A stretch of DNA of 64,000 nucleotides. Source: Paracoccaceae bacterium (GTDB lineage: Bacteria > Pseudomonadota > Alphaproteobacteria > Rhodobacterales > Rhodobacteraceae). Under the pieces are notes generated by a model. It was not told where the DNA came from. It did no database searches and saw only the letters and a list, made by a program, of their open reading frames with translations. The translations under genes and the position numbers were made by a program. How positions within the stretch are numbered: the stretch's first letter is position 1; each line of letters starts with the position of its first letter. The stretch covers positions 1-64,000 of the forward strand of contig JASBUI010000013.1 of assembly GCA_030148005.1 (NCBI GenBank), given 5' to 3'. Below, piece by piece: positions 1-64,000 of the stretch.

Positions 1-600
1 TCCCAATGGCGGGCATCGGCGGTCACTTCGCGGATGTTGATCTCGGGGTTGAAATTGGTGGCAAAGGCCTGACCGTTGTCGCCGCCGTTGCAGTCCAGAA
101 CGTCGATCTGGCGGATCGTGTCCAGTTTGTGCTTTTTCAGCCAAGTTGCGAAAACCGATGTTACGCCGGGATCAAAGCCCGAACCAAGGATCGCGGTCAG
201 ACCGGCCTTTTTAAAACGCTCCTGATAGGCCCACTGCCAGTGATACTCGAACTTGGCCTCATCCTCGGGCTCATAGTTGGCCGTATCCAGATAGTTGATG
301 CCCGCTTCAAGGCAGGCGTCCATCAGGGCAAGATCCTGATAGGGCAGGGCAAGGTTGACCAAAAGCTCGGCGCCCGTTTGCCCGATCAGGGCCACGACGG
401 CGGGCACATCCATGGCGTCAACCTCGGCCGTGGCGATGTCAACGCCGGTGCGCGATTTGACCGCCTCGGCGATTTCGTCACATTTGAACTTGCGGCGCGA
501 TGCCAGTGTAATGTCGGTGAATATATCGGCATTCATTGCCATTTTATGCACTGCAGCCGACGAAACGCCGCCCGCGCCGACAACCAGAACCTTACCCATG
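1..600 (-). CDS. Saccharopine dehydrogenase family protein, probable carboxynorspermidine dehydrogenase (partial, 3' end beyond the window)
   Basis: Reverse-strand reading starts at ATG 600: MGKVLVVGAGGVSSAAVHKMA...; Rossmann GxGGV motif and ...NLALPYQDLALMDACLEAGINYLDTANYEPEDEAKFEYHWQW; next to speA. Confidence 0.85.
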
Positions 601-623
601 CAACTGCCTTTCGCGTTCATTTC

Positions 624-2513
624 TCATTCATAATAGGTGTAGCCGTTGATGCTGTCACGGTAGGCCGCCATCAGCATCTTGCGCTCGGATGTATTCAGGC
701 GCGCCTCAGAGATGGCCTGATCCACAATTGAGCGGAAAGCGTCGACACAGTCGCGCGGGTCATATTCGACATAAGACATGACCTCGGCGATGGTGTCGCC
801 TTCCTGCTCGTGCAAAAGATCAAAGCCGCCATCATCGCGAAGCTCGACCGTGGCGACGTTGGTGTCGCCAAAGAGGTTGTGCAGATCGCCCAGCGTTTCC
901 TGATAGGCGCCGACGAAAAAGACCCCAAGAAGATAAGGCTCATCTTCGGTCAGCGAATGGACCGGAAGCGAGGGTGAGATGCCGTCTTCAAGGATGAAAC
1001 GGTTGATCTTGCCGTCGGAATCGCAGGTGATGTCGCTTAGAACCGCGCGTCTGTCGGGGGCTTCGTTCAGTTTCTGAAGCGGGACGACCGGGTGCAGCTG
1101 ATCAATGGCCCAGACATCGGGCAGCGACTGAAACAGCGAAAAGTTGCAGTGGTAGATATCGGCAAGCTGTTCAAGGTGGGCGTCAATTTCCGGCATCTCG
1201 CCGGTGGGCGGTGCCAAAAGCTTTATCCGGCCCATAAGGTGCAGGAAAATGCGCTCGGCCCGGGCCATCTGGCGCAGGCCGATATAGCCGCGCCGGAACA
1301 GCGCGCGAAGCTCATTTCGATAAAAATTGGCGTCGTTGATACATTCCTGAAGGCGCTCTGGCACGACATAGCTGTCGATTGCCGCAAGATCGGCAACAAG
1401 GTGGTTGTCGCCTTCTTCGGGTTTGGGCGCGCTTGATGCGTCGTAAAGCGTCGCCTCCAGAACGTTGAAGATCAGCATCGATGAGGTCGCAACCGTCGCC
1501 CGGCCGCTTTCGGTCACAAGAACCGGATGCTCAAGCCCCGCTTCGTCCATCGCGTATGCGACGGTTTCCACAACGTTGGTGCAGTATTCCTTGACGCCAT
1601 AGTTGATCGAGTTCTCGGATGCTGTCTTTTCGCCGGTATAGTCGACGCCCAGACCGCCGCCCAGATCAAGGTGGGTCAGCGGGGCGCCTTCGCCCACCAG
1701 TTCCACGAAATAGCGGCAAGCCTCGCCCACGGCGCGGCGCACGTCGTTCACATCAGGAATTTGCGAGCCAAGATGCGAGTGCTGAAGCTTGAGGCAATGC
1801 AGCATCCCCTTGTCTTTCAGCTTGTCGATGACCGCCACGATCTGGTCGGTGTTCATTCCGAAGGTCGACCGATCGCCAGAGCTTTCTGCCCAGTTGCCGC
1901 TGATCCGGTTCGTCAGTTTGACGCGCACACCCAAAAGCGGCTCTTCGCCGATCTCGTCCACGACGGACAGTACGGTATCCAGCTCTTTGGGGCTTTCCAG
2001 AACAATAACCGTGTTGAAACCCAGCTTGCGAGAGAGGATCGCAAGGCGAATGAACTCGGCATCCTTGACGCCGTTGCAGACGATCAGCGCATCCTTGGCC
2101 AGACGGTGCGCAAGGGCGATCACCAGTTCCGGCTTTGATCCTGCCTCAAGGCCAAAGGAGTAGGGGCGGCCAAACTCGACGATACGGTCGACGACCTGCG
2201 CCTGCTGGTTGACCTTGATCGGAAAGACCCCGCGATAGGGGGCCTTGTACCCGGCGCGGGCGATGGCTTCGGCAAATCCCTGATTAATGTTCTGAATGCC
2301 CTGCTGCAAAAAGCAACTGACGCGCAGAACCAATGGCGTGTGAACGCCGCGTTCTTCAAGATCGCGCACCATCTTGGGCAGGCTGACGATGGGGGAATTT
2401 TCCTTAAGCGGATTTTTGAGGCCCAGATCGCCGTTGGGCAGGACCGATGCCAGATCCATGCCCCATTTTTCAATGGCATAGATTGAATGTGGTGTGTCGC
2501 CGTCTGTCGTCAC
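624..2513 (-). CDS. speA: Biosynthetic arginine decarboxylase
   Basis: 629 aa ORF; PLP fold-III decarboxylase motifs (APYRGVFPIKVNQQ, LGLEAGSKPEL-like, HSHLGSQI, HLDLGGGLGVDYTG). Confidence 0.95.
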   Translation of the reverse strand: MTTDGDTPHSIYAIEKWGMDLASVLPNGDLGLKNPLKENSPIVSLPKMVRDLEERGVHTPLVLRVSCFLQQGIQNINQGFAEAIARAGYKAPYRGVFPIKVNQQAQVVDRIVEFGRPYSFGLEAGSKPELVIALAHRLAKDALIVCNGVKDAEFIRLAILSRKLGFNTVIVLESPKELDTVLSVVDEIGEEPLLGVRVKLTNRISGNWAESSGDRSTFGMNTDQIVAVIDKLKDKGMLHCLKLQHSHLGSQIPDVNDVRRAVGEACRYFVELVGEGAPLTHLDLGGGLGVDYTGEKTASENSINYGVKEYCTNVVETVAYAMDEAGLEHPVLVTESGRATVATSSMLIFNVLEATLYDASSAPKPEEGDNHLVADLAAIDSYVVPERLQECINDANFYRNELRALFRRGYIGLRQMARAERIFLHLMGRIKLLAPPTGEMPEIDAHLEQLADIYHCNFSLFQSLPDVWAIDQLHPVVPLQKLNEAPDRRAVLSDITCDSDGKINRFILEDGISPSLPVHSLTEDEPYLLGVFFVGAYQETLGDLHNLFGDTNVATVELRDDGGFDLLHEQEGDTIAEVMSYVEYDPRDCVDAFRSIVDQAISEARLNTSERKMLMAAYRDSINGYTYYE

Positions 2514-2797
2514 TTGCCGTGTCCCTCTGTTTGCCCATGAAAAAGGCGACTGTGCTCTGCCGCAACCGCCTCAAACTTGGGCGGCTTGGGAATTTTCTGA
2601 TGACGTCCGCTGCGGCATTTGTCCACCAAGTTATTTAGTTGGCGCAGGCCAAAGGACAGGTTTTTCTTGGACTGGCCGCAAAGGGCCGGGCCGCCCGTTG
2701 ATCAATTGCCATTCCCTTCGGAACGTTTTATCCGGTCCAAAGGCGCCCCCTTTTTGCCGGGCGATGTTGAACCGCCCTTTTTCAGGGGAAGCGATCA

Positions 2798-4213
2798 ATG
2801 AGCTTTGTCGCCTTCGTGAACGGTATCGTTCTGATGTTCCTTGCGGGGCTCATGGGCGTGGATGCCGTACTTTTTCCTGAAACGCGGCCTGTGTTCACGA
2901 CGGCCTTTGTTCTGACCGGCATCGTTGGGGCCATGCTGGCCGTTGCCGCATCCGCCGCCTCGCCGGCCTTGAACCGGCTTCACACTTTCGTGCTGACAAC
3001 CTCTATCTGGCTGGTTGCGGCGCTGGCCGGCGCGCTGCCGCTTTATCTTTGGTCGCTGCCGCCGGTCGATGCGCTGTTCGAGGCGATGTCAGGCATTACC
3101 ACGACCGGATCGACGGTCATGACCGGGCTGGACAGCACGCCGCGCGGGATCCTGCTTTGGCGGGCGCTTTTACAGGCGGTGGGTGGGGTCGGCTTTATCG
3201 TGACGGGCATTGCCCTTTTGCCGATCCTCAAGGTCGGCGGGATGCAGCTTTTCCGGACCGAAAGTTCAGACAAGGGCGAAAAAGAGCTTGGAAACGCCAC
3301 CCAGTTCGCCTTTGCCACCCTTGTCGTCTACATCGGGCTGATGGGGCTTTGCGGGCTGATCTACGCCGAAGGGGGGATGAGCATCTTTGATGCCACCACC
3401 CACGCGATGACCACGCTGTCGACGGGCGGCTATTCCAACTATGACGCCTCTTTTGGGCATTTTGACAGCGCCTTTCTACAGTGGACGGGAACGGTTTTCA
3501 TGCTTCTGGGGGCGTTGCCCTTTGCCTGGTATATCCGCGCCATCAACCGCAACATCTTTCGAAGTGAGCAGGTTCTGGGCCTGCTTAAGGGGTTGGCGGT
3601 GGCTATTCTGGGTCTGTCGCTGTGGCTGACGCTGAACTCTGAAACCGAATTTCTGGACGCTTTGCGCCTGGTTGCCTTCAACGTCGTGTCAGTGGTGACA
3701 ACGACCGGGTTCGCTTCGGCCGATTACACCGAGTGGGGGCCTTTCGCGGTGACGTCCTTCTTTCTTTTGACGGCGGTCGGGGGCTGCACGGGGTCCACGG
3801 CGGGCGGGGCGAAAACGATGCGCTGGATCATCCTTTATCGCAGCCTGCGCTCGCAGATCCGGTCGGTTCACTCGCCCAGCGGGATATTCTCCACCAAATA
3901 CGAAGGTCAGACGGTAGGCGATGATGTCGCCTCGGGCGTGATTGCTTTTTTCACCCTCTACTTTGCGACCTTTGCCGTTCTTGCCATGGCCCTTGGGCTT
4001 GTCGGCCTCGATTTTCTTTCTGCCGTCAGCGGGGCCCTTACGGCGCTTGCCAATGTGGGGCCCGGGGTGGGCGACACGATTGGTCCGGCGGGGAACTTTG
4101 CCACGATTGGCGATGATGCCAAACTGATCTTCGTGGCGGGGATGTATCTGGGGCGGCTTGAAATGATGACCGTATTCATCCTGTTCACCCGAACCTTCTG
4201 GCGTGAGGTTTAG
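2798..4213 (+). CDS. trkH: TrkH family potassium uptake protein (first of two in window)
   Basis: 471 aa multi-TM protein with repeated selectivity-like motifs (SGITTTGSTV, TTLSTGGYSN, VVTTTGFAS, LANVGPG). Confidence 0.9.
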   Translation: MSFVAFVNGIVLMFLAGLMGVDAVLFPETRPVFTTAFVLTGIVGAMLAVAASAASPALNRLHTFVLTTSIWLVAALAGALPLYLWSLPPVDALFEAMSGITTTGSTVMTGLDSTPRGILLWRALLQAVGGVGFIVTGIALLPILKVGGMQLFRTESSDKGEKELGNATQFAFATLVVYIGLMGLCGLIYAEGGMSIFDATTHAMTTLSTGGYSNYDASFGHFDSAFLQWTGTVFMLLGALPFAWYIRAINRNIFRSEQVLGLLKGLAVAILGLSLWLTLNSETEFLDALRLVAFNVVSVVTTTGFASADYTEWGPFAVTSFFLLTAVGGCTGSTAGGAKTMRWIILYRSLRSQIRSVHSPSGIFSTKYEGQTVGDDVASGVIAFFTLYFATFAVLAMALGLVGLDFLSAVSGALTALANVGPGVGDTIGPAGNFATIGDDAKLIFVAGMYLGRLEMMTVFILFTRTFWREV

Positions 4214-4322
4214 GCGGCTCTGGCCCCTTCGGCGGTATTTCGCACTAAAATAGTCGGATACTCTTGCCAAGCCTGATCCGGCGCGGTAACCAACGAAAAT
4301 ACTCAGGTTATTTTCTTAAACC

Positions 4323-5201
4323 TTGGAAGGAAGAAAAATGTCGATCAAAGATGGTCCCAGAACCGTTGGTGCACGCCGTATCCTGACCTTGGGCGGCGTT
4401 GCCGTTTCGCTTGCGATGCCCGCGGCCTCCGCGCCCGTGCCGCCGATGCAGGCGTCCAAGCCGGCCTTTTCAAGCAAAAGTGGCGCGCGCGCTGATGCGC
4501 AAAACGCCCGCAGTGATCGCCTCCTGCGCGTTGCTGCCAGCGGCGGGGGCGAGGGCGAAGGCAGCGCCGCAGTTGCCAGCGATATCGAGTTCCTGCGCCA
4601 AATCGGATACCTTGGCGGGCGTTTGCGCGTGGGGCTGGCCCTTTTTCAGGCCGGTGATAAGGCCGCGGCCAAGGCGCATATGGGAAGCTCCATAGTTGAG
4701 AAGGTCGAGCCCATTGAGGAGCGGCTGAAAGACCTAGGCTTTGACAAACTGCGGGCGGATATTCAGGCGCTTAGCGCGGCAACCGACGCGGATGCGCCGA
4801 TGCCCGAAATTCAGCGCCTTTATGACGCGGCCCTGACCACGGCCGATGCTGCTGCGGCGGCATCTCCCAGCGATGCGCGCGATCGCTTGCTGGCTCTGGC
4901 CGAACTGGCAAAAATTGCCGCCGCCGACTATGCCGCCGCGATCGAGGATGACATCATCTCGGATGTGCATGAGTATCAGGATGCATGGGGTTTTATGCGC
5001 CGGATCAAAGAGACCGCCGGTCTTTTCACGAACGCAGGCAAACCCGGCGTCGCCGAAGCGGCCCGAAAGATTGAGGCGCAGGTCGACACGACCGATCCAG
5101 CCTTTGGCGATCTGCAGGGCAAGGGCATCGCCCAAATGGACCCCGGTCTGCTTTATGCCGCCGCCGCCCGGATGGAACTGGCCGCGCTTGGCGTCAAATA
5201 G
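4323..5201 (+). CDS. Hypothetical secreted alpha-helical protein, unknown function
   Basis: 292 aa; signal-peptide-like N-terminus (ILTLGGVAVSLAMPAASA); no recognised motif; 2 nt upstream of piuC-like gene. Confidence 0.75.
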   Translation: MEGRKMSIKDGPRTVGARRILTLGGVAVSLAMPAASAPVPPMQASKPAFSSKSGARADAQNARSDRLLRVAASGGGEGEGSAAVASDIEFLRQIGYLGGRLRVGLALFQAGDKAAAKAHMGSSIVEKVEPIEERLKDLGFDKLRADIQALSAATDADAPMPEIQRLYDAALTTADAAAAASPSDARDRLLALAELAKIAAADYAAAIEDDIISDVHEYQDAWGFMRRIKETAGLFTNAGKPGVAEAARKIEAQVDTTDPAFGDLQGKGIAQMDPGLLYAAAARMELAALGVK

Positions 5202-5203
5202 CC

Positions 5204-5863
5204 ATGGTTGTCGTGATCGGAGAGGTCCTGAGCCCGGCCGAGGTGCTGGCCATACGCGACGCTGCGGATGAGCTTACCTTTCAGGACGGCCGCGCCACGG
5301 CGGGCGTCTTTGCCCGCGATGTGAAGGACAACGAACAGGCGGCGGCGTCACCCGCCGTTCAGGCCATATTGGACAAGGTTGCGCGGGCACTGGAGGAAAA
5401 TGAGCTTTTCCAGTCGGTTGCGCGGCCGCGCGCCTTTGTTCGCCTGATGATCTCACGCTATGGGGCGGGCATGCAATATGGCCGCCATGTCGATGACGCG
5501 ATCATGTCGGGCGCGCGCACCGATCTGTCCTTTACCCTGTTTCTGACGCCGCCGGCTGAATATGAGGGCGGCGGCCTTGTGATGGAGGACATGACCGAAG
5601 AGCGCCTTTTCAGGCCCGAGGCGGGCGACGCCGTTGTCTACCCCACGTCCGCGCTTCACCGGGTGGCGCCGGTCACGGGCGGGCAGCGCCTTGCCGTTGT
5701 TGGCTGGGTTCAGTCATGGGTGCGCGATCCGGCGCAGCGCGAGGTTCTGCACGATCTTGATGTCGCGGCGCGCGGCGTTTTTGAAGCCGAGGGAAAAAGC
5801 GCGGGCTTTGACCGGCTGCACAAGGCCAAAACAAACCTGATGCGGATGTGGGCCGACGGTTGA
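5204..5863 (+). CDS. Fe2+-dependent dioxygenase, PKHD-type hydroxylase (PiuC/YbiX family)
   Basis: 219 aa; RLMISRYGAGMQYGRHVDDAIM...RTDLSFTLFLTPPAEYEGGGL...ALHRVAPVTGGQRLAVVGWVQSW; HxD...H pattern. Confidence 0.92.
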   Translation: MVVVIGEVLSPAEVLAIRDAADELTFQDGRATAGVFARDVKDNEQAAASPAVQAILDKVARALEENELFQSVARPRAFVRLMISRYGAGMQYGRHVDDAIMSGARTDLSFTLFLTPPAEYEGGGLVMEDMTEERLFRPEAGDAVVYPTSALHRVAPVTGGQRLAVVGWVQSWVRDPAQREVLHDLDVAARGVFEAEGKSAGFDRLHKAKTNLMRMWADG

Positions 5864-6949
5864 TCAGCCGTAGACGATGGAAATCGCCGTTGCCACGACC
5901 AGCAGGAACAGCGTCATGACACCCATTCCAAGCCCCTGCGCCACGCGGCGATTGGGCGTGTCCACCTTTATGCGAAGCTCTTCTGCGGTTTGGGGAAACT
6001 CAAGCGCTGCCGTATTTGACCCGGTCCATTCATAGCGCCGGCTCAGGCGGCGGTTTTCGGCGTCGTCCCAGACCCGCATCAGGATGATGATCGCAACGAT
6101 GCACATCATGCTGGCGGGAACCCAGATGATGTAGCCGCCGCCGCTTTCGTCGTTAAGGGGCGTCGCCGCGAAAAGCCGCCCCTCTATGTCATAGGCCGTG
6201 TACAGGACGACGGTTTTCAACGTGGTCAGCGCGCCCAGAAAGATGTTCGACAGGATGGCGATAAAGAGCAGCAGGACACGCTTGCCGTGATAGGCCGAAG
6301 TTGCGTCGTCGCGGCGGTTGAAGATCATGGCGAAGAAGACAAAACCGCCAAGGATCATCGTGATGTGCATCAGATAGTGCACGGGTGCGTTTCTGAGGGC
6401 AAGGTTATGCACCTGCGGGATTTGCCAGAAGTAAAGCGAGCCGACGAAAAGCCCAAATGCCGTCCATGGGCGGATAAGGGCGCTTCCTATGCGGGCCATG
6501 CCACGGCTGGCCATAAGTGGCCCCACGACACGGCGGCGCAGAAAGCGCGGAAGCCCGCGGATCAATATGCCCTCGGGCCGCGCCAGCACGATCAGCATCG
6601 GGCCCAGCATCCGCAAAAGAAGGTGCTGTATCTGGTGGGCAAAGAACGACCGCTCGCCCATCGGGTCGATGGGGGACTGAAGCGCAAGGAACAGCGAGGC
6701 AAGGCCGAAGGCGAACATCAAATGGCGCGCAATCCGGCGCCCCTTGGTGCCCTGTTTGCGCCCAAGCGCGCCGCGCAGATAGACAAGAGCGCCAAAAAGA
6801 ACGACCCCTGTCACTTCGGGCGTCAGGTGCCATGCAAGCCAGATGTCTTGTTCTGTCAGCGCCTCGCCGCCATGCGCCAAAGCCGGCGCTGCGGCCATGA
6901 AAACAGCAGCGGTTGCTGCAAACGTGGATAGGGTTCTGAGTTGGGCCAT
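5864..6949 (-). CDS. Cytochrome c oxidase assembly protein, caa3-type CtaG family
   Basis: Start reassigned to MAQLRTLSTF (6949), since the ORF-track extension is not protein-like; multi-TM with FFAHQIQHLLLRMLGPMLIVLARP and HYLMHITMILGGFVFF. Confidence 0.88.
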   Translation of the reverse strand: MAQLRTLSTFAATAAVFMAAAPALAHGGEALTEQDIWLAWHLTPEVTGVVLFGALVYLRGALGRKQGTKGRRIARHLMFAFGLASLFLALQSPIDPMGERSFFAHQIQHLLLRMLGPMLIVLARPEGILIRGLPRFLRRRVVGPLMASRGMARIGSALIRPWTAFGLFVGSLYFWQIPQVHNLALRNAPVHYLMHITMILGGFVFFAMIFNRRDDATSAYHGKRVLLLFIAILSNIFLGALTTLKTVVLYTAYDIEGRLFAATPLNDESGGGYIIWVPASMMCIVAIIILMRVWDDAENRRLSRRYEWTGSNTAALEFPQTAEELRIKVDTPNRRVAQGLGMGVMTLFLLVVATAISIVYG

Positions 6950-7300
6950 ACTGTACCGCCAGGTCGGGCGGCGAGCTGCGCCGCAGTTGCGCCCTAGACC
7001 AGCGCTGCGGGATTGCAAACAGGGGTGCGACAATTTTTCGGGCGCGCCTTGGGGGCCTGCCGGGTGGATCAGGGGCGGCATTTCCAACTTGCGCGCACCT
7101 GCGTTTCGGGCGGCAATGCCAAGGTTATAGTGGTTTGAAGGGGCCGAAAGTGCCGCAGGGGCACTTGCGGGGCTGCGGCACCGGGGCGAGCGGTGCGTGG
7201 TTTCACATTCACGTGACCAACCTGTGTCTTGACCTCCATCTGCCGGAAGGTTCTAGGGTGGCGCCGCATGCACACCCAAGCAAAGAGGCGACAGGCCAAG

Positions 7301-7891
7301 ATGGACGCGGACAATCAAGAAGGCGTTGAGAAACGGAGCCGTTTTTCGGCCCTGATGCTGGCCCCGCTTGCGGCCTTCGGGCTGTTCTTTCTTTTTGGCT
7401 GGGGTCTGATATCGGGCTCATACGATCTGCCCTCGGTTCTGGTGGGCAAGCCTGTGCCAGAGTTCTCGTTGCCCGCCGTGCAGGGGCGCGAGAGCGGGCT
7501 GGAGACAAGCGATCTTATGGGTAAGGTTTCGCTCGTCAATTTCTTTGCCTCATGGTGCGTGCCATGCCGGGCCGAGCATCCGCTGTTCATGGCGCTATCA
7601 AAGACCGGCGAGGTGCCGCTTTACGGGATCAACTACAAGGACAAGCCCGATCAGGCCGAGGCGTGGCTGGCCGAACTGGGCGATCCCTATACCAAGCTGG
7701 GCGCGGATCTTGCCGGGCGCGCGGGGATCGAATGGGGCGTTTACGGCGTGCCGGAGACTTATGTCATCGCCGCTGATGGCACCATCGCTTATCGTCAGGT
7801 CGGGCAGATTACAGGTCAGATATTGCAGGAAAAACTCCTTCCGCTTGTGCGCAAGCTTCAGGCGCAGGCCAGCGCAGAGCCGGGGGCATGA
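7301..7891 (+). CDS. DsbE/CcmG-type periplasmic thiol:disulfide interchange protein
   Basis: Start at MDADNQ (7301); N-terminal TM anchor, FFASWCVPCRAEHP active site, GVYGVPETYVI. Confidence 0.9.
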   Translation: MDADNQEGVEKRSRFSALMLAPLAAFGLFFLFGWGLISGSYDLPSVLVGKPVPEFSLPAVQGRESGLETSDLMGKVSLVNFFASWCVPCRAEHPLFMALSKTGEVPLYGINYKDKPDQAEAWLAELGDPYTKLGADLAGRAGIEWGVYGVPETYVIAADGTIAYRQVGQITGQILQEKLLPLVRKLQAQASAEPGA

Positions 7892-8409
7892 TCATGAAGA
7901 AACTTACCTTTATCCTTGGCCTCTTTCTGGCCTCTACCTTGGCGTTTGGCGCTTCGGCCCAGCAACGCTTTGCGCTTCACGATAAGCCGCGCGAGATTGC
8001 CGATGTCCGCTTTGTCGATGAAGCGGGCAAGAAGATGAGCCTGTCCGATTTCAAGGGGCAGGTTCTGTTGGTGAACATCTGGGCGACCTGGTGCCCGCCT
8101 TGCGTCAAGGAAATGCCGACGCTGGATCGCCTGCAGGGCGAGATCGGCAGGGATCAGCTTAAGGTTCTGACGCTGTCGATCGACCGGGCCGGGGTTCCGG
8201 CGGTGCGCAGCTTCTTTGACAAGATCAAGGTCACGAACCTAGATATCCATGTCGATAGCACGATGCTTGCGGCAACGGCGCTTGGGGCTTTCGGGCTTCC
8301 TGCGACGCTGCTTATCGACAGGGAAGGGCGCGAGCTTGGCCGCCTTGTCGGGCCCGCCGAATGGGACGATCCGGCGATGATCGCCTTTCTGAGGGAGCTC
8401 ACGAAATGA
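7888..8409 (+). CDS. TlpA-like periplasmic thioredoxin-fold protein
   Basis: 173 aa; signal peptide, LLVNIWATWCPPCVKEMPTLDRL; start overlaps stop of preceding gene (ATGA). Confidence 0.9.
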   Translation: MIMKKLTFILGLFLASTLAFGASAQQRFALHDKPREIADVRFVDEAGKKMSLSDFKGQVLLVNIWATWCPPCVKEMPTLDRLQGEIGRDQLKVLTLSIDRAGVPAVRSFFDKIKVTNLDIHVDSTMLAATALGAFGLPATLLIDREGRELGRLVGPAEWDDPAMIAFLRELTK

Positions 8410-8492
8410 CCGGTGCGACGCTGTGGGCACTGGCGTTACCCCCGAAAGTCGAGGTCAAAACGGCCAAAGCAAAATCAACGGAGCCGCTTGGA

Positions 8493-9194
8493 ATGATGAT
8501 CGCCGCCGCAACCCGCCTTTTCACTGCCCTGACAATCAGCGCCGCAATCGCTTTGCCCGCCGCGGCGCATCAGACCATCAAGGCCGTCGATGACACGATG
8601 CTGGAACGTGAGACGTATTTTCAGCCGATGGGCGGCGTTGAGCCGCCAAAGTTTTCGCTGGCGGATGCAGATGGCAAGCCGGTCCAGTCTTCGGATTTCA
8701 AGGGCAAGGTCGTGGTTCTGAACTTTGTCTATACCAACTGCACCGACGTCTGCCCCGTGCATTCCCAAAAGATCGCTGACATCCAGTCGAAGATCAACGA
8801 AACGCCGATGAAGGACATGGTGCAGTTCGTCACTGTGACCACCGATCCGGTCAAGGATGATGCGGGCGTGATGCGCGCGTTTCCCGAATGGCACGGGCTG
8901 GATACTTCGAACTGGGTTTTCCTGACGCGCAAACCCGGCGAGCCCGAGGATGCAACGCGCAAGCTGGCCAAAGAGTTCGGGGTGATGTTCACCCCTTCGG
9001 ACGATGGTGAGGTGCAGACCCACGCGGCGGTGACATACATCCTTGACCGCGAAGGGCGCCTTGCGGCCAAGTTTCACGGGCTGGAGTTTGAGACGGTGAA
9101 CGCGGTGATCTACATCAACGGGTTGATCAACGTGGGCAAGCATGTGCCGGGCGATGACGGCTGGTGGGCGCGCCTGAAAGCAACATTCAACTGA
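8493..9194 (+). CDS. SCO1/SenC family copper chaperone
   Basis: Start reassigned to MMIAAATRL (8493); VVLNFVYTNCTDVCPVHSQK (CxxxC) and downstream His in TQTHAAVTYILDREG region. Confidence 0.9.
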   Translation: MMIAAATRLFTALTISAAIALPAAAHQTIKAVDDTMLERETYFQPMGGVEPPKFSLADADGKPVQSSDFKGKVVVLNFVYTNCTDVCPVHSQKIADIQSKINETPMKDMVQFVTVTTDPVKDDAGVMRAFPEWHGLDTSNWVFLTRKPGEPEDATRKLAKEFGVMFTPSDDGEVQTHAAVTYILDREGRLAAKFHGLEFETVNAVIYINGLINVGKHVPGDDGWWARLKATFN

Positions 9195-9258
9195 TCACGG
9201 GCGCCCGCGGCAGCAACCCGCCAAGGGCGCTTCGGGGCGAGGTAAGGAAGACAAACGC

Positions 9259-9996
9259 ATGCTGGACATCTCGGGTATCGGAATCATGGCCGCCTTTCTG
9301 GCAGGCGCGATTTCGTTTCTGTCGCCTTGTGTTCTACCGCTTGTGCCGGGCTATGTGTCCTACATCGCGGGGCAACCGGGGCAGGTGGGCCAGTCGCGCG
9401 GTGTGGCCGCACGCGCCGGGGCGCTTGGGCTAAGCCTGTTCTTTGTCCTTGGGTTTTCGACCGTCTTCATCGCTCTTGGGGCGGGGGCAAGCGCGCTTGG
9501 CTCGCTCCTTTTGACGTGGCGCACCGAATTGAACCTTTTGGGCGGGGCGATCATCATCCTTTTTGGATTGGTGATGCTGGGCGTCTTTCGCTTTGGTGCC
9601 TTCAGCCGCGATACCCGCTTTAACCTCGACATACCTGGCGGGCGCCCGCTGGGGGCTTATGTTCTGGGGCTGGCTTTTGCCTTTGGCTGGACGCCCTGCA
9701 TCGGACCCATCCTGGGGGCGATCCTGACCGTCAGCGCCAATTCTGCAAGCCTGTCGGATGGTATATGGCTTTTGGCGATCTATTCGGCCGGCCTTGGCGT
9801 GCCATTTCTTTTTGCCGCCTTCTTTACCGATGTGATCGCGGCGCGCGTGCGTGCCATCGGTAAGGCGGGCCGGCTTCTATACAAAGGCGCGGGCGTGATC
9901 ATGGTGATCATGGGCGTTGCGGTGATGACCGGACAGCTGTCGCGCTTTGCCTATTGGCTGCTTGGAAGTTTCCCGTTTCTGGCAGAAATCGGTTGA
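9259..9996 (+). CDS. ccdA: Cytochrome c biogenesis protein CcdA
   Basis: 245 aa, about 6 TM; ISFLSPCVLPLVPGYVSY and FAFGWTPCIGPIL. Confidence 0.93.
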   Translation: MLDISGIGIMAAFLAGAISFLSPCVLPLVPGYVSYIAGQPGQVGQSRGVAARAGALGLSLFFVLGFSTVFIALGAGASALGSLLLTWRTELNLLGGAIIILFGLVMLGVFRFGAFSRDTRFNLDIPGGRPLGAYVLGLAFAFGWTPCIGPILGAILTVSANSASLSDGIWLLAIYSAGLGVPFLFAAFFTDVIAARVRAIGKAGRLLYKGAGVIMVIMGVAVMTGQLSRFAYWLLGSFPFLAEIG

Positions 9997-10048
9997 TCCC
10001 GGGACGGGCGCAGAAATCAATCCCATTGGACGTTTAAGGAAGACATAG

Positions 10049-10543
10049 ATGAACAGCAAAATTCTTATCGGTGCAGTTCTGGCCGCCGCCGTGGCGGGCG
10101 GGGCATGGTATGTTTTGGCCCCGAAGGGGGCGCCAGAGGCCACCGGGGTTGCCGGAAGCGAAGCGGCGGCGCCGACAGATGTTCTGGCGACAAACGGCCT
10201 TCACTGGCACGTCGACCTTGAGGTCTATGTCAACGGCGCGCGCCAGCAGGTTCCCAGCAACATTGGTGTCGGGGCGGGTTACTCGGGCAAACCAACCTAT
10301 GACGCAAGGCACGGGATGGCGGGGATGCACACGCATGACCCCGACGGCGAGGTGCATCTGGAGTTTGCAGGTCGCGTTACGCGCGATGACACGCGCCTTG
10401 GCACCTTCTTTTCTATCTGGGGAAAGTCATTTGCCGACTATGGCAGCCGCGTGATCATGAAGGTCAACGGCAAGGAAACGGACGCGGGCGAAAACTATGC
10501 GATGCAGGACGGCGACAAGATCATCCTGTCGTTCTTTCCCTAA
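10049..10543 (+). CDS. Small His-rich periplasmic protein of unknown function
   Basis: 164 aa; signal/anchor N-terminus; HWHVDLEVYVNGARQQVPSNIG and GMHTHDPDGEVHLEF...LGTFFSIWGKSF motifs. Confidence 0.8.
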   Translation: MNSKILIGAVLAAAVAGGAWYVLAPKGAPEATGVAGSEAAAPTDVLATNGLHWHVDLEVYVNGARQQVPSNIGVGAGYSGKPTYDARHGMAGMHTHDPDGEVHLEFAGRVTRDDTRLGTFFSIWGKSFADYGSRVIMKVNGKETDAGENYAMQDGDKIILSFFP

Positions 10544-10550
10544 AAGGGTA

Positions 10551-10586
10551 GGAGCCTCCGGCGGGGATATTTGAGCCACAAAGAAG
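10551..10586 (+). repeat. 3'-end repeat element, copy A
   Basis: GGAGCCTCCGGC then GGGGATATTTGAGCCACAAAGAAG (10563-10586), 24-nt core identical to copy D. Confidence 0.8.
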
Positions 10587-10601
10587 GGGCAGGTTTTTCG
10601 T

Positions 10602-11219
10602 CTAGTCGTCAGGCGGGATCAGCCCCAGGCCGCGCAGGTAGATGCCGATGCCGGTCTCCAGCAGGTCCTCTGGTGGAAAGGGGCTTTTGGTTCCGGGTGA
10701 GCCGCGCGCGAAAAGTTCGACGACGCCGTGGCTCATCGCCCAGATATGGGCCGAGAACATCTGGGCGGGGGGGCGTTTGTCGGCCGGAATGTGCTGGGAC
10801 AGATCGCTGGCCGCTTTCTGAAGAACGCCCAAGGCGCGGTTGGCGACAAGGGCCAGCTCTGGCGTTCGGTTGATCGAAATGCCGCTTTCGAACATTGCCA
10901 CGTAGTGACCGGGATACTTGCGGGCAAAGGCAAGATAGGCGCGGCCCGTCGCCTCAAAGGCGGCAAGCGCCGAGGGTTGGCCATCGGCATAGGCAAAATC
11001 CATCAGATCGCCAAAAATCTCATAGCCCTGACGCGCGGCCTCGGCGATGAGGTCTTCGCGGCCTGCAAAATGCCGGTAGACGGCGGCAGGGGTGACGCCG
11101 GCGGTTTTTGCCGCTTCGGACAGGGTAAAGCCGGTTGGCCCCTTTTCTTCGATCAGGGAAAGCGCAGCCTCGACCAGCGCGGTGCGCAGGTTGCCGTGGT
11201 GATAGCCGCGTTTAGACAT
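10602..11219 (-). CDS. TetR/AcrR family transcriptional regulator
   Basis: Start reassigned to MSKRGYHHGN (11219); HTH EAAKTAGVTPAAVYRHFAGREDLI. Confidence 0.92.
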   Translation of the reverse strand: MSKRGYHHGNLRTALVEAALSLIEEKGPTGFTLSEAAKTAGVTPAAVYRHFAGREDLIAEAARQGYEIFGDLMDFAYADGQPSALAAFEATGRAYLAFARKYPGHYVAMFESGISINRTPELALVANRALGVLQKAASDLSQHIPADKRPPAQMFSAHIWAMSHGVVELFARGSPGTKSPFPPEDLLETGIGIYLRGLGLIPPDD

Positions 11220-12108
11220 CCCAGATGTCGGGCCCGCCGCAAATAGTTGGATCAGGCGCGCGGGCGATGGCGGCGTCCTTTCCGGCATAGTCAATCTGGT
11301 GAAGAACGGTGCGGATCGCGGCAAGGCGGGCGCGGCGCTTGTCGTCAGAGCGAATGATCGTCCACGGCGCGACGGGGGTGTGAGATCGCTGAAATGTTTC
11401 GACTATCGCGGCCGAGTATTCACGCCACCTGTTCAGGCCTTCAACGTCGATCCATGATAGTTTCCAGTGCTTTAGCCGGTCGTCTTCGCGCGATAGAAGG
11501 CGGCGAAGCTGTTCGGCGCGCCCGACGTTCAGCCAGAATTTGACAAGGTGGATGCCATCCTGAACAAGCGCCTCTTCGAAGTTGGGAAGCTGGCCAAAGA
11601 AAACCTCTCGCTGGGTGTCGGTGGAGAACTCGAAGACACGCTCGACCACGGCGCGGTTGTACCACGAGCGATCAAAAAAGGCGATCTCGCCGCCTGCAGG
11701 CAGGTGGGCAACATAGCGCTGGAAGTACCATGATGACGCTTCGCGTTCCGTCGGCTTGGGAAGGGCAATGACTTGTGCGCCGCGAGGATTAAGATACTCA
11801 CGGAACCGTTTGATTGTGCCGCCTTTTCCGGCTGCATCGCGCCCTTCGAAAAGGATTGCGACGCGCGCGCCACTTTCCTTGACCCAAGACTGCAGTTTTC
11901 CAAGTTCGATCTGAAGATCGTAAAGCTCTTCTTCATACTGCTTGCGCGGCATGCGCTTGTCATAGGGATAGTCGGGGTTGAGGATGTCCTTCTTGCCCGC
12001 CGCTTTGATGACATCGCGAAGCTCTTGCGGGGCGGTTTCATTGTAAAAGCGGCTGACGGCGCCGTCGAAAGGTTTGGACATCACTGAAACTCCGGTCATT
12101 GGCGGCAC
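11212..12108 (-). CDS. ppk2: Polyphosphate kinase 2 family protein
   Basis: 298 aa; FEGRDAAGKGGTIKRF Walker A, FFDRSWYNRAVVERVF, SREDDRLKHWKLS. Confidence 0.95.
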   Translation of the reverse strand: MPPMTGVSVMSKPFDGAVSRFYNETAPQELRDVIKAAGKKDILNPDYPYDKRMPRKQYEEELYDLQIELGKLQSWVKESGARVAILFEGRDAAGKGGTIKRFREYLNPRGAQVIALPKPTEREASSWYFQRYVAHLPAGGEIAFFDRSWYNRAVVERVFEFSTDTQREVFFGQLPNFEEALVQDGIHLVKFWLNVGRAEQLRRLLSREDDRLKHWKLSWIDVEGLNRWREYSAAIVETFQRSHTPVAPWTIIRSDDKRRARLAAIRTVLHQIDYAGKDAAIARAPDPTICGGPDIWDV

Positions 12109-12126
12109 TATGGGCGAGGGGGACGC

Positions 12127-13098
12127 CTAGCGCAATCCGGCGCGCGCGGCGGCGCGGTCGATTGCGGCGCGAACTTCGCCCTCGGCCACATGGTGCGGCA
12201 TATGTCCGACACCGGGCAGGGTGACAAGGTTGGCTTGGGCTATCTGCCGCGCCAGCGGGATGGCGTGAATGTCGATCGGGACCGTGGTGTCGGCGGTTCC
12301 ATGGATCAATTCCGTTGGCACAGCAATTTCGGGGTAGCGGGGCTGCTGACGCGTTATTTCCTCTTTCAGGCTGACGCGGTGGTCTGCGTTTGCCGAAAGG
12401 CTGGCGCGGCGCAGCGTCAGACCGACGCCGATATAGTCGCCATAGCCTGGCGGAACATCCTGAGGCGCGAAAATCTCTGCCAGGGCGGCCTCGACCCGGG
12501 GCTGGCCGACAAAGGCGGTCAGAAAGGGCACCGCAAGGCGCTGGCCCAGCTTTGATGAGGTCAGTTTGTAATACCCCGAAAGCCCGCCCTTCCAGCGCTG
12601 TGATCCGGCCGAAACAAGGACAAGTGCCGAAAGGTTCTCGGGGCGTTCGAGGGCCCATGCAAGGGCCACGGCCCCGCCATAGCTTTGGCCCAGAACAATT
12701 GGGCGAGGCGCGCCAAGCTGGGCCGCGGCCGCCTGCAGAAGGCGCGCCTGATCGCCGATCGCTTCGGCGCCTTTTGGCAGGCGCTCGCTCCATCCAAGGC
12801 CGGGGCGGTCAAAGGCAATGACGCGGTAGTTGTCTTTCAGTTTTTCCACCAGCGAAAAGGTGAAATCGCGGGCATTGCCCGACAGCCCGTGGATCAACAC
12901 CAGATCGGGGCCAGAGCCTTCGACATGGGCGTGAACGGCCGTTCCGCCAACGTCGATGATGCGCCCGGTCGGGGGATAGGCCGCTTCGGCCTCTGCCTCG
13001 CGCTGCGCTGCGCGCTCGCCGACGTAGACCACCGATCCGATCAATGCACCAAGCGCGGCAAGCGAAAGCGCCTTACGTCCCGATTTTCGAAAGATCAT
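12127..13098 (-). CDS. Alpha/beta hydrolase
   Basis: Start reassigned to MIFRKSGRK (13098); [26 protein letters not shown] nucleophile elbow, [10 protein letters not shown]. Confidence 0.88.
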
Positions 13099-13990
13099 AG
13101 CTTGTCGACTGGTAAATCTGGTTGATCCAGTTGCCGTAAAGCAGGTGGGCATGGCTGCGCCAACGGTTCTGCGGCGTTCTAGAGGGGTCATCGTCGGGAT
13201 AATAGTTAAGCGGCACGTTGATCGGCGTGCCTTCGGCGACGTCGCGATCATACTCTTGCTTCAGCGTATCGCTGTCATACTCGAAATGGTTGAAGATATA
13301 GAGGGCGCGGTGGCCGGGATCTTCAACAAGGCAGGGCCCAACCTCGCGCGAGCCCAGTAGCGTGGTCAGCCCATCGGCGGCCTCTATCTCGTTCTGGCGC
13401 ATTTCGGTCCAGCGGCTGACAGGGATCACGCAGTCATCCGAGAACCCGCGCAAATACGGGCTTTGCGGTGCAAGGTTGCTGTGCCGGAAGCAGCCAAAGG
13501 CCTTGGCGTCCAGCATGTGCTTTTCGACACCATGGAAATGGTTGATCATCGCCATGCCGCCCCAGCAGACGCCAAAGGTGGAATGCACGTTGGTCTGCGT
13601 CCAATCCATCACCTCGGTCAGTTCCTGCCAGTATGTCACCTCGGAAAACGGCAGATGTTCGATCGGCGCGCCGGTGATGATCAGCCCGTCAAACTTTTCC
13701 TCGCGCACCTCGCTGAAGGGGCGATAGAAAGCCTCCATATGTTCGGCGGCGGTGTTGCGGGTCTGATGTTCGCTCATCCGGATGAGGCTAAGCTCAATCT
13801 GAAGCGGGGTTGCGCCGATCAGGCGCGCGAACTGGTTCTCGGTCTGGATCTTCTTGGGCATCAGGTTAAGAAGCCCGATGCGCAAGGGGCGGATATCCTG
13901 ACGCGCGGCATCGCTGTCTGACATCACCATCACGCCCTCTTTGGAGAGGACTTTGAAGGCGGGCAGGTCAGAAGGGATGGTAATTGGCAT
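13073..13990 (-). CDS. metA: Homoserine O-acyltransferase (MetA family)
   Basis: 305 aa; [62 protein letters not shown]. Confidence 0.95.
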
Positions 13991-14029
13991 CAGAAGGCTC
14001 CGTCGGGAGGGTCAGAGATAGAGGCGTGA

Positions 14030-14887
14030 TCAGTTGGCTGCAAGGGCGCCGGCGATCATCTGATTGAAATCCTCGACCGTTTTGACCTTTGCGACATCCT
14101 GCGCCGATACGCTGACGCCCCATTTGGCCATCTCGCGATAGCGCGGCTGGCGATGCGAAAGCGCTTGGGAATAGGTCCAGCGGACAAAGTCATCTGGATT
14201 AACTTTGCTCTCTTCCGTGTTGTTGTTGCTTAGATATTCCTGCCATTTCTGGGTCAGAAACTCTGGCTGATAGTACATCGGCTTGGGCGCGCGATCAAAG
14301 CGGCGGATCAACTCTTCGCTGTGATTGTCATCGCCTTCGATCCAGACCATCAGCATGTTTTGCGACAGCGCGTTCAAGAGCGGATCGTCCGGGTCCGAGG
14401 GATCGGCAACCTCGCAGATGGAGCCGCCGCTGTCGCAGACAAAGTTGTCGTAGTCGTAAAGATCCTTGGCCCGGCTGATGAAATGGGCGCTGTCCATCAG
14501 CGCGGCAACTTCGGCCTTGGCATGTTGTTCCTGCCGGTGCTGGTATTCGGCAAAGGGCAGGCCGCCCATGTCCTGCGCGCCGGGCTTGCCCAGATAGGTC
14601 GAAAGCGGCGCAAGATTGTTGAAGGTGATGTTCGAGGCGATATAGATCGAATCCGAGCGCAGGAGTTCGGCCAGAAACGGCGTCTTCATCGCCTCTTTCT
14701 TGAAGTTGTCGACGATATGCTCGCCCATATAGCGCGTGCCGATCCGGTAATCGACAGAGTAGTGGAACCAGCCGCCGCCGCAGCGAAGCAGGTTCGCCAG
14801 ATGGGTTTTGCCGAGGCCCGACATGCCAAAAAGCAGGACCCGCTTTTGCGGAGCTGCCAGCCAATCCTGCGCCGAATTATAGATCAT
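14030..14887 (-). CDS. P-loop NTPase of unknown function
   Basis: 285 aa; Walker A GMSGLGKT near N-terminus. Confidence 0.75.
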   Translation of the reverse strand: MIYNSAQDWLAAPQKRVLLFGMSGLGKTHLANLLRCGGGWFHYSVDYRIGTRYMGEHIVDNFKKEAMKTPFLAELLRSDSIYIASNITFNNLAPLSTYLGKPGAQDMGGLPFAEYQHRQEQHAKAEVAALMDSAHFISRAKDLYDYDNFVCDSGGSICEVADPSDPDDPLLNALSQNMLMVWIEGDDNHSEELIRRFDRAPKPMYYQPEFLTQKWQEYLSNNNTEESKVNPDDFVRWTYSQALSHRQPRYREMAKWGVSVSAQDVAKVKTVEDFNQMIAGALAAN

Positions 14888-14940
14888 GCCTATCGCCTTG
14901 GTTGTTTGGGCCTTGTGGTAACGGGCCAGGCGGCATTGTT

Positions 14941-15855
14941 CTAGAAGAATTTTTTGCGCGCCGCCCGGAGCACCCGCCCGTCAAGGACGATCATCCCGAT
15001 GGCCAAAAGGGCAAAGCCCCCATAGGCCTCTGGCGCAAGCGTCTCACCCAGAACTACCGTGCCAAGGACAATGGCCACTGGCGGGATCAAAAGGGTGCAC
15101 AGCATCAGGTTGCCACTGCCGGCCATGGCCAGCACCCGGTAGTAAAGCAGATAGGCAATGGCCGTTGCGATGCCGGCAATAAAGGCAATCGCGCCCCATG
15201 TGACGGGCATAAGATCAAAGCGAAAGGGGCCTTCGGCGATCCATGCAAGCGGCACCATGAAGATGGCGCTGCCCGTCAGCATTCCGGCGGCGGCAACTTG
15301 CGGGGAAAGCCCCGAGAGGCGCGCGCGTCCCCATGCGCTGGCAAATGCATAGGAAAGCGTTGCGCCCAGAACCGCCAGCTGCGCAAGCGAGCGCAGATCG
15401 AAGTTGCTTAGCGCGCCGGGGCCGATGGCAATGGCGGCACCGGCAAAGCCAATGGAAACGCCCACAAAGCGGCGCATCGTCAGCCTTTCGTCGGCAAATA
15501 CGGCGGCGGCCACGAGTATTCCAAAGATCGCCGTGGTCGAGTTCAGGATCGAGGTGAGGCCCGTTTCAATATGAAGCTGCCCCCATGCCAAGAGATTGAA
15601 GGGAATGACGTTGTTCAAAGCGCCCATCACCAAAAGGCTGGCCCAAAGCTTTGGATCCCGGGGCAGGGGCATCCGGCGCAGAAAAATGACGATCCACAGG
15701 ATCAAGGCGCCCCAAAAGACACGGTGGGCCACTGTTGTCAGCGGCCCGATCTCGTTCAGGGCAAGGCGCACGGCCAGAAACGATCCACCCCATATGACCG
15801 AGAGCAGCAAAAGTTCTGTCCAGGCCCGCGCGCTAAGTGATTTCTGAGGTGTCAT
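14941..15855 (-). CDS. DMT/EamA family transporter
   Basis: 304 aa, about 10 TM; LSVIWGGSFLAVRLAL, duplicated EamA pattern. Confidence 0.9.
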   Translation of the reverse strand: MTPQKSLSARAWTELLLLSVIWGGSFLAVRLALNEIGPLTTVAHRVFWGALILWIVIFLRRMPLPRDPKLWASLLVMGALNNVIPFNLLAWGQLHIETGLTSILNSTTAIFGILVAAAVFADERLTMRRFVGVSIGFAGAAIAIGPGALSNFDLRSLAQLAVLGATLSYAFASAWGRARLSGLSPQVAAAGMLTGSAIFMVPLAWIAEGPFRFDLMPVTWGAIAFIAGIATAIAYLLYYRVLAMAGSGNLMLCTLLIPPVAIVLGTVVLGETLAPEAYGGFALLAIGMIVLDGRVLRAARKKFF

Positions 15856-15905
15856 CTTGTCGGCTTACGCCGAAACAAAGTTCCGCGCGACCCGGAAATT
15901 GCGCG

Positions 15906-15940
15906 AAAAAAATGGGGGGCCTGCAAGCGCAGAGCCCCCC
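15906..15940 (-). terminator. Intrinsic terminator of the FadL-like gene
   Basis: Minus strand: GGGGGGC-13 nt loop-GCCCCCC-A-TTTTTTT; 41 nt past the gene stop. Confidence 0.88.
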
Positions 15941-15980
15941 GTCACTCGTGAATGGTGTTGGTCTTAGGTAGTTTTAATAT

Positions 15981-17003
15981 TTAGAAGCTCACGCCGACGC
16001 GGATACCCGCGGCAAGCGCCTTGTTACCGGTCCAGGTCACGGCGCCGAAGTTCTGGTCGCCCAGCTTGGCATAGGTCACACCAGCGGTAATTTTCGCATT
16101 ACCGTTCGTGTAGGTTGCGCCAAGGCCAATGCTGGTCGAACCCGTTGTCGGGGCAAGGGGCGTTGTTGTCGGACGGTTGCCCGGCTTTTCATAGCCAAGG
16201 GTGACCGCTGCGGACCAGTTTTCGTTGAACTTGCGGCCCAGACCGATCGAATAGGTCGTCGTGTTGCCGGTGAAGTTCGCATAGGTCTTTGTCGGCGTCG
16301 TGACGTTGAAGCCGTCCCAGCCAGCGTAGCGGATCGAACCAAACAACAGCGTGTTTGCCGCGATACCGGTCTGTGCCTCAAGGTTCCAGCTTTGCGGCGT
16401 CACGATATTAAAGTTGACCGCACCGCCGTTTTCAGTGCCCGACATCTTGTTCGTGATCTTGCTGTTGTAAGTCAAAGATACGCGCATGGCGATCTCGGGC
16501 TTTTCATACGCAACGCCAACAAGATAGCCGACATTGTACTTGCTGGACGCGGTCAGATTATCCGGCGGGGAGACGATGGTTCCGTTCAGTTTCTGAAAAC
16601 GCAGACCGCCATGGATGCTGAAGTTGTTTGCCATCTTGTAACGGCCGACCGCGGTCAGCGCCTGGCTTTTGACATCCGCGCCTGCTCCGCCGAAGGGAGC
16701 ACCGGCTGGATATTGCACACTTGCGCCAAAGGGCTGATCCGCGATCAGCGCAAATGACAATGCGTCGCCCATGTTCTGTTTATAGGCAAAGCCCAATTGA
16801 GTGTAGGATTGCAGTGGATCGCCACCAAAGTTTCCGTTTGCCGTCGGATTGACGGTTCCAAAGGAAAATTCGGCATATGCGCCGGATGCGCCGCCCTCTT
16901 CAAAAAGCGCGCGGATCGATTGCCCGGAACGATCTACGCCCCCAGCATGAGCAGCACCGGCTATGAGTGAAATAGCCCCTGCTGTAATTGCAAGATGTTT
17001 CAT
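15981..17003 (-). CDS. Outer membrane protein, OMPP1/FadL/TodX family
   Basis: 340 aa; signal peptide, beta-barrel-like alternation, C-terminal aromatic residue (GIRVGVSF). Confidence 0.83.
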   Translation of the reverse strand: MKHLAITAGAISLIAGAAHAGGVDRSGQSIRALFEEGGASGAYAEFSFGTVNPTANGNFGGDPLQSYTQLGFAYKQNMGDALSFALIADQPFGASVQYPAGAPFGGAGADVKSQALTAVGRYKMANNFSIHGGLRFQKLNGTIVSPPDNLTASSKYNVGYLVGVAYEKPEIAMRVSLTYNSKITNKMSGTENGGAVNFNIVTPQSWNLEAQTGIAANTLLFGSIRYAGWDGFNVTTPTKTYANFTGNTTTYSIGLGRKFNENWSAAVTLGYEKPGNRPTTTPLAPTTGSTSIGLGATYTNGNAKITAGVTYAKLGDQNFGAVTWTGNKALAAGIRVGVSF

Positions 17004-17095
17004 TTTCTTTCCCTGTCGAGTGGTGGTTTCTTAAGAATTCTATAAAAGGCGTACTCGTTACAACAAAGATTGACGCAAGGTCATCCGACGTAGCG

Positions 17096-18001
17096 TCACA
17101 AAGTTGCTTTGGCGCGGCGAGTCTTGGAATTTTCTGCCCAGATGTTGTAGTAATTCGCCCCGAAGATCACCGCCGCACCAACGAAAACCCAGACATCCAA
17201 AGCTTCGCCATAGAGTAACATCCCAACGGCCGCGATAACCGGAAGGCGTGCAAAATCAACGGGTATCACGACAAGCGCGGGCGCAAGGGTCAGCGCAGTG
17301 GTAATGCAGAAGTGCGCCAAAAGCCCGGCAACACCGATCAGCAATAGCCACGGCAGGGTTTCCATCGTGGGAAGCGAGATGTCCCCATCAAAGCCGGCAA
17401 AGCCAAGACCCAGCACGGCCTGCATCACCGTCAGGTAGAACAAGATGCAGGTGACCGATTCTGTTCGTGTAAGGCGCTTGGTGAATATCGTTGTGCCTGC
17501 GAAACCGACCGCTGCCAACGCGGCGGCAAGGATGCCGACGTTGATCTCGCCGGTAAAAGGGCGGGCCACGATCAAAATGCCGACAAAGCCGAAAAGCGCC
17601 ACGACCGCGCGGCGCCGGGTCAGTTTCTCGCCCAGAAGAAAGGGCGCCAGAAGGGTGACCCAAAGGGGCGATGTGAATTCCAGCGCAAAGACCTGCGCCA
17701 GAGGGGCGAGGGTCAGGGCGAAAAACCAAAGGTTCTGGCCTGCAAAGTGAAAGGTGTTCCGCAAAAGATGGGTGCCCAGCCGGCGGCGGGTGATCTGGCC
17801 CAATGTGCCAAAAGCGCCGCCAATGGTCAGAACGATCACAATGCCGATAAATGAGCGGTACATCATCAGCTCGAACGTATCGAGCTGGATGGACACAGCG
17901 CGCCCCGCAACCGCCATCGAAGAGAACGAAACAATCGCACCGATCATCCAGAGAGCGGCGCGCAGCGGGCGCGCCTCTGGTGGTTGAGTTGTCTGATGCA
18001 A
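17096..18001 (-). CDS. DMT/EamA family transporter
   Basis: 301 aa, about 10 TM; FSSMAVAGRAV...EFTSPLWVTLLAPFLLGEKLTRRR. Confidence 0.9.
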   Translation of the reverse strand: MHQTTQPPEARPLRAALWMIGAIVSFSSMAVAGRAVSIQLDTFELMMYRSFIGIVIVLTIGGAFGTLGQITRRRLGTHLLRNTFHFAGQNLWFFALTLAPLAQVFALEFTSPLWVTLLAPFLLGEKLTRRRAVVALFGFVGILIVARPFTGEINVGILAAALAAVGFAGTTIFTKRLTRTESVTCILFYLTVMQAVLGLGFAGFDGDISLPTMETLPWLLLIGVAGLLAHFCITTALTLAPALVVIPVDFARLPVIAAVGMLLYGEALDVWVFVGAAVIFGANYYNIWAENSKTRRAKATL

Positions 18002-18140
18002 TTTGCTGTCCTCGATCTTTGTGGCAAGGCACCACGAAAGCCCGGGCGAAACAAGGGCCGTATTGCACTGCGGCCAGCGCCCTATCCAAAAAGAACTAAT
18101 GAAAGAAACAGGTTATCTTAAGTGCCTGATTTAAGGGGGA

Positions 18141-19703
18141 TCATTCCCACTCGATCGTGCCGGGAGGTTTGGAGGTGATATCATAGGTCACCCGGTTGAT
18201 GCCCGGCACCTCATTGATGATCCGCGTTGCCGTTTCCCCAAGAAATTCATGGCTGAACGGATAGTAATCGGCCGTCATGCCATCAACCGAAGTCACCGCA
18301 CGCAGGGCGCAGGCGAAATCGTAGGTCCGGCCATCACCCATGACGCCAACCGTGCGTACTGGAAGGATTGCAACGAAGGCCTGCCAGATATCATCATAAA
18401 GCCCGTGGCGGCGGATCTGGTCGATATAAACCGCGTCCGCTTCGCGCAGGATGTCCAGTTTCTGGCGCGTGATTTCACCGGGGCAGCGAATGGCAAGTCC
18501 GGGGCCAGGAAAGGGGTGGCGGCCAATGAAACTTGGCGGCAGGCCCAGTTCACGGCCCAGCGCGCGGACCTCATCCTTGAAAAGCTCGCGCAGCGGTTCA
18601 ACCAGTTTGAGGCCCATCTTTTCGGGCAGCCCGCCAACATTGTGGTGGCTTTTGATCGTAACCGACGGGCCGCCGGAAAAGCTTACGCTTTCGATGACAT
18701 CTGGATAAAGCGTGCCTTGGGCCAGAAACTTGGCGCCGCCAACTTCGCTGGCATGTTTTTGAAAGACATCGATGAACAGCTTGCCGATGATCTTGCGTTT
18801 GGTTTCAGGATCGCTTTGGCCATCGAGCGCGGATAGAAAAAGCTCCTGCTCATCGGCGTGAACCAAGGGCATGTTATAGTGATCGCGGAACATGGTGACG
18901 ACCTCTTCGGCCTCGCCTTTGCGCAGAAGTCCGTGATCGACAAAGACGCACGTCAGCTGATCGCCGATTGCCTCGTGGATAAGAACGGCCGCGACAGAGC
19001 TGTCAACGCCGCCCGACAGCCCGCAGATGACCTTGGCATCGCCGACCTGCTCGCGGATGCGGGCAATTGCCTCTTCGCGGTAGGCGCCCATGGTCCAGTC
19101 GCCCTGAAAACCGGCCAGTTTGACGAAGTTCTCGTAAAGCATGGCGCCGCGCGGCGTGTGGTGCACTTCGGGGTGGAACTGAACGGCAAAAAAGTTGCGA
19201 TCCGTGTCTGCGGTGATCGCGAAAGGCGCGTTGGGGGAGGTGCCGTAGACCTTGAACCCCGGTGCGATCTTGGCGACGTGGTCGCCATGGCTCATCCAGA
19301 CTTGTTCGGTTTCGGTAGTGAACCAGCCTTCAAGCAACTCAAGCGGTTCGCCTGCGGGCGTGACATAGGCGCGCCCGAACTCGGCGGTGCCGTGGCCACG
19401 CTCTACCTTGCCGCCAAGTTCCTGCATCATGACCTGTTGGCCATAGCAGATACCAAGGATCGGCACGCCAAGATCGAACACCTCGGCCGGTGGACGCGGC
19501 GAGCCTTCGTCGATCACGCTTGCCGGACCGCCCGAAAAGATCACCGCCCTTGGCGCGAACTCGGCCAGAAAGGCCGCGTCGACTTTTTGGAAGGGGTGAA
19601 TTTCACAATAGACGTTCAGTTCGCGCAGGCGCCGCGCAATCAGCTGCGTCACTTGCGATCCAAAGTCGATAATCAGAAGGCGGTCATGGGATTTCTGTGT
19701 CAT
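18141..19703 (-). CDS. guaA: GMP synthase (glutamine-hydrolysing)
   Basis: 520 aa; [55 protein letters not shown]-terminus. Confidence 0.97.
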
Positions 19704-19873
19704 GGCAAGGCAATATTCAGACCTGAGGGGGCATGCAAGACGGGGCAGGGCAATTTACCCAAAATTTCTGAATTGGCGCAGATGTCGTTTTCTCGCCTCA
19801 GGCGGCGGAAATCTCCTTCCTGACGGATAAATTGCCGCTATCTGATGCTGCAAGCGATCAGAAGGTACCGGCT

Positions 19874-21412
19874 ATGACAGAGGCAGCAGCGCGCAGACGT
19901 GGACGTGGTGGCGGCGGAGCGGCGCGGCGTGCCGAACGCACGGCGGTGCGGATTGAGACCGCAAAGTTCATCACGCGCAAGATCCCCAACCTTGAAATTC
20001 TTGGCGAAGAGGCGCTGGAGATCATCGAGGCCAATGCCGAGATCTTGCTTGAAGAGGTCGGTGTTGCCTTTGTTGAAAACCCCGCAGCGCTAGAGCGGTG
20101 GCGGCAAGCGGGCGCCGATGTTCAGGGCGAGCGTGTTCGCCTGCCCAAGGGCCTTGCGCGCAAGCTGTGCGAAACGGCACCTTCAAGTTTCACCCAGATT
20201 GCCCGCAATCCTGAGCGCAATGTTGACATTGGCGGTCGCAACCTTGTGCTGGCGCCGGTTTACGGCCCGCCCTTTGTGCGCGATGTCCAGGGCGGCCGGC
20301 GCTATGCGACGATGGAAGATTTCCGCAACTTCGTGAAACTTGGCTACATGTCCAAGTGGCTGCACCATTCGGGTGGCACGGTGTGCGAGCCGACGGATGT
20401 GGCCGTCAACAAACGGCATCTGGACATGCTGCACGCCCATATGACCCTGTCGGACAAACCCTATATGGGATCGGTGACAGAGCCGGTGCGGGCACAGGAT
20501 TCGGTCGAGATGTCGGATATCCTGTTCGGCGGTCTTGATGACCGGACGGTGATGACATCGCTGATCAACATCAACTCTCCGATGACTTTTGACAGCACCA
20601 TGATGGGCGCGCTGGAGGTTTATGCGGCGGCGAATCAGGCTTGTATCATCTCGCCCTTCATCGTTGGCGGCGCCATGGCGCCGGTGTCGGTTGCGGGAAC
20701 GCTGACACAGGTTCTTGCCGAAGTGCTGGCCGGCGTTGCCTATAGTCAGCTGATCCGCCCCGGCGCGCCGGTGATCTTTGGCGCTTTTGTAACGTCGATC
20801 GACATGAATTCGGGCGCGCCGACCTTCGGAACCCCCGAGGCGGCCCAGATCACCTATGGCGTGGGCCAGCTTGCCCGCCGGATGGGGCTTCCTTATCGGT
20901 CGGCCGGATCGTTCTGCGGCTCAAAGCTTCCAGATGCGCAGGCCGCCTACGAGACCGCCAATTCCCTGAACGCGGGCCTTTTGTCCGGGGTCAACTTCAT
21001 GCTGCACGCATGTGGCTGGCTGGAAGGCGGGCTTGTCAGCAGCTTTGAAAAGTTCGTGATGGATGCAGATCAGCTTGGCGTTCTGCACAAGCTGGCAGAA
21101 GGGATTTCGGTCGACGAGGACGCGCAGGCGATGGACGCGATCCGCGAAGTAGGGCCCGGTGGGCATTACCTTGGCTGCGATCACACGCAGCGCAACTTCA
21201 AGGATGCCTTCTGGCGCACGAACCTTCTGGACTACAAACCCTTTGAGACCTGGGACGAAGAGGGCGCGCGCGATACGCAAACGCTTGCCACGGCTCGTGT
21301 CAAATACCTCTTGGATAACTACCAGCAACCGGCGCTGGACCCCGCCATTGCCGAGGCTTTGGCCGAGTACGTCGCGCGCAAGAAAGAATCGATGCCCGAC
21401 GCATTTGTCTGA
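19874..21412 (+). CDS. Trimethylamine methyltransferase (MttB) family protein, non-pyrrolysine
   Basis: Start reassigned to MTEAAARRRG (19874); 512 aa MttB-like; no in-frame TAG; Arg/Gly-rich N-terminus. Confidence 0.88.
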   Translation: MTEAAARRRGRGGGGAARRAERTAVRIETAKFITRKIPNLEILGEEALEIIEANAEILLEEVGVAFVENPAALERWRQAGADVQGERVRLPKGLARKLCETAPSSFTQIARNPERNVDIGGRNLVLAPVYGPPFVRDVQGGRRYATMEDFRNFVKLGYMSKWLHHSGGTVCEPTDVAVNKRHLDMLHAHMTLSDKPYMGSVTEPVRAQDSVEMSDILFGGLDDRTVMTSLININSPMTFDSTMMGALEVYAAANQACIISPFIVGGAMAPVSVAGTLTQVLAEVLAGVAYSQLIRPGAPVIFGAFVTSIDMNSGAPTFGTPEAAQITYGVGQLARRMGLPYRSAGSFCGSKLPDAQAAYETANSLNAGLLSGVNFMLHACGWLEGGLVSSFEKFVMDADQLGVLHKLAEGISVDEDAQAMDAIREVGPGGHYLGCDHTQRNFKDAFWRTNLLDYKPFETWDEEGARDTQTLATARVKYLLDNYQQPALDPAIAEALAEYVARKKESMPDAFV

Positions 21413-21436
21413 CCTGCTCAGGGTACCCGGACGTGG

Positions 21437-21482
21437 CGGCGGCTGCAGGTTTTGCGCCGTGAGTATTTTTGCAAAGAAGAAG
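21437..21482 (+). repeat. 3'-end repeat element, copy B
   Basis: CGGCG/CGCCG arms then TGAGTATTTTTGCAAAGAAGAAG; 17-nt core (21460-21476) identical to copy C. Confidence 0.75.
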
Positions 21483-21504
21483 CCCGGGGCCCTGTGAAAG
21501 GGCC

Positions 21505-21795
21505 TTAGGCGCCGCGCGCAAGCACCAAAAGCCGGGCCTCACCCATCATTGCGACAAGGACATCGACGTGCTGGGCGATGGAGTAGCTGGCATCGCCGTT
21601 CTTGCGGGCCTCTTCGATCTGCGCCTCGTGGTTGATCAGGGAGAGGATCGCGCGGCCCGGTGTTGGCAGTTCGCTGGTTTTCATCACGCGCCTCAGGTCA
21701 CGGGTTCGGTTGTAATCGGCCTGGCCGAGGCGGGCGGCGCGGATCAAAAGGCGCGGGCGGCGCAGCGTTTTGAGAAGGCTGAGAATGTCGTTCAT
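21505..21795 (-). CDS. DUF6477 family protein
   Basis: 96 aa MNDILSLLKTLRRPRLLIRAARLGQADYNRTRDLRRVM...; divergent from the DUF6456 gene. Confidence 0.8.
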   Translation of the reverse strand: MNDILSLLKTLRRPRLLIRAARLGQADYNRTRDLRRVMKTSELPTPGRAILSLINHEAQIEEARKNGDASYSIAQHVDVLVAMMGEARLLVLARGA

Positions 21796-21888
21796 GGTGA
21801 AAGCTCCAGCAAGGTTCGGAGCCTCATCATGGACACAACCTGAGCGGGTGTTGCGCTGTGGATAGTTTGAGCGTTCGGTCCTTTCAAA

Positions 21889-21911
21889 ATTGTTTAGGTT
21901 TTATAAACAAT
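21889..21911. promoter_or_regulatory. Perfect inverted repeat, candidate operator
   Basis: ATTGTTTA-GGTTTTA-TAAACAAT in the divergent intergenic region. Confidence 0.55.
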
Positions 21912-21931
21912 GCTGCTCAAAGTCGCAGATT

Positions 21932-21946
21932 TTAACACATCGGTAA
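21932..21946. promoter_or_regulatory. CtrA-like binding site (TTAA-N7-GTAA)
   Basis: One mismatch from the TTAA-N7-TTAA consensus; upstream of the gafA-like gene. Confidence 0.35.
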
Positions 21947-22016
21947 CAAATACAACTTTAGGTTGTGTAACCTATGTGGATAGAATTTACTGATCTGACA
22001 GGTCCCGGAGGGTGAA

Positions 22017-23147
22017 ATGATAGACACTTCCCAACCACAAAAAACCAGTCAATGCCTGCCTGGTTGGGTGCCGGAAGCTGCGCTTGCGTATCTGATTCAC
22101 ACAGAAAAAGGCCTTTCGATCCGCGCGCTGGCGCGGCGAAGGGGGTGCCATGCATCAACCGTCATGCGCCAGATCAGAAGGTTCGAAAGTCGCCGCGACG
22201 ATCCGCTTGTGGATGAAGCACTTATGCGCCTTGGCGCTGTGCATTTTCACGAAAACAACTCTTTGGATTGTAAGGAAGATTCGCATATGACAGCCCACCT
22301 GCGTCGCCCAGTTTCGGATCCTGATGAAGCCACGATAGAAAAAGAGGGGCGCCGGATTTTGCGGCGCTTGTGTGAAACGGGCGCTGTCCTTGCCGTGGCG
22401 GCGGATCTTGAGAAAGCGGTGGTTGTCCGTGATCTGCCCGGCGGGGAAAGCACGCGCACGGCTGTGGTTGATCGCCGGGTTGCGCAGGCGATGGCGCTGA
22501 AGGACTGGATTAGCTGCACCGCGCCGGGAAAGATTGCGCGCTATACGATCACGGGGGCGGGGCGCGCGGCGCTAAAGCGGCTATTGGCCGAGCAGGCGCG
22601 AGCGCGCGGATTTTCAGAGGCGCCGGCATCCTTTGGCGATCAGCACAGGATCTGGGGCGAGAAGACCTTTGAAGATGAAGAGACCGGCGCGCGCCAGCGG
22701 ATCAAGTACAACCTTGCCGAAAGCCCGCTGGCTACGCTGTCGCGCCGCAAGGACAAGGATGGGCGCAATTTTCTGTCCGATGGCCTTGTGGCTGCGGGCG
22801 AGCGGCTTCGCGAGGATTTTGAGCTTGCCCAGATGGGACCGCGTGTTGCCCAGAACTGGGAGCGTTTTCTGACAGGCGGCGATCGCGGCAGTTTTGCAGG
22901 GGACGCCGGCATGGGCGAGGGGCCTGCGGGCGCGCGCGCGCGTGTGATGGCCGCGCTGAAGGATCTTGGGCCGGGTTTGGGGGATGTCGTCTTGCGGTGC
23001 TGCTGTTTTCTTGAAGGGATGGAGACGGCGGAAAAGCGGATGGGTTGGTCGGCGCGGTCGGGCAAGATCGTCCTGCGGATTGCGCTTCAACGGCTCAAGC
23101 GCCACTATGAGATGACGAATGGCGGGCAGGCGCCGCTGATTGGCTAG
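22017..23147 (+). CDS. gafA: DUF6456 domain HTH protein; GafA-like gene-transfer-agent activator
   Basis: 376 aa; N-terminal HTH (GLSIRALARRRGCHASTVMRQIRRFE), C-terminal ESPLATLSRRKDKDGRNFL...AGERLREDFELAQMGPRVAQNWERF...DVVLRCCCFLEGMETAEKRMGWSARSGKIVLRIALQRLKRHYE. Confidence 0.72.
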   Translation: MIDTSQPQKTSQCLPGWVPEAALAYLIHTEKGLSIRALARRRGCHASTVMRQIRRFESRRDDPLVDEALMRLGAVHFHENNSLDCKEDSHMTAHLRRPVSDPDEATIEKEGRRILRRLCETGAVLAVAADLEKAVVVRDLPGGESTRTAVVDRRVAQAMALKDWISCTAPGKIARYTITGAGRAALKRLLAEQARARGFSEAPASFGDQHRIWGEKTFEDEETGARQRIKYNLAESPLATLSRRKDKDGRNFLSDGLVAAGERLREDFELAQMGPRVAQNWERFLTGGDRGSFAGDAGMGEGPAGARARVMAALKDLGPGLGDVVLRCCCFLEGMETAEKRMGWSARSGKIVLRIALQRLKRHYEMTNGGQAPLIG

Positions 23148-23257
23148 CGCGGCGGGGTATGCATTTGATGCAAAGCTGCATTTCTTGGGTCTGTTCGCGC
23201 GGGACATTCGCGTGCGGACAGGCTATATCGTGACAAAGTCCATTGACCGAGGGCACG

Positions 23258-24220
23258 ATGCGCGATCTGAAAATTCCCGAGCAACGCCATCCTGAAAAGG
23301 CGCGGCGCCCTGACAATGCCCAGCCGCGCAAGCCTGACTGGATCCGCGTCAAGGCGCCCACTTCTGCCGGATACAAGCAGACGCGCGACATCATGCGCGA
23401 GCATAAGCTGGTCACCGTCTGCGAAGAGGCCGGATGCCCCAACGTCGGCGAATGCTGGAGCCAGGGCCACGCTACCATGATGATCATGGGCGAGGTTTGC
23501 ACGCGCGCCTGCACCTTCTGCAACATCGCAACCGGCAAGCCGCCCGAGGCGCTGGATGTGTTTGAACCGGGGCGCGTGGCCGATGCGGTCAAAAAGCTGG
23601 GTCTGAACCATGTGGTCATCACCTCGGTTGATCGCGACGATGTCGATGATGGCGGGGCAGAGCATTTTGCTCAGACGATCCGCGCGGTGCGCCGCCAGTC
23701 GCCGGGGACCACAATCGAAATTCTGACGCCCGACTTTTTACGCTGTGATCCCAGCGTGTTGGAGGTTGTTGTTAATGCCAAACCGGATGTTTTCAACCAC
23801 AATCTTGAAACCGTTCCGGGCCTTTACCCCGAAGTGCGACCTGGCGCGCGCTATTTCCATTCGCTGCGTCTTTTGCAGCGGGTGAAAGAGCTTGATCCGA
23901 CGATGTTCACCAAATCGGGCATCATGGTCGGACTGGGCGAGGATCGTCAGGCGGTCCAGCAGGTCATGGATGACATGCGCGCCGCTGACATCGATTTTCT
24001 GACCATTGGTCAGTACCTTCAGCCGACGCCAAAGCACCACCGCGTTGACCGTTTTGTCACGCCAGAGGAATTTGCCGCTTATGAAAAGGCCGCCTATGGC
24101 AAGGGTTTTCTGATGGTTTCGGCAACGCCGCTGACGCGATCTTCGTACCACGCCGGGGACGATTTCGCGCGGCTTCGCAAGGCCCGGCTGGACAAGTTTC
24201 AGCGCAGCGGAGAAAGCTGA
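23258..24220 (+). CDS. lipA: Lipoyl synthase
   Basis: [39 protein letters not shown] radical-SAM and auxiliary cluster motifs; C-terminal RSSYHA. Confidence 0.97.
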
Positions 24221-24242
24221 ATAGATAGCGCTTTGGAAAACG

Positions 24243-25127
24243 TCAGGGCAGGGCCTTGATGTAGGTCGCGATTGCCAGCCGGTCCTCATCCGTCAGGCGC
24301 GATGTGCTTTCAATCACTGTCACCATTTCGCCGCCCGCTGTGTCAAAGGTCGGGGTAAAGCCGCTTTTGAGGTATTCGGCGATGTCGGCGGCGGTCCAAT
24401 CCAGCTTTTGAGGCGTGATGCCGGGCGTTTTGCCGCTGGCCTTGCCGGGGATTGGCGCGCCGGTCATCCAGCTATCTTTTTCAAGGCCACCCAGAATGTT
24501 GCGCGGCGTGTGGCATTCGGCGCAGTGGCCCAGCGCCTCTACAAGGTAGCGTCCGCGTTCTTGAAGTTCATTCTCCGGGTCCTGCATAACCCAGTCTTCG
24601 TCTTGAAATAACAGTTTCCAGACACCAAGCGTCCGGCGGATGTTGAAGGGAAAGCCCACTTTATGCGGCTGATTGGCGACGGCCACGGGCGGCAAGGTGC
24701 GCATGTAGGCCACGAGCGACAGGATGTCGGCGGGATCTGCCTTGGCGTAGGACCCATAGGGAAACGCGGGGTAATAGTGAGCGCCTTTGGGAGAGACACC
24801 TTTCATGATCGCCGTGACAATCTGGGCGTCGGTCCATTTGCCAATCCCAAAGTTGGGGTCGGGCGATATGTTGGGGGCGATGAACGTGCCAAAGTCCGAT
24901 GGGAACTGCCGGCCACCGGCCAGCTTCAGAAAATCCTCGCCCGTGGCTTCGGGCGCGGCGTGACAGCCCGCGCAGCCGGCGGCGAAGAAAACCGCGCGCC
25001 CCTTTTCGGGGTCCGCAGGCAGGGCGGCAATATCGGCGGCAAGGATGGGATCCGGCCGGGTGATCCACCAAAAAATGGCCAGGCCAAGGGGCACAAGGAT
25101 CAAAGCCGCGCGAAGCAGTCGCATCAT
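24243..25127 (-). CDS. Diheme c-type cytochrome
   Basis: 294 aa; two haem sites CAGCH and CAECH; N-terminal anchor. Confidence 0.9.
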   Translation of the reverse strand: MMRLLRAALILVPLGLAIFWWITRPDPILAADIAALPADPEKGRAVFFAAGCAGCHAAPEATGEDFLKLAGGRQFPSDFGTFIAPNISPDPNFGIGKWTDAQIVTAIMKGVSPKGAHYYPAFPYGSYAKADPADILSLVAYMRTLPPVAVANQPHKVGFPFNIRRTLGVWKLLFQDEDWVMQDPENELQERGRYLVEALGHCAECHTPRNILGGLEKDSWMTGAPIPGKASGKTPGITPQKLDWTAADIAEYLKSGFTPTFDTAGGEMVTVIESTSRLTDEDRLAIATYIKALP

Positions 25128-25163
25128 GGGAAGAACTTACCCTTCAGGACGCATCAGAAAATG

Positions 25164-25194
25164 GCCCGCCGCTGCCTCTGTCGGTGCGGCGGGC
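25164..25194 (-). terminator. Hairpin between the two cytochrome genes (weak terminator or attenuator)
   Basis: 9-bp perfect stem GCCCGCCGC/GCGGCGGGC; on the minus strand followed by CATTTTCT. Confidence 0.5.
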
Positions 25195-25214
25195 AAGAGG
25201 TTTTGTTCCGACAC

Positions 25215-25694
25215 TCAGGAATCGGGTTTGCGATAGGTCTTGTGGCAGGCACCGCAGGCGCCGCCAAGCGGGCGAATGGCCCCCTGAAGCGCCTCAAGCC
25301 CGTTGCCGGCGACAGCTTCCATTGCGACAGCGGCTTCGTTCAGGGCTTTGCCTTTTGCGGCAACATCGCTGAAGTTTTCCCAGATCGCGGGAAGGGCAGC
25401 GGTATCAAAGCTGCTTTCGCTATCTGATCCTTGGGGCCAATAGGCCGACTGGTTCAGAGCGCTGAGCGCGGCAATGTTAGAGGCCGCAGCCTGGGCCGCA
25501 TCGGCGTTATACTCGATCTTGCCCTGAGCCATTCCGCCAAGGGTGGCCATGTTGAAACCGTAAAGCGACATATGCGCCTGACGCGCCTTGATCGCGGCTT
25601 CGTTGGCCATTTGGGCATGGCTTGCGGCAAGAACTGAGCCGGCAAGGGCGAATGAGAGAAGTCCGGCGACGGTAAGTTTCGGGGAAATGCGCAT
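25215..25694 (-). CDS. Cytochrome c'/c556 family protein
   Basis: Start reassigned to MRISPK (25694); four-helix pattern and C-terminal CGACHKTYR haem site. Confidence 0.9.
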   Translation of the reverse strand: MRISPKLTVAGLLSFALAGSVLAASHAQMANEAAIKARQAHMSLYGFNMATLGGMAQGKIEYNADAAQAAASNIAALSALNQSAYWPQGSDSESSFDTAALPAIWENFSDVAAKGKALNEAAVAMEAVAGNGLEALQGAIRPLGGACGACHKTYRKPDS

Positions 25695-25746
25695 AAATAC
25701 CTCCATGTAAAAGTAGTCCTTGTGAACGATACCTGTGAAAAAAGGG

Positions 25747-25775
25747 AATACCACTCTGAATAAATCAAGGGTATT
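25747..25775. promoter_or_regulatory. Inverted repeat AATACC-N17-GGTATT, candidate LysR operator
   Basis: Perfect arms between divergent lysR-like and cytochrome c genes. Confidence 0.4.
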
Positions 25776-25784
25776 ATGCGATTT

Positions 25785-26642
25785 ATGCACAACTCGAATT
25801 GGGATGATCTAAGACATGTTTTGGCGGTTATTGACGCCGGAACAGTGAGCGGGGCGGCGCGAAAGCTGCGTGTTAACCATGCCACGGTGCTACGGCGGAT
25901 TTCCGCCTTCGAAGATCACCATGGGTTCACACTTTTTGAGAAAGGGCCGCAAGGCTACAAGGTGCCCGCTGATCGCCAAAAGCTGGTCAGTGCCATCCGC
26001 GAGGTTGAGGCTTCGATGGCCTCTGTGGACCGGATCGTGAAAGGGACGATTGCGCCGCTTTCAGGTGTCATGCGCGTGACATCGACCGACACTTTTTGCC
26101 AAGCGATTCTTCCGCCCATTCTGGCGCAACTGACAGGTCAGGCAGAGGGGCTGTCGCTGGAACTGATCTGTTCGAACACCCCGCTTGATATGTCGCGGAT
26201 GATGGCGGATATCGCGGTTCGCCCCACGATCAACCTATCGCCGGATCTTTTTGGCGTGCGCGCCGGGGCGCTTGGGTTCGACCTTTACTCGCAGGACGGG
26301 CAGACGAAAAAATGGCTGGGCCTGATCGGCCAGCTTGGCCGGTCTGTAGCGGCTGAATGGATGGCGCTGAATGTCGCCCCGGATCAGATCGCCGGTTCAA
26401 GCGACAGTTTTCTGGTTTTGCGCGAATTGGCAGCGGCCGGGCAGGGGCAGGTCATCCTGCCTTGCGTTCTGGGCGACCGCGACCCGCGTCTTCAACGGAT
26501 GCCGGGCATCGTGCCACGCATGGAAGTGCCGATCTGGGTGGCAAGCCATATCGATCTGGCGCAGGGGCCAAGGCTTCGCCGTTTGCGCGAGGATCTGGCA
26601 GATGCGCTTTGGCAGGAAAATGACGCCTTGGTCGGTGCCTAA
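25785..26642 (+). CDS. LysR family transcriptional regulator
   Basis: ORF from 25776; HTH WDDLRHVLAVIDAGTVSGAARKLRVNHATVLRRISAFE. Confidence 0.9.
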   Translation: MHNSNWDDLRHVLAVIDAGTVSGAARKLRVNHATVLRRISAFEDHHGFTLFEKGPQGYKVPADRQKLVSAIREVEASMASVDRIVKGTIAPLSGVMRVTSTDTFCQAILPPILAQLTGQAEGLSLELICSNTPLDMSRMMADIAVRPTINLSPDLFGVRAGALGFDLYSQDGQTKKWLGLIGQLGRSVAAEWMALNVAPDQIAGSSDSFLVLRELAAAGQGQVILPCVLGDRDPRLQRMPGIVPRMEVPIWVASHIDLAQGPRLRRLREDLADALWQENDALVGA

Positions 26643-26821
26643 CGGCTGATCCGCCCCTTGGGTGTGGCTTGCGGGGTAAGCCATTCGGGCCAGCCGTAAA
26701 TACGCTCAACGGCGTAAAGCGCAAGGCAGATCGCGACGATGGCAAAGACGAACTTTATGCGCCCCTCAGAGGGTGGGTTCTTTGCCCACCGCGACATCCG
26801 CAGGAGCCAGCGATAGTTCAT
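26639..26821 (-). CDS. Small single-TM protein of unknown function
   Basis: 60 aa [50 protein letters not shown]; overlaps hpt stop by 4 nt. Confidence 0.65.
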
Positions 26822-27357
26822 TCGGTGAACCTGACCGAGCCGATATAGGGCAGGTTGCGGTTTCGCTGGGCGTAGTCGATGCCATAGCCCACAACAAAGG
26901 CGTCGGGGATTTCAAAACCGGTCCATGTCGCCTTGATATCAACCTCGCGGCGCGAGGGCTTATCAAGCAGCGCGATGGTTTCGAGCCGCCTTGGACCCCG
27001 CGATTCGAGCAGGCCGATGACGTGTTTAAGGGTAAACCCTGTATCCACGATATCCTCGACGACAAGCACATCGCGCCCGCCAATCTCACCGCGCAGGTCC
27101 TTGAGGATGCGCACTTCGCGGCTTGAGGTCATTTCGTTGCCGTAGGACGATGCCTCTAGAAAGTCGACCTCGACCGGAAGCTCAAGCTCTCGCACCAGAT
27201 CGGCAATGAAAACGAAAGAGCCGCGCAAAAGGCCGACCACGATAAGCTTGTCGGTGCCTGCAAAGGCAATTTCTATTTCCTTGGCCAGCGCCTCGACACG
27301 GGCGGCGATCGCCTTGGCCGAGATCAACTCGTCGATGACATAGGGTCTGCGGGCCAT
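26818..27357 (-). CDS. hpt: Hypoxanthine phosphoribosyltransferase
   Basis: 179 aa; [39 protein letters not shown] loop. Confidence 0.93.
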
Positions 27358-27421
27358 CTATCCCCCTTGAATTCCGGGGCAGAGTTTACGACACCTTGCC
27401 CAACTTACTTGGGAGTAACGG

Positions 27422-27871
27422 ATGCCGACGCATCAGGAAACACGGAAATTGCCATATTCTGCGGCGCAGATGTACGATCTTGTCGCAGATGTCGCCAGAT
27501 ACCCCGAGTTTCTGCCGTGGTGCGCGGCGGCGCGGATCACCTCGCGCACGCCGCAGGGTCCGGCCGAGGTTATGATTGCCGAGCTTGTGATCTCGTTCAA
27601 AGTGTTTCGCGAACGCTTTGGAAGCCGCGTGACGCTTTACCCCGACGAGATGAAGATCGACACCGAGTATCTGGAAGGCCCTTTCAGCCACATGCGCTCT
27701 ACCTGGGGCTTTACCGATACGCCGACGGGCTGTGACGTGGATTTCTTTGTCGATTTCGAGTTTCGAAATGCCATTTTGCGCGGCGTGGTCGGTGTGGTTT
27801 TCAATGATGCCATGCAGCGCGTGGTCAGGGCGTTCGAGCGGCGCGCAGATGCGCTTTACGGCGGAAAATAG
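27422..27871 (+). CDS. SRPBCC/START-domain protein, RatA/Coq10 family
   Basis: 149 aa; YSAAQMYDLVADVARYPEFLPWCAAARI. Confidence 0.92.
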   Translation: MPTHQETRKLPYSAAQMYDLVADVARYPEFLPWCAAARITSRTPQGPAEVMIAELVISFKVFRERFGSRVTLYPDEMKIDTEYLEGPFSHMRSTWGFTDTPTGCDVDFFVDFEFRNAILRGVVGVVFNDAMQRVVRAFERRADALYGGK

Positions 27872-27880
27872 GAAGCATAG

Positions 27881-29173
27881 ATGGGCATAGCGGTTGCTGA
27901 AAAGCTGGCAGAGTTTGCAGCGGCCGATATGGCGGCCCATGAAGGCGCGCGCCAAATGGTGCGCCTGTCGATCTTTGACTGGGCAAGCTGCGGTATCGCG
28001 GGCCAGTCAGAGCCGGTTGCGCGCATCCTGCGCCAAAGGGTCACCGAAGATGGCGGGCGCCCCGAGGCAAGCCTGATCGGCGGCCAAAAGGTTCCCGCGC
28101 GGGCCGCAGCGCTGGCAAATGGCACCGCGTCACATGCGCTTGACTACGACGATACGCATTTTGCCCATATCGGACATCCCTCGGTCGCGGTCATCCCCGC
28201 CGCATTGGCGATGGCCGAGGCGGGCGGCGCCGGGATGGACCAGTTGATCGATGCCGCGCTCGTCGGGGTCGAGGCAAGCGTCAGAATTGGCCAATGGCTG
28301 GGGCGGGGGCACTATCAGATCGGATTTCACCAGACGGCCACGGCGGGGGCCTTTGGGGCCACGCTTGCCTGCGCGCGGCTAATGGGGCTGACGCCCGGGC
28401 AAACGGTGCATGCACTTGGGCTGGCGGCGACGCGCGCTTCGGGGCTCAAATCGCAATTTGGAACCATGGGTAAACCCTATAACGCAGGGATCGCCGCCGA
28501 AAGCGGGGTCGAGACGGCGCGCCTTGCCGCGCTTGGCATGACCTCTTCGCCGGAGGCTTTGGCAGGCTCGCAAGGCTTTGGGCCGACGCATGCAGGCGCG
28601 GGCGATGAGACGGCTTTTGACCAGATGGGCCAGAGTTACATTTTTGAAAGCATCAGCCACAAGTTTCACGCCTGCTGTCACGGAACGCATGCAGCGATCG
28701 AGGCGCTTGGCGCGCTAAGGCTTGATCCTGCGCAGGTCAAAAGCATCGTTATCGAAACGCATCCTGCATGGATGAGCGTGTGCAACAAGCCCGGCGCGGC
28801 GACCGGCCTTGAGGCCAAGTTCAGCTACAAGGTGGTTGCGGGGATGGTTCTTTGCGGTGTCGATACCGCAAGCCCGGCAAGCTTTGATGACGCCCTTGGC
28901 GCCGACCCTGCAATCCGCGCGATTGCCGATATTACCCAGGTCATCGCCAGTCCCGAACTGACCGAGACGCAGGCGCGTGTTAAGGCGGCGATGGTTGGGG
29001 GCGCCGCCAAAAGGGCCGAGCATGATCTGACCGCGCCCATCTCTCTTGAAGCGCGCGAGAAGCGGCTGCGCATCAAGGCCGCGCGGATGCTGGGCGATCA
29101 GGCGGCGGCGTCCCTGTGGCAAGCGGTCCAAGCGCGGGCGCTAAGCGGAATTCTTTCAGAGCTTCAGGGCTAA
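27881..29173 (+). CDS. MmgE/PrpD family protein
   Basis: 430 aa; LANGTASHALDYDDTH, GYHQTATAGAFGA-like, KFHACCHGTHAAIEAL. Confidence 0.93.
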   Translation: MGIAVAEKLAEFAAADMAAHEGARQMVRLSIFDWASCGIAGQSEPVARILRQRVTEDGGRPEASLIGGQKVPARAAALANGTASHALDYDDTHFAHIGHPSVAVIPAALAMAEAGGAGMDQLIDAALVGVEASVRIGQWLGRGHYQIGFHQTATAGAFGATLACARLMGLTPGQTVHALGLAATRASGLKSQFGTMGKPYNAGIAAESGVETARLAALGMTSSPEALAGSQGFGPTHAGAGDETAFDQMGQSYIFESISHKFHACCHGTHAAIEALGALRLDPAQVKSIVIETHPAWMSVCNKPGAATGLEAKFSYKVVAGMVLCGVDTASPASFDDALGADPAIRAIADITQVIASPELTETQARVKAAMVGGAAKRAEHDLTAPISLEAREKRLRIKAARMLGDQAAASLWQAVQARALSGILSELQG

Positions 29174-29205
29174 AACAAAACGGGCCCGCCAGTTTGGCAG
29201 GCCCG
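29172..29205 (-). terminator. Intrinsic terminator of amt
   Basis: Minus strand: CGGGCCTGCCAAACTGGCGGGCCCG then TTTTGTTTT. Confidence 0.75.
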
Positions 29206-29230
29206 AAGCTGTTTGACTGAACCTGCCGGG

Positions 29231-30412
29231 TCAGGACGTAAAGTCGTAGGCACGCTCACCGTGGACGGCAAGGTCAAGGCCCTGACGCTCTGTGTCTGCA
29301 TCAACGCGCAGCGGCGTGATCAGCGCGACCAGTTTGACCAGAATGACCGTCATCACGATGGTAAAGACACCGACGATGGCCAGACCGCCCAATTGCGCCA
29401 TCCACGATCCTGCTCCGAAGGCGGCGATCATGATGGTTCCGAAGATGCCGCCGACACCGTGCACGGCAAAGACATCGAGCGTATCGTCGATCTTGGCCTT
29501 GTTGCGCACGAAATAGACCGCTTCCTGACAAAGGATGCCCGCAACAGCGCCGATGATCAGTGCCTCGACAGGGCCGACAAAGCCCGATGCAGGAGTGATA
29601 GAGGCAAGGCCAGCGATGGTGCCTGTCACGATACCTACAAGCGATGCCTTGCCGTATTTGATCCGCTCCCAAAGGGCCCAGGTCAGTGAGGCTGTCGCCG
29701 CCGAGATATGGGTGACGGTCAGCGCCATCGCCGCGCCGCCATCGGCTGCAAGCTGTGATCCGCCGTTAAAGCCGAACCAACCGACCCACAGCATTGCCGC
29801 GCCGATCATGACCATGCCGGGGTTGTGCGGTGGTTTGGACCGGTCCGAACGCGCGCCAAGGAAGACGGCGATGACAAGGGCGGCAAGCCCGGCGGTTTCG
29901 TGAACCACGATACCGCCTGCGAAATCGCGAACGCCAACCTCACCCAGAATGCCGCCATCGGACAGCATGCCTCCGCCCCAGATCCAGTGAACGACGGGCG
30001 CATAGACCAGAAGCATCCAGAGGGCCGAGAAGAGAAGGACAAAGCCAAAACCGATCCGCTCGACATAGGCGCCGACGATCAGGGCCGGTGTGATGATGGC
30101 AAAGGTCATCTGGAAGGCAAAGAACAGCACTTCGGGCAGGGTGCCCGACAAGCTTTCGGCGGTGACGCCGGACAGGAACATCTTGTCCAGACCGCCCCAG
30201 ATGCCGCTTTCGCCGGGCCCAAAGGCAATCGAGTATCCCACGACCAGCCACAGAACGCTCATCACGCAGGCAATTGCATAGCACTGCATAAAGACGCTTA
30301 GAACGTTTCTGGCGCGCACAAGCCCGCCGTAAAACAGGGCAAGGCCCGGCAATGTCATGAACAGCACAAGTGCCGTTGCTACTATAATCCAGGCGGTATC
30401 CGCTCCGTTCAT
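29231..30412 (-). CDS. amt: Ammonium transporter
   Basis: Start reassigned to MNGADTAWII (30412); Amt motifs DFAGGIVVHETAG, PHNPGMVMIGAAMLWVGWFGFNGGS. Confidence 0.94.
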   Translation of the reverse strand: MNGADTAWIIVATALVLFMTLPGLALFYGGLVRARNVLSVFMQCYAIACVMSVLWLVVGYSIAFGPGESGIWGGLDKMFLSGVTAESLSGTLPEVLFFAFQMTFAIITPALIVGAYVERIGFGFVLLFSALWMLLVYAPVVHWIWGGGMLSDGGILGEVGVRDFAGGIVVHETAGLAALVIAVFLGARSDRSKPPHNPGMVMIGAAMLWVGWFGFNGGSQLAADGGAAMALTVTHISAATASLTWALWERIKYGKASLVGIVTGTIAGLASITPASGFVGPVEALIIGAVAGILCQEAVYFVRNKAKIDDTLDVFAVHGVGGIFGTIMIAAFGAGSWMAQLGGLAIVGVFTIVMTVILVKLVALITPLRVDADTERQGLDLAVHGERAYDFTS

Positions 30413-30566
30413 CGCTCCATCCCTTATCTGATGACCGTTGTAGGTTGGGCGTATCAAACGGATGGCGGGCGCAAATAAAAGCGGCGCGGGCGGCTGGGCC
30501 TGCCCAAAACGCGGGCAGTTTTGCGTTTGCTTAAGTTATGGGCAAGATTTGCGGCAGATGCACAAA

Positions 30567-31046
30567 TTATGATCGCTTAGAGGATGCCGCTTGCCCAAGC
30601 ATCTTTAGAGCATGCTCGACCGCGCCCGCGCGCACGTGATTTCGGCCAATTGCGCCAAATTCCACCGTCTCGCTCTGGCAGGCACCCTTTGTTGCAAGGG
30701 CAAAGCAAACACGACCCTCGGGTTTGAACTCTGACCCGCCCGGGCCGGCTATCCCGGTGATGGATAGGGCCAGCGTTGCATCTGAGCGCTCTAGCGCGCC
30801 CTTGGCCATTTCTTCGGCCACAGGGCGCGACACGGCGCCAAATTCGTCCAGCGTCGCCTTGCCCACGCCCAGCATCTCGATCTTGGCGGCGTTGGTGTAG
30901 GTGACAAAACCCCGGTCGAAGATATCCGAAGACCCCGGAACAGAGGTTATCGCCCCCGCCAGTAGACCCCCGGTGCAGCTTTCGGCGACAGCGATCATCT
31001 CGGCGCCTTGGCGGCAGATCGTCAAAAGCTGCTCAGGCGTCATCAA
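30567..31046 (-). CDS. CinA family protein (nicotinamide-nucleotide amidase domain)
   Basis: 159 aa; VAESCTGGLLAGAITSVPGSSDIFDRGFVTYTNAAK; GIAGPGGS. Confidence 0.93.
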   Translation of the reverse strand: MMTPEQLLTICRQGAEMIAVAESCTGGLLAGAITSVPGSSDIFDRGFVTYTNAAKIEMLGVGKATLDEFGAVSRPVAEEMAKGALERSDATLALSITGIAGPGGSEFKPEGRVCFALATKGACQSETVEFGAIGRNHVRAGAVEHALKMLGQAASSKRS

Positions 31047-31531
31047 AGCGCCCCATGGGCGATGGCGGCCGCGCCGGTGACGATAATGGCGGCAAAGATG
31101 CCTGCGATGACATCATCCAGCATGACCCCAAGAGGAGAGTTCAGCCGGTCGGCCCAGCCGATGGGGCCGGGTTTCCAGATGTCGAAGAGGCGAAACAAAA
31201 GAAAACCACCGATCCAGCCGGGATAGGGGAAAAGCCACGGGGCGGCGCCTGCAAACCACAGACCGGCCGACAGCGGCCAAAGCGCGATCCATTGGCCTGC
31301 GACCTCATCGATCACGATCTCAGAGGGGTCATGGTCCGATTGCCCGCGCGTGGCCTCGGCCGTGGCCCACCAGCCAACGAAGAAGACGGCGATCGTGGCT
31401 GCGGCCAGCAGGGGAAACCCCCCAAGCCCGTGCAAGGGCCATGCCACAAGGACCGCAGCCGCCGATCCCCATGTGCCGGGCGCGGGGCGCAGGTTTCCTA
31501 CCCCGAAGAAGGTTGCGATAAGGCGGCTCAT
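31043..31531 (-). CDS. pgpA: Phosphatidylglycerophosphatase A
   Basis: 162 aa; [42 protein letters not shown]. Confidence 0.93.
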
Positions 31532-32688
31532 CCGGCCACCAAAGTTGCCGTTGCGATCGCGGCAATCCCTTCCTGCCTGCCGGTAAAGCCAAGCCTTTCA
31601 GAGGTTGTCGCCTTAACGCTGACACAAGCCGGGTCCAGCTGCATGATCTCTGCCATTTTATTCCTCATTTCAACGGCATGCGGCCCGATCTTGGGCGTTT
31701 CGCAAACCAGGGTGCAGTCGATGTTCGACACGTTGTATCCACGTGCGCGGGCGCGCGACATCGCATGTTCCAGAAAGATCCGGCTGGCCGCGCCCTTCCA
31801 CTGCGGATCGCTGGGCGGAAAATGTTGGCCGATATCGCCTTCGGCCAGCGCGCCATAGATGGCGTCGGTGACCGCGTGCATGCCGACATCGGCATCAGAA
31901 TGACCCTGAAGGCCACGCTCATGGGCGATATCGACACCGCAGAGCGTGACAAAGGCGCCGGGCCCAAAGCGGTGCACGTCGTATCCGTTGCCCAGTCTGA
32001 CATCCATGTTTCTGCCTTTCAGAATAGCCTCGGCGCGCGCGAAATCCGCGGGGTAGGTGATTTTCAGGTTGGCTTCTGAGCCCGGAACGATCGCAACCTC
32101 GATCCCTGCGCTTCGCGCAACTTCCACATCATCCAAAGCGCCGCCGGGGTGTGCGGCGTGCGCGGCGCTGATCGCATCGAAATCAAAGCCTTGCGGCGTC
32201 TGGGCGCGAAAGAGGCCTGCGCGGTCGCGTGTGCCGGTCACTTTGGCATCTTCGCCCGTCCAAAGGGCGTCGGTGACGGCAAGTGCGGGCGCGGCGCCGC
32301 GTGAGGACTGTAGCGCCTGCAAAACGCTGGTGATCGTTGCGGCGTCGATACAGGGGCGGGCGACATCATGGATAAGCACATTTGCGATCCCGCGCCCGGC
32401 CAGTGCGCCAAGCCCGGCGCGCACGGATGCATCGCGCGTCTGGCCGCCTATGCAGACCTCAACCTTGTCCCACTGGCCGTAGGCCGATCTGTCCTTGATA
32501 TCCTCTGGGTTCAGGACAAGGACGATGTGGTCGATCTGTGGATGGTTCTGAAAGGCCCTTATGGTCCAGTCGGCAACGGCGCTGCCGCCAAGCATGCACC
32601 ATTGTTTGGGCTGCTCGCCGCCCGCGCGGATACCGCGTCCTGCGGCCACGATGACCGCTGCGTTTGGTGATGCGGGTGATTTGGTCAT
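31528..32688 (-). CDS. ispDF: Bifunctional IspD/IspF (MEP pathway)
   Basis: Start at MTKSPASP (32688); Isp[16 protein letters not shown] and Isp[29 protein letters not shown]. Confidence 0.95.
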
Positions 32689-32868
32689 GACCGAAGGCTT
32701 AGGGCAGAGACGCGCAACTGGCAATGGCCCGTCCTGATCCGGTATAAGTGATTAAAAAATAGGCGTATCGTGTTTCAGGGCGGTTCTGAGTGGTCGTTTT
32801 CTTGTGGAAGTCTTGGCATTGGGCTAGCTAGAGGCAACTGCACAAGGATTAATCAACTGTCTCTTCAA

Positions 32869-33840
32869 GTGGCACATATAACGCTGGACCCGCCGGTTTT
32901 CCTTGCGCCCTTGGCCGGGATCACGGATTTGCCGTTCCGCAATCTAGTTCAAAGCTTTGGTGCGGGCCTTGTCGTCAGCGAGATGGTGGCAAGCCAGGAA
33001 ATGGTTCAGGCCAAGCCGGGCGTGCGTGAGCGGGCCGAACTTGGCGTTGATGCGCGCGGCACCTCGGTCCAGATCGCCGGGCGAGAGGCGGTTTGGATGG
33101 CGCGCGCGGCCCGGATGCTTGAAGACAACGGCGCACAGCTGATTGATATCAACATGGGATGTCCCGCCAAGAAGGTGACAAACGGCTATTCAGGTTCGGC
33201 GCTGATGCGCGATCTGGATCACGCGGTCACCTTGATTGCGGCGGTTGTCGAAGCGGTCGATGTTCCTGTGACGCTTAAGACGCGGCTTGGCTGGGACGAT
33301 GATTGCCTTAACGCCAGCGAACTTGCCCGGCGGGCCGAGGCGGCGGGCGTGTCGATGCTGACCATTCACGGGCGCACGCGTTGCCAGTTCTACAAGGGTC
33401 AGGCCGACTGGTCCGCGATCGCGGCGGTGAAGGATGCGGTGGATATTCCCGTGATTGCCAATGGCGATATCACATCGCCAAAGGCGGCGCGCGCGGCGCT
33501 TGCGGCCTCTGGGGCGGACGGTGTGATGGTGGGCCGCGGCGCGCAGGGGCGCCCTTGGATACTTGCCCAGATCGCGGCGAGCCTTTTTGGCAAGCCCGCG
33601 CCGGATGTGCCGCAAGGCGCGCAACTGGCGGATATGGTGCGCGGCCACTATGAGGCGATGCTGGAGTTCTACGGCCCCAAGCTTGGCGGGCGCGTCGCGC
33701 GCAAGCATCTGGGTTGGTACATGGATGAGGTCGGCACACCCTCGGCGCTGCGGCGCGAGGTTCTGACCCAAAGCGACACAAAACGCGTCAGCCTTCTTTT
33801 GGAGCAGGCAATCACTTGTGGTGAAAGGCAGGCGGCATGA
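32869..33840 (+). CDS. dusB: tRNA-dihydrouridine synthase, DusB family
   Basis: PVFLAPLAGITDLPFR, DINMGCPAKKVT, HGRTRCQFYKGQAD; in-frame GTG start at 32869 preferred over the ATG at 32770. Confidence 0.92.
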   Translation: MAHITLDPPVFLAPLAGITDLPFRNLVQSFGAGLVVSEMVASQEMVQAKPGVRERAELGVDARGTSVQIAGREAVWMARAARMLEDNGAQLIDINMGCPAKKVTNGYSGSALMRDLDHAVTLIAAVVEAVDVPVTLKTRLGWDDDCLNASELARRAEAAGVSMLTIHGRTRCQFYKGQADWSAIAAVKDAVDIPVIANGDITSPKAARAALAASGADGVMVGRGAQGRPWILAQIAASLFGKPAPDVPQGAQLADMVRGHYEAMLEFYGPKLGGRVARKHLGWYMDEVGTPSALRREVLTQSDTKRVSLLLEQAITCGERQAA

Positions 33841-34913
33841 TCCCCGACGACCGACTTTTGTGGGCCTCGCTTCCGGTTCCGGCGTTCATTCTGGATAGCG
33901 CGGATCGGATAACCGACACCAACCCGGCGGCCGAAGGGTTTCTGAACACCTCGGCGCGGGCGCTTTTGAACTCTCCCATCTGGGACATGGTGATGGTCGA
34001 TGCGCCGCTGGAAGAGGCGTTTGCGCGGGTGCGCACGGGCCGCGCGCCGCTTTTTGTCAATGATGTTGAGGTCGGCGGCGGCTCTCGCGCGCCAATGCAC
34101 TGCAATATCCAGATCGCGCCGATTTCAGGCGATCCCGAGGCGGTTCTGCTGCTGATTTCCCCGCGTGAGCTTAACGGGCGGATGTCACCGGCCAAATCGG
34201 CGGCCAAATCAGCCATCGGCATGGCCGAAATGTTGGCCCATGAGATCAAGAACCCGTTGGCAGGGATCACGGGGGCGGCGCAGTTTCTGGCGATGAACCT
34301 TGAAGCGGAAGACCGCGAGATGACGGATCTGATTGTCGAGGAAAGCCGCCGGATCGTAAAACTTCTTGAGCAGGTCGAACAATTTGGAAACCTGCGCCCG
34401 CCTGTGCGGCGCGCGGTCAATATTCACGATCTTCTGGACCGCGCCCGGCGCTCGGCGATGGTCGGCTTTGCCGCCAATATGAAGATCATCGAAGATTATG
34501 ACCCCTCATTGCCGCTGACCTACGCCGATGGCGATCAGCTGTTGCAGGTGTTTTTGAACCTTCTGAAGAACGCTGCCGAAGCGGCCCGCCGGGGCGGTGG
34601 CGGGGGCGGCACATTGCGGCTGCACACCTATTACGAACAATCACTGCGCTTGCGGCGCAAGGATGGGACCGGGCGCCCGGTTCCCCTTCAGATCGAGATC
34701 ATTGACGATGGTCCCGGCCTACCGCCCGAGATTGCAGGGGATATCTTTGAGCCCTTCGTTTCGGGGCGTGAGAACGGCACCGGCCTTGGCCTTGCGCTGG
34801 TGTCCAAGATCATCACCGAACACGAAGGCTGGATCGGTGTCGAAAGCGTGCCGGGGCGCACTGTCTTTCGCGTGTCCTTGCCTGTTGCCCCCAAATCCGA
34901 GGAGAATACCTGA
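33837..34913 (+). CDS. ntrB: Nitrogen regulation sensor kinase NtrB
   Basis: 358 aa; [25 protein letters not shown]1/G2 boxes; directly upstream of ntrC. Confidence 0.93.
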
Positions 34914-36277
34914 TGGACGGAACCGTACTTGTTGCCGACGATGATCGTACGATCAGAACGGTACTGACGCAGGCGCTGACGCGCGCGGGGTGCAAAGTTC
35001 ATGCAACATCCTCGATGGTGACGCTGATGCGCTGGGTCGATGAGGGCAAGGGCGATCTGGTGATCTCTGATGTCGTCATGCCGGACGGAAACGGGCTTGA
35101 GGCTTTGCCGGACATCGTGGCGCGCCGCCCGGGCCTGCCGGTCATCGTGATATCGGCGCAGAACACTATCACCACGGCGGTTCAGGCGACCGAAAAGGAT
35201 GCCTACGACTATTTGCCAAAACCTTTCGATCTGCCTGATCTGATGAAACGCGCCGCCCGCGCGCTAGAGGTCAAGCGCCGTGCGCCGGTTGCGCGCGTCG
35301 AAACGCCCGATGCCTCGGGGGATCTTCCGCTGGTGGGGCGCACGGCGGCGATGCAGGGGCTTTACCGTCTGGTTGCGCGGGTGATGAACACCGATCTGTC
35401 GGTGCTGATCACGGGCGAAAGCGGGACGGGAAAATCCCTGATCGCGCGGGCCATTCACGACTTTTCCGACCGTCGAAGCCTGCCCTTTGTGGTGGCGACG
35501 GTGTCGGATCTGATGGCGATTGACGGGCCAACGACGGTTCTGTCGCGTGCGCGTGGCGGATCGATCCTTTTTGACGAGGTGGGTGATCTTGACGATGCAA
35601 CGCAGGCGCGTCTGGTGCGGATGCTGGATGCCTTCGGGGACACGGCGCCGCGGGTCATGGCCTCATCTCAGGTGGATCTGTCCGCGCGAATGGAGGCGGG
35701 CGGTTTCCGGCAGGACCTTTTCTATCGGCTGGGCGGGGTAACCCTGTCGGTCCCAAGCCTGCGGGTGCGGGTCGACGACATCCCGCTTTTGGCCGAAAGC
35801 TTTCTGGCCCGCGCCGATCGCGAAGGTCACGCATTGCGGCAACTGAGCGATGAGGCGATAGAGCTGATGCGCGCCTATAGCTGGCCGGGCAATGTGCGCC
35901 AGCTTGAAAACACCATCCGCCATCTTGTGGTCACGGCAAGCGAGCCCGTAATCACCCGCGCCGAGGTTGAGGCCGTGCTAAGCAACCAGCCAGCCGTTGA
36001 GCCATTGGTCAGCGGCGGCGAGGGCGACAAACTTTCGGCGTCGGTCAGCAAGCACCTACGCCGCTACTTTGATCTTCACTCGGGCGAATTGCCGCCTCCG
36101 GGGCTGTATCAGCGGATTCTTCGCGAAGTTGAACTTCCCCTGATCGAAATCGCTCTCGATGCGACCAGCGGAAACCAAGCTAAATGTGCTGATTTGCTGG
36201 GCATTAACCGCAATACATTGCGTAAGAAGATCACTGAGCTAGATATCCACGTGACACGCCGCCGCCGATTGATGTAA
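34913..36277 (+). CDS. ntrC: Nitrogen regulation response regulator NtrC
   Basis: 454 aa; receiver domain, AAA+ domain with GESGTGKS, Fis-type C-terminal HTH; no GAFTGA motif. Confidence 0.94.
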
Positions 36278-36293
36278 AAGGGCAACATACCTG

Positions 36294-38618
36294 TTGCTGA
36301 CGGAACGCAGATTCTGCAGCCTTGGCAGGTATGACGGCGGTATAGTTCAGGAAGAGGCATCCCTGTTGCGGAGCCTAGGAAAAAGTTCAGCCTGGGAAAA
36401 GGTCAGCCGCTTGCGGCGACAGCGACGCGTTCAGAACGCGGCAACGCTGGGATTGGTGATTCTGGGGCCGATGCTGGCCTTCCTGACATTCCTTGTGCTT
36501 GGACCGCTCGACAGCTCGGGCAATGACGCGGCGCTGCGCGGCGTTCTTTTGGCCGACCTTGTCTATATCCTTGTCGTGGCCGCGCTTGTTCTGGGCCGCG
36601 TGGCCCAGATGATCGCCGCCCGCCGCGCACGCTCTGCTGGATCGCGCCTGCACTTGCGGCTGACGGGGGTTTTCGCGCTTTTGGCCCTGATCCCGACGGT
36701 GCTGGTCGCTATTTTTGCAGGGCTGACGATCAACATGGGTGTCGAAGGGTGGTTTTCGGACCGCGTGCGGCAGGTGGTTGGAAACTCGCTTGCCGCGGCA
36801 GAGGCCTATCAGGACGAGCAGACGCGCGATCTGACACAGGATACGCTGGCATTGGCGCGGTATCTAACGCGCGCGCGGCAACAGAACTTCTTTTTGTCAA
36901 ATGGCGATCTGCGTCAGCTTCTGACCCAAGGACAGGCGCAGGTGCAGCGCGGGCTGCGCGAGGCCTTTGTGATCAACGGAAATGCCGAGATAGAGGCGCG
37001 CGGCGAGCGGTCTTATCTCTTCGATTTCGAACCACCGTCAGCAGCGCAGATAAAGCAGGCCGCCGATGGTGAGACTGTTTTGATAAAGGATTGGGACAAC
37101 AACGAATTTCGCGTTCTTCTGTCGCTGAACGGATTTGTGGATCGTTACCTTTATGTCTCTCGCAACGTGGATGGCGATATCCTGAACCTGCTTGATGACA
37201 CGCAGAAATCTGCTCTTTTCTATCAACAGCTTGAAACCGATCGTGGGCGCCGTCTGTTTGAGTTTGGCCTGATTTACCTTGGCTTTGCGCTGGTTCTCAT
37301 TCTGGCCTCTATCTGGCTTGGGCTTTGGTTTGCCGAACGGCTGTCGCGGCCCGTCGGGCGGCTTGCCGGGGCGGCGCAGCGGGTTGGTACCGGTGATCTG
37401 GACGTTCAGGTCATCGAGGAAGAGGGCGACGATGAGATCGCCATGCTTGGGCGCTACTTCAACCAGATGACGCGCCAGCTTAAGGGCCAGCGCGACACGC
37501 TTTTGGACAACAACCGCCAGATCGAGCGTCGCCGGCGGCTGTTTGATTCCGTTTTGGCCTCTGTCACATCGGGCGTGATCGGGCTTGATCCTGAAGGCAA
37601 CATTGCCTTCGTCAACCGCTCGGCCCAGCGCCTTCTGGCCTTGGGCCCAAGCGGTGTGCCGCAGGCCCTTGCGGTGGCGGTGCCAGAGTTTGGCGCGCTG
37701 CTCAGCCGTTTGCGGCAAAGCCGGGCTGAGGTGGCGCAGGAAGAGATCAAGCTGACGCGCAGCGGGCATCTGGAGAACCTTCTGGTCCGCCTGTCCACCC
37801 GGCGCAACGATGACGGCACGCTAGAGGGTTACGTTATTGCCTTTGACGATGTGACCGATCTTGTCGCGGCGCAGCGGATGGCGGCATGGGGCGATGTGGC
37901 CCGGCGGATCGCGCATGAGATCAAGAACCCGCTGACCCCGATCCAACTTTCGGCAGAGCGGCTTAAGCGCAAGTTTCTTCCCAAGGTTGGTGAAGACGGC
38001 GACTCTCTTGAGCAGATGACAGAGGTTATTATAAGGCAAACCAATGACTTGCGGCGCATTGTTGATGAGTTTTCCAAGTTTGCCCGCATGCCAGAGCCGG
38101 AGCGGCGAGAGCTAGATCTGACCAAGCTGGTTTCGGACGCGGTTCTGCTTCAGCAATCGGGTCAGCCCGATGTTGAGATACGTTCAGAACTTCCGGATCG
38201 GTCCATCATGGCAGAGCTGGATGGCACGATGATCAGCCAGGCGCTGACCAATTTGATCAAGAACGCGGGCGAGGCCATTGAAACCCGGCAAGAAGGGGGC
38301 GATACCGGCTTTGCGCCCCAAATCCGCGTCCGGATGCAAGTCACGGACGGTACAGCGCAGATAGAGATCGCGGACAATGGTGTCGGATTGCCCGAAGACC
38401 GTGCCCGCCTGTTCGAGCCTTACGTGACCACCCGTGACAAGGGTACCGGTCTGGGGTTGCCGATTGTGAAGAAGATCATCGAGGAGCATGGCGGCACCTT
38501 GTCGCTTGTGGATGCCGAGATGTTTGAAGAGGGCGCGCATCAAGGCGCGCTGGCAAAGGTTAGTTTGCCGATAACGAGTGTAGAAGTAACTGGAATAGAA
38601 CAGGAAATGGCTGGATAG
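36294..38618 (+). CDS. ntrY: Nitrogen regulation sensor kinase NtrY
   Basis: 774 aa; TM segments, [31 protein letters not shown]. Confidence 0.95.
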   Translation: MLTERRFCSLGRYDGGIVQEEASLLRSLGKSSAWEKVSRLRRQRRVQNAATLGLVILGPMLAFLTFLVLGPLDSSGNDAALRGVLLADLVYILVVAALVLGRVAQMIAARRARSAGSRLHLRLTGVFALLALIPTVLVAIFAGLTINMGVEGWFSDRVRQVVGNSLAAAEAYQDEQTRDLTQDTLALARYLTRARQQNFFLSNGDLRQLLTQGQAQVQRGLREAFVINGNAEIEARGERSYLFDFEPPSAAQIKQAADGETVLIKDWDNNEFRVLLSLNGFVDRYLYVSRNVDGDILNLLDDTQKSALFYQQLETDRGRRLFEFGLIYLGFALVLILASIWLGLWFAERLSRPVGRLAGAAQRVGTGDLDVQVIEEEGDDEIAMLGRYFNQMTRQLKGQRDTLLDNNRQIERRRRLFDSVLASVTSGVIGLDPEGNIAFVNRSAQRLLALGPSGVPQALAVAVPEFGALLSRLRQSRAEVAQEEIKLTRSGHLENLLVRLSTRRNDDGTLEGYVIAFDDVTDLVAAQRMAAWGDVARRIAHEIKNPLTPIQLSAERLKRKFLPKVGEDGDSLEQMTEVIIRQTNDLRRIVDEFSKFARMPEPERRELDLTKLVSDAVLLQQSGQPDVEIRSELPDRSIMAELDGTMISQALTNLIKNAGEAIETRQEGGDTGFAPQIRVRMQVTDGTAQIEIADNGVGLPEDRARLFEPYVTTRDKGTGLGLPIVKKIIEEHGGTLSLVDAEMFEEGAHQGALAKVSLPITSVEVTGIEQEMAG

Positions 38619-38619
38619 T

Positions 38620-40041
38620 ATGAGCGATATTCTGATTATCGATGATGAAAAAGATATTAGGGAACTGGTTTCAGACATCCTGCAGGATGAAGGGTATTCA
38701 ACCCGGCTTGCGGCAAACGCTGACGAATGCATGGCGCAGATCAACACCGAACCGCCTGCGCTGATGATTTTGGACATCTGGCTGAAAGACAGCCGCATGG
38801 ACGGGATCGATATTCTTAAGACCGTCAAACGTGACAACCCTGATATTCCCGTGGTCATTATTTCGGGCCATGGAAACATCGAGATTGCAGTCGCGGCGAT
38901 CAAGCAGGGCGCTTACGACTTCATTGAAAAGCCGTTCAACATCGACCAGTTGATGGTGGTGATTGCGCGGGCGATGGAAACATCACGGCTTCGGCGTGAG
39001 AACATTCAGCTTCGCCGCAAGGATGTCGCCTCTTCCGAGATGATCGGTTCAAGTTCTTCCTTCAAGGCCTTGAAATCCCATCTGGATAAGGTGACCAAAT
39101 CCAACGGTCGGGTAATGCTAAGCGGCCCTGCCGGGGCCGGTAAGGAAGTGGCCGCAAGGTATATTCACGTCAATTCCAACCGGGCCAAGGGGCCTTTTGT
39201 CAGCGTCAATTCGGCCTCTGTCGAACCTGAGCGGATGGAAGAGGTGCTCTTTGGCCGCGAGACGCCCGACCGCGGGGTCGAGCCGGGGCTGCTTGAAGAG
39301 GCGCACAACGGTATCCTTTACTTTGACGAGGTCGCCGATATGCCGCTTGGAACCCAGTCCAAGATCCTTCGGGTTCTGGTTGACCAGCAGTTTCAGCGCG
39401 TCGGCGGCAGCGACAAGGTTCGCGTGGATATCCGCGTGATTTCTAGTTCTAGCAGGGACTTAAGTCAGGAAGTTCAGGCCGGAACCTTCCGGCAAGAGCT
39501 TTACCACAGGCTGAACGTCGTTCCGATTTCAGTGCCGTCGCTTGAAGACCGGCGCGAAGATATTCCCGAGCTTGCCAAGCACTTTATCGCCGTTTTCAAC
39601 AAGGAACAGGGCCTTCCGCTGCGCAAGCTGACGACCGAGGCCGAGGCGCTTTTGCAGACGATGCTTTGGCCGGGAAATGTGCGCCAGTTGAAGAACGTGA
39701 TCGAAAGGGTGCTGATCCTTGGGGCCGACAGCGGCTCTATCGAGGCGCGCGAGCTTCCCAATAACGATGACAGTGTGGCGGGCGAGGACCGGGTTGTCCT
39801 GTCTTCCAGCCTTGCGATGTTGCCGCTGCGCGAGGCGCGCGAGCTGTTTGAGCGCGAGTATCTGATGACCCAGATCAACCGGTTCGGCGGCAATATCTCT
39901 CGGACCGCGACTTTTGTCGGGATGGAGCGTTCGGCGCTGCATCGCAAGTTGAAGTCGTTGAACGTGGTTACATCGAACAAGGCGGGCGCGCGGGTGGCTT
40001 ATGTCGAGGACGCCGAGGGCGCCGAGGCCGACAGCGCCTGA
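38620..40041 (+). CDS. ntrX: Nitrogen regulation response regulator NtrX
   Basis: 473 aa; receiver domain (ILIIDDEKDIREL), divergent AAA+ domain, Fis-type HTH; follows ntrY. Confidence 0.95.
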   Translation: MSDILIIDDEKDIRELVSDILQDEGYSTRLAANADECMAQINTEPPALMILDIWLKDSRMDGIDILKTVKRDNPDIPVVIISGHGNIEIAVAAIKQGAYDFIEKPFNIDQLMVVIARAMETSRLRRENIQLRRKDVASSEMIGSSSSFKALKSHLDKVTKSNGRVMLSGPAGAGKEVAARYIHVNSNRAKGPFVSVNSASVEPERMEEVLFGRETPDRGVEPGLLEEAHNGILYFDEVADMPLGTQSKILRVLVDQQFQRVGGSDKVRVDIRVISSSSRDLSQEVQAGTFRQELYHRLNVVPISVPSLEDRREDIPELAKHFIAVFNKEQGLPLRKLTTEAEALLQTMLWPGNVRQLKNVIERVLILGADSGSIEARELPNNDDSVAGEDRVVLSSSLAMLPLREARELFEREYLMTQINRFGGNISRTATFVGMERSALHRKLKSLNVVTSNKAGARVAYVEDAEGAEADSA

Positions 40042-40106
40042 TTGACCCCTTGGCGCGCTTCTGCCATGCAGGGTTCGATGATATCGCTTGGACTTTAAGG
40101 TAAGGC

Positions 40107-41483
40107 ATGAAAGTCATTATCTGCGGCGCCGGTCAGGTCGGCTGGCAAATCGCGCGCCATCTATCCGGCGAAAAGAACGATGTAACCGTGGTTGACAACA
40201 ACCCGGACCTTGTCCGCCGTGCTACCGAAACGCTGGACGTTCAGGGCATCGCCGGTCACGCCAGCTATCCTGACGTTCTGGACCGTGCCGGGGCAGGGGA
40301 TGCGGATATGATCATTGCCGCCACCCATTCGGATGAGGTGAACATGGTCACCTGCCAGGTGGCCCACTCGGTTTTTGCCATCCCGCGCAAGATCGCCCGC
40401 CTTCGGGCGCAAAGTTACCTTACCGCCATCTATTCGGACCTCTACCGCCGCGACCACATGCCCATCGATGTCGTGATCTCTCCCGAGCGCGAAGTGGCAG
40501 AGGCCGCGCTGCGGCGGCTCAATGCCCCTGCGGCCTTTGATACAGAGATTTTCCTTGAAGGGCGCGCCCAGCTTCTGGGGCTTATGCTGGACGAAGACTG
40601 TCCGGTTGTGAACACGCCCCTGCGCCAGTTGACCGATCTCTTTTCGACCCTTCGCGCGATTGTCGTTGGCGTTCGGCGCGATGGTCGGCTTTTTGCGCCA
40701 AGCCCGGGCGATCAGCTTTTTGTCGGGGATGCGATCTATATCTTCTCGCACATAGAGGATGTGAACCGGGCGCTAGAGATTTTCGGCAAGACGACGCGCA
40801 AGCAGGAACGCATTGTGATCATCGGCGGCGGCAACGTTGGCCTTGCGGTTGCCACACGCCTTGAAGAGCGCACCGAGAAAGTGCGCGCCAAGGTGATCGA
40901 GAAGAACCGCCAATGCGCTGAGAACGCCGCAGATGCGCTGGAACGGACGATCGTTTTGCATGGCGACGGGCTTAACTCTGACATGATGGCAGAGGCGAAT
41001 GTCGCGCGGGCCGATGCGATCCTTGCGGTGACCGATGACGACAAGACAAACCTTTTGGCCGCTGTTCGGGCCAAGGCGGCCGGCGCACGGATGGCGATCT
41101 GTCTTGTGAATGACCCCACGCTGGTGCCGCTGATGGGTCCGTTGAACATCGACGCCTATATCAACCCGCGCCAGACGACGGTTTCGTCGATCCTGCGCCA
41201 CATCCGCCACGGGCGGGTGCGGGTCGTCTATTCGATCGGCGACGCCGAGGCCGAGGTGATCGAGGCGCAGGTTCTGTCAACCTCACCTATCTCGGGCAAG
41301 ATGATCCGCGACATCGATTTCCCCGAAGGCGTTCTTGTGGGCGCGGTTCTGAAGAACGGTGAGGTCATCAAGCCGACGGGCCAGACCCGGATCGAGGAAA
41401 ACGACGTCATCACGCTTTTTGCAATGTCCAGCGACGTGCCCGAAGTCGAGAGGCTGTTGCAGGTCTCTATCGACTTCTTCTGA
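40107..41483 (+). CDS. trkA: Trk system potassium transporter TrkA
   Basis: 458 aa; two RCK_N/RCK_C units starting MKVIICGAGQVGWQIARHL. Confidence 0.95.
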   Translation: MKVIICGAGQVGWQIARHLSGEKNDVTVVDNNPDLVRRATETLDVQGIAGHASYPDVLDRAGAGDADMIIAATHSDEVNMVTCQVAHSVFAIPRKIARLRAQSYLTAIYSDLYRRDHMPIDVVISPEREVAEAALRRLNAPAAFDTEIFLEGRAQLLGLMLDEDCPVVNTPLRQLTDLFSTLRAIVVGVRRDGRLFAPSPGDQLFVGDAIYIFSHIEDVNRALEIFGKTTRKQERIVIIGGGNVGLAVATRLEERTEKVRAKVIEKNRQCAENAADALERTIVLHGDGLNSDMMAEANVARADAILAVTDDDKTNLLAAVRAKAAGARMAICLVNDPTLVPLMGPLNIDAYINPRQTTVSSILRHIRHGRVRVVYSIGDAEAEVIEAQVLSTSPISGKMIRDIDFPEGVLVGAVLKNGEVIKPTGQTRIEENDVITLFAMSSDVPEVERLLQVSIDFF

Positions 41484-41486
41484 TCC

Positions 41487-43007
41487 ATGCGCGGCTGGCT
41501 CAGCGAACTTCCACTGTTCTTGCAACTGACGGGGATCGCCGCGCTCGCGATGTATCTGCCCGCGCTCTTTGCGGTGACGGAAGAAGATTTCTTTGCCGCC
41601 CGGACGTTCTTTTATTCGGGAACTCTCTTTTTGCTTCTGGTCGGCCTTGTAGGGCTTGCGATGGGCGGGCGGCGGCCGCGCTTGGATGCGCGAAATCAGC
41701 TTTTGACCCTTCTGGCAGCTTTTACCGTTCTGCCGCTGATGCTGGCCGTTCCCTTCAATGAGGCCGTTCCCGACACCAGCTTTTACAACGCGTATTTTGA
41801 GATGGTATCGTCGCTGACGACCACCGGTGCGACCCTCTTCGATGATCCCGAACGATTGGTGCGTTCGGTGCATTTCTGGCGCTCGACCGTCGGGTGGCTG
41901 GGCGGTTTTCTGGCGTGGATCATGGCGGCCGCAATCCTTGCGCCGATGAACCTTGGCGGCTTTGAGGTGACATCGGCCAATACGGCCGGTCAGGAAACGC
42001 GGCATTTCTCGCAGATATCCAAGGTCGCCAGCGCCACAGAGCGGGTGGCGCGGTTCAGCCTGATACTGGCCCCGATCTATGGCGGGCTGACGGTGGTTCT
42101 TTGGCTGGGGCTGATCCTTGCAGGCGACACGCCCTTTGTTGCGATCTCTCATGCGATGTCGACGCTGGCGACAAGCGGCATCTCACCGGTTGGCGGGCTT
42201 TCGGGGGGCAATAGCGGGCGCGCGGGTGAACTTTTGATCCTCGTCTTTCTTGTCTTTGCCCTAAGCCAGAAAACCTTTCTGTCCTCGCGCAGCAAGACAT
42301 GGGCGCTTTCGCTTTTTCGCGATCCCGAAATCCGGATTGGGCTGGCGATCCTGATCTTCGTGCCAAGCCTTTTGTTCCTGCGCCACTGGGTTGGCGCCTA
42401 TGAGATCAATGATCAGGAAGACCTGCCAGCGGCCTTCAGCTCTTTCTGGGGCGGCTTTTTCACGGTCTTTTCCTACCTGACCACCGCAGGGTTTGAGAGC
42501 GCGGACTGGGTCAGCGCCGGAAGCTGGTCGGGCCTTCGAACGCCGGGAATGATCCTGATGGGCCTTGCCGTCTTTGGCGGCGGGGTGGCGACCACGGCGG
42601 GGGGCGTCAAACTTTTCCGGGTCTATGCGCTGTTCAAACACGGGGTGCGCGAGATTGAAAAGCTAAGCCATCCATCATCGGTGGCCGGGCAGGGCGCAAC
42701 GGCGCGCCTGATCCGCCGCAAGGGCGCCTATATCGCCTGGATCTTCTTTATGCTCTTTGCCCTGTCGATTGCCGTCGTCACTCTGGCGCTTGCGCTGACG
42801 GGGATCGATCTGGAACCGGCGATGATCTTTAGCGTCTCGGCGCTTTCCACGACCGGTCCGCTGGCCGTTGTGGCAGGCGAGACGCCGTTTTCCTACGCCG
42901 ATCTTGACGCTTTGGCCAAGGGCATTCTGGCGGCAGCTATGGTGCTTGGGCGGCTTGAAGCACTGGCGATTATCGCGCTTTTCAACCCCGAATTCTGGCG
43001 CAGCTAG
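41487..43007 (+). CDS. trkH: TrkH family potassium uptake protein (second copy)
   Basis: 506 aa multi-[45 protein letters not shown]; follows trkA. Confidence 0.93.
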
Positions 43008-43132
43008 GAATTTGGCCTGTTCGGCCTTCGTTTTGGGGCTGGAATCTACCGCCGAGCCGCGACATAATCGGTTGCGAATATCCGAAGGCCTGCCAAATGA
43101 GGGCAGCGACAAGAAAAAAAGGCAAGAAAACA

Positions 43133-43366
43133 ATGGCTGCCGACAAGCAAAATTTGCAAGACGCATTTCTGAATCACGTTCGCAAGACGAAAGTTCCCGT
43201 AACGATTTTCCTGATCAACGGTGTAAAATTGCAGGGTGTTATCACCTGGTTTGACAATTTTTGCGTGCTTTTGCGCCGCGATGGGCAATCACAGCTGGTT
43301 TACAAGCATGCAATCTCGACGATCATGCCTGCACAGCCCATCAGCCTGTATGAAGGCGAAGAATAA
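43133..43366 (+). CDS. hfq: RNA chaperone Hfq
   Basis: Start at [18 protein letters not shown] (43133); Sm motifs [17 protein letters not shown] and YKHAISTI. Confidence 0.97.
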
Positions 43367-43371
43367 GCCAA

Positions 43372-44643
43372 ATGGGCGATGACACGGGCGCCACACGCGC
43401 CTGGGTGCTGCATCCCGACATCCAGAGCGACAGAAAACGGCGCAATCCGGCGGCTTCTCTGGATGAGGCGCGCGCCCTTGCTGTGGCGCTTCCTGATCTG
43501 GAAGTGGTCGGCGCCGATGTTGTGCCGCTGCCGCGCGCGCGGCCGGGTGAGCTTTTTGGCAAGGGCAAAGTTGCCGAGCTGGGCGCGACCTTCAAGGCGC
43601 AAGAGATCGATCTGGTCCTCATTGACGGGCCTGTCACCCCGGTTCAGCAGCGCAACCTTGAACGAAGCTGGGGCCTGAAGCTTCTCGACCGGACCGGCCT
43701 TATCCTTGAAATTTTTGCCGACCGCGCCCGAACCCGCGAAGGTGTCTTGCAGGTCGAACTGGCGGCGCTTTCCTATCAGCGCACGCGGCTGGTGCGCGCA
43801 TGGACCCACCTTGAGCGTCAGCGCGGTGGTCTTGGCTTTGTGGGCGGGCCGGGCGAGACACAGATCGAGGCGGACCGCCGCGCGATTGATGATGCGATCA
43901 CGCGCATTCGCCGGCAACTGGCCAAGGTCGTCAAAACGCGAGAGTTGCACCGTTCGGCGCGCGCAAAGGTGCCCTATCCGATCGTTGCGCTTGTGGGATA
44001 TACGAACGCCGGCAAGTCGACGCTGTTCAACAGGCTGACAGGGGCAGAAGTGATGGCAAAGGACATGCTTTTTGCCACGCTTGATCCGACAATGCGCGCG
44101 GTGACGCTGCCTTCGGGAACAGATGTCATCCTGTCCGACACGGTGGGTTTCATATCCGAGTTGCCGACCCAGCTTGTGGCGGCCTTTCGCGCCACGCTGG
44201 AAGAGGTCCTTGCCGCCGATCTGATCGTCCATGTGCGCGATATATCGCATGAGGACACAGAAGCGCAGGCGCGCGATGTCGCCGCGATCCTTGGCGGTCT
44301 GGGTGTGACAGAGCAAACGCCGGCGCTGGAGGTCTGGAACAAGGTCGATCTGGTTGCGGCGGACAAGCGTGAGGCTTTGCAGACCCGCGCGGCGCGGCGC
44401 GATGAAGTTCACATCGTTTCGGCCCTGACCGGAGAGGGCGTCGCGCCCCTTTTGGATGCGGTTTCCGCCGCCCTTGAAGCGCCAAAGACGCAAGAGACGA
44501 TTGACCTGAAATTCTCGGACGGGCGCAAGCGCGCTTGGCTGTTTGAGAGGGGGCTCGTTGAAAAACAACTTGAAAACGAAGAAGGCTGGGCCATTTCCCT
44601 TTATTGGACCGCCAGACAGAAGGCGGAATTTTCCAAGCTTTGA
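43372..44643 (+). CDS. hflX: GTPase HflX
   Basis: 423 aa; GGLGFVGGPGETQIEADRR, GYTNAGKSTLFN, DTVGFISELP. Confidence 0.96.
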   Translation: MGDDTGATRAWVLHPDIQSDRKRRNPAASLDEARALAVALPDLEVVGADVVPLPRARPGELFGKGKVAELGATFKAQEIDLVLIDGPVTPVQQRNLERSWGLKLLDRTGLILEIFADRARTREGVLQVELAALSYQRTRLVRAWTHLERQRGGLGFVGGPGETQIEADRRAIDDAITRIRRQLAKVVKTRELHRSARAKVPYPIVALVGYTNAGKSTLFNRLTGAEVMAKDMLFATLDPTMRAVTLPSGTDVILSDTVGFISELPTQLVAAFRATLEEVLAADLIVHVRDISHEDTEAQARDVAAILGGLGVTEQTPALEVWNKVDLVAADKREALQTRAARRDEVHIVSALTGEGVAPLLDAVSAALEAPKTQETIDLKFSDGRKRAWLFERGLVEKQLENEEGWAISLYWTARQKAEFSKL

Positions 44644-44667
44644 AGCTTCTTGAAAAGGCCTGCCGCA

Positions 44668-45081
44668 ATGTCACTGATCGTTCTTTATCTTCTTACCGCT
44701 GCAATTTTTCTGGGCCTTGATGTGCTTGGGCTGAAATTTCTAGTCGGCCCTGTCTTTGAGGCGCGGGTGGGGTCGATCTTGCTTGATCAACCCCGGATCG
44801 GTGCGGCGGCGCTGTTCTACCTGTTCTATATCGCGGCGCTTTTGTGGCTGGTGACCCTGCCGGGTCTGGGCGGGTCGATCTGGCTGCTGGCCCTGAATGC
44901 CGCGATCTTCGGAGCGGCAGCTTATGGCACGTATGAGTTTACCAATCTAGCCACGCTGCGCGGGTGGACATGGACGCAAGTTGCGGTCGATGTGGCCTGG
45001 GGCACGGCGCTTACCGCCTTTTCCGCGGTCATGGGGCTTAAACTTGCGCGGGCCTTTGGCCTGCCGCTGACGGGGGTGTAG
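44668..45081 (+). CDS. DUF2177 family membrane protein
   Basis: Start reassigned to MSLIVLYLL (44668); 4 TM; YGTYEFTNLATLRGW. Confidence 0.88.
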   Translation: MSLIVLYLLTAAIFLGLDVLGLKFLVGPVFEARVGSILLDQPRIGAAALFYLFYIAALLWLVTLPGLGGSIWLLALNAAIFGAAAYGTYEFTNLATLRGWTWTQVAVDVAWGTALTAFSAVMGLKLARAFGLPLTGV

Positions 45082-45088
45082 GGCCGCG

Positions 45089-47566
45089 CTAGCCGCCGGA
45101 GCCGGTGCCGGCAGGTTCCAGCCGGGTGATCCCCACGGCCGCGGCGCGCGCAAGATCTGCGTCGAGTGACATGGGGATGTACTCCCCCCGGCGCCAAAGC
45201 TCTCCCAGATTGTCGTAAAAGCGTGACAGGGGATGTCCGGACTGACCCGTCGATGTGATAAAGACCGAACTGTCGGGATCGGCAAAGTCGTAAACGCCCC
45301 GGTACCCGGCACCATGGACGTTCTGGAACGGATCACGGCCCTTGCCCGAGGTGACGCCGCGCATCAGGGTGTTGTCCCCGCCAGACGTGGACTGGCGAAT
45401 GTTGACGAACCATTTGAGCACCGGAACATTGCCCAGCACGGGATGATCCTGCGTTGCCTGATGTGCATCGCCCCAGCGCAGCGATTCCAGTGATCCGCCA
45501 TAGCGCTCATCGATCCACAAAAGCGCATCATCCAGCGCCAGACGGGAAATTTCAGCGCAGGTTTCAACGCGGGCCGATTGAACGACATCGCACCAGACGC
45601 CTGCGCCATCGACGTTGCGGAACACCCGTTCAATGAACAAAGGCTCTACTTGTGTGAACTTGTTGGCCAGCGGCCCCATCTCATCGCGGATCAGCCGTTC
45701 CTGCAGCGCGCGCAGCCATGCGGCATAGATCAGAGGCTCTGGCAGATGTTCGTTCATCTCGCCGTTCCAGCTTGCCAGAAGGGCCAGCGCCTTTTGCCGC
45801 CGCCGGTCGGGCGTGCCCTCTGGCGCGGCCTCTCCGGTGAACCAAAGGTCCTTGCCGATCAGCGGCAGAAGGGAACGGGCGGTAAAGCTGACCGTATCAA
45901 GCTGCGCCTCGATAAAGCTTTCGCGGGTGTGAACCTTGCGGTTCTGCATCAGCTTGCGCCAGCGGTTTATGCGCTGGGTGTCGCCCCAGAAGTAAGAGAC
46001 GTGAAAGGGGAAGGGCCGGTCGACAGTCTTGTTGTTGGTATTGCCAAGAATGCCGCCTTCGGGATCGATAAACTCGGGGTTGGCCGAGTAGTTGGCGATG
46101 CCCTGCCAGCGGTTCTGGGCCAGCCATCCGGGCGTGGGAAGGCGCCCCTTGCTTTGGTGGCGCGCCGCGCGCAGCGGCATGGCGCCTACGGTCTTCATCG
46201 CGATCCGTTCGCGGTCGACCAGAACAAGGTTCAGCGAGGGGGCAATGTATTTGGAACCTGCAACGACAGCCTCATCAATAGATCCAGAGACCTGAAGCGC
46301 GCGGGCCGCCGACATGGTGGTGTCGCGCCCTGTCAGAAGCGTCCATGCAACCGAAGCAACATGGCCCGGCGGTGTGACCGCGCCCAGATTGTAGTGATCG
46401 GGTGGCAGTACGGGTCCGTTCTCGGTCCACTGAAGCTGAACGGTGACCGGCCCGCTATCCTTGACCTGAATGATGCTGTCGCGGGTCTTGAAAGGCTTGA
46501 ACCCCTCGGGCGTGAGGTATTCCTTGGCGTTGGCCGGGTTCAGCTTTTCGATATAGACATCCTGATCGTCCATGTAGGACGCGGTAATGCCCCAGCCAAG
46601 CTTGGCGCTGCGCCCGGTCAGGACAATGGGTGTGCCGGGGATGGTGCCGCCGATAACCCCGCCCGTCGAAAGTTCAAGGCGCGCAAGGTACCACAGGGTG
46701 GGCGCGGTAAAGGGCAAATGCGGATCATTGGCCAGCAAGGTCCCCCCAGAGGCCGAGCGCGAGGGCGCGGCGGCCCATGCATTTGACGCACCCGCCAGAA
46801 AGCGCCCCTTGAAGGGCGACAGGGGATCCGGCGCGGCGCTGGCGGTGTCCCAGCTGGGTTCAACCCCCGGAACAAGGCGCGCGTATTCGGGCAGGGCGGC
46901 AACCCCTTCGCCGGGCGCGTCGGGCAGGATATCGCGGACCCGTTCGGGCGGCAGCAAAAGCGAGGTGCGCGCGCGAATGACCTCTTCTTCAAGATGTACC
47001 GATATCTGAAGCCCCATAAGTTTCAGGATCGCAAGGCTGTCTGCAGGCCGCCACGGGGCAATCTCTCGCGAGAACATGAAGAACTCGGGCGCGCCGCGCC
47101 CCAGAGCGTTCTCATTGACCGTCTTCAGCCAGCCGTTGACGCCCGCGGCATAGGCGGTCAGAGCCTCTTTGGTTGCCTCGTCCTGAACCGCGAAAGAGGC
47201 CTGCGCCAGCGCATAGATATCAAGGCGCCGCATCAGCTTGTCCACTTTCAGCGTGCGGCTGCCAAAAACCTCTGACAGGCGGCCTTCGGCGGTCCGGCGC
47301 ATCATCGTCATCTGCCAGAGGCGATCCTGAGCATGGGCAAAACCCAGACCATAGTAGACATCCCTGTCGGTCTTGCCGAAGATATGCGGGACATTGGCCT
47401 GATCGCGGATAATTTCCAGCGGGGCCGTGGGCCCATCAACCTTCCATGTGGCGTTGTAGTCCGGCAAGGAGCGCGAGGCGAGGTAGTAGGCAAAGGACAG
47501 ACCGGCGATCACAAGCACGACAAGGGCAAAGAACGCCCGCAAAAGCCAACGGAATGCAAATGCCAT
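45089..47566 (-). CDS. Penicillin acylase family protein (Ntn-hydrolase)
   Basis: Start reassigned to MAFAFRWLLR (47566); RDQANVPHIFGKTDRDVYYGLGFAHAQDRLWQM, GASNAWAAAPSRSASG processing site, DPHLPF. Confidence 0.94.
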   Translation of the reverse strand: MAFAFRWLLRAFFALVVLVIAGLSFAYYLASRSLPDYNATWKVDGPTAPLEIIRDQANVPHIFGKTDRDVYYGLGFAHAQDRLWQMTMMRRTAEGRLSEVFGSRTLKVDKLMRRLDIYALAQASFAVQDEATKEALTAYAAGVNGWLKTVNENALGRGAPEFFMFSREIAPWRPADSLAILKLMGLQISVHLEEEVIRARTSLLLPPERVRDILPDAPGEGVAALPEYARLVPGVEPSWDTASAAPDPLSPFKGRFLAGASNAWAAAPSRSASGGTLLANDPHLPFTAPTLWYLARLELSTGGVIGGTIPGTPIVLTGRSAKLGWGITASYMDDQDVYIEKLNPANAKEYLTPEGFKPFKTRDSIIQVKDSGPVTVQLQWTENGPVLPPDHYNLGAVTPPGHVASVAWTLLTGRDTTMSAARALQVSGSIDEAVVAGSKYIAPSLNLVLVDRERIAMKTVGAMPLRAARHQSKGRLPTPGWLAQNRWQGIANYSANPEFIDPEGGILGNTNNKTVDRPFPFHVSYFWGDTQRINRWRKLMQNRKVHTRESFIEAQLDTVSFTARSLLPLIGKDLWFTGEAAPEGTPDRRRQKALALLASWNGEMNEHLPEPLIYAAWLRALQERLIRDEMGPLANKFTQVEPLFIERVFRNVDGAGVWCDVVQSARVETCAEISRLALDDALLWIDERYGGSLESLRWGDAHQATQDHPVLGNVPVLKWFVNIRQSTSGGDNTLMRGVTSGKGRDPFQNVHGAGYRGVYDFADPDSSVFITSTGQSGHPLSRFYDNLGELWRRGEYIPMSLDADLARAAAVGITRLEPAGTGSGG

Positions 47567-47659
47567 TGTTCTCGGAAATCCCCTACGGATGTTGACGGGC
47601 GCGATAGGTCGGGTATGTCGGTTAGGCAAAGTAATGGCACAAGGCAAAAGGGGAATACC

Positions 47660-48532
47660 ATGGCGAAAATTGCATTTCTGGGTTTGGGCGTCATGGGGTA
47701 CCCAATGGCGGGCCACCTTGTGAAGGCCGGGCATGAGGTTACGGTCTATAACCGGACGTTCGCCAAGGCCGAGGCCTGGGCAAAGGAACATGGCGGCGGG
47801 GCGGCCAGAACGCCGGCCGAGGCGGCCAAGGGCGCCGAAATGGTGATGTCCTGCGTGGGCAACGATGATGACCTGCGCCAGGTCTGCCTTGGGGATGAGG
47901 GCGCCTTTGCGGGGATGGACAAGGGCAGCGTCTTTGTCGATCACACGACCGTTTCAGCAGCGGTAACACGTGAGCTTTACAGCGATGCAAAGGAGCGCGG
48001 CATCAGTTTTGTCGATGCGCCGATCTCTGGCGGTCAGGCGGGTGCCGAGAACGGCCAGCTTGTGGTGATGTGCGGCGGCGATGCTGACGCTTACGCGAGC
48101 GCCGAGCCGGTGATTGATGCCTATTCCAAGCTGTGCAAGCGGCTGGGCGAAAGCGGGTCGGGGCAGTTGACCAAGATGGTCAACCAAATCTGTATTGCAG
48201 GCCTTGTTCAGGGGCTGTCCGAGGGGCTGCATTTTGCTGAAAAGGCAGGTCTTGACGGGCGCGCGGTGGTTGAGGTGATCGGCGGCGGGGCCGCGGGATC
48301 ATGGCAGATGGTCAACCGCTATGAGACGATGCTGGACGATCACTTCGAGCATGGGTTCGCGGTCGACTGGATGCGCAAGGATCTGGGTATCTGTCTGAGC
48401 ACGGCAAATGAAAACGGCGCGTCGCTTCCTGTGACGGCGCTGGTTGATCAGTTCTACAAGGACGTTCAGAAAATGGGCGGCGCGCGGTGGGATACATCCA
48501 GCCTGATCAAGCGGCTGCGCTCTATGGGCTAG
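47660..48532 (+). CDS. NAD(P)-dependent oxidoreductase, 3-hydroxyisobutyrate dehydrogenase family
   Basis: Start at MAKIAFLGLGVMGYPMAGHL (47660); GPISGGQ-like DAPISGGQAGAENG. Confidence 0.94.
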   Translation: MAKIAFLGLGVMGYPMAGHLVKAGHEVTVYNRTFAKAEAWAKEHGGGAARTPAEAAKGAEMVMSCVGNDDDLRQVCLGDEGAFAGMDKGSVFVDHTTVSAAVTRELYSDAKERGISFVDAPISGGQAGAENGQLVVMCGGDADAYASAEPVIDAYSKLCKRLGESGSGQLTKMVNQICIAGLVQGLSEGLHFAEKAGLDGRAVVEVIGGGAAGSWQMVNRYETMLDDHFEHGFAVDWMRKDLGICLSTANENGASLPVTALVDQFYKDVQKMGGARWDTSSLIKRLRSMG

Positions 48533-48578
48533 GCCCGCGCCCTTTTGCGGGCGTAAGGCCATGAGTATTTTTGCAAAG
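48533..48578 (+). repeat. 3'-end repeat element, copy C
   Basis: GCCCGC-10 nt-GCGGGC hairpin then TGAGTATTTTTGCAAAG (48562-48578). Confidence 0.75.
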
Positions 48579-48633
48579 GTGAAATGAGAACTGCCGCGCC
48601 GTGAGTGATCGAGGCGCGGCAGCTAAAGGCAGG

Positions 48634-49206
48634 TCAGGGGATGATACGGGTGTATTTGGTGCCCTGAAGCGTCGCGCCGACCAAAAGTCCGGTCTGGCCA
48701 AAGACCACGGCAATGACCGGGCTAAGCGCGGTGGTGGTGCCTGCGGCGAGGTTGCCGCCCTTGTCCTTAAAGGCGTACTCGACGTCGCCGCCGGCGGACC
48801 ATCCCTGCGACATGCGGAAATCGGCAAGCGCGTCTGGCGTCATGAAGAAGAGAACATGGGCAAACTGCTGCGCGCCGATCTGAAGCCCGAAGGTGCCGGA
48901 GGTGGCCGAGTAATAATCGACGTTCGAGCCGTCGATCTGCAGAGCGCCGCGCCCGTAAGAGCCGCCGATGCCAAAGCCTGCCTTGGTGATCAGCGGCATG
49001 ACCAGCATGCCAGAGGCCTTGTTGGCCAGATCGACCGTGCCGGGGTAGGTTTGGTACATGAAGTCCAGCGTGGTTGCGACGCGCGCGTCGATGCGTTCAG
49101 CGCCGGACGAGCCGATGCCGTTGCCGCAAGCGGCAGTGGCCGTCAGAGCGCCGGTTGCGACGATGAATTTTCGCCGCGTGTACTTGTGATTGGAAGAGCT
49201 GCTCAT
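48634..49206 (-). CDS. SYLF-domain (Ysc84) protein, putative Tat-exported lipoprotein
   Basis: Start near MSSSSNHKYTRRKFIVATGALTATAAC; SYLF-type GYGRGALQ-like region; ORF extends to 49272. Confidence 0.85.
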   Translation of the reverse strand: MSSSSNHKYTRRKFIVATGALTATAACGNGIGSSGAERIDARVATTLDFMYQTYPGTVDLANKASGMLVMPLITKAGFGIGGSYGRGALQIDGSNVDYYSATSGTFGLQIGAQQFAHVLFFMTPDALADFRMSQGWSAGGDVEYAFKDKGGNLAAGTTTALSPVIAVVFGQTGLLVGATLQGTKYTRIIP

Positions 49207-49352
49207 CTCTTGAGGTGTCCTTTTGCCTGAAGTGCCTGACATGATATGACGGTTGTCCCGTTCTGATGCCAACTATAGGCCATGGAGCCCAGCCTGTCAT
49301 CAGCCAAGAGCCGTTTGCCGCCCTGCTGCTGGCAACAGGGCGCGATCGGCGC

Positions 49353-50354
49353 TTAGGCGTCGTTCAAAATCTCGGCAACCTCCGGGGCGAAATAGGTGAG
49401 GATACCGTCGCAACCTGCTCTTTTAAAAGCCAAAAGGCTTTCCAGCATCACCTTTTGCCCGTCAATCCAGCCGTTATCGGCGGCCGCGCGGATCATCGCG
49501 TATTCCCCTGAGACCTGATAGGCGAAAGTTGGCACGCCGAAGGTGGATTTCACGCGGTGGCAGATATCAAGATAGGCAAGCCCCGGCTTGACCATGACCA
49601 TATCGGCGCCCTCGCTCAGATCACGCTCTATCAGGCGCAGCGCCTCATCAGAGTTTCCGGGGTCCATCTGATAGGTCTTCTTGTCGCCTTTCAGCGCGCC
49701 GGATGCGCCCACAGCGTCGCGGAACGGGCCATAAAAGGCGCTGGCGTATTTGGCGGCATAGGACAGGATGAGGGTGTCCTGGTAACCTTTTGCTTCCAAA
49801 GCGTTTCTCATCGCTGATATGCGGCCGTCCATCATGTCGGAGGGGCCAAGGATATCCGAGCCAGCGGCGGCCTGCGCCAGTGCCATTTTGACGAGGGCCT
49901 CGACGCTTTCGTCATTGACGATGACCCCATCGCGCACGATCCCGTCGTGCCCGTTGGCGTTATAGGGATCAAGCGCGACGTCGGTCATGACGGCGATGTC
50001 GGGGACCGCATCCTTGATCGCGCGCGTGGCGAGGTTGGACAGGTTATCGGGGTTCCACGCCTCGGCGCAGTCTTCGGTTTTCAGCGAGGGATCGGTGCTG
50101 GGAAAGAGGCAGATCACGGGGATGCCCAAGTCGCGGGCGCGGCGGGCCGCCTGAACCGCAAGATCGACGGACTGGCGCATGACACCGGGCATAGAGGCCA
50201 CGGCCTCGCGGTGATCCTTGCCCTCGCACAGAAAGATCGGCCAGATCAGGTCATCGACGCAAAGCGTGTTCTGGCGCACAAGGCGGCGAAGCGGTTCCGA
50301 ACGGCGCGGGCGGCGCAGGCGCGTTGCGGGAAAGGGGGCGATGGTCGGGCGCAT
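49353..50354 (-). CDS. hemB: Delta-aminolevulinic acid dehydratase
   Basis: 333 aa; RPRRSEPLRRLVRQN, SDMMDGRISAMRNAL, SYAAKYASAFYGPFRDA, DMVMVKPGLAYLD. Confidence 0.96.
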   Translation of the reverse strand: MRPTIAPFPATRLRRPRRSEPLRRLVRQNTLCVDDLIWPIFLCEGKDHREAVASMPGVMRQSVDLAVQAARRARDLGIPVICLFPSTDPSLKTEDCAEAWNPDNLSNLATRAIKDAVPDIAVMTDVALDPYNANGHDGIVRDGVIVNDESVEALVKMALAQAAAGSDILGPSDMMDGRISAMRNALEAKGYQDTLILSYAAKYASAFYGPFRDAVGASGALKGDKKTYQMDPGNSDEALRLIERDLSEGADMVMVKPGLAYLDICHRVKSTFGVPTFAYQVSGEYAMIRAAADNGWIDGQKVMLESLLAFKRAGCDGILTYFAPEVAEILNDA

Positions 50355-50476
50355 GGGCGTGGCCTACTTTTAGGTTGGTTGGCCTACCTGAAAGCATGGT
50401 TTTAAGGCTATCTCAAGTCTGGTGGTTCCCGAAAACTGAATGTAGGGTGCGCGAAACAGGCACAAGGCGCATCAAA

Positions 50477-51010
50477 TTGGACTGGTATCAGACCGTTTTT
50501 GAACTGATCGATATGCGATCCTTTTCAAACCTCTGGTATTGGATATCGCTTGCCGTGGTCTGGTCGACGGCCAGTCACTGGGTTCTTGGCGTGCCCTATG
50601 ACGTGGTTTTGCGCGCCAAGCGGGATGGCGGGCAGGCCGAGCAAGATTTCCACGATCTTCTGCGCGTGAACGTCAACCGTATCCTTTACATCGTCAACGT
50701 CTCGGGCTTGTGGGTTCTGGCGCTTAGCTGCGGGCTTTTGTCGGCTTTGGCAATCCTTGGGTTCTGGTACTGGATCGAGTTTGCACAAGCCTTGTTCCTG
50801 CTGGCCTTTCCGATGTCGATCGTGGGGCTGATCAGCGTTCGAACCGCCCACCGGATCGTCGAGGCGAATGAGCCGGGTGAGGCGCTTTATACCCGGATGC
50901 GGCACCACCGGCTTTGGACGCAGGTCATCGGGATGATCTCGATTTTCGTGACTTCGATCTGGGGGATGTACCAGAATCTCGACACCGGGGCCTTGGGCGC
51001 TGGCTTTTGA
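50477..51010 (+). CDS. Rhodobacterales-type conserved membrane protein of unknown function
   Basis: Likely TTG start at 50477 (LDWYQTVFELIDMRSFSNLWYWI...); about 4 TM. Confidence 0.72.
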   Translation: MDWYQTVFELIDMRSFSNLWYWISLAVVWSTASHWVLGVPYDVVLRAKRDGGQAEQDFHDLLRVNVNRILYIVNVSGLWVLALSCGLLSALAILGFWYWIEFAQALFLLAFPMSIVGLISVRTAHRIVEANEPGEALYTRMRHHRLWTQVIGMISIFVTSIWGMYQNLDTGALGAGF

Positions 51011-51049
51011 CGGTTGACAACGCCGCTGGGTCGATTAGCCCCGACGGCA

Positions 51050-54000
51050 ATGTCAAATCCGCTGCATATCACGCTTTCAGGCGCCCCCGAGGGGCATGAC
51101 GCGAAACTTCTTCTGGAAGAGCTGGCGCGCGCAGATGCACCGGTCATCCATGTTGCGCGCGACGACAAAAGGCTTGAGGCGATGCGCGCTGCGCTGGCCT
51201 TTTTCGCCCCGGATGTTCCAGTTCTGAATTTCCCGGCGTGGGATTGTCTGCCCTACGACCGCGTATCGCCGCACGCCGATATATCGGCGGCCCGCATGGC
51301 GACGCTTGCAGCGCTGGCACATGGCGTTCCGGGCAACTTCATCGTTCTGACAACGCTTGCGGCCGCCAGCCAAAGGGTTCCGGCGCGCGCGCTTTTGCAA
51401 GAGGCGGCCTTTAGCGCAACTGTCGGGCGGCGCATTGACGAAGAGGCGCTTCGCAATTTCCTTGTGCGGATGGGTTTCTCAATGGCCCCGACGGTCAATG
51501 AGCCGGGCGACTATGCCATTCGGGGCGGCATCATTGATATTTTTCCACCGGGTGAGACGGGGCCGGTGCGTCTGGATCTTTTCGGCGACACGCTGGACGG
51601 CGCGCGCCGTTTTGATCCTGTCACCCAGCGCACGACAGAGAAACTAGGCGTTATTGAGCTTGCGCCGGTAAGCGAGGTTATTCTGGACGATGCGTCAATC
51701 ACGCGGTTCCGCCAGAACTATCGCCTTGAGTTTGGCGCCGCTGGCACGGACGATCCGCTTTACGAGGCGGTCAGCGCCGGGCGCAAGCATGCAGGGATCG
51801 AACATTGGCTGGGCTTTTTTCACGAAAAGCTTGAGACGCTTTTTGACTATCTTCCCGGCGCGCCCGTGGTGCTGGATGATCAGGTAACGCCCACGCGCCT
51901 TGCCCGCTGGACGGCGATTGCGGATCAGTACGACACCCGGCGCGAGGCGATGACCCATAAGGCGCGGCTGGACACGGTCTATAAACCCGCGCCGCCGACG
52001 CTTTTGTACCTTGATGACAGCGCTTGGAATGCCGCGCTAGAGGCCACGCGCGTTATTCAGCTTTCGGTGCTGGCCCAGCCCACGGGCCTTGGGGTGACGG
52101 ATGCGGGCGGGCGAATTGGCCGCAACTTTGCGCCCGAGCGGCAGCAGGAAAACATCAGTCTTTTTGCCGCGCTCGCGGCCCACATCAAGGACCGGATGGC
52201 CCAAGGGCCGGTCGTGATCGTCAGCTATTCAGATGGTGCGCGCGAACGTCTTGCCGGGCTGCTGGAAGACGAAAAGATGACCGCGGCCCAGCCGATTGAG
52301 CGGGCGCGCGACATTTCGGGCAAGGGCGTTTACCTCTCGGTCTGGGCGCTTGAACACGGCTTTGAAATGCCGGGAATGACTGTCATTTCCGAACAGGACG
52401 TTCTTGGTGACAGGCTTATCCGGACGCCCAAGAAAAAGCGGCGGGCCGATAATTTCCTGACCGAAGCCCAAAGCCTGTCGCCCGGCGATCTGGTGGTGCA
52501 TGTCGATCACGGCGTCGGGCGGTATCACGGGCTTGAGATCATCACCGCCGCCGGGGCTGCGCATGAATGCCTAAGTCTTGAGTATGCCGATGCCGCCCGG
52601 CTTTACCTGCCTGTCGAAAACATCGAGCTTCTGTCGCGCTTTGGGCATGAAGAGGGGCTTTTGGACCGGCTTGGCGGCGGCGCATGGCAGGCCAAAAAGG
52701 CCAAGCTGAAAGAGCGTATTCGCCAGATTGCCGACAAGCTGATGCGCATTGCTGCCGAACGCGCCTTGCGCAAAGCCCCCGTGATGGAGCCGCCCGAGGC
52801 GATGTGGGATGCCTTTTGTGCGCGCTTTCCCTACGAGGAAACCGACGATCAGCTGTCCGCAATCGAAGAGACGCTGACCGACATGGCCGCGGGCGTGCCA
52901 ATGGACCGGCTGATCTGCGGGGATGTCGGGTTTGGCAAGACAGAGGTTGCCATCCGCGCGGCCTTTGTGGCGGCGCTGTCGGGGGTTCAGGTCGCTATCG
53001 TGGCGCCCACAACCCTGCTTGCGCGGCAACATTTTCAATCCTTTTCCGAAAGGTTCCGCGGCTTTCCGGTGAACGTTCGCCAACTGTCGCGCTTTGTTCC
53101 TGCAAAAGAGGCGACCGCAACGCGCGAGGGTATATCGCGCGGCACGGTCGATATCGTGATCGGCACCCATGCGCTTTTGGCAAAGTCGGTGCGTTTCAAG
53201 AACCTTGGCCTTTTGGTGATCGACGAGGAACAGCATTTCGGCGTCTCGCACAAGGAACGGCTGAAAGAAATGCGCTCGGAAATCCATGTGCTGACGCTGA
53301 CGGCCACGCCTATTCCGCGCACGCTTCAGCTGTCGCTTTCGGGGGTTCGGGATCTGTCGATCATCGGAACCCCGCCGGTCGATCGTTTGGCGATCCGCAC
53401 CTATGTTTCAGAGTTCGACGCCGTGACGGTGCGCGAGGCGCTCCTGCGCGAGCATTACCGCGGCGGCCAGTCCTTTTACGTGGTCCCGCGCATATCCGAT
53501 CTACCCGAGATCGAAGAGTTCTTACGGGCGCAGCTGCCCGAACTGACCTATGTTGTGGCCAATGGCCAGATGGCCGCGGGTGAGCTTGATGACAAGATGA
53601 ACGCCTTCTACGACGGCAAGTTCGATATCCTGCTTGCCACGACCATCGTTGAAAGCGGTCTCGATATCCCCACGGCCAATACGATGATCGTGCACCGGGC
53701 CGATATGTTCGGTCTGGCGCAGCTCTATCAGATCCGCGGCCGCGTGGGCCGCTCCAAGACCCGTGCCTACGCCTATCTGACGACCAAACCGCGCACGCCG
53801 CTGACCGCTGGCGCCGAAAAACGGCTGCGCGTTCTGGGCACGCTTGATACGCTTGGCGCGGGCTTTACGCTTGCCAGTCAGGACCTCGATATCCGGGGCG
53901 GCGGCAACCTTGTGGGCGAGGAACAATCGGGGCATGTCCGCGAGGTTGGGTATGAGCTGTACCAATCCATGCTGGAAGAGGCGATCGCGCGCATCAAGAC

Positions 54001-54514
54001 GGGCGAATTGCAGGGGCTTTCTGAAACCGACGACCAATGGGCACCGACCATCAACCTTGGCGTGCCTGTCCTGATCCCCGAAACCTACGTGCCGGACCTT
54101 GACGTGCGCCTCGGGCTGTACCGCCGCCTGTCCTCGCTTTCGGGCAAGGTCGAACTTGAAGGTTTCGCGGCCGAGCTTATCGACCGCTTTGGCAAGCTGC
54201 CGCGCGAAGTGAACACGCTGATGCTGATCGTGCGGATAAAGGCGATGTGCCGGCGTGCGGGCATTGCCCGGCTGGATGGCGGCCCCAAGGGGGCAACAAT
54301 CCAGTTTCACAACGACAAGTTCGCCTCTCCCCGAGGCCTTGTTGAATTTATCGAGGCTCAGCGCGGGATGGCTAAGGTCAAGGACAACAAGATCGTTATC
54401 CGCCGCGACTGGAAGAACGATGGCGACAAGATCAAGGGCGCTTTTGCCATCGCGCGCGATCTGGCCGAAAAGCTGGCGCAAGAACGCAAACGCAAATCGG
54501 GTTCCCCTGCCTGA
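51050..54514 (+). CDS. mfd: Transcription-repair coupling factor
   Basis: Start at MSNPLHITLS (51050); VHVDHGVGRYHGLE, GDVGFGKTEVAIRAAF, DEEQHFGVSHKE, LTATPIPRTLQLSLSGVRDLS. Confidence 0.97.
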   Translation: MSNPLHITLSGAPEGHDAKLLLEELARADAPVIHVARDDKRLEAMRAALAFFAPDVPVLNFPAWDCLPYDRVSPHADISAARMATLAALAHGVPGNFIVLTTLAAASQRVPARALLQEAAFSATVGRRIDEEALRNFLVRMGFSMAPTVNEPGDYAIRGGIIDIFPPGETGPVRLDLFGDTLDGARRFDPVTQRTTEKLGVIELAPVSEVILDDASITRFRQNYRLEFGAAGTDDPLYEAVSAGRKHAGIEHWLGFFHEKLETLFDYLPGAPVVLDDQVTPTRLARWTAIADQYDTRREAMTHKARLDTVYKPAPPTLLYLDDSAWNAALEATRVIQLSVLAQPTGLGVTDAGGRIGRNFAPERQQENISLFAALAAHIKDRMAQGPVVIVSYSDGARERLAGLLEDEKMTAAQPIERARDISGKGVYLSVWALEHGFEMPGMTVISEQDVLGDRLIRTPKKKRRADNFLTEAQSLSPGDLVVHVDHGVGRYHGLEIITAAGAAHECLSLEYADAARLYLPVENIELLSRFGHEEGLLDRLGGGAWQAKKAKLKERIRQIADKLMRIAAERALRKAPVMEPPEAMWDAFCARFPYEETDDQLSAIEETLTDMAAGVPMDRLICGDVGFGKTEVAIRAAFVAALSGVQVAIVAPTTLLARQHFQSFSERFRGFPVNVRQLSRFVPAKEATATREGISRGTVDIVIGTHALLAKSVRFKNLGLLVIDEEQHFGVSHKERLKEMRSEIHVLTLTATPIPRTLQLSLSGVRDLSIIGTPPVDRLAIRTYVSEFDAVTVREALLREHYRGGQSFYVVPRISDLPEIEEFLRAQLPELTYVVANGQMAAGELDDKMNAFYDGKFDILLATTIVESGLDIPTANTMIVHRADMFGLAQLYQIRGRVGRSKTRAYAYLTTKPRTPLTAGAEKRLRVLGTLDTLGAGFTLASQDLDIRGGGNLVGEEQSGHVREVGYELYQSMLEEAIARIKTGELQGLSETDDQWAPTINLGVPVLIPETYVPDLDVRLGLYRRLSSLSGKVELEGFAAELIDRFGKLPREVNTLMLIVRIKAMCRRAGIARLDGGPKGATIQFHNDKFASPRGLVEFIEAQRGMAKVKDNKIVIRRDWKNDGDKIKGAFAIARDLAEKLAQERKRKSGSPA

Positions 54515-54563
54515 CTTCTTTGTGGCTCAAATATCCCCGGGGGTCCGGGGGCGGCGCCCCCGG
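54515..54563 (-). repeat. 3'-end repeat element, copy D
   Basis: Minus strand: CCGGGGGC-GCC-GCCCCCGG hairpin then GGGGATATTTGAGCCACAAAGAAG; core identical to copy A. Confidence 0.8.
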
Positions 54564-54574
54564 GCGTTGACGGT

Positions 54575-55792
54575 TTACGCGCTGGCAGGAATGGCGCGCA
54601 TCAGGGCCCAGGCCAGGGCCACCGCGATCATCAACCCCAAGGCCACGGGCAGGGGCGTTCCATCAAAGGCCAGACCGATGGGCGCGGCGATCGCAACCGC
54701 CAGAACCGTCGATATCGCCCCGATGACCGAAGCTGCCGTTCCCGCGATATGGCCCACAGGCTCCATCGCAAGCGCATTGAGGTTGCCAAGGGTCAACCCG
54801 GCCAGTGCAAATATTGAAACGGCCCAAAGCACGTAGGCGGCAAAGAACAGCCCGGCAGGCAAAAACGCCCAATTAGTTGCCGCCGCGATGAAGGCCGAAA
54901 AGCCGACCTGCGTGGCCAAGGTTACGGTGATGATCCGGCGCATGCCGACCCTTTCGACGATACGCGCGTTCAGGATGCTTGCACTGGCAGAGGCAATGGC
55001 GATGCCGCCAAACCACAAAGGAAAGCTTTCGGCGCGGCCAAAGCTTACGTCAAAGATCGGCTGAACGGTGGAGATATGCGCAAAAAGGGCGCCAAAGCAC
55101 AGGGTTTGAACGGCGATGGAAAGGGCGATCTGCCTGTTGCCAAGGATTTCCCGCAAGGCCAGCTTGAACTGCGCCCAGTTCAAAGGCACCCGCCTTTCGG
55201 GCGGCAGTGTTTCGCGCTGGCGCAGGCCAAGCCATAGCGTTGCCAGCGCGCCGAAAGTGACGAAGGCCAGAAAAATCGCCCGCCAGCCGGCGAAGTGAAT
55301 GATCAGGGCGCCGAAACTTGGCGCAACCGCCGGGACAAGCACAAAGATCACCATCACCAATGAGATCAGCTTGGCCATCGCGCGCCCCTCATAGAGATCG
55401 CGGATGATCGCCGTTGCCACGATCCGCGGGCCGGCGGCGCCAATGCCCTGCACGGCGCGCGCCACCAGCATCACTTCGAGCGATCGGGACACCCATGCCA
55501 CCAGGGCGGCGATGACATAAAGCGCCATGCCGAAAAAGATCACCGGGCGGCGCCCGAACCGGTCAGAGAGAGGGCCGGCAAAGAAGGTGCCGATCCCCAT
55601 GCCAAGCACAAAGCTGGTCACAACCAGTTGGGCCCGGTTGGGCACATCTGGCGTCAGGTTGTCAGCAATGGCCGGCAGCGCCGGAAGCATGGCGTCGATT
55701 GAAAAGGCAATCGTTGCAAAGAGCGTGGCCATAAGGGCCACAAACTCAAACTTTCCAGGCTGGCTTGCAACGGGGGCTGCGGCCTCGCTCAT
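54575..55792 (-). CDS. MFS transporter, Bcr/CflA-like multidrug efflux
   Basis: 405 aa, 12 TM; MLPALPAIADNL, FAGPLSDRFGRRPVIFFGM. Confidence 0.92.
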   Translation of the reverse strand: MSEAAAPVASQPGKFEFVALMATLFATIAFSIDAMLPALPAIADNLTPDVPNRAQLVVTSFVLGMGIGTFFAGPLSDRFGRRPVIFFGMALYVIAALVAWVSRSLEVMLVARAVQGIGAAGPRIVATAIIRDLYEGRAMAKLISLVMVIFVLVPAVAPSFGALIIHFAGWRAIFLAFVTFGALATLWLGLRQRETLPPERRVPLNWAQFKLALREILGNRQIALSIAVQTLCFGALFAHISTVQPIFDVSFGRAESFPLWFGGIAIASASASILNARIVERVGMRRIITVTLATQVGFSAFIAAATNWAFLPAGLFFAAYVLWAVSIFALAGLTLGNLNALAMEPVGHIAGTAASVIGAISTVLAVAIAAPIGLAFDGTPLPVALGLMIAVALAWALMRAIPASA

Positions 55793-56463
55793 CGCTCCGG
55801 CTCGGAACTGGGGTCTGCCTCGGCGTTGGCAGCCTCCTGCGCGGCAAGTTCATCCAGCACTTTGGTCCAAAGCTCTGTGGGCTGGGCGCCCGGCACGGCG
55901 TGCTGGTTTGCGATGATGAAAGTGGGCACACCCGAGACGCCCATCTCGCGCGAGTGAGCGTCGCGGGCACGGATATCCTCTTCATCGGCTTCGGTGGTCA
56001 GAAGGCGCTGAACCATTGCCGCATCCATTCCGCAGGCATCTGCGATATCGGCCAGCACCTCGCGGTCACCGATGTCGCGGCCTTCCTTGAAATAGGCGGT
56101 AAAAAGGGCGGAAACAACGCGGGTTTGGGCCCCTTCGATACCCGCCCAATGGATAAGCCGGTGGGCATCAAGCGTGTTGGGCGTGCGCTGGATCGCGCCA
56201 AAGTCGATCTGAAGCCCGGCAGCTTCCGCCGCCTCGGCAATGCGGCCGTAAACTTCGACCGCCTGCTGCTTGCCGCCGAACTTTGTCTCAAGGTACTCGC
56301 GCCGGTCCATGCCTTCGCGCGGCATATCCGGGTTCAACTGAAAGGGGTGCCATGCGATCACGACGGGGCGGTCGCTGCGCGCTTCAAGCGCACGATCCAG
56401 CTGAGCTTTGCCGATATAGCACCAAGGGCAAATCGGGTCTGACAGGATGTCGAGCGTGATCAT
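55789..56463 (-). CDS. DsbA family oxidoreductase (FrnE-like)
   Basis: Start reassigned to MITLDILSDPICPWCYIGKAQL (56463); CPWC motif. Confidence 0.92.
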   Translation of the reverse strand: MITLDILSDPICPWCYIGKAQLDRALEARSDRPVVIAWHPFQLNPDMPREGMDRREYLETKFGGKQQAVEVYGRIAEAAEAAGLQIDFGAIQRTPNTLDAHRLIHWAGIEGAQTRVVSALFTAYFKEGRDIGDREVLADIADACGMDAAMVQRLLTTEADEEDIRARDAHSREMGVSGVPTFIIANQHAVPGAQPTELWTKVLDELAAQEAANAEADPSSEPER

Positions 56464-56522
56464 GGGTTGGGTCCTTTTGGGTCGTGCGTCAGAGGTGTCT
56501 TTTGCCGGTGCGGGCAAGGGTT

Positions 56523-58049
56523 TTAGGTCGCCTTTGGGGCGGCGGCGGTGTTGCGCAATGCCTTACGGGCAATCTTGTTGTTGGCCGCCCGTGGAAGCTT
56601 ATCGATACGGCGATAAATCCGGGGGCGTTTGTAGGTGGCTAATTGGCCTTCTGCGTGTGAAATCAGTGCCGGCTCGCTTAAGTCCGCGTCGGCCTCGTAG
56701 TAAAGTGCGATGTCACAGGTATCGGCTTTTACGGAAATTTCAACCGCAGCGCAGTCGCCCATTCCTTCAAAGCCGGCAAAGGCGCGTTCAACCTCCATGG
56801 GCGAGACGCGAAAGCCGCCTGCGTTCATCATATCGTCAGCGCGGCCCAGATAGGCGACGCCGCCGTCTTTGTCCATCGTCGCCTGATCGCCCGTGAGGAA
56901 CCACTCGCCGCGCATTCGGGCGGCGGTTTCGCCCGGCGCGCCCAGATAGCCAAGCATCAGGCCGGGGTCCTGCCGCGAAATGGCGATCTGACCCGGCTCG
57001 CCAACCTGACATGGCGTGCCTGCCTCGTTCAGAATGGCCACCCTTCGGCCCGGTTGCGGCCGCCCCGAAGTACCCGGTGTTGCCGGGGCGCCCGGAGAGC
57101 CTGAAATGAAGGTCGAACACTCGGACATACCGTAAGCTTCGTGGACGGGGCGCCCGGTGCGCTTCTGCCAGGCCGCCGCAATACCCGCGGCCATCTTTTC
57201 GCCTGCTGACAGCCCGTGGCGCAGATCGGGCAGGTCCAGATCAGGCGCTTCGCGAAGAAGGCGGCGATAGACGCCGGGCGCTGCGGCAAAGATCGTCGCC
57301 CGCTGGAACTTCAGGATCCGGGCCAGATTGGCAGGATCAAGACCGGGGGCAGGGATCAGCGCCGTCGCCCCGATCGACAGGGGATCGATCAGCCCCGTGC
57401 CAAGTGTATAGGTCCAGTTGAAAGCGCCGGCATGAAGCATGCGGTCCGCTTCGGTCATACCGTACCAGCCCTGCCACATCATCTGCCGCGCCCAGACGGC
57501 GCGATGGGCGTGCACGACGCCGCGTGCATGGCCCGATGTGCCCGAGGTGTAGACGATATAGGCGGGACGGTCCGGATCGCCTTTGTCAAACGGCGCGGCC
57601 TTGAGCGCGCGAAACTTGCGCAGCTCATCAAGGGTGATGATCCTGCCCGGATCATTGGGGAGCGAGACGCCCGGCTGGCAAACCGTGGCGGCCGGTTTGA
57701 GGTCCGGCATCATCTTGTCCAGCTCAGGCGCGGTCAGCTGCGCCGATGTCGGGACGGGAATGATCCCCACAGCAATGGCGCCCAGATAGGTGATGGGAAA
57801 ATCGACAGAGTTTCCAAGGCGCATCAAAAGGTGCTGGCCGGGGGTCAGGCCCGCCTGCAACAGACCCGCGCCCGTGCCAAGGACAGCGGCCTTGAAATCA
57901 CGAAAGCTCCACTCTTCGGCCCCATCGCGGCCAACAACGGCAAGGGCGGTCTTATCCGCCAAGGCATCGGCCCGGGCCAGAACATGTTCGGCCATGTTGA
58001 AAGGACTGGGGCAGGGCGCGAAGGCGCCTTTGTCAAAAACCGAAAGCAT
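56523..58049 (-). CDS. AMP-dependent acyl-CoA synthetase (benzoate-CoA ligase-like)
   Basis: Start reassigned to MLSVFDKGAF (58049); YTSGTSGHARGVVHAHRA, GEWFLTGDQATMDKDGGVAYLGRADDMM. Confidence 0.93.
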   Translation of the reverse strand: MLSVFDKGAFAPCPSPFNMAEHVLARADALADKTALAVVGRDGAEEWSFRDFKAAVLGTGAGLLQAGLTPGQHLLMRLGNSVDFPITYLGAIAVGIIPVPTSAQLTAPELDKMMPDLKPAATVCQPGVSLPNDPGRIITLDELRKFRALKAAPFDKGDPDRPAYIVYTSGTSGHARGVVHAHRAVWARQMMWQGWYGMTEADRMLHAGAFNWTYTLGTGLIDPLSIGATALIPAPGLDPANLARILKFQRATIFAAAPGVYRRLLREAPDLDLPDLRHGLSAGEKMAAGIAAAWQKRTGRPVHEAYGMSECSTFISGSPGAPATPGTSGRPQPGRRVAILNEAGTPCQVGEPGQIAISRQDPGLMLGYLGAPGETAARMRGEWFLTGDQATMDKDGGVAYLGRADDMMNAGGFRVSPMEVERAFAGFEGMGDCAAVEISVKADTCDIALYYEADADLSEPALISHAEGQLATYKRPRIYRRIDKLPRAANNKIARKALRNTAAAPKAT

Positions 58050-58115
58050 GGGTGCTTGGCTATGGGGTGATCTTGGGATTTGCAAGGCCCCTCGCGATGG
58101 CCTATTGGCGGGCGC

Positions 58116-58739
58116 ATGAACGAGCGCGGCGAAGATAAACTGCTAAGACTTGCGCGCGGCGGCGCGCCCGAGGTCGCGGCCGAGCCGCTGGATCTTGGTT
58201 TGCGCGTGCGCGGCCTGAGAAAAGCGCGCAACTGGACGCTTGAACAGGCAGCGCAGCAGGCCGGGCTTGCCCGATCGACCCTGTCAAAGATCGAGAACGG
58301 CCAGATGTCGCCGACTTATGACGCTCTGAAAAAACTGGCCCTTGGGCTGGATATTCCGGTGCCGCAGCTTTTTACCCAGCCATCGGGCGCGCAGGTCAAT
58401 GGCCGCATGGCCACAACGCTGCGCGGCGAGGGCCAGAAAGTGGCCACGACAACCTATGAGCATGAGCTTTTGGCCCAAAGCCTGACGCAGAAGTCCATGC
58501 TTCCTTACCGTGCGCGGGTGCGGGCGCGCTCTATCGATGAGTTTGACGGCTGGGTGCGCCATGACGGCGAGGAATTTCTATATGTTCTGACAGGCGTTAT
58601 TCGCCTTTACACAGAGTTCTATGAACCGGCCGAGATGGCACGCGGCGACAGCGCCTATTACGACGCATCAATGGGCCACAATGTGGTCAGCATCTCTGAA
58701 GAGGACGCGACGATCCTCTGGGTCACGTCGCGCCTTTAG
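58116..58739 (+). CDS. XRE family regulator with cupin domain
   Basis: Start at MNERGEDKLL (58116); HTH LEQAAQQAGLARSTLSKIENG, cupin HDGEEFLYVLTGVI. Confidence 0.92.
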   Translation: MNERGEDKLLRLARGGAPEVAAEPLDLGLRVRGLRKARNWTLEQAAQQAGLARSTLSKIENGQMSPTYDALKKLALGLDIPVPQLFTQPSGAQVNGRMATTLRGEGQKVATTTYEHELLAQSLTQKSMLPYRARVRARSIDEFDGWVRHDGEEFLYVLTGVIRLYTEFYEPAEMARGDSAYYDASMGHNVVSISEEDATILWVTSRL

Positions 58740-58746
58740 GTCAGGT

Positions 58747-58860
58747 TCAGAATGCGTTGTTGACGGCGCGGGCTCCGGCCGAGACATCCTTGCCCAGACC
58801 TTCGACCGTTGCACATCCTGCCAGCGTCAGCGCCAGCGCTACAATCATCAGTTTCTTCAT
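58747..58860 (-). CDS. Entericidin-like small lipoprotein (absent from supplied ORF track)
   Basis: 37 aa MKKLMIVALALTLAGCATVEGLGKDVSAGARAVNNAF; lipobox LAGC; ATGA overlap with upstream gene. Confidence 0.85.
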   Translation of the reverse strand: MKKLMIVALALTLAGCATVEGLGKDVSAGARAVNNAF

Positions 58861-60656
58861 TTTGCGTTCTCTATCCACCAGACATCGGGTTGAAAGCCGA
58901 TCCAGTCACCGTACATCGGCAGGTTTTCGGGGTACTTCAACTCTTTTTTATGGGCAATCATCGAGATGGGCGAAAACCAGAGCGGAATGACATAGCGCCC
59001 GGAGATCAGGATGCGATCCAGCGCGCGGACAGCGGCGCGATAGTCGTCCTGACTGGGCGAGTTCAGCATGGTAGCGACCATGGCCTCGGCTGCGGGAACG
59101 TTCATTCCCATCCAGTTGCGGCTTCCCGGCTCTGTCACGCCGCTTGCGCCCCAGTAAAGAAGTTGCTCATTGCCGGGACTAAGCGACAGCCCCCGGCGGT
59201 AATAGGTCATGTCAAAGTCATAGACCTGCGTGCGTTCCTTGTACTGGGCATCGTCCACCGTGGTGACGGTTGGCGTGATCCCCAGACGCTTTAGCGCCTC
59301 GACATAGATGTCGATGACGGACTGGTTTTCGCTGGAACCCTGCGTGAGCAGGATTTCAAAGGTCAGCGGTTTACCGTCCGCTGAGGTCATGACACCGTCC
59401 TGCACGCTATAGCCGGCCTCTTGCAGCAGGGCGTTGGCCTTGCGGATGCCGGCGCGGTTGGCCTCACTGCCGTCGGATACCGGCAGGGTGTATCCATCGA
59501 TTGCGCCGGGCAGCAGGTCACTGGCAAATGGCGCCAGAAGTTCGGCAACCTTTCCAGTGGCTGGCCCCGGGTTCATCCCCAGAACCGAGTTTGAGAAATA
59601 CGAAGTGATGCGCGGCTGCTCGCCGCCGTTGAGCGTCTGATTGATGAACTCAAAGTTAAAGGCCTGAATCAGGGCCTCGCGCACGCGCCAATCCTTGAAG
59701 GTGTCGCGGCGGGTGTTCATTACAAAGCCGGTGATGCCAGAGGGGCGTTTGTTGGGGATCAAAGACTTGACGATCTCGCCCGACTGGACGGCCGGAAAGT
59801 TATAGTTCGATGCCCATTTGGCACTGTTGGATTCGCGCATGGTCGACAATTCGCCCGCCTTGAACGCCTCGAACATGGCGGTGCCGTCGCCGAAGAACTC
59901 CATCCGGATTTCGTCGATGTTGTTGGTGCCGCGGCGAAAGCCAAGGTTGCGGCCCCAATAGTTGGGGTCACGCTTGAGCGATACAAAGCGACCCGTCTCA
60001 AAGTCGTCGATGACGTAGGGCGCGGTCGAGATGGGTATGATATCGGTGCCGCTTTCGGCGAAATCAACGCCGTCCCACTGCGCTTTCTTCAGGATCGGAC
60101 GCAGGCCCATGATCAGGGCAAGTTCGCGATCCTTTTCGGTGAATTCAAAGCGCACGCCGCGTTCGCCCACGGCCTCTGCCTTGGCGACCTTGGCCCATGC
60201 CCCGGCATAGCGGGGGTGCCCTTGGGTGCCCAGAGTTTCATAAGACCACAGAACGTCTTCGACCGTCACCGGTGAGCCATCCGAGAATCGCGCCTCGGGG
60301 CGAAGGGTGAATTCCACCCAGCGGCCTTCGGGATCGGCATCAATCGATTCGGCCAAAAGCCCATAAAGTGTAAAGGGTTCGTCGTAAGACCGGCCCATCA
60401 GGCTTTCATAAGCCAGAAAGCGCAGTTGCCAGGGAACGCGGCCTTTTCGGATGTGCGGATTGAGGCTGTCAAAGCTTCCGACCTGACCGTCAACAAAGCG
60501 CCCGCCTGTCGGAGCGTCGGGATTTGCATAAGGTAGAGATACAAAATCCGGTGGCAGTGCGGGGTCGCCATACATAGCTATGCCATGCTGTGGCTCGGAA
60601 TTTGCGAATCCCGCGGCGCCGATCAAGACCGATACGGCAAAAAACCGCTTGGCCAT
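58857..60656 (-). CDS. Extracellular solute-binding protein, YejA-like (peptide/oligopeptide ABC transport)
   Basis: Start at MAKRFFAVSVLIGAAG (60656), ORF to 60737; GIAMYGDPALPPDFVSLPYANPDAPTGGRF, FSDGSPVTVEDVLWSYE. Confidence 0.93.
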   Translation of the reverse strand: MAKRFFAVSVLIGAAGFANSEPQHGIAMYGDPALPPDFVSLPYANPDAPTGGRFVDGQVGSFDSLNPHIRKGRVPWQLRFLAYESLMGRSYDEPFTLYGLLAESIDADPEGRWVEFTLRPEARFSDGSPVTVEDVLWSYETLGTQGHPRYAGAWAKVAKAEAVGERGVRFEFTEKDRELALIMGLRPILKKAQWDGVDFAESGTDIIPISTAPYVIDDFETGRFVSLKRDPNYWGRNLGFRRGTNNIDEIRMEFFGDGTAMFEAFKAGELSTMRESNSAKWASNYNFPAVQSGEIVKSLIPNKRPSGITGFVMNTRRDTFKDWRVREALIQAFNFEFINQTLNGGEQPRITSYFSNSVLGMNPGPATGKVAELLAPFASDLLPGAIDGYTLPVSDGSEANRAGIRKANALLQEAGYSVQDGVMTSADGKPLTFEILLTQGSSENQSVIDIYVEALKRLGITPTVTTVDDAQYKERTQVYDFDMTYYRRGLSLSPGNEQLLYWGASGVTEPGSRNWMGMNVPAAEAMVATMLNSPSQDDYRAAVRALDRILISGRYVIPLWFSPISMIAHKKELKYPENLPMYGDWIGFQPDVWWIENAK

Positions 60657-60756
60657 TTGGAAATAAACCGATCTCATTTCAGCAACAATCCTTCTCTGCC
60701 CTTTGTTTCTTTTGCTTGAGCGTAGCGGTGCCTTCAAGCCTTTTCAAACTTTTAGC

Positions 60757-60785
60757 TTGGCGAGCGGCAGGGCATTGCTTATAAA
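60757..60785 (+). promoter_or_regulatory. Candidate housekeeping promoter for an sRNA
   Basis: TTGGCG-N17-TATAAA. Confidence 0.5.
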
Positions 60786-60791
60786 GAAGTC

Positions 60792-60867
60792 ACTGCTCGA
60801 TAGGTTTCTTGCCTGTATGAAACCTGCCTCAATAACTTAACGCCGGCTTCGTGCCGGCGTTTTTTTT
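60792..60867 (+). ncRNA. Candidate small RNA, about 76 nt
   Basis: Promoter-like element, hairpin AGGTTTC-10 nt-GAAACCT (60802-60825), strong intrinsic terminator; no + strand ORF upstream. Confidence 0.55.
60839..60867 (+). terminator. Intrinsic terminator, orphan on + strand
   Basis: AACGCCGGC-TTCGT-GCCGGCGTT within a run of 8 T. Confidence 0.88.
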
Positions 60868-60895
60868 GGCCGCGTGTGCGAGGCAGAGGTTGCAT

Positions 60896-61507
60896 TTAAA
60901 GCGTCGAGCGGATCAGCCCGGCGGCCAGTCCCAGCATCACCAGCCCGATAAGCGTATCAAGAATTTGCCAAGCACGCGCCGACCGCATTACCGGCGCAAG
61001 GTACCGTGCGCCATAGCCAAGCGAGAAGAAGAAGACGAAAGAGGCGGCGGTGGCGGCGATTGTGAAGGCGACCTTTTCACCTGCGTCGTGGAACTGTGTC
61101 GATACCGCGCCGATCAGGCCCAGCGTATCAAGATAGACATGCGGGTTCAGCCAGGTAATCGCCAGACCAACCAAAAGCGTGTTGCGAAGTGTGCTGCGAT
61201 CGCCCTCAAGTTTCAGGTGATAAACCCCGATCCACGCCGCGCGCAGGCGCAAGGTTCCGTAAGACAGAAGAAAGGCCGCACCGGCCAGCGCCATGATGGC
61301 CGGAAAAAGCGGGTAGAGAGAGACAAGGCTGGAAAAGCCCAGAACGCCGACCGTGATCAGGATGGCGTCAGACACCGCGCATAAAAGGCAAAGCCAGAAG
61401 ACATGTGCGCGCAGCAACCCCTGACGCAGGACAAAGGCGTTCTGGGCACCGATGGCGAGGATCAGCGAAAGGGCCGTCAAAAACCCGGTGGTTGCTGCAA
61501 CTATCAT
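60896..61507 (-). CDS. LysE/ArgO family amino acid exporter
   Basis: 203 aa; LSLILAIGAQNAFVLRQGLLR, WLNPHVYLDTL. Confidence 0.93.
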   Translation of the reverse strand: MIVAATTGFLTALSLILAIGAQNAFVLRQGLLRAHVFWLCLLCAVSDAILITVGVLGFSSLVSLYPLFPAIMALAGAAFLLSYGTLRLRAAWIGVYHLKLEGDRSTLRNTLLVGLAITWLNPHVYLDTLGLIGAVSTQFHDAGEKVAFTIAATAASFVFFFSLGYGARYLAPVMRSARAWQILDTLIGLVMLGLAAGLIRSTL

Positions 61508-61513
61508 GCCTCG

Positions 61514-62284
61514 TCAGTTATTCGCGGCCTGACCGGCGTTTGCCCGCTGACTATCCGCGCCATCAAGGGCAGGCGGCACCGTGACGGGCGGCAAGGACGG
61601 GTTCTTGGGGTTGGGATAGACCAGCCCCGCGGAAATGATCAGCTTGGCTGCATCTTCGACGGACATATCAAGCTCGACCACATCGGATTTGGGAAAGAAC
61701 AGCAAAAAGCCCGAGGTCGGGTTTGGCGTTGTGGGCACGAATACGCCCAGCATGGGTTCCTTGGCCTTCGATGCGATCTCACCCTTAGCGCCGGTCGAGA
61801 TAAAGGCCACGGCCCAGATGCCACGGCGCGGATATTCGATCAGGCAGGCTTTCTCGAATGACGATTCCGACTGGGCGAAAACAGTCTCGGCGATCTGCTT
61901 GACGCCGTTGTAGATCGACCGCACGACGGGCATCCGGTCTACAAGCCCCTCGGCCCATCGCAGGAACGAGCGCCCGATCAGGCCCTTTGCCACCCATCCG
62001 ACAATCACAGTGAAAATCAGGAATACGCCAAGGCCAACGCCGCGAATGTTTACCGGCGCATCCTGAATGCCCATGTAGTTCAATAGCAAGACGTCGGGGT
62101 GATAGGCGCGCGGTATAAGCGGCAGGACAAAGCCATCGACCCAGCCCACAACAGTCAGGATAAGCCAGATCGTCAGACCGATCGGCGCGATGACGACGAC
62201 ACCGGTCAGGAAATTGGCCCGAACCCGCGCGATAATCCCGGGCCGGCGGCGCGGTGTGTCTGGTGTCAGTTTGTTATCGGACAT
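61514..62284 (-). CDS. DUF502 domain membrane protein
   Basis: Start reassigned to MSDNKLTPDT (62284); RANFLTGVVVIAPIGLTIWL, VPTTPNPTSGFLLFFPKSDV. Confidence 0.92.
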   Translation of the reverse strand: MSDNKLTPDTPRRRPGIIARVRANFLTGVVVIAPIGLTIWLILTVVGWVDGFVLPLIPRAYHPDVLLLNYMGIQDAPVNIRGVGLGVFLIFTVIVGWVAKGLIGRSFLRWAEGLVDRMPVVRSIYNGVKQIAETVFAQSESSFEKACLIEYPRRGIWAVAFISTGAKGEIASKAKEPMLGVFVPTTPNPTSGFLLFFPKSDVVELDMSVEDAAKLIISAGLVYPNPKNPSLPPVTVPPALDGADSQRANAGQAANN

Positions 62285-62350
62285 CGAGGCGCCCGGTCCT
62301 CCGCGCTGTTCCCCCAAGATTTAGGACCTCAATGTGCAAGGCACAACGGG

Positions 62351-63298
62351 TCATCGTGCGCCAGAGCCGCTATTTTGCCGCTGAATACAGATTTCCCGGG
62401 CAATTTGGGCCGCAAGGCGCGCGTTATTCAGCACAAGTTCGATATTGGCGGTCAGGGACCGCCCTTCGGTCAGCTCATAGATGCGCTGCAAGAGATACGG
62501 CGTGACCGCCTTGGCGGCGATCCCCTCTGACATGGCCTGCGTAAGCGCCTGTTCGATGATCGGGATCAGATCGTCCCGGGCAATCTCGGCCTCCGGCGGG
62601 ATCGGGTTGGCAACAAGTTGCCCGCCCGAAAGACCCAAGGCGCCGCGCAGGATATGGGCGCGGGCAATCTGTGCGGGATCGTCCATCCGAAGGGGGGCGG
62701 GCAATCCTGAAGAGCGCGACCAGAAGGCGGGAAAGTCATCCTGCCCAAAGGCGATGACGGGCACGCCGAGCGTTTCAAGCACCTCAAGGGTCTTGGGTAT
62801 GTCCAGTATCGCCTTGGCCCCGGCGGCAACCGTGGTGACAGGCGTCTGGGCCAGCTCTTGCAGATCGGCAGAGATATCAAAGCTGCTTTCAGCGCCCCGG
62901 TGAACACCGCCAATGCCGCCCGTTGCAAAGACATCGATCCCGGCAAGGCGCGCGGCGATCATCGTGGCGGCCACGGTCGTGGCGCCCGTTCCTCCCGTCG
63001 CAAGGCAGGCGGCCATATCGGCGCGCGAAAGCTTGGCCGGTTTGCGGCTTTGGGCAAAGCGGGTCAGATCATCGGGATCCAGACCAACGTGAAGCCGCCC
63101 CTCGATAACGGCAATGGTGGCCGGAACCACCCCTTTGGCGTGCAGAACCTGTTCAACCTTGCGCGCGGTCTCAACATTCTGGGGGTAGGGCATGCCATGA
63201 GTGATGATCGTGCTTTCAAGGGCCACGATCGGCGCCTTGTCAGCGCGCGCCATGGCCACTTCGGCGGAATAGACGATATCGAAACCGGGCTGTGACAT
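62351..63298 (-). CDS. psuG: Pseudouridine-5'-phosphate glycosidase
   Basis: 315 aa; VALESTIITHGMPYPQNVETA, FATGGIGGVHRGAESSFDISADL, GVPVIAFGQDDFPAFWSRSSG. Confidence 0.95.
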   Translation of the reverse strand: MSQPGFDIVYSAEVAMARADKAPIVALESTIITHGMPYPQNVETARKVEQVLHAKGVVPATIAVIEGRLHVGLDPDDLTRFAQSRKPAKLSRADMAACLATGGTGATTVAATMIAARLAGIDVFATGGIGGVHRGAESSFDISADLQELAQTPVTTVAAGAKAILDIPKTLEVLETLGVPVIAFGQDDFPAFWSRSSGLPAPLRMDDPAQIARAHILRGALGLSGGQLVANPIPPEAEIARDDLIPIIEQALTQAMSEGIAAKAVTPYLLQRIYELTEGRSLTANIELVLNNARLAAQIAREICIQRQNSGSGAR

Positions 63299-63395
63299 CT
63301 CAAATCTCCGCTTGCGTGCTGGTCAGTTGCGATATCGCAGTCGCGGGGCCAAGGTTCAACCCGGCTTGCGCCCCGCGCCCGTGGGCCATCGCCGG

Positions 63396-63409
63396 TTGAC
63401 ATGCATCAA
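63396..63409. promoter_or_regulatory. FNR/FnrL-like box TTGAC-ATGC-ATCAA
   Basis: 9 of 10 match to TTGAT-N4-ATCAA in the psuG / DUF883 intergenic region. Confidence 0.4.
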
Positions 63410-63547
63410 TGCGGATTACCGCCCATGGCGGCTAAGCTTCGGCGAGGCGGTTGAAAAGTGCCGTCTGCAGGTTAGGTAAAAGTCGAGCCGCCACAGGTTT
63501 CGCGGCTACTTCTTTGGGTACCTTTTCATTTTTCGGAGGTCGATCTT

Positions 63548-63895
63548 ATGGCAACTTCAACTGCAAAAAATAAATCTGACGCAAGCCGCAAAGGTGATGG
63601 CGAAAGCCTAGCCGATGAGGTTGCAATGCTGCGCGATGAGCTTGAGGCGGTGGCCGCTCTTGCCCGTCAGGTCGGGGTGGATGGCATCGCGCTTGCCAAG
63701 GTGCGGGCCAAGGCCCGGCTTGGCGAGGGGATTGAGAAAGGGCAGGACGCTGCGACAAAGATCGCCGAAGAGGTCGCGTCTGAATGGCACGCGGCCGAAA
63801 AACGGCTGGTCAGAGAGGCGACCGAGCATCCTTGGCGCACCTTGGGGCTGGCCGCGGTTGGCGGTCTGGCGCTTGGCCTTCTTTTGCGCCGCTGA
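63548..63895 (+). CDS. YqjD/ElaB (DUF883)-like membrane-anchored protein
   Basis: 115 aa; Lys/Glu-rich coiled region followed by ATEHPWRTLGLAAVGGLALGLLLRR. Confidence 0.85.
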   Translation: MATSTAKNKSDASRKGDGESLADEVAMLRDELEAVAALARQVGVDGIALAKVRAKARLGEGIEKGQDAATKIAEEVASEWHAAEKRLVREATEHPWRTLGLAAVGGLALGLLLRR

Positions 63896-63898
63896 CGG

Positions 63899-64000
63899 AT
63901 GGGGGGCCTGATCCAACTGGCCGCCGCGCTGGTCCGTAACGCCTTTGGCGGGGTCCGGCGGCAGACAACCGAACGGCTTGTGCTCGATGCAATCATTGCG
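63899..64000 (+). CDS. Start of a protein downstream of the YqjD-like gene (partial)
   Basis: ATG at 63899 overlapping region just after the DUF883 stop; MGGLIQLAAALVRNAFGGVRRQTTERLVLDAIIA. Confidence 0.5.
   Translation, partial: MGGLIQLAAALVRNAFGGVRRQTTERLVLDAIIA

Follow-up and report, generated by a model that had tools for sequence, protein, structure and literature searches.

The gafA-DUF6477 locus of a Rhodobacteraceae genome and a conserved leader terminator at gene transfer agent promoters of its relatives

In Rhodobacter capsulatus, GafA (rcc01865) is a direct activator of the cluster for gene transfer agents (GTAs), which are virus-like carriers of DNA, and a site bound by CtrA falls on the gafA start site (PMC6363796). 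Binding of the GafA C-terminus was located to 76-125 bp upstream of g1, covering the -10 element and the start site (PMC6363796, PMC9638019), and GafA was shown to bind both RpoZ, the omega subunit of RNA polymerase, and the GTA promoter (PMC9638019). The rcc01866 gene lies divergent from gafA (PMC6363796, PMC9638019), and its mutant, which resembles a cckA mutant, produces immature particles without lysis (PMC9638019). In the Rhodobacterales, the gafA locus is flanked by lipA and guaA (PMC6363796). Roseobacter phage RDJLphi1 has been described as carrying homologues of gafA and rcc01866 with one ctrA-like gene between them.

Two Caulobacter proteins share homology with GafA, GafY with its N-terminal and GafZ with its C-terminal part, and GafZ is an anti-terminator that binds a palindrome between the -35 and -10 elements of the GTA promoter and does not appear to bind RNA polymerase omega (PMC11150451). 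An anti-terminator role for GafA itself was only speculated by the Caulobacter authors, who also stated in 2024 that GafA binding elements had not been mapped at nucleotide resolution (PMC11150451). In a full-text search of open-access papers, GTA anti-termination was found described only for Caulobacter, and neither R. capsulatus GafA paper (PMC6363796, PMC9638019) mentions a terminator. The value of the locus presented here lies in the comparison that it prompted.

The gafA locus and its intergenic region

The window analysed here comprises 64,000 nucleotides of a 195-kb contig from a 2.54-Mb MAG, 76% complete, assigned to Rhodobacteraceae/Paracoccaceae. The gene order is guaA, an MTTB-family gene, DUF6477, divergent gafA and lipA, as follows:

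18141..19703, minus strand: guaA (GMP synthase; ORF sequence), outer neighbour of gafA loci
19832..21412, plus strand: MTTB-family methyltransferase (PF06253, E 2.2e-234), between guaA and DUF6477
21505..21795, minus strand: DUF6477 gene, 96 aa (PF20083, E 2.1e-36)
22017..23147, plus strand: gafA, by homology the direct activator of the GTA cluster (PF20057, E 2.5e-63)
22074..22199, plus strand: N-terminal DnaA/HTH-like DNA-binding domain of gafA (GafY-like), residues about 20-61 (HTH_23, E 3.2e-5)
22704..23111, plus strand: DUF6456 domain of gafA (GafZ-like), residues 230-365 (Pfam match)
23243..24220, plus strand: lipA (lipoyl synthase; ORF), outer neighbour of gafA loci

The initial annotation had described a 376-aa DUF6456-type protein divergent from a 96-aa DUF6477-type gene, and both ORFs were recovered with the corresponding Pfam matches. 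The DUF6456 (PF20057) match reached 212.7 bits, far over the cut-off of 26.3, across residues 230-365 of 376, and that of DUF6477 (PF20083) reached 124.3 bits against a cut-off of 25, at nearly full length. Genome-wide searches found one copy of each in the source genome. GafA consists of an N-terminal HTH, a central region with beta strands and DUF6456; the HTH family matches, at residues 20-66, were all sub-threshold and to generic families rather than DnaA-specific ones. S47, T48 and R51 of the recognition helix are invariant among orthologues, and the HTH helices of the AlphaFold model (pLDDT 81) have pLDDT above 95. Full-length orthologues share 56-77% identity in most relatives and 33-42% in an Aliiroseovarius-like group, and DUF6456 was also detected in the Caulobacter vibrioides control genome. 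A PDB sequence search with GafA and its profile gave a single weak HTH match (5d1r, E 0.013), Foldseek with the GafA model returned only weak winged-helix matches and no structural match to known anti-terminators, and profile comparison of lambda Q with GafA indicated no relation.

The generic character of the N-terminal HTH would suit the idea that the 22017-23147 product is an unrelated HTH regulator, but this was refuted already by the DUF6456 profile match (E 2.5e-63), and the single copy, the conserved synteny and the CtrA site described below speak against it as well. The DUF6456 match, its single copy, the guaA-gafA-lipA synteny and the CtrA site likewise uphold the initial proposal of a GTA master-activator locus, and we regard it as very probable that the locus comprises gafA and its partner gene, the master-activator locus for an RcGTA-type GTA. 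The locus itself is an ordinary chromosomal gafA locus and a routine orthologue.

Among 80 relatives, a guaA homologue was found within 5 kb of the gafA locus in 60 and lipA within the same distance in 42. An MTTB-family gene occupies the same position in 60 of the 80, so it has long been linked to the gafA locus; the gene is probably not functionally part of the gafA system, and no in-frame TAG was found in its ORF (19832..21412). The divergent gafA/DUF6477 pair was present in all 79 other genomes with a readable flank, a count conditional on the presence of DUF6477, since these loci were retrieved by DUF6477 similarity; given this recurrence, the arrangement is not due to chance. The gafA loci of the source genome and of a congener align at 76-83%.

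The 221-bp intergenic region (21796-22016) between the divergent genes contains the following elements, listed without strand:

21833..21855: conserved block A, ACACAACCTGAGCGGGTGTTGCG, on the DUF6477 side
21872..21877: CGNNCG element (CGTTCG), candidate site of the GafA C-terminal domain
21889..21911: ATTGTTTA-N7-TAAACAAT, a perfect inverted repeat that overlaps the place where the gafA core promoter is expected
21932..21947: CtrA site (sequence match), TTAACACATCGGTAAC, an exact TTAAC-N6-GTAAC 85 bp before the gafA start

The TTAAC-N6-GTAAC site was exact in 51 of 79 loci and had at most one mismatch in 75, against a background from mononucleotide shuffles of 0 exact matches and 0.8% with one mismatch. 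CGNNCG was found at a fixed distance in 57 of 61 non-redundant gafA promoters (shuffle mean 2.0, max 7). Block A, which near DUF6477 has the form CAAC-N10-GTTG, recurred at this position as CAA-N8-13-GTTG in 50 of the 61 (0.2 in shuffles), and a match of the inverted-repeat type was present in 23 of 61 relatives (0.05 in shuffles). GtaR/LuxR-type or GafA sites are candidates for the blocks at 21833-21855 and 21889-21911.

The GTA cluster and its regulators across genomes

The initial annotation had suggested looking for an RcGTA-like cluster elsewhere in the genome. Searches for GTA_TIM, HK97 capsid and GTA-type TerL in the source assembly (76% complete) found none, yet the interval that carries the cluster in a congener is itself missing, so that this result leaves the identification of the locus standing. 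In the congener (G001), the cluster encodes TerL, portal, tail tube, DUF2460, hub and an Rcc01698-like GTA_TIM protein, and is flanked by rplI, fabG, acpP, fabF and mltG on one side and by cysE and pdhA on the other. When these 30 kb were compared with the source genome, the matches amounted to one paralogue each of the fabG and fabF type and a stretch of 34 bp; the MAG lacks the entire rplI-fabG-acpP-fabF-mltG-GTA-cysE-pdhA interval, essential genes included. Since the housekeeping flanks are missing as well, the absence of the cluster is uninformative about GTA loss.

A survey of 299 genomes, one per genus and at least 90% complete except for the source genome (G000), detected DUF6477 in 274, DUF6456 in 278 and GTA_TIM in 265. 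As the genomes are phylogenetically related, the p-values that follow are indicative. gafA and DUF6477 occurred together in 273 genomes, with 5 carrying gafA only, 1 DUF6477 only and 20 neither (OR 1092, p 1.6e-25). For DUF6477 and GTA_TIM, 258 genomes had both, 16 DUF6477 only, 7 GTA_TIM only and 18 neither (OR 41, p 2e-14); for gafA and GTA_TIM the corresponding numbers were 262, 16 with gafA only, 3 with GTA_TIM only and 18 (OR 98, p 7e-17). Both gafA and DUF6477 therefore track the GTA cluster. Additionally, five Rhodobacteraceae genomes (G131, G285, G103, G172, G224) contain 4-7 GTA_TIM copies each, which are probably prophages with GTA-like tail genes.

Loss of the cluster in this strain, which would leave gafA-DUF6477 as a remnant or in the service of another regulon, would agree with the empty searches of the source assembly and with near-complete relatives (G113, G041, G130, G182) that keep gafA and DUF6477 while TerL is broken or absent. 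It is nonetheless improbable, considering that the assembly is 76% complete and misses the whole carrying interval, essential genes included, that the few matches are paralogues, that the congener has the cluster, and that gafA and DUF6477 are intact in the source genome. As regards decay in general, 15 near-complete genomes have DUF6477 and lack GTA_TIM, of which 11 still have TerL and 4 have none; TerL is interrupted by a stop in G113, split in G041 and truncated in G211, G027 and G267. In these five genomes and in G130 and G182, gafA and DUF6477 are kept with TerL broken or gone. These cases are consistent with a course of decay in which structural genes are hit before regulators, and the regulators seem to outlive the cluster.

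Promoters and leader terminators in relatives and the possible action of GafA

The region upstream of TerS/TerL was compared in 32 Rhodobacteraceae genomes, all relatives of the source strain; in several other retrieved loci, recognition of TerL or of the promoter failed. The GTA promoters conform to TTGAC-tTTgCGaaCGgTC-N-GTAtA or a close variant, and CGNNCG was found between -35 and -10 in 26 of the 32 spacers (shuffled spacers: mean 1.4, max 6). The CGNNCG element is thus common to gafA and GTA-cluster promoters, and in the congener it lies about where the R. capsulatus GafA C-terminus binds. When the GTA-promoter element was described by a weight matrix of 12 positions, its enrichment in gafA promoters was modest (26% versus 7% at score 10), and the matrix was set aside, since only the CGNNCG core at its fixed position was strong.

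In 27 of the 32 GTA leaders, a GC-rich hairpin followed by a T-tract, that is, an intrinsic terminator, precedes the first gene, whereas the same strict rule was satisfied by 1.4% of 67-nt windows elsewhere in the same loci (binomial p about 2e-45); the remaining 5 promoters did not meet the rule. The stems differ widely in sequence and keep their pairing, a result obtained from per-sequence folding and pair tabulation that carries no covariation statistic; twelve examples had z-scores from -2.3 to -5.7. This procedure replaced RNAalifold, which returned no pairs from a MAFFT alignment of the leader hairpins because hairpins of different length misalign. In the congener, the leader terminator (L035:9087-9118) was called by RNAfold, its bulged stem having been passed over by a simple ungapped-stem scanner. 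A second strong terminator is present in the congener between TerL and portal (L035, about 10905-10932), which is not conserved, as 10 of 30 relatives have something similar. What is new here, and of interest to specialists, is the pair of the conserved leader terminator of the GTA cluster and the CGNNCG promoter element.

Taking CtrA and GafA binding, GafZ anti-termination and the rcc01866 phenotype from the other species in which they were established (PMC6363796, PMC9638019, PMC11150451), the following sequence of events can be proposed. CtrA would bind the TTAAC-N6-GTAAC site near the gafA start site and drive gafA transcription, and GafA, as a fusion of GafY and GafZ, would bind its own promoter and that of the GTA cluster. 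Its GafZ-like DUF6456 domain would sit on CGNNCG between the -35 and -10 elements of the GTA promoter, from where GafA would recruit and modify RNA polymerase, enabling read-through of the promoter-proximal intrinsic terminator and transcription of the whole cluster. Given that the C-terminal domain of GafA is homologous to the anti-terminator GafZ, GafA likely loads at CGNNCG and carries polymerase through the terminator; we infer this to be the most economical model and consider an anti-terminator role for GafA at the GTA leader reasonably probable.

On the other hand, GafA could only recruit RNA polymerase, in a sigma-like manner through omega, in which case the leader hairpin would have nothing to do with GafA and serve as an insulator or in RNA stability. 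The binding of RpoZ and of the GTA promoter by R. capsulatus GafA (PMC9638019) is in agreement with recruitment, as is the finding that GafA matches Q proteins neither by fold nor by profile; moreover, since R. capsulatus GafA binds omega and GafZ apparently does not, the mechanisms of the two may differ. However, anti-termination is proven for the homologous GafZ, which loads between -35 and -10 (PMC11150451), CGNNCG and the GafZ element lie at the same place in their promoters, and a terminator between the transcription start site and the first gene, as found in 27 of 32 leaders, would block the operon unless overcome. Recruitment alone is therefore rather unlikely, and anti-termination by GafA is the preferred reading, while the leader terminator could also serve another regulator.

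DUF6477, its phage carriers and comparison with known systems

The initial view that the function of DUF6477 is undescribed was not quite right, because the protein corresponds to rcc01866/Dshi_1585, whose mutant phenotype has been published (PMC9638019). Judging from its position and its phage linkage, DUF6477 almost certainly belongs to this family, since RDJLphi1 carries DUF6456, CtrA-type and DUF6477 genes as published for the homologues. The AlphaFold model of DUF6477 is all-helical (pLDDT 84), and the N-terminal half of the protein is conserved and strongly basic. Neither a PDB sequence search with DUF6477 and its profile nor a Foldseek comparison of its model with the PDB (best E 2.8) gave a match, and the sole credible viral structural match in Foldseek was the RDJLphi2 homologue.

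In RDJLphi1, gp38 is a DUF6456 protein (E 9.1e-11), gp37 is of CtrA type with the DNA-binding domain only and no receiver, and gp36 is DUF6477 (E 3.7e-7), its gene lying 3' of and overlapping the ctrA-like gene. A PHROG match had suggested that gp38 is "anti-termination protein Q-like" (E 0.0012), an assignment that was dropped since the lambda Q comparison indicated no relation. A prophage contig (IMGVR_UViG_2883777802_000003) encodes DUF6477 (6e-10) and a GafA-like DUF6456 protein (1e-11) in the same direction at L165:2842-4294, near an integrase and possibly with a 104-aa ORF between them. The GafA-like and DUF6477 pair is thus linked in two phage lineages; a scan of viral contigs with the DUF6477 alignment found nothing. 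As a separate observation, L042 (MW462191.1), labelled "Bacteriophage sp.", contains a DnaA-HTH gene and a DUF6456 gene beside a "sulfur acceptor protein" gene, an arrangement equal to the Hyphomicrobiales chromosomal gafA synteny, and is probably a mislabelled bacterial contig.

The simplest reading is that DUF6477 probably works with GafA/CtrA at late promoters; it would be a co-factor devoted to maturation and lysis, the late step, and would act at the level of transcription, which fits the published no-lysis, immature-particle mutant. The similarity of the rcc01866 and cckA mutants (PMC9638019) would agree with a DUF6477 that acts upstream, on the CckA-ChpT-CtrA phosphorelay, and not at promoters. 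This is less likely, considering that the CtrA linked to DUF6477 in RDJLphi1 keeps only its DNA-binding domain, with no receiver to phosphorylate, so that DUF6477 is unlikely to control its phosphorylation there, and that in the prophage contig no ctrA was recognised between DUF6477 and the nearby GafA-like gene. The phage linkage thus suggests promoters, and not the phosphorelay, as the place where DUF6477 acts.

Taken together, a conserved terminator would gate RcGTA-type GTAs across the Rhodobacteraceae, GafA would act as an anti-terminator in the style of phage late genes via CGNNCG, which is also present in its own promoter, and DUF6477 would be an ancestral phage partner at late promoters, downstream of the phosphorelay. 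To this combined reading we assign a probability of roughly 0.55.

With respect to known systems, the R. capsulatus GafA (rcc01865)/rcc01866 locus shares the domain layout, the divergent small gene and the guaA/lipA synteny (PMC6363796, PMC9638019), as well as a TTAAC-N6-GTAAC site for CtrA some 70-90 bp ahead of the start codon, and differs by the MTTB gene that lies here, as is common in the relatives searched, between guaA and DUF6477. RDJLphi1 gp36-gp38 similarly link GafA-like (DUF6456) and DUF6477 genes, although these are co-directional, with a receiver-less CtrA between them, a shortened DUF6477 and a GafA only about 25% identical. Lambda Q and Q21 share the predicted logic of a loading element inside the promoter, a leader terminator and read-through, but lambda Q has no sequence relation to GafA by profile comparison and there is no fold match. 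In Caulobacter crescentus, the counterparts of DUF6456 and the HTH are GafZ and GafY, respectively (PMC11150451), and the GTA promoter, as in the relatives studied here, combines an element between -35 and -10 with a downstream terminator to overcome. Unlike in Caulobacter, the GafY and GafZ parts are fused in one protein; the terminator of the Rhodobacteraceae is one intrinsic hairpin ahead of the first gene, whereas Caulobacter has three 150-bp repeats after it; and gafA is under CtrA here, whereas Caulobacter gafYZ is repressed by RogA. The conserved leader terminator and promoter element provide base-level targets for anti-termination tests in R. capsulatus.
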